Source: Gordonia sp. SL306
GTDB taxonomy: Bacteria; Actinomycetota; Actinomycetes; Mycobacteriales; Mycobacteriaceae
Direction of reading: 5' to 3'
Assembly (NCBI RefSeq): GCF_026625785.1
Contig: NZ_CP113063.1
Location: 930,001 to 994,000, forward strand
Length of the DNA stretch: 64,000 bases
Both the position numbers and the translations under genes were made by a program. Under the pieces are notes generated by a model. The model saw nothing but the letters and a program-made list of their open reading frames with translations. It searched no databases and was not told the origin of the DNA. This document shows positions 1 through 64,000 of the stretch, in pieces (within the stretch, counting starts at the first letter, position 1; every line of letters begins with the position of its first letter).

Positions 1-3000
1 CGATGCCGGTCGATGAGCTCGGCGAGCTCGTCGCCGCCGAACACCCCCGCCGGGCTGACGACGAGCTCGGCACCCGTGCACAGCGCCATCAGGATCTCGA
101 AGATGGACGCGTCGAAACTCGGCGACGCTACGTGCAGCACCCGGGAGCGCTGGTCGAGGCGCAGGATCTTCTGCTGATTCGCCACCACGTTCGCGAGCCC
201 GACATGACTGAGCGCGGCCGCCTTCGGGCGTCCGGTGGAACCGGAGGTGTAGATCAGGTATGCGAGGTCGTCCACGCGCGGGGCACGCCGGAGCTCGCCC
301 GTGTGCAGGCGCGCACCGCTGTGACCGGCCAGTTGTAGCTCCACCGCTGCGTCGTCGACCTCCAGCCAGGAGACACCCTCGGGTGCCTTGCCCCGGACGG
401 CGGTCGACGTCAGTCCGAGGGCAGCGCCGCTGTCCGAGAGGATCTCCGCGAGCCGTGACGGCGGATGGCCGGGGTCGATGCTCACGAACGCGGCTCCCGA
501 CTTGACCACCGCGACCATCGCGAGCACCGAGAGATGCGAACGCGGGATGCAGATGGCGACCAGGTCACCCGGGCCGAGACCACGGGCGACCAGTTCCCGC
601 GCGAGTTGGTTCGACACCACTTCCATGGTCGACCACGTGATGGTGGACGTGCCGCTGATCGCGACCGCCGCCGGATTCGCGTGCACCACTCCGGCGACCA
701 GCAGGTCGCGCAGCGTCTCCGGCATCACCCGCGATTCCGGAGGTGCGATCAGCGCCGCCCGCTCCTCACCTGCCACGAGATCGATCGTGCCGACGGGCCG
801 GGCAGGCGATTCGATCATCGTCCACAGGACCGTGACGAGTTGCGTCGCGACCCGCTCGATCGTCCGGTGGTCGAAAATGTCGGCAGCATAGGCGAACTCC
901 ACGTCCAGACCCGTTCCGCCGACCTGATCGGTGACCGTGACGGAGAGATCGAACTTGGCGGCGGGCACCCGAGCGTCGAGCATCTCGGCCGACTCGACCC
1001 AGTCCCCGAGCGCCGTCGCCTGCCCCGGATGCATCGTCAGCGCCACCTGGAACAACGGGGTGTGGGCCGCCGATCGTTCGGGGGCAACGGCTTCCACGAC
1101 CCGCTCGAACGGGATGGACGAGTGCCGCATCGCCCGCGTACGGGTGGTGTGCGCCCGGTCGAGCAGCTCGGCGGTCGTGTCCTCCGGGCGCATCGATGTC
1201 CGCAGCACCACGGTGTTGACGAACATGCCGACCAGGTCGGCGGTCGCGGGCTCGTCGCGACCGGCGACGGCCGTCCCGATCGCCACCTCGTCCACCTCGG
1301 CCCACCTCGCGAGCAACACCGCGAACGCGGTGTGCACCACGGAGAACGGGGTGACGTTGTGATCCCTGGCGAGTGAGCGGATACCGGCCGCGAGGTCGGC
1401 GTCGAACACCGTGTCGACGTATCCGCCGTTACCCGTCGCGACGTGTGGCCGCGGATGGTCGGTCGGCAATGGCAGGAAGCCCGGGAGTCCGGAGAGTTCC
1501 TCCTCCCAGAAGGCCAGACCCTCCCGGGCGAGGGGGGTCGGGTTCTCCGGGTCACCGAGGAGCCGGTGCTGCCAGATCGCGAAGTCGGCGTACTGCACCG
1601 TCAGCGGCGGCAATGCCGGCCTGCCGCCGGAGCGCCGCGCGCTGTAGGCCACGAAGAGATCGCGGATGAGCGGCACCAACGAGAATCCGTCGCCTGCGAT
1701 GTGGTGGAGCACCACCACCACGACGTACCCGGTCTGATCGCGGAGAATCCTCGCGCGGAACGGGATGTCGTGCGCCAGGTCGAATCCTCGGGCCGCCTCC
1801 GCGGCGACCGTCTCGTCGACCCCCTCGTCGACGACCGCGACCTCGATGTCCAGAAAGCCCATCGCCTCGGCTCGCGACAAGATCTCCTGCACGGGCTCGC
1901 CGCCCACAGACGCAAACCTGGTGCGCAGGGTCTCATGGCGATCGACCAGGTCACCGAGTGCTCCTTGCAGAGCAGCGACGTCGACCTCGGTCCCGAGCCG
2001 GACAGCGCCGGGCATGTTGTAGGTGCTCGCCACCGGATCCATCCGGTTCACGAACCACAGCCGGGTCTGGGAGTGCGACAGCGGAATCGTGTCGGGACGC
2101 TGCTCGACCCGGGTCAGTTCGGGACGGCCATCGGCCCCGCCCCGCCGTGAACGCTCCGCGACCTCGCCGACGTCGACCGAGGTGAACACGTCGGTGAGAT
2201 CGATCCGCACGTTGTGTTCGACCCGTGCCCTCGACACCAGGCGTGCGGCCATCAGCGAATCACCACCGAGCGCGAAGATGTTGTCGCGCAATCCGACACG
2301 TTCGACGCTCAGGAGTTCCCCGATCAGCGATGCCAGCGTGTGCTCCACCGGCGTGCGGGGCGCCTCGTAGGCGATCACCGGACGCAGGTCCGGCGCAGGC
2401 AGTTGCTTACGATCGAGTTTGCCGGTGGCGTTGATCGGGAACTGATCGAGCAGCACCGCCGCCGACGGGACCATGTGCGACGGCAGGTGACGACGGCACC
2501 AGGACAGTGCGGCGGCCTCGCTGACCGAATCGTCGTCGGACCGCAGATACGCCACCAGGACCGGCCCCGGCGCCAGGTCGGTGCGCGGCACCACCGCGGT
2601 GGCATCCACTCCCGGCATGCTGTCGAGCACCGACTCGATCTCACCGGGTTCGATCCGCTGCCCGCGGATCTTGACCTGGAAGTCGGTACGCCCGAGGTAA
2701 TGCAGCTGGCCATCGGGGCTCCAGCGAACCAGGTCACCGGTGCGGTACATCCGGGAACCTCTCGGGCCCAGATGATTTGCGACGAAGCGGTCAGCGGTCA
2801 GGTCCGACCGACCGACGTAGCCGTCGGCGAGCTGACATCCCGCGAGATAGAGTTCCCCCGCGACACCGGCGGGAACGGGCCGCAGGCGGGTGTCGAGGAC
2901 ATAGACGTCGGTGTTCGCCACCGGCCTGCCGATCGGCACCGGGCCGTCGTCGGCGACCACCCGATACTCGGTGACGTCGATCGCGGCCTCGGTCGGACCA

Positions 3001-5297
3001 TAGAGATTGACCAGTTCGGCCGACGAACCCTCCAGCACGCGGTCGGCGAGGAGTCGCGGCAGCGCCTCGCCGGAGGTGAAGACCCGCCGGACGGTTGGCG
3101 GCAGCAGGGTGAGATGCCCGTCGTTCTGCAGGACCTCGGTGTAGACGTCGAGCATCGACGGCACGAAGTGCAGGACGTTCACCTGCTCCTCGGTGATCAG
3201 GTCGAGAAGGTATTCCGGATCGCGGTGCCCGTCCGGCCGGGCGATGACCATCTGCGCTCCCTGGGCCAACGGCCACAGCAGCTCCCAGACGGAGACGTCG
3301 AAGGTGAACGGCGTCTTGTACAGCACCTTGTCGCCGGCGGCCAACGGGTAGTTGTCCTGCATCCAGGCGAGCCGGTTGTGCACCGCTGCGTGCGACACCT
3401 GCACGCCCTTGGGCGTTCCGGTCGACCCCGAGGTGAACAGGACGTAGGCGGCCTCGCTGCCGCCACCCGTCACACCGGCCGGGGCGAGCTCGGCGAGGGC
3501 CGCGGGATTGTTCGCGGCGGTGTCGAATCCGATGGAACCGAGCAGTGCGGCGTCGACGATCAGATGGGCGGCGACGGTCTCGGCGATGAGACGGCGTCGC
3601 TCCTGCGGCTGCGCGGGATCGACGGGGACATAGGCCGCGCCGACGGAGAGTGTCGCGTAGATGGCGGCGACCTGTGCGATACCGCGGTCGAGGGCCACCA
3701 CCACGTGGTCGCCACGGCCGATACCCGAATTGACCAGGTGCGCTGCGATGAGAGTCCGGAGGCGATCGAACTGGGCGTAGGTCCAGCGTCGTCCTCCGGA
3801 CTCGATGGCGACGTCGTCGCCCCGGTCACGAACCCGCTGCCCGAAAGCGGCGAGCAGGTGCGCATCGGGATCCGGTGGTGTGGCCTGCGGTCCGACGCCG
3901 AGACCGACCATCTCCTCGCGCTCACCGTCGAGCAGCAGATCGACGTCGCCGATCAGCAGGTCCATCTCGGAGAAGATGCGGTCGAGGAAGGCCAGGAAGC
4001 GCTGGAGGTGCCCCTCGAGTTCGACGGCCGAGTAGAGATTCGGATTGCCGTGGAAGTCGACCACCAGCCGGGCGCCAGGGCTGGCCTGATAGACGTTCAG
4101 CCGCAGATCCTCCAGGATCCCCGATGAGAGGATCTGGTAATCAACTGTGGCGCCGGTCAATTCGATCGGCTTGTCGAAGAACATCAGATTGATGATCGGG
4201 CCGAACGACGCGGTGTTCGCATCCTGCAGTCCTGCGTCGATGCGGATGTCCTCGAACCGGTAGCGCTGGTGGCGGAGGGCGCCGGTCAGCTCGAGTTGGA
4301 CCTGTTCGATCAGCCCGCGCATCGTCAGCCGTGAGGCGTCGCGGACCCGGACCGGCAGCATGTTGGCGAGCATTCCGCTGGCGCGCTTGATCTTTGCCGT
4401 CGCCCGACCGGTCACGGGAAGGCTCAGCACCACGTCGTCGGTGCCGGCCATCCGGGCCAGGTAGGCGGAGAAGCCCGCGGTGAGGAGCACCGCCGCCGAC
4501 GTGTTGGCCTCGGCTGCCACACGGTCGAGATCGGACTGCTGGGATGCGCTCAGCTGCGACCCGGCGACCAGGTTGCGTGGCGACAGCTCCGCGGCCACCG
4601 ATCGATGGGCGAGGGTGACGCGCTCGGGCAGATCCCGGACCCGCTCGATCCAGTACTCGCGGTCGGCCTCCCGGCGGGTGCCGGCGATGTACTTCTTGTC
4701 GTCCTCGACGAGTTCGGCGAGTGACGCGCCCCGGTTCGACACGTAGTCCGAGCCCGAGACAGCCGCGTTGTACCTCGTCACCACCTCGAGCACGCCGGTC
4801 AGGCCGGCATAACCGTCCATCGCGATGTGGTGGGCCCGCACATACCAGAAAGAACGGTCGTCGGCGACCCTGATGAGCGTCGACACGACCAGATGGTCAC
4901 GTCGCAGATCCATGTGTTGCTGATAGTCGTCATTCATCCATCGCAGCGCCGCACCGACGGGATCCGCATGGTCGCGGAAATCGAGGAAATCGAGATCGTT
5001 GTCGAGTCCTTGATCGACGATCTGCATCGGTACGCCGTTGACTTCCACGATCCGAGTGAAGGCAGACTCGCGTTCATGCGCATTTTCGACGACCGCCTCT
5101 CGGAAGAGATCGCGATCGAGTGGTCGGTCTTTGTCCCGGATATCGAGATACTGAGCAACGGTAACGGAATAGTCGGCCGAAAGATTTTCGGCAAACCACA
5201 TCCCGCGCTGCGCTGCGGTCAGCGCGAAGGGGACCAGTTCTGCCCCGCTCTCGGTGTCTGTCTCAGTGGCATCATGGGTGTTCTCGACCGAACCCAT
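1..5297 (-). CDS. Nonribosomal peptide synthetase, 5' part (C-A-T-C-A, runs off left edge)
   Basis: This is the N-terminal part of a cytosolic multimodular NRPS; about 1765 residues are visible and the 3' end lies outside the window. The start is the ATG at 5295-5297, preceded by a strong GAAAGAGGGG ribosome site. A short acidic linker of about 22 residues leads into C1, which opens with [14 protein letters not shown] and carries HHIAMDG near 4811-4836. A1 follows (about 3865-2410; A10 lysine in NATGKLDRK), then a carrier domain with LGGDSL near 2246-2275. C2 starts near 2095 with HHIAGDG near 1688-1709, and A2 is cut by the edge just after [10 protein letters not shown]. My reading of the A1 pocket is DVWHFSLID plus K, a serine code. 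C1 resembles the EntF/DhbF type that accepts an aryl or acyl starter; that is family inference. The gene is divergent from the ABC exporter, and its link to the giant NRPS is unproven. Confidence 0.96.
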
Positions 5298-5313
5298 AGC
5301 CCCTCTTTCCCAG

Positions 5314-5346
5314 GTCAGCGGCCAGCCCGGCCCGCCGACGGCTGAC
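5314..5346 (-). promoter_or_regulatory. Inverted repeat between leader ORF and NRPS start
   Basis: The arms GTCAGC (5314-5319) and GCTGAC (5341-5346) face each other, with an inner GGCC/GGCC pair nested inside. On the minus-strand transcript this can fold just before the ribosome site of the NRPS at 5297. It lies directly after the stop of the possible 23-codon leader, the arrangement expected of an attenuator or translational coupling hairpin. There is no T-tract after it, so a simple intrinsic terminator is not supported. Confidence 0.35.
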
Positions 5347-5348
5347 GA

Positions 5349-5420
5349 TCAACCGACGCTCGGGTCGTTGTGGGCTGTCTGTTCGCGGGAACTCCGTTCC
5401 CAGGCAACAGTGTGCGTCAT
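5349..5420 (-). CDS. Possible leader peptide upstream of the left NRPS (23 aa)
   Basis: This short ORF begins at ATG 5418-5420 and ends in TGA at 5349-5351, 51 nt before the NRPS start. It reads MTHTVAWERSSREQTAHNDP then SVG. A purine-rich AAAGGTGG site sits a few bases upstream of the ATG, as good a ribosome site as that of the NRPS itself. It holds no run of a single amino acid, so it is not a classic amino-acid attenuator. A perfect inverted repeat GGGAAC/GTTCCC (5387-5392 and 5396-5401) lies inside it, and a second one follows its stop. Position, ribosome site and flanking hairpins support a regulatory uORF. There is no homology evidence, and chance cannot be excluded for so short an ORF. 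Confidence 0.4.
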   Translation of the reverse strand: MTHTVAWERSSREQTAHNDPSVG

Positions 5421-5797
5421 TATCCACCTTTCCCAACGAAATTCACCATGATTCGTTTGAATGCACGAGCCCTGGCCCGGGCACACGAATCTCTGGTAAA
5501 CGGCTAGCTCACGATAGGAATTCGGCCGTGCGGCCGAGATCGTTACGCGACCGACTCCGAAGTCGTCCAAACGTACTAATGCGGTGCGCGGCGACGTAAT
5601 GATTCGGCCTCCGAGAGCGAGAATCTTTCCAGACCGTTCAAACAATTTCGGTAGCATCGCCCACACCGGACGCTCGGAACCGCCCGCGGGGCACGCGCCC
5701 GGCGTCCCCACGATCCGCGCGGTGTCGCGTAGCCCGAGAAGGGTGGTGCACACCCGCCCCCGACTCGGGCGACCGAGATGCCCGAGAGGAGCAGTCG
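5421..5797. promoter_or_regulatory. Divergent intergenic region between NRPS and ABC exporter
   Basis: This stretch is clearly less GC-rich than its surroundings, especially about 5400-5660, and must hold the promoters for the left NRPS (minus) and the exporter operon (plus). Inverted repeats seen are GATTCGT/ACGAATC (5450-5456, 5485-5491), TCGGCCG/CGGCCGA (5522-5528, 5531-5537) and CGACT/AGTCG (5552-5556, 5561-5565). A weak minus-strand promoter could use TTGGAC (5565-5570) with a TAACGA or GTAACG box near 5540-5546. I could not define a convincing plus-strand promoter. I saw no clear match to the iron-box consensus of DtxR/IdeR regulators. No protein-coding gene is supported here. Confidence 0.6.
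5522..5537. promoter_or_regulatory. Palindrome TCGGCCG-TG-CGGCCGA, possible operator
   Basis: Seven-base arms are separated by two bases. The 14-bp core CGGCCGTGCGGCCG recurs at 9543-9556 in the gap before the mbtH-like gene, in the same orientation, upstream of another minus-strand gene. A shared operator is possible, but GC-rich palindromes of this kind also arise by chance in such genomes. Confidence 0.3.
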
Positions 5798-7132
5798 ATG
5801 GCCGAGCAGTCCGGCGGGCCGGCGGGCGCCCGAACTGGCAGCACCGTCGGGGATATTGATTCGACCCCGGACACACCGGGGGCTCCCCGACATGCGGCGG
5901 TCGTCGCCGACGAGGCCCGGACGATGCCCCTACGCGCGGCGCCGACCGATGACGACGGCCTGCCGACCGACAACGGCCCTGCACGAGACGTGGCGTCCGG
6001 GTGGAACATCGTCGAATCCTCCTCGCAGCCACAAGCGCCGACCGTGATCCCGGATACCGGCACGCCGCGGAGACCATCGCCGGCACCGGCCACCGTCGAT
6101 CCGACTGCAGGAGACGACTCCTCGGCGCGCCCCGCCATCGAAGTCATCAGCCTGCACAAGCGATTCGGGGACAACGTCGCCGTCGAGAGTGTCAGCTTCT
6201 CGGTCGCGAAGGGTTCCATCCTCGCGCTCCTCGGGCCCAACGGTGCGGGAAAGACGACGACCGTCAACATGCTGTGCACCCTCCTCAAGCCCGACGGCGG
6301 CAGCGCAATCGTCGCCGGTCACGATGTGGTCTCCGACCCCGCGGGAGTCCGCCGATCGATCATGCTGACCGGTCAGTTCGCCGCGCTCGACGAAGCGCTC
6401 AGCGGTCGGGACAATCTGGTCCTGTTCGGGCGGCTGATGGGTCTGTCCAAGGCGGTGGCCCGGTCGAGAGCCGACGAACTACTGGCATCGTTCGAGCTGA
6501 CCGCGGCAGCCAAACGCAAGGTCGGCGAGTATTCGGGCGGTATGCGGCGCCGGATCGACATCGCGTGTGGCCTCGTCACGCAACCCGAGATCGTATTCCT
6601 CGACGAGCCGACCACCGGGCTCGATCCGCGGAGCCGCCAGGACGTGTGGAAGCTCGTCGAGTCGCTGCGCCGGCAAGGCGTGACCACGCTGCTGACCACG
6701 CAATACCTCGAAGAGGCCGACACCCTGTCCGATCACATCGTGGTGATCGACAAGGGCCGAGTGATCGCGTCGGGTACCGCCGACGAGCTCAAGACGGCGA
6801 CCGGCGCGTCGCACTATCAGGTGACCCCCACCGATCCCGACGATCTGGACCGTCTGCTCGCGTGCCTGGATGGGATTGCAGTCGACGGGCAGGGCGCCGG
6901 GAGACCCACCGCCGACGAGCCCGACGGGGTCGCCACCTTTGTCACGGTGCCCGCCGCCGCCGGGGCAGACACACTGGTCGAGATCGTCCAACGGACCAAG
7001 GACGCCGGCATCCGGTTGTCGGACGTGGCGCTCTGCCGCCCGAGCCTCGACGAGGTCTTCCTCGCCCTGACGGATCCGGCCGACACCACGGCGGTGTCGA
7101 CCTCCGACGACGAGCAGAGCCCGGCCGGATGA
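5798..7132 (+). CDS. DrrA-type ABC transporter ATP-binding protein
   Basis: This is the ATPase of a three-gene exporter; it hydrolyses ATP at the inner membrane to drive export through the two permeases that follow. The ABC domain occupies about residues 112-340. It has Walker A GPNGAGKTT at 146-154, signature YSGGM at 245-249, Walker B FLDEP with D269-E270, and TTQYLEEAD with Q302 in the switch position, as is usual in the daunorubicin-resistance (DrrA) family. A C-terminal extension of about 100 residues follows. The start at 5798 is fixed by AGGAG six bases upstream. It leaves a Pro-, Asp- and Ala-rich N-terminal extension of about 110 residues that is not part of the ABC fold and looks disordered. 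The stop overlaps the next start as ATGA. Export of a product of the adjacent NRPSs is inferred from position. Confidence 0.95.
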   Translation: MAEQSGGPAGARTGSTVGDIDSTPDTPGAPRHAAVVADEARTMPLRAAPTDDDGLPTDNGPARDVASGWNIVESSSQPQAPTVIPDTGTPRRPSPAPATVDPTAGDDSSARPAIEVISLHKRFGDNVAVESVSFSVAKGSILALLGPNGAGKTTTVNMLCTLLKPDGGSAIVAGHDVVSDPAGVRRSIMLTGQFAALDEALSGRDNLVLFGRLMGLSKAVARSRADELLASFELTAAAKRKVGEYSGGMRRRIDIACGLVTQPEIVFLDEPTTGLDPRSRQDVWKLVESLRRQGVTTLLTTQYLEEADTLSDHIVVIDKGRVIASGTADELKTATGASHYQVTPTDPDDLDRLLACLDGIAVDGQGAGRPTADEPDGVATFVTVPAAAGADTLVEIVQRTKDAGIRLSDVALCRPSLDEVFLALTDPADTTAVSTSDDEQSPAG

Positions 7133-7923
7133 CGCTCGAGGCGGCACACCTCCTCCGGCCGCGGACCCGGGCAGGCGCGCAATGGTGGACGCTGACCGGT
7201 CGGGGCATCTCCTCGATGGTGCGCAACGGGGAGATCATCTTCGCGTTCGTCGCGCCGGTGCTCCTCGCGATCTGCTTCTATGTCCCGCTGCGCTCGATCA
7301 TGAACGCGGCCCCGGGCATGGACTACGCGGACTTCCTGATGCCGATCATCTCGTTGCAGTCGGTGAGTTTCGTCGCGTCGTCGGCGGCCATGAGATCCGC
7401 GGTGGACGCCACCAAGGGCATCAACACCCGATTCCGGACCCTCCCGATGCCGCCGGTGATCCCTCCCCTTGCCCGGATGGGCACCAACACGGTGCTGCTC
7501 GTCATCTCGATCATCTGCGCGACCGCGACCAGCCTGGTGATGGGCTGGCGACCGAACGGGGATGTGCTGGACACGATCGGTCTGTTCGCGGTCGTGCTGG
7601 TGGTGGGCATCCTCATCGCGGTCCTCGCCGATGCGGTCGGGTTGCTCTCCAACAGTCCGGAGGCCACCAGTCAGGCGCTCTCGCTGCCGATTCTCATCCT
7701 CGGCATGTTGTCGACCGGATTCGTGCCCGAAAGCCAGTTCCCGGAATGGATTCAGCCGTTCGTGCGGAACCAGCCGATCTCTCAGTTCGCGACCGCGATG
7801 CGCTCGCTCAGCGACGGCACCGCCACCCTCGACCTGCTCACGCCCACGATCTGGTGGTGTGTCGGCCTGGCCGTCGCCGGGGGCCTGCTCACCGTGCTCG
7901 GTGTGCGCCGGGTGGTGCGATGA
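7129..7923 (+). CDS. ABC-2 type permease, DrrB/DrrC-like (first)
   Basis: This is a 264-aa integral membrane subunit of the exporter. The ATG at 7129 overlaps the TGA of the ATPase gene in ATGA, so translation is coupled. Six hydrophobic segments are visible: FAFVAPVLLAICFYV near the N-terminus, a segment at FLMPIISLQSVSF, then VLLVISIICATATSLVMGW, LFAVVLVVGILIAVLADAVG, LPILILGMLSTGF and VGLAVAGGLLTVLGV. The ABC-2 signature lies before the last segment, as FPEWIQPFVRNQP followed by AMRSL. The longer upstream reading of this frame is a shadow of the ATPase gene. It forms a heterodimeric channel with the next gene by family analogy; the substrate is not shown by sequence. Confidence 0.95.
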   Translation: MTLEAAHLLRPRTRAGAQWWTLTGRGISSMVRNGEIIFAFVAPVLLAICFYVPLRSIMNAAPGMDYADFLMPIISLQSVSFVASSAAMRSAVDATKGINTRFRTLPMPPVIPPLARMGTNTVLLVISIICATATSLVMGWRPNGDVLDTIGLFAVVLVVGILIAVLADAVGLLSNSPEATSQALSLPILILGMLSTGFVPESQFPEWIQPFVRNQPISQFATAMRSLSDGTATLDLLTPTIWWCVGLAVAGGLLTVLGVRRVVR

Positions 7924-8741
7924 CCACCGTCACGCAGGCGCCTGCCGGGCGGCTCCCCGTCGAGCGGTCGGCGCGGGCGTTCGTCGAGCAGAGCGCGGTG
8001 CTCGCGTGGCGCCAGATCTCGGTCATGGTGCGCGACCGGGGCACCTTCCTCCAGCTGGTCCTCGTCCCGCTCCTCACCCTCGTCATGTTCAAGGTGGTAC
8101 TCGGTGATGCAATCGGCAGTGCCACCGGGCAGGACAGCACCTACGGAACCGTGCCGCTGGTGATCCTGGTGAGTGCCATGTTCGGGTCGGTGGCCGCCGG
8201 CATCCGCCTGAACCAGGAGCGGGGTACCGGTCTGCTCGCGCGGCTGTACGTGCTGCCGATCAACCGGGCCGCCGACCTCACCTCGCGACTGTTGAGCGAG
8301 GTCTTCCGCATCGTGGTGGTGACGGCACTGCTGATCGCCGTCGGCTCCACCATCGGTTTCGACATCACCGGTGGGGTGGTCGCGGTCGTCGGGATCTTCG
8401 GGGTCTCGCTGATGTTCGGCGTCGCCTACGCGATGCTGGTGCTCGCCCTCGCGGTCAGCGCGCGCCCGTCGGCTCCTCTTGTCCCGCTGTTGTCGCTGGT
8501 GTCGAGCGTTCTCATGTTCTTCAATTCCGGATTCTCCCCCGTTGAGGCCTACCCGGGCTGGCTGCAGCCGATCGTCGAGAACCAGCCGATGAGTCCGGCC
8601 ATCGAGGTGATGCGATCGCTGGCCGCGGGTGGCCCGATCGCGGAGAACATGATCAAGGTGGTCGCCTGGACGGTGCTCATCATCGCCGCCTGCCTCTACC
8701 CCGCCCTGCACGGGTATCGCAGAGCCGCCACCTCACGATGA
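7920..8741 (+). CDS. ABC-2 type permease, DrrB/DrrC-like (second)
   Basis: This is a 273-aa membrane permease and third gene of the exporter operon. Its ATG at 7920 overlaps the previous TGA in ATGA. Hydrophobic segments include LQLVLVPLLTLVMFKVVLG, VPLVILVSAMFGSVAAGI, IVVVTALLIAVGSTIGF, VVAVVGIFGVSLMFGVAYAM, LVPLLSLVSSVLMFFNSGF and VVAWTVLIIAACLYPAL. The ABC-2 signature YPGWLQPIVENQP followed by VMRSL matches the same region of the first permease, so the two are paralogues. The gene ends 11 bp from the stop of the convergent 113-aa protein gene, leaving no space for a bidirectional hairpin terminator. Confidence 0.95.
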   Translation: MTTVTQAPAGRLPVERSARAFVEQSAVLAWRQISVMVRDRGTFLQLVLVPLLTLVMFKVVLGDAIGSATGQDSTYGTVPLVILVSAMFGSVAAGIRLNQERGTGLLARLYVLPINRAADLTSRLLSEVFRIVVVTALLIAVGSTIGFDITGGVVAVVGIFGVSLMFGVAYAMLVLALAVSARPSAPLVPLLSLVSSVLMFFNSGFSPVEAYPGWLQPIVENQPMSPAIEVMRSLAAGGPIAENMIKVVAWTVLIIAACLYPALHGYRRAATSR

Positions 8742-8752
8742 GCGGAGCGGCA

Positions 8753-9094
8753 TCAGCCGACCGAGCGCAACATCCCGTAGCCGTCCCCGACGTCCCGGGC
8801 GAGCCACTCCACCACCTGCCCCACCGCAGTGGAGACCGCCGACGGCTCGTCGAGCGACCCGATCCGCGGCAGGCAGTGCAGGATCGCCGCGACAAGTGAC
8901 GAGCCGACGCCGAGCCCGTTGCTCTCGGCAACGAGGTCGTAGCGCGTGAGGGCGCCGGCCAGATCCTGGTAGGTGGCCGAGTCACCGCTGTGTCGGACCG
9001 CGGTCAGGCCAGGGGTGACCTCGGCGCGGCGATGGACTTCGTCGCACGTCGCCCTCAATCGCGGGAAGTCCCACGATCCCATGTCACCATCCAT
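8753..9094 (-). CDS. Small stand-alone adenylation-domain-like protein (113 aa), function unknown
   Basis: This is the last gene of the minus-strand NRPS operon, 196 bp after the mbtH-like gene. Residues about 14-98 follow the pattern of the first part of an NRPS adenylation domain: VTPGLTAV, then TYQDLAGAL, then GLGVGSSLV, then LPRIGSLDE, ending in a helix-like AVGQVVEWLARDVG. No ATP-binding motif (TSGSTG), substrate pocket or A10 lysine is present, so it cannot activate an amino acid. The same pattern, with matching spacing, occurs at the C-terminus of the right-edge NRPS and at the N-terminus of the giant NRPS. I infer a docking, chaperone or regulatory role for the NRPS line. The start is ambiguous between ATG 9094 and ATG 9082; GGAG and AGGA elements lie upstream. 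No signal peptide or membrane segment is seen. Confidence 0.72.
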   Translation of the reverse strand: MDGDMGSWDFPRLRATCDEVHRRAEVTPGLTAVRHSGDSATYQDLAGALTRYDLVAESNGLGVGSSLVAAILHCLPRIGSLDEPSAVSTAVGQVVEWLARDVGDGYGMLRSVG

Positions 9095-9135
9095 TCCTGA
9101 CCTGCTCTCCGCCAGTCGAAAAAGCGTCCGACAAT

Positions 9136-9201
9136 CCTCCGGATCTGGGTAATCGCTGTGTGCAAATGATGACAGATACTCCCTGCGATTGTCACCGGAG
9201 G
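9136..9201 (-). other. Nested inverted repeat in the mbtH to 113-aa-protein gap
   Basis: Outer arms CCTCCGG (9136-9142) and CCGGAGG (9195-9201) enclose inner arms AATCGC (9151-9156) and GCGATT (9185-9190) in the 196-bp gap 9095-9290. The segment is less GC-rich than the genes around it. On the minus-strand RNA it could act as a processing or partial termination signal after mbtH, or as a 5' structure for the 113-aa gene. No T-tract follows. No other gene is supported in the gap. Confidence 0.35.
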
Positions 9202-9290
9202 ACGATGAGAAAATTCACCGGTCGCGATGTCGGGTACACCAACGTGGCCATGTACCCGACCGCCCGCCGCGACCGGACCGACCCGTTCGG

Positions 9291-9512
9291 TCAGCCTGCC
9301 CGGTCCGCCTCCATCGCGTCGATCAGGCTCTTCGGCCGCAGATCGGTCCAGTTCTGCTCGACGTACTCCAGGCACGCCGCACGGTCGTCCTCGCCGAAGA
9401 CCTTGGTCCAGCCGGCCGGGATGTCGGCGAACGTCGGCCACAGCGAATGCTGGTTCTCCTCGTTCACCAGCACGAAGAATCGGCCGTTCTCGTCATCGAA
9501 GGGATTGGTCAT
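9291..9512 (-). CDS. mbtH: MbtH-like protein (73 aa)
   Basis: MbtH-like proteins are small cytosolic partners that bind NRPS adenylation domains and are needed for their folding or activity. The family pattern is complete: [19 protein letters not shown], then [15 protein letters not shown], then [17 protein letters not shown]. Length is normal for the family. I chose the ATG at 9512 because GAGAGGA lies about ten bases upstream and because MTNPFDD is the family N-terminus; the reading frame stays open further upstream but that part is not conserved. It follows the giant NRPS by 96 bp on the same strand and so very probably serves its A domains, although it could also serve the left NRPS. The symbol is a family name; it does not imply mycobactin synthesis. 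Confidence 0.97.
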
Positions 9513-9542
9513 GATCGATCGTTCCTCTCGTTCGGGGACGGG

Positions 9543-9556
9543 CGGCCGTGCGGCCG
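9543..9556. promoter_or_regulatory. Second copy of palindrome CGGCCGTGCGGCCG before mbtH
   Basis: This 14-bp imperfect palindrome lies in the 96-bp gap (9513-9608) between the giant NRPS stop and the mbtH-like start. It is identical to the core at 5523-5536 before the left NRPS. It could be an operator of an internal promoter for mbtH; the same sequence could also simply form a hairpin in the operon RNA. Confidence 0.28.
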
Positions 9557-9608
9557 GCCCGGGAGTGCGCTCTGGTGCAGTCGTCCACACCGTCGTCTGC
9601 CTATATCG

Positions 9609-58625
<49,017 letters not shown>

Positions 58626-58628
<3 letters not shown>

Positions 58629-58641
58629 TTTCCAATTCCGG
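58626..58641 (-). other. Seven-base insertion causing frameshift in A2
   Basis: On the minus strand the sequence reads CCGGAATTGGAAACTG. Sister modules imply CCG-GAA-CTG (Pro-Glu-Leu), so seven bases such as TTGGAAA are extra. GGAA is repeated on both sides of TT, as in an imperfect tandem duplication. Frame before: codons start at positions divisible by 3; frame after: shifted by one. Confidence 0.85.
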
Positions 58642-61149
58642 TCGGGCGGCATAGCCCCGGGCCAGTTGGATCCCGCCGACGTAGAGTTCGCCGGCAGCGC
58701 CTCTGGGTACGGGGTGCAGCCGTGCGTCGAGCACGTGCGCGGTCGAGTTCCACACCGGGACACCGATCGGCACCGATCCGAGCGACGGGTCCACATCGTC
58801 GATCTGCTGATAGGTGATCTCCACCGCGGCCTCGGTCGGGCCGTAGAGGTTGTAGAACAGCACCTCCGGCAACAACTGCCGCGTCTCGGCCGCCACGGCA
58901 GGCGGGAGCGCTTCACCTGTGGTGGACACGATGCGCAGCGAATCGAGCGACCGAATCCGTTCCGGACCGGCGACCTCGAGGAACACCGACAACATCGACG
59001 GGACAAAGTGCACCATGGTCGCCCGGTGCGCCGCGATCTGCTCGGCCACGTAGACCGGATCGAGATGACCGTCGGCGTCGAGCACCAGCAACCGGGCGCC
59101 GACCATCAACGGCGCGAACAACTCGGCCACCGAACAGTCGAAGGTGACCGGCGTCTTCAGCACAACGGTGTCGGACGAGTCGATCGGCAATTCGTCCAGG
59201 CCCCACCGCATCCGGTTGACCACGGCGTCGTGCGACACGGTCACGCCCTTCGGCCGTCCGGTCGATCCGGACGTGAAGATCGTGTAGGCCGCGTGGTCCG
59301 GGCGCAGAGGCGCGCGCCGCTCGTCGTCGCGCACGGGCGTGTCGTCGCCGACGACCGCCGAATCACATTCGACGACAACGATGTCCGCACCGGCCTCGAC
59401 GACGGATCCCGGCGGGATACCCGGGCCGACGATGACGATCCCGGCGCCTGCGGTGTCGAGCATGTACCGGACCCGGTCCACCGGGGCGGCGACGTCGATC
59501 GGCACATATTGCCCACCGGCCGCGACCACGGCGTGAATGGCCACCACCATCTCCACCGAGCGCGGGACGCACACGCCGACGGCGACATCAGGGCCGACCC
59601 CGCGTCGGATGAGATCCCTTGCCAGGACGTTGATCCGGGACGCGAGCTCGCCGTAGGTCAGGGTGCGTTCGTCGGACACCAGGGCCGGCAGATCGGGGGT
59701 CGTCACGGCCTGTCGGGCCACCGCGTCCGCGATCGTCTCGGTGCGCACCGGCACCATCGCTCCGGCGGAGAGCTCTCGGCGGCGCTCGATGTCGGCCGCG
59801 CCCAGAACCTCGAGGTCGCCCATCGCACGATCGGGTTCGACGACGACCTGCCGGATGATCCGCTCGAAGATCGCAACGAACTCGACGACCGTCGCGCGGT
59901 CGAAGAGGTCGGTCGCGTACTCGATGACACCGGAGAGGGCCTGACCGCCATCGCCGCTCTCGATCAGGGTGATCGCGAGATCGTGATCGGTCAGATCGCG
60001 GTACTGCTCGACCAATTCCGCTGTGACGCCAGGCAGGTCGAACCGCGCGCCCTGTGCGTCCTGGAGAAGTAGCAACACCTGGAAGATCGGTGAATGTGCG
60101 GTGCTGCGGGTCGGCTGCAGCTTGTCGACGATCATGTCGAACGGGATGTCGGCGTTGCCCAGCGCCGCCAGATCCCGATCACGGACATCTCCGAGCAGCT
60201 CCCCGAAGCCGCGTGCCGGATCGACGGGGGTACGCAACACGACCGTGTTCATGAACATGCCGACGAGGTGTTCGAGCGCACGCTCGCCACGGCCGGCGTA
60301 GGGGGTGCCGACCACTACGTCGCGGTCACCGGTCAGGCGGTGCAGCACCAGCACCCAGGCGGCGTGCAACACCATGAACAGCGACGCGTTGTGCGTGTGC
60401 GCGAACTGCCGGATGGCGGCGAACAGTTCGTCGTCGATCTCGAAGGTCACGGCGTCGGCGTGATTGCCCTGCACCGGCGGTCGGGGCCGGTCGGTGGGCA
60501 ACGCGATCAGTTCCGGCGCGCCGTCGAGATCCTGCTCCCAGAAGGTGAGTTGTTGTGCGGCAAGCGAATCGGGCGCGTCGGGGTCACCGAGGACGTGACG
60601 CTGCCAGACGGTGTAATCGGCGTACTGGACGTCGAGTCGCGGTCGGTCGGGGTCGCTCTCGCCTCGGCGGGCGACGTAGGAGGCCACCAGGTCCTGTGCC
60701 AGCGGGGTGAGTGACGCGCCGTCGCTGATGACATGGTGGGCGACGAGCGCGAAGACGAACTCGTCGTCGGCGGTCTGGAACAGTCGTGCGCGGATCGGGG
60801 GTGCCGTCTCGAGGTCGAAACCGACGCCGATCACGCCGGCGAGGGCTGCGTCGACAGCGGCCGGGTCGTCGGCCGGGATGCGGATCGCCGGAGTGATCTG
60901 GAGATCGGGGCGGTAGCTCCCCTCGCCGAGTACATCCTGTTCGGGCACACCGTCGGTCGACGGGAAGCGGGTGCGCAGGATCTCGTGCCGGCCGAGGAGG
61001 TCACGGACGGCGCCGTCGAGCGCCGACGGATCGAGATCTCCACCGAACCTGAGCACCAGCGGGATGTTGTAGACGTGGCTGCCCGGATCGAGGGTGGCCA
61101 GGAACCAGATTCGCCGCTGCGCATACGACAGCGGGATCGGCGACGGCCG

Positions 61150-62955
61150 CTCGGTCGCGACGAGCTCGGGTCGGTGGACGTGCTTGCGACCGGCCACCCG
61201 CGCGGCGAGTTCGCGCACCGTGGGTGCTTCGAAGATGTCCCGGACCGACACCACCAGGTCGAGATCGTCCTTGCACCTCGCGGCGATCTGCGCGGCCACC
61301 AGGGAATTGCCGCCGATGCCGAACAACGACTCGACGACGCTGATCCGATCGACGTCGAGGACGGCCTCGAACACCGTGGCGATCTGACGTTCCGCCTCGT
61401 CGCGCGGCGGCACGTACACCATCGCGCTCACCGGCGTCGGCACCGGGAGCGCCTTGCGATCGAGCTTCCCGTTGACGTTCAGCGGCAATTGGTCGAGGAC
61501 CATCACAACGTCGGGAACCATGTAGTCGGGGACCCGGGTCGCGACGGCGGACCGGATCTCGGCGTGATCCAGATCGCCGCCGTCGGCACCGTTGCCGACC
61601 ACGTAGCCGACCATCTGCTCGGGCTGGTCGTTGCGTCGTTTGATCGCGGCGGCCGCGGCATCGACGCCGGGCACGGCCAGGAGCGCGGCCTCCACCTCAC
61701 CGAGCTCGATGCGGTATCCCCGGAGTTTCACCTGGGCGTCGCTGCGACCGATGTACTCCATCCCTCCGCCGCGGGAGATCACCACGTCGCCGGTGCGGTA
61801 CATGCGCGCGCCCGGCTCGAACGGGTCTGCGACGAAGCGGGTTGCGGTCAGATCGAATCGGCCGAGATATCCGCGGGTCACCTGTCCGCCGGCGATGTAG
61901 AGCTCGCCCGCCACGCCCTCGGGCACCCGGGCGAGGCGCTGGTCGAGAATGTATGCCCGACTGCTCTCGATGGCCGCGCCGATCTCCGATGCGACGGTGT
62001 CCGCGACGAAATCGACGGTGAGCTCTCGCCTGGTCACATAGACGGTGGCCTCGGTGGGTCCGTACATGTTGTGCAGCGACGGTCCGGAGTTGCCGTCGGC
62101 CTCCAGCCGGTCGTCGTGCCATCGCCGCACCTGACCGAAATCGAGTGCCTCGCCGGCGAAGATCATGTGGCGGATCGACTGTGGGAGGCGATCTCCGGCC
62201 GGGGGCCGGACGGCCGCGGCCAGTTGATAGAACGCCGACGGGGTGAGGTGGACGACGGTGACCTGTTCGCGTTCGAGGACCTCGACGAAGTCGGCGGGTG
62301 ACCGGGTGGTGATGTAGTCGAGCACCACCAGGCGACCGCCAAAGCTCAGCGACACCCAGATCTCGCCGACCGAGACGTCGAAGGCATACGACTGGAACAT
62401 CGTCCACACGTCGTCGCACGACAGGTCGTAGGTCTCGCCGACCGACCGCAGCAGTGTGACCACGTCGTCGTGGGTGACCACCACGCCCTTGGGCTTGCCC
62501 GTCGAGCCGGAGGTGTACATCACGTATGCGGGATGGGCCCCGTTGATGCGCTGCGGGATGCGATCGACACCGTGATCGCTGCCGGCATCGGCAACCGTGG
62601 ACAGGGACACGTCGAGGGCCTGCCAGGTCTCGATGGTTTCGTCGTCGGCCAGTACCAGCAACGGCCCGGCGTCATCGATGATCGTCTGGAGTCGTTCGAG
62701 CGGATGCGACCGGTCGAGCGGCAGGTAGGCCGCACCCGACTTGATCACGCCGAGCAACACGACGATCAGTTCTGCCGATCTCGGCATCGCGACACCGATC
62801 AGGACCTCGGGACCGGCGCCAGACGCGATGAGCCCGGCGGCCAGCCGGTCCGAACGCTCGTCGAGTTCCCGGTATGTCAGCGCCGCGCCGTCGAGGTCGA
62901 CGACGGCGGTGCGGTCGGCGAATCGATGAGCGGACGAACGGAACAGACCCGGGAG
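61150..62955 (-). other. Giant NRPS module 1: A1-T1 (loading from split module)
   Basis: There is no C domain on this protein before A1. A1 belongs to a different lineage from most others here, with LTPSAFYQL and HNMYGPTEATVYV, features shared with threonine-type A domains. My manual pocket reading is DVGHIAMVY plus K, which I cannot assign. T1 reads LFGIGGNSLVAAQ. Confidence 0.85.
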
Positions 62956-63299
62956 CGAGCCCCAATCCGAGGAGCCCGACATCTCGAACGCGGTGGAACG
63001 GACGTGGTCGACGACCCGATTCGCCTCCGCGGCGATCTCACCGGCCGCCAGCCCGGCCTTCGGGATCAGGCCGGTCACGGTACCCACCACCGCCGACTCG
63101 GCGTCGAGCCCGCTTGCGGCGAGCACGCTCGCGGTGGCGGCGACCTGCGCCTGGAGCGCACCGAAGGTGACGGGGCCTGCCGCACCGCTGAACGCGGTCT
63201 GCTCCGGCGCCATGGCAGCCGCCATGGCGATCAGGTGCAGGGTGGATGGCCGGGGACCCCATCCGGAGGAGAGGTTCCACTGGCCGTGGTCGGGGGCCG

Positions 63300-64000
63300 T
63301 CACGCGCGATCGGCGCCTCTCACGGGGACCTCGCCGCTCACCGGGACAACCGTGCCGTCGACCGTCTGGGCGCCGGGGGCGTCCCGATGGCCGACGACCT
63401 CGGCCGCCCGAAGCCGCAGTTCTCGAACCACGGAGTCGAGGGCGTCGGGACCGGACGTGACCAGGTCCGGGACGCTGCTCATCAACGCCATCGTGAGGCC
63501 TGCGTTCGAATCGTCGGCGGGCAGCCCGGCCGACATGGCGGTCTTGATCGCATCCAGGTCGCCGAAGCCCATGATGAATCCGTTCCGTTCGACCGCCGTG
63601 GCCGTCGGCTCCGTCGCGGCGGCCCGGGTCACGAGATCTGCCAGGGCGACCGCGTCCTGCGCGGTGCTGGTGGCTTCATCGGCGAGATCGAGCACAATGT
63701 CTCCCACGATACAAGTCGTGTCGTCGGCGACCGCCTCGAGCACCCGGACATACCAGCCGGCGATCCGCTCCACCGTGCTCGCGTCGAAAAGATCCGTTGC
63801 GTAGAGCAACTGGGCCTTGATGGCACCGTCGGACGTCTGACCGGCCGGATCGTTCGGGAAGAGCGTGAGCTGCAGGTCGACCTTCGCCGAGGAGAGCTGC
63901 TCGTCCTCCGGCGAGATCCGCAGGCCCTCGAGTTCCAGCGTGGGGAACTCGATGTTCTGGAACGCGAACATGACCTGGAACAACGGGTTGTAGGAGGTGG
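63300..64000 (-). CDS. Upstream nonribosomal peptide synthetase, 3' end (C domain plus docking-like tail)
   Basis: Only the last 232 codons are in the window; the 5' part lies beyond the right edge. It starts within the C-terminal half of a C domain (TSYNPLFQVMFAFQNIE, then AKVDLQLTLF, then YATDLFDASTVERIAGW). After the C domain comes a segment at about 63677-63420 patterned like the beginning of an A domain (ADLVTRAAATEPTATAV, then FGDLDAI, then SVPDLVTSG), followed by a loose tail ending in RGADRA. No A motif, carrier or TE follows. The stop overlaps the start of the giant NRPS by four bases (GTGA). This C domain must therefore work with A1-T1 of the next protein, so one module is shared between two polypeptides. 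Confidence 0.93.
   Translation of the reverse strand, partial: TSYNPLFQVMFAFQNIEFPTLELEGLRISPEDEQLSSAKVDLQLTLFPNDPAGQTSDGAIKAQLLYATDLFDASTVERIAGWYVRVLEAVADDTTCIVGDIVLDLADEATSTAQDAVALADLVTRAAATEPTATAVERNGFIMGFGDLDAIKTAMSAGLPADDSNAGLTMALMSSVPDLVTSGPDALDSVVRELRLRAAEVVGHRDAPGAQTVDGTVVPVSGEVPVRGADRA

Follow-up and report, generated by a model that had tools for sequence, protein, structure and literature searches.

Homologous domains with an adenylation-like first half face each other at split C|A junctions of NRPSs in Gordonia and related genera

The C-terminus of one non-ribosomal peptide synthetase (NRPS1), the N-terminus of the giant NRPS that follows it (NRPS2) and a stand-alone 113-aa protein of Gordonia sp. 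SL306 are homologous members of a single domain family, as confirmed by profile comparison. We name this domain of ~85 residues psiA and refer to its copies as the tail (NRPS1 C-terminus), the head (NRPS2 N-terminus) and the free protein (113 aa). Our best explanation, to which we give a probability of roughly 0.58, is that the tail and head would form a new docking pair that bridges a split within a module, to which the free protein is added as a third subunit. In the mechanism we propose, psiA would be a small non-catalytic domain taken from the N-terminal part of an adenylation (A) domain, with a helical second half of its own. The tail, after a complete condensation (C) domain, would bind the head, before a complete A domain, and so hold together a module spread over two proteins. 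A third paralogue, whose gene is usually next to that of MbtH, would join the assembly as a free subunit in Gordonia, Williamsia and Jongsikchunia, and its conserved C-terminal peptide might provide an extra contact.

Results

The window, by which we mean the whole 64,000-nucleotide stretch that was analysed, covers bases 930001–994000 of a 5.36 Mb genome in a single contig. Its minus strand encodes, in the direction of transcription, the end of NRPS1, the giant NRPS2, an MbtH-like gene and the 113-aa gene. Copies of psiA were located with A6, an 89-position profile built with the window's own tail and head (tailB and headB) and without any free copy or system-A copy. The end of the NRPS1 C domain (63693..63995, running past the window; Pfam Condensation, E 5e-9, to position 445 of 456) is followed by the tail at 63393..63656 (A6 E 1.8e-21, positions 3–89 of 89) and ~30 more residues; NRPS1 as a whole has 2700 aa and starts at genome position 1001402. 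The NRPS1 stop and NRPS2 start overlap by 4 nt (GTGA, 63300..63303; TGA at 63300–63302, GTG at 63301–63303). The head occupies 62977..63249 (A6 E 1e-17, positions 5–88 of 89) and precedes the start of a complete A domain at 62806..62943, which continues to lower coordinates and matches AMP-binding from profile position 1 (residues 121–166 of a 168-aa piece containing the head). NRPS2 (9609..63303) is open in two frames, 57991–63303 and 9609–59006, and this change of frame near 58–59 kb (57991–59006) is either a sequencing error or a real break; the counterpart in another Gordonia genome, G013, is a single open frame of 17,953 aa. The MbtH-like gene (9291..9512, Pfam MbtH E 2.8e-29) adjoins the free gene at 8753..9094, whose reading frame is as the initial annotation gave it and whose named relatives are Gordonia hypothetical proteins.

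A complete paralogous NRPS system adjoins this one on the left (genome 901473–935297). It consists of an NRPS1 of 2693 aa, the N-terminal part of which lies at 3..5297 of the window on the minus strand, an NRPS2 of 8313 aa, a ~102-aa free protein and MbtH, and its own psiA copies are at genome positions 927300–927551 (tail), 926893–927162 (head) and 901476–901769 (free). Between the two systems, identity is 39% for the free copies (E 5e-17), 47% for the tails and 45% for the heads. When A6 was run over the minus strand of genome positions 886000–1023999, matches extended into the second half of the profile (ending at 78–89 of 89) at six places only, namely the tail, head and free copies of the two systems; all other matches were A domains and ended at positions 55–65.

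The initial annotation had read one shared adenylation-like segment into the three places, and profile comparison bears this out. Class profiles were built from Gordonia copies alone (61 tails, 61 heads and 65 free copies, with the type-2 copies described below kept separate), and matched each other at E 2e-11 for tail–head (87 columns), 1.5e-11 for tail–free (73 columns) and 1e-7 for head–free (91 columns). The scores of 48–66 are far above a best score of 17.6 among 40 column shuffles per pair and 8–23 for reversed controls. Plain BLASTP among the window's own copies is weak (tailB–freeB E 0.11, tailB–headB 1.2, freeB–headB 0.012).

The same annotation took the segment for the first part of an A domain, which holds for about the first 55 residues and fails for the second half. 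Against the A-domain starts of the Gordonia NRPSs themselves, the three class profiles score E 1.4e-8, 7.6e-10 and 2e-8 over 46–58 columns, and the first halves alone match A domains at E 7.3e-9 to 3.3e-11. These first halves are no closer to each other than to A domains (tail–head 4.3e-11 vs. tail–A 3.3e-11; head–free 1.4e-4 vs. free–A 7.3e-9). The second halves match one another (tail–free 4.5e-8, tail–head 2.8e-4, head–free 4.3e-4) and show no match to the second halves of A domains (E 0.054–0.44). In solved structures, A6 positions ~2–63 match A domains and related acyl-CoA ligases, among them LgrA at positions 8–56 (E 3e-12 for the whole chain). Searches of Pfam returned no family for the free protein at E up to 10, and none on psiA for the tails and heads of ten proteins at E up to 0.01. 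With the limit relaxed to E 10, the piece containing the head gives two AMP-binding stretches, and NCBIfam ligase models fall on its residues 23–69 (E 6e-4), in line with an A-like first half. Since A domains match the first half only and the second halves match each other, psiA is a domain in its own right; its first half descends from the start of an A domain and its second half is psiA's own. The free protein accordingly differs from A domains and other ANL enzymes (PF00501) both in lacking a Pfam match and in its second half.

AlphaFold gives the free protein a confident fold (pLDDT 86.9, pTM 0.79), with a predicted helix at residues 10–26, strands at 31–35 and 38–41, and helices at 42–58, 63–74 and 84–101. 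A model of tail and head together, made through the read-through stop of Rhodococcus phenolicus, shows the same order of elements, with block pLDDT of 83–94 for the tail and mostly 64–90 for the head. The alignment folded (A13) combined 10 read-through rows and 18 tail rows, so that heads are backed by 10 rows; three mixed alignments (A10, A11 and A12) were kept out of the folding, as they placed tails on heads or the reverse. The initial annotation had counted on confident interface predictions for support. None emerged: the read-through model has an overall pTM of 0.37, with no confident interface and no confident domain arrangement.

Disorder is predicted for the final five residues of the free protein. 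An LR(A/S)V-type ending (8756–8770, minus strand; LRSVG in the window copy) is nevertheless kept, as a loose pattern, in 41 of 48 free sequences, and conservation of an ending predicted to be disordered suggests a short, putative binding peptide. The free gene is under purifying selection, with dN/dS of 0.08–0.45 over the 15 pairs of six copies.

Among 59 Gordonia genomes, tail and head were each found in 56 and the free protein in 55; absence of the 113-aa gene from orthologous clusters, which would have refuted the initial annotation, was not seen. Both tail and free protein occur in 54 genomes, two genomes lack tail, head and free protein alike, one fragmented assembly has a free copy only, and two have tail and head with no free match. 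Of the last two, G035 has no free copy within 143000–202999 and an NRPS2 split over several frames, and G002 has no free match in a 60 kb stretch that ends before the end of NRPS2. G002 also has a second head-like match inside a Gordonia NRPS (G002:C1:634288-654577, frame residues 5938–6039, E 1e-7).

MbtH lies beside the free gene in 30 of the 31 Gordonia loci read (of 67 matches); a contig end truncates the 31st. A free gene shares the contig with 47 of the 63 strong tails, and for 44 of these 47 type-1 tails it is downstream on the same strand, 25.5–101.5 kb away. A four-base overlap between the stop and its nearest start codon was seen at 55 of 74 junctions. Six genomes (G000, G013, G018, G041, G042 and G050) combine two strong tails with two free copies, another six (G009, G010, G025, G030, G034 and G054) have two free matches with one strong tail, and G007 has two strong tails with one free match. 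Two free-type genes lie close together within one genome at L198 (G030) and L201 (G009).

At one locus of G025 (L213, G025:C1:718279-718662), a B-type free gene and MbtH persist without the B NRPS, with ribosomal protein genes ~9 kb away; the free genes of G025 and G054 have a pairwise dN/dS of 0.125. We considered a fused B-type NRPS that had kept its free copy and rejected it, as the stretch read holds ribosomal protein genes and no NRPS upstream.

Thirteen Gordonia genomes additionally have a type-2 junction, in which tail and head are weaker and for which no free copy of its own was found in those genomes. The profile of type-2 tails shows no match to the free profile (E 0.12) and barely matches that of type-2 heads (0.0013).

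Beyond Gordonia, searches of the family, order and class scored at most 13–21 candidates per genome, and the threshold of the family search with the tail profile (E 1e-4) admits real A domains. The tail profile matched at E 1e-4 or better in at least 154 of 251 family genomes and at least 22 of 31 genera, the weak matches including true A domains. Among the matches listed for 348 genomes of the order and 394 of the class, whole-domain matches (ending at A6 positions 83–89) were confined to the family. Twenty further stretches picked from the matches comprise 13 tail/head junctions, in which the tail ends 3–63 residues before the stop and the head precedes an A domain, six single psiA copies internal to a long open NRPS frame, and one standalone pair.

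A collection of 47 named loci from Rhodococcus, Rhodococcoides, Prescottella, Antrihabitans and Nocardia adds to these, and in 46 of them a tail lies opposite a head across a split C|A boundary. The recurrence at other C|A junctions that had been proposed as support was thus found, in several genera. Five tails and five heads were placed between complete domains (Pfam C to position 452–455 of 456, AMP-binding from position 1). In total, 133 junctions were extracted from 145 loci; seven of the other 12 are fused or standalone cases.

Several NRPSs are fused and carry an internal psiA between C and A (G067, G171, L261, L263–L266 and L270). Both G067 and G171 have an internal copy ahead of the third A domain, and G067 has another ahead of the fifth. 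Chains of ~11,300 aa with two internal psiA copies each were seen in G067 (L217–L219) and G080 (L263 and L264). Williamsia-type genomes follow this pattern: the NRPS is fused, psiA is kept between C and A, and the relative of the tail is a separate protein. Gene order in G067 and G171 is tail-type protein, MbtH, free-type protein and fused NRPS with internal psiA, with a second free copy after the NRPS in G067; in G073 the tail-type and free-type genes precede the NRPS and the internal psiA lies ~10 kb further on.

Free-type proteins outside Gordonia, in frames of 117–420 aa, were detected in 19 of 251 family genomes, belonging to four genera. Named relatives of four of these proteins come from Williamsia and Jongsikchunia, which are probably the genera concerned. 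No match to a free-type protein was found in the other genera of the 251 genomes, including most genera with split junctions. In a tree of 80 sequences and 97 columns, in which many forks are poorly resolved, the free class forms a single group (100/100), and the free protein is a clade-specific added member of the psiA family. Standalone tail-type proteins of other genera group weakly with Gordonia NRPS1 tails (81/85). Rhodococcus-type heads group, also weakly, with Rhodococcus-type tails and not with Gordonia heads, so a single ancient split into tails and heads is not borne out.

Discussion

Because tail and head are homologous and sit on facing ends of a split C|A boundary, they are best explained as a docking pair, and tail–head docking is likely given their homology, position and recurrence. 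The analysis shows that the three are homologous, where they sit and how they recur, that the free gene is under purifying selection, and what fold is predicted; contact between tail and head, and membership of the free protein in that complex, we infer. The interpretation in the initial annotation is partly supported: tail and head do recur facing each other, but some fused NRPSs carry psiA in-chain, so that docking is only part of the picture, and no free-type protein was detected in most genera with split junctions. Over 133 junctions (127 distinct), the partial correlation of distances is 0.42 for tail–head, 0.34 for C–head, 0.03 for C–A and 0.00 for tail–A. Tail and head distances thus agree beyond what their neighbours account for, which favours docking; the C–head value lies near the tail–head value and counts against it. 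Residue couplings were set aside as a sign of contact. The top couplings were inter-protein in 36 of 89 cases for tail–head, 37 of 91 for C–A, 49 of 91 for C–head and 47 of 89 for tail–A (0–1 with shuffled pairings), so that control pairs were equally coupled, which reflects shared history and not contact. The grouping of standalone tail-type proteins with NRPS1 tails, an element fused here and free there, lends docking weak support.

That tail and head are functionless leftovers of A domains, decayed after gene fission or recombination, is very improbable: the A-derived first half fits such an origin, but a common second half missing from A domains, recurrence across several genera, a confident predicted fold and purifying selection on the free copy do not. 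An unlikely but more substantial alternative makes psiA an assembly or recruitment platform on the C–A linker, which would bring in MbtH, a tailoring enzyme or a further copy of an NRPS, with bridging as a secondary role. The presence of internal psiA in fused NRPSs does imply a role beyond the bridging of breaks, and the single copies between C and A (in G067, G171 and six further stretches), the tail-type and free-type proteins that remain separate subunits even where the NRPS is fused, and the MbtH neighbourhood all suit a platform. However, no recruited partner is known, and a pure recruitment site would have no need of psiA on both ends of split junctions (46 of 47). Under the docking explanation, the internal psiA of a fused NRPS may hold C and A in a given arrangement, and the standalone tail-type protein of such systems may stand in for a fused tail.

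Within its clade, the free class goes with the type-1 system, which favours a third subunit, as does the presence of one free copy per tail in the six two-system genomes. Uneven numbers of tail and free copies, the orphan copy in G025 and the lack of free matches in most other genera with split junctions count against this role, and type-2 junctions without a free copy of their own count against the explanation as a whole; the uneven copy numbers, together with a tail/head split that the tree leaves open, slightly lower its odds. Some of the same observations would suit a free protein that acts as assembly chaperone, competitor or regulator of tail and head and is not a stoichiometric subunit. 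Its gene is separate and far downstream, beside MbtH; the protein was detected in few of the genera with split junctions; free and tail copies do not always agree in number; and G025 keeps an orphan copy. This role is a doubtful one, if a serious contender, and the one-to-one copies of the two-system genomes speak against it. A bolder form of the three-subunit explanation is held tentatively, as somewhat more doubtful than probable: the trio of dead mini-A domains, two fused and one free, would assemble into a hetero-trimer and so restore a module severed between C and A, sister genera would keep the trio with one member in-chain and two separate, and covalent and three-body non-covalent junctions would interconvert in evolution.

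A docking pair, to our knowledge, is generally expected only where chains are split, and internal copies in fused NRPSs depart from that expectation; the complementary elements that end one subunit and open the next (46 of 47 named loci) agree with what is general to docking pairs. In the accessible part of one review (PMC9113145), the docking classes restricted to NRPSs are COM (helix-hand) and PAX (three-helix bundles to which the N-terminal partner gives one helix and the C-terminal partner two), described as short elements, helical or of the helix-hand type, that sit at E/C or PCP/C junctions; β-hairpin docking domains are common to NRPSs and hybrids. As far as that part goes, psiA resembles COM and PAX in that consecutive NRPS subunits carry complementary elements, one at a C-terminus and one at an N-terminus. 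It differs in being a folded domain of ~85 residues and A-domain descent at an intramodular C|A split, in the mutual homology of tail and head, and in having a third, free paralogue. Instead of the E/C junction of COM, psiA marks a C|A junction with a complete C before and a complete A after (five of each), and instead of the three-helix bundle of PAX, each psiA is predicted to run helix-strand-strand-helix-helix-helix. Split-module docking is described there for trans-AT PKSs, which is also intramodular, but the junctions are those of PKSs (KS/KR, KS/DH and the like) and the elements are others. The same part of PMC9113145 contains no docking class of the psiA form and none for a C|A split; the accessible part of a Rhodococcus survey (PMC5550956) does not use the word 'docking'; and titles and abstract openings in the open-licence literature yielded no description of the domain. 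MbtH-like proteins, too, are small accessory proteins of NRPSs, and their genes adjoin that of the free psiA protein, but they are the product of a separate gene and belong to a separate Pfam family.

If the docking explanation is true, a folded docking domain at the cut between C and A would offer engineers a new site at which to cut and join NRPSs, and pieces of A domains would have been reused as structural parts. It would also shed light on how very long split assembly lines operate in Rhodococcus, Gordonia and their relatives, and would give the recurring 'hypothetical protein' beside MbtH in Gordonia a testable role.
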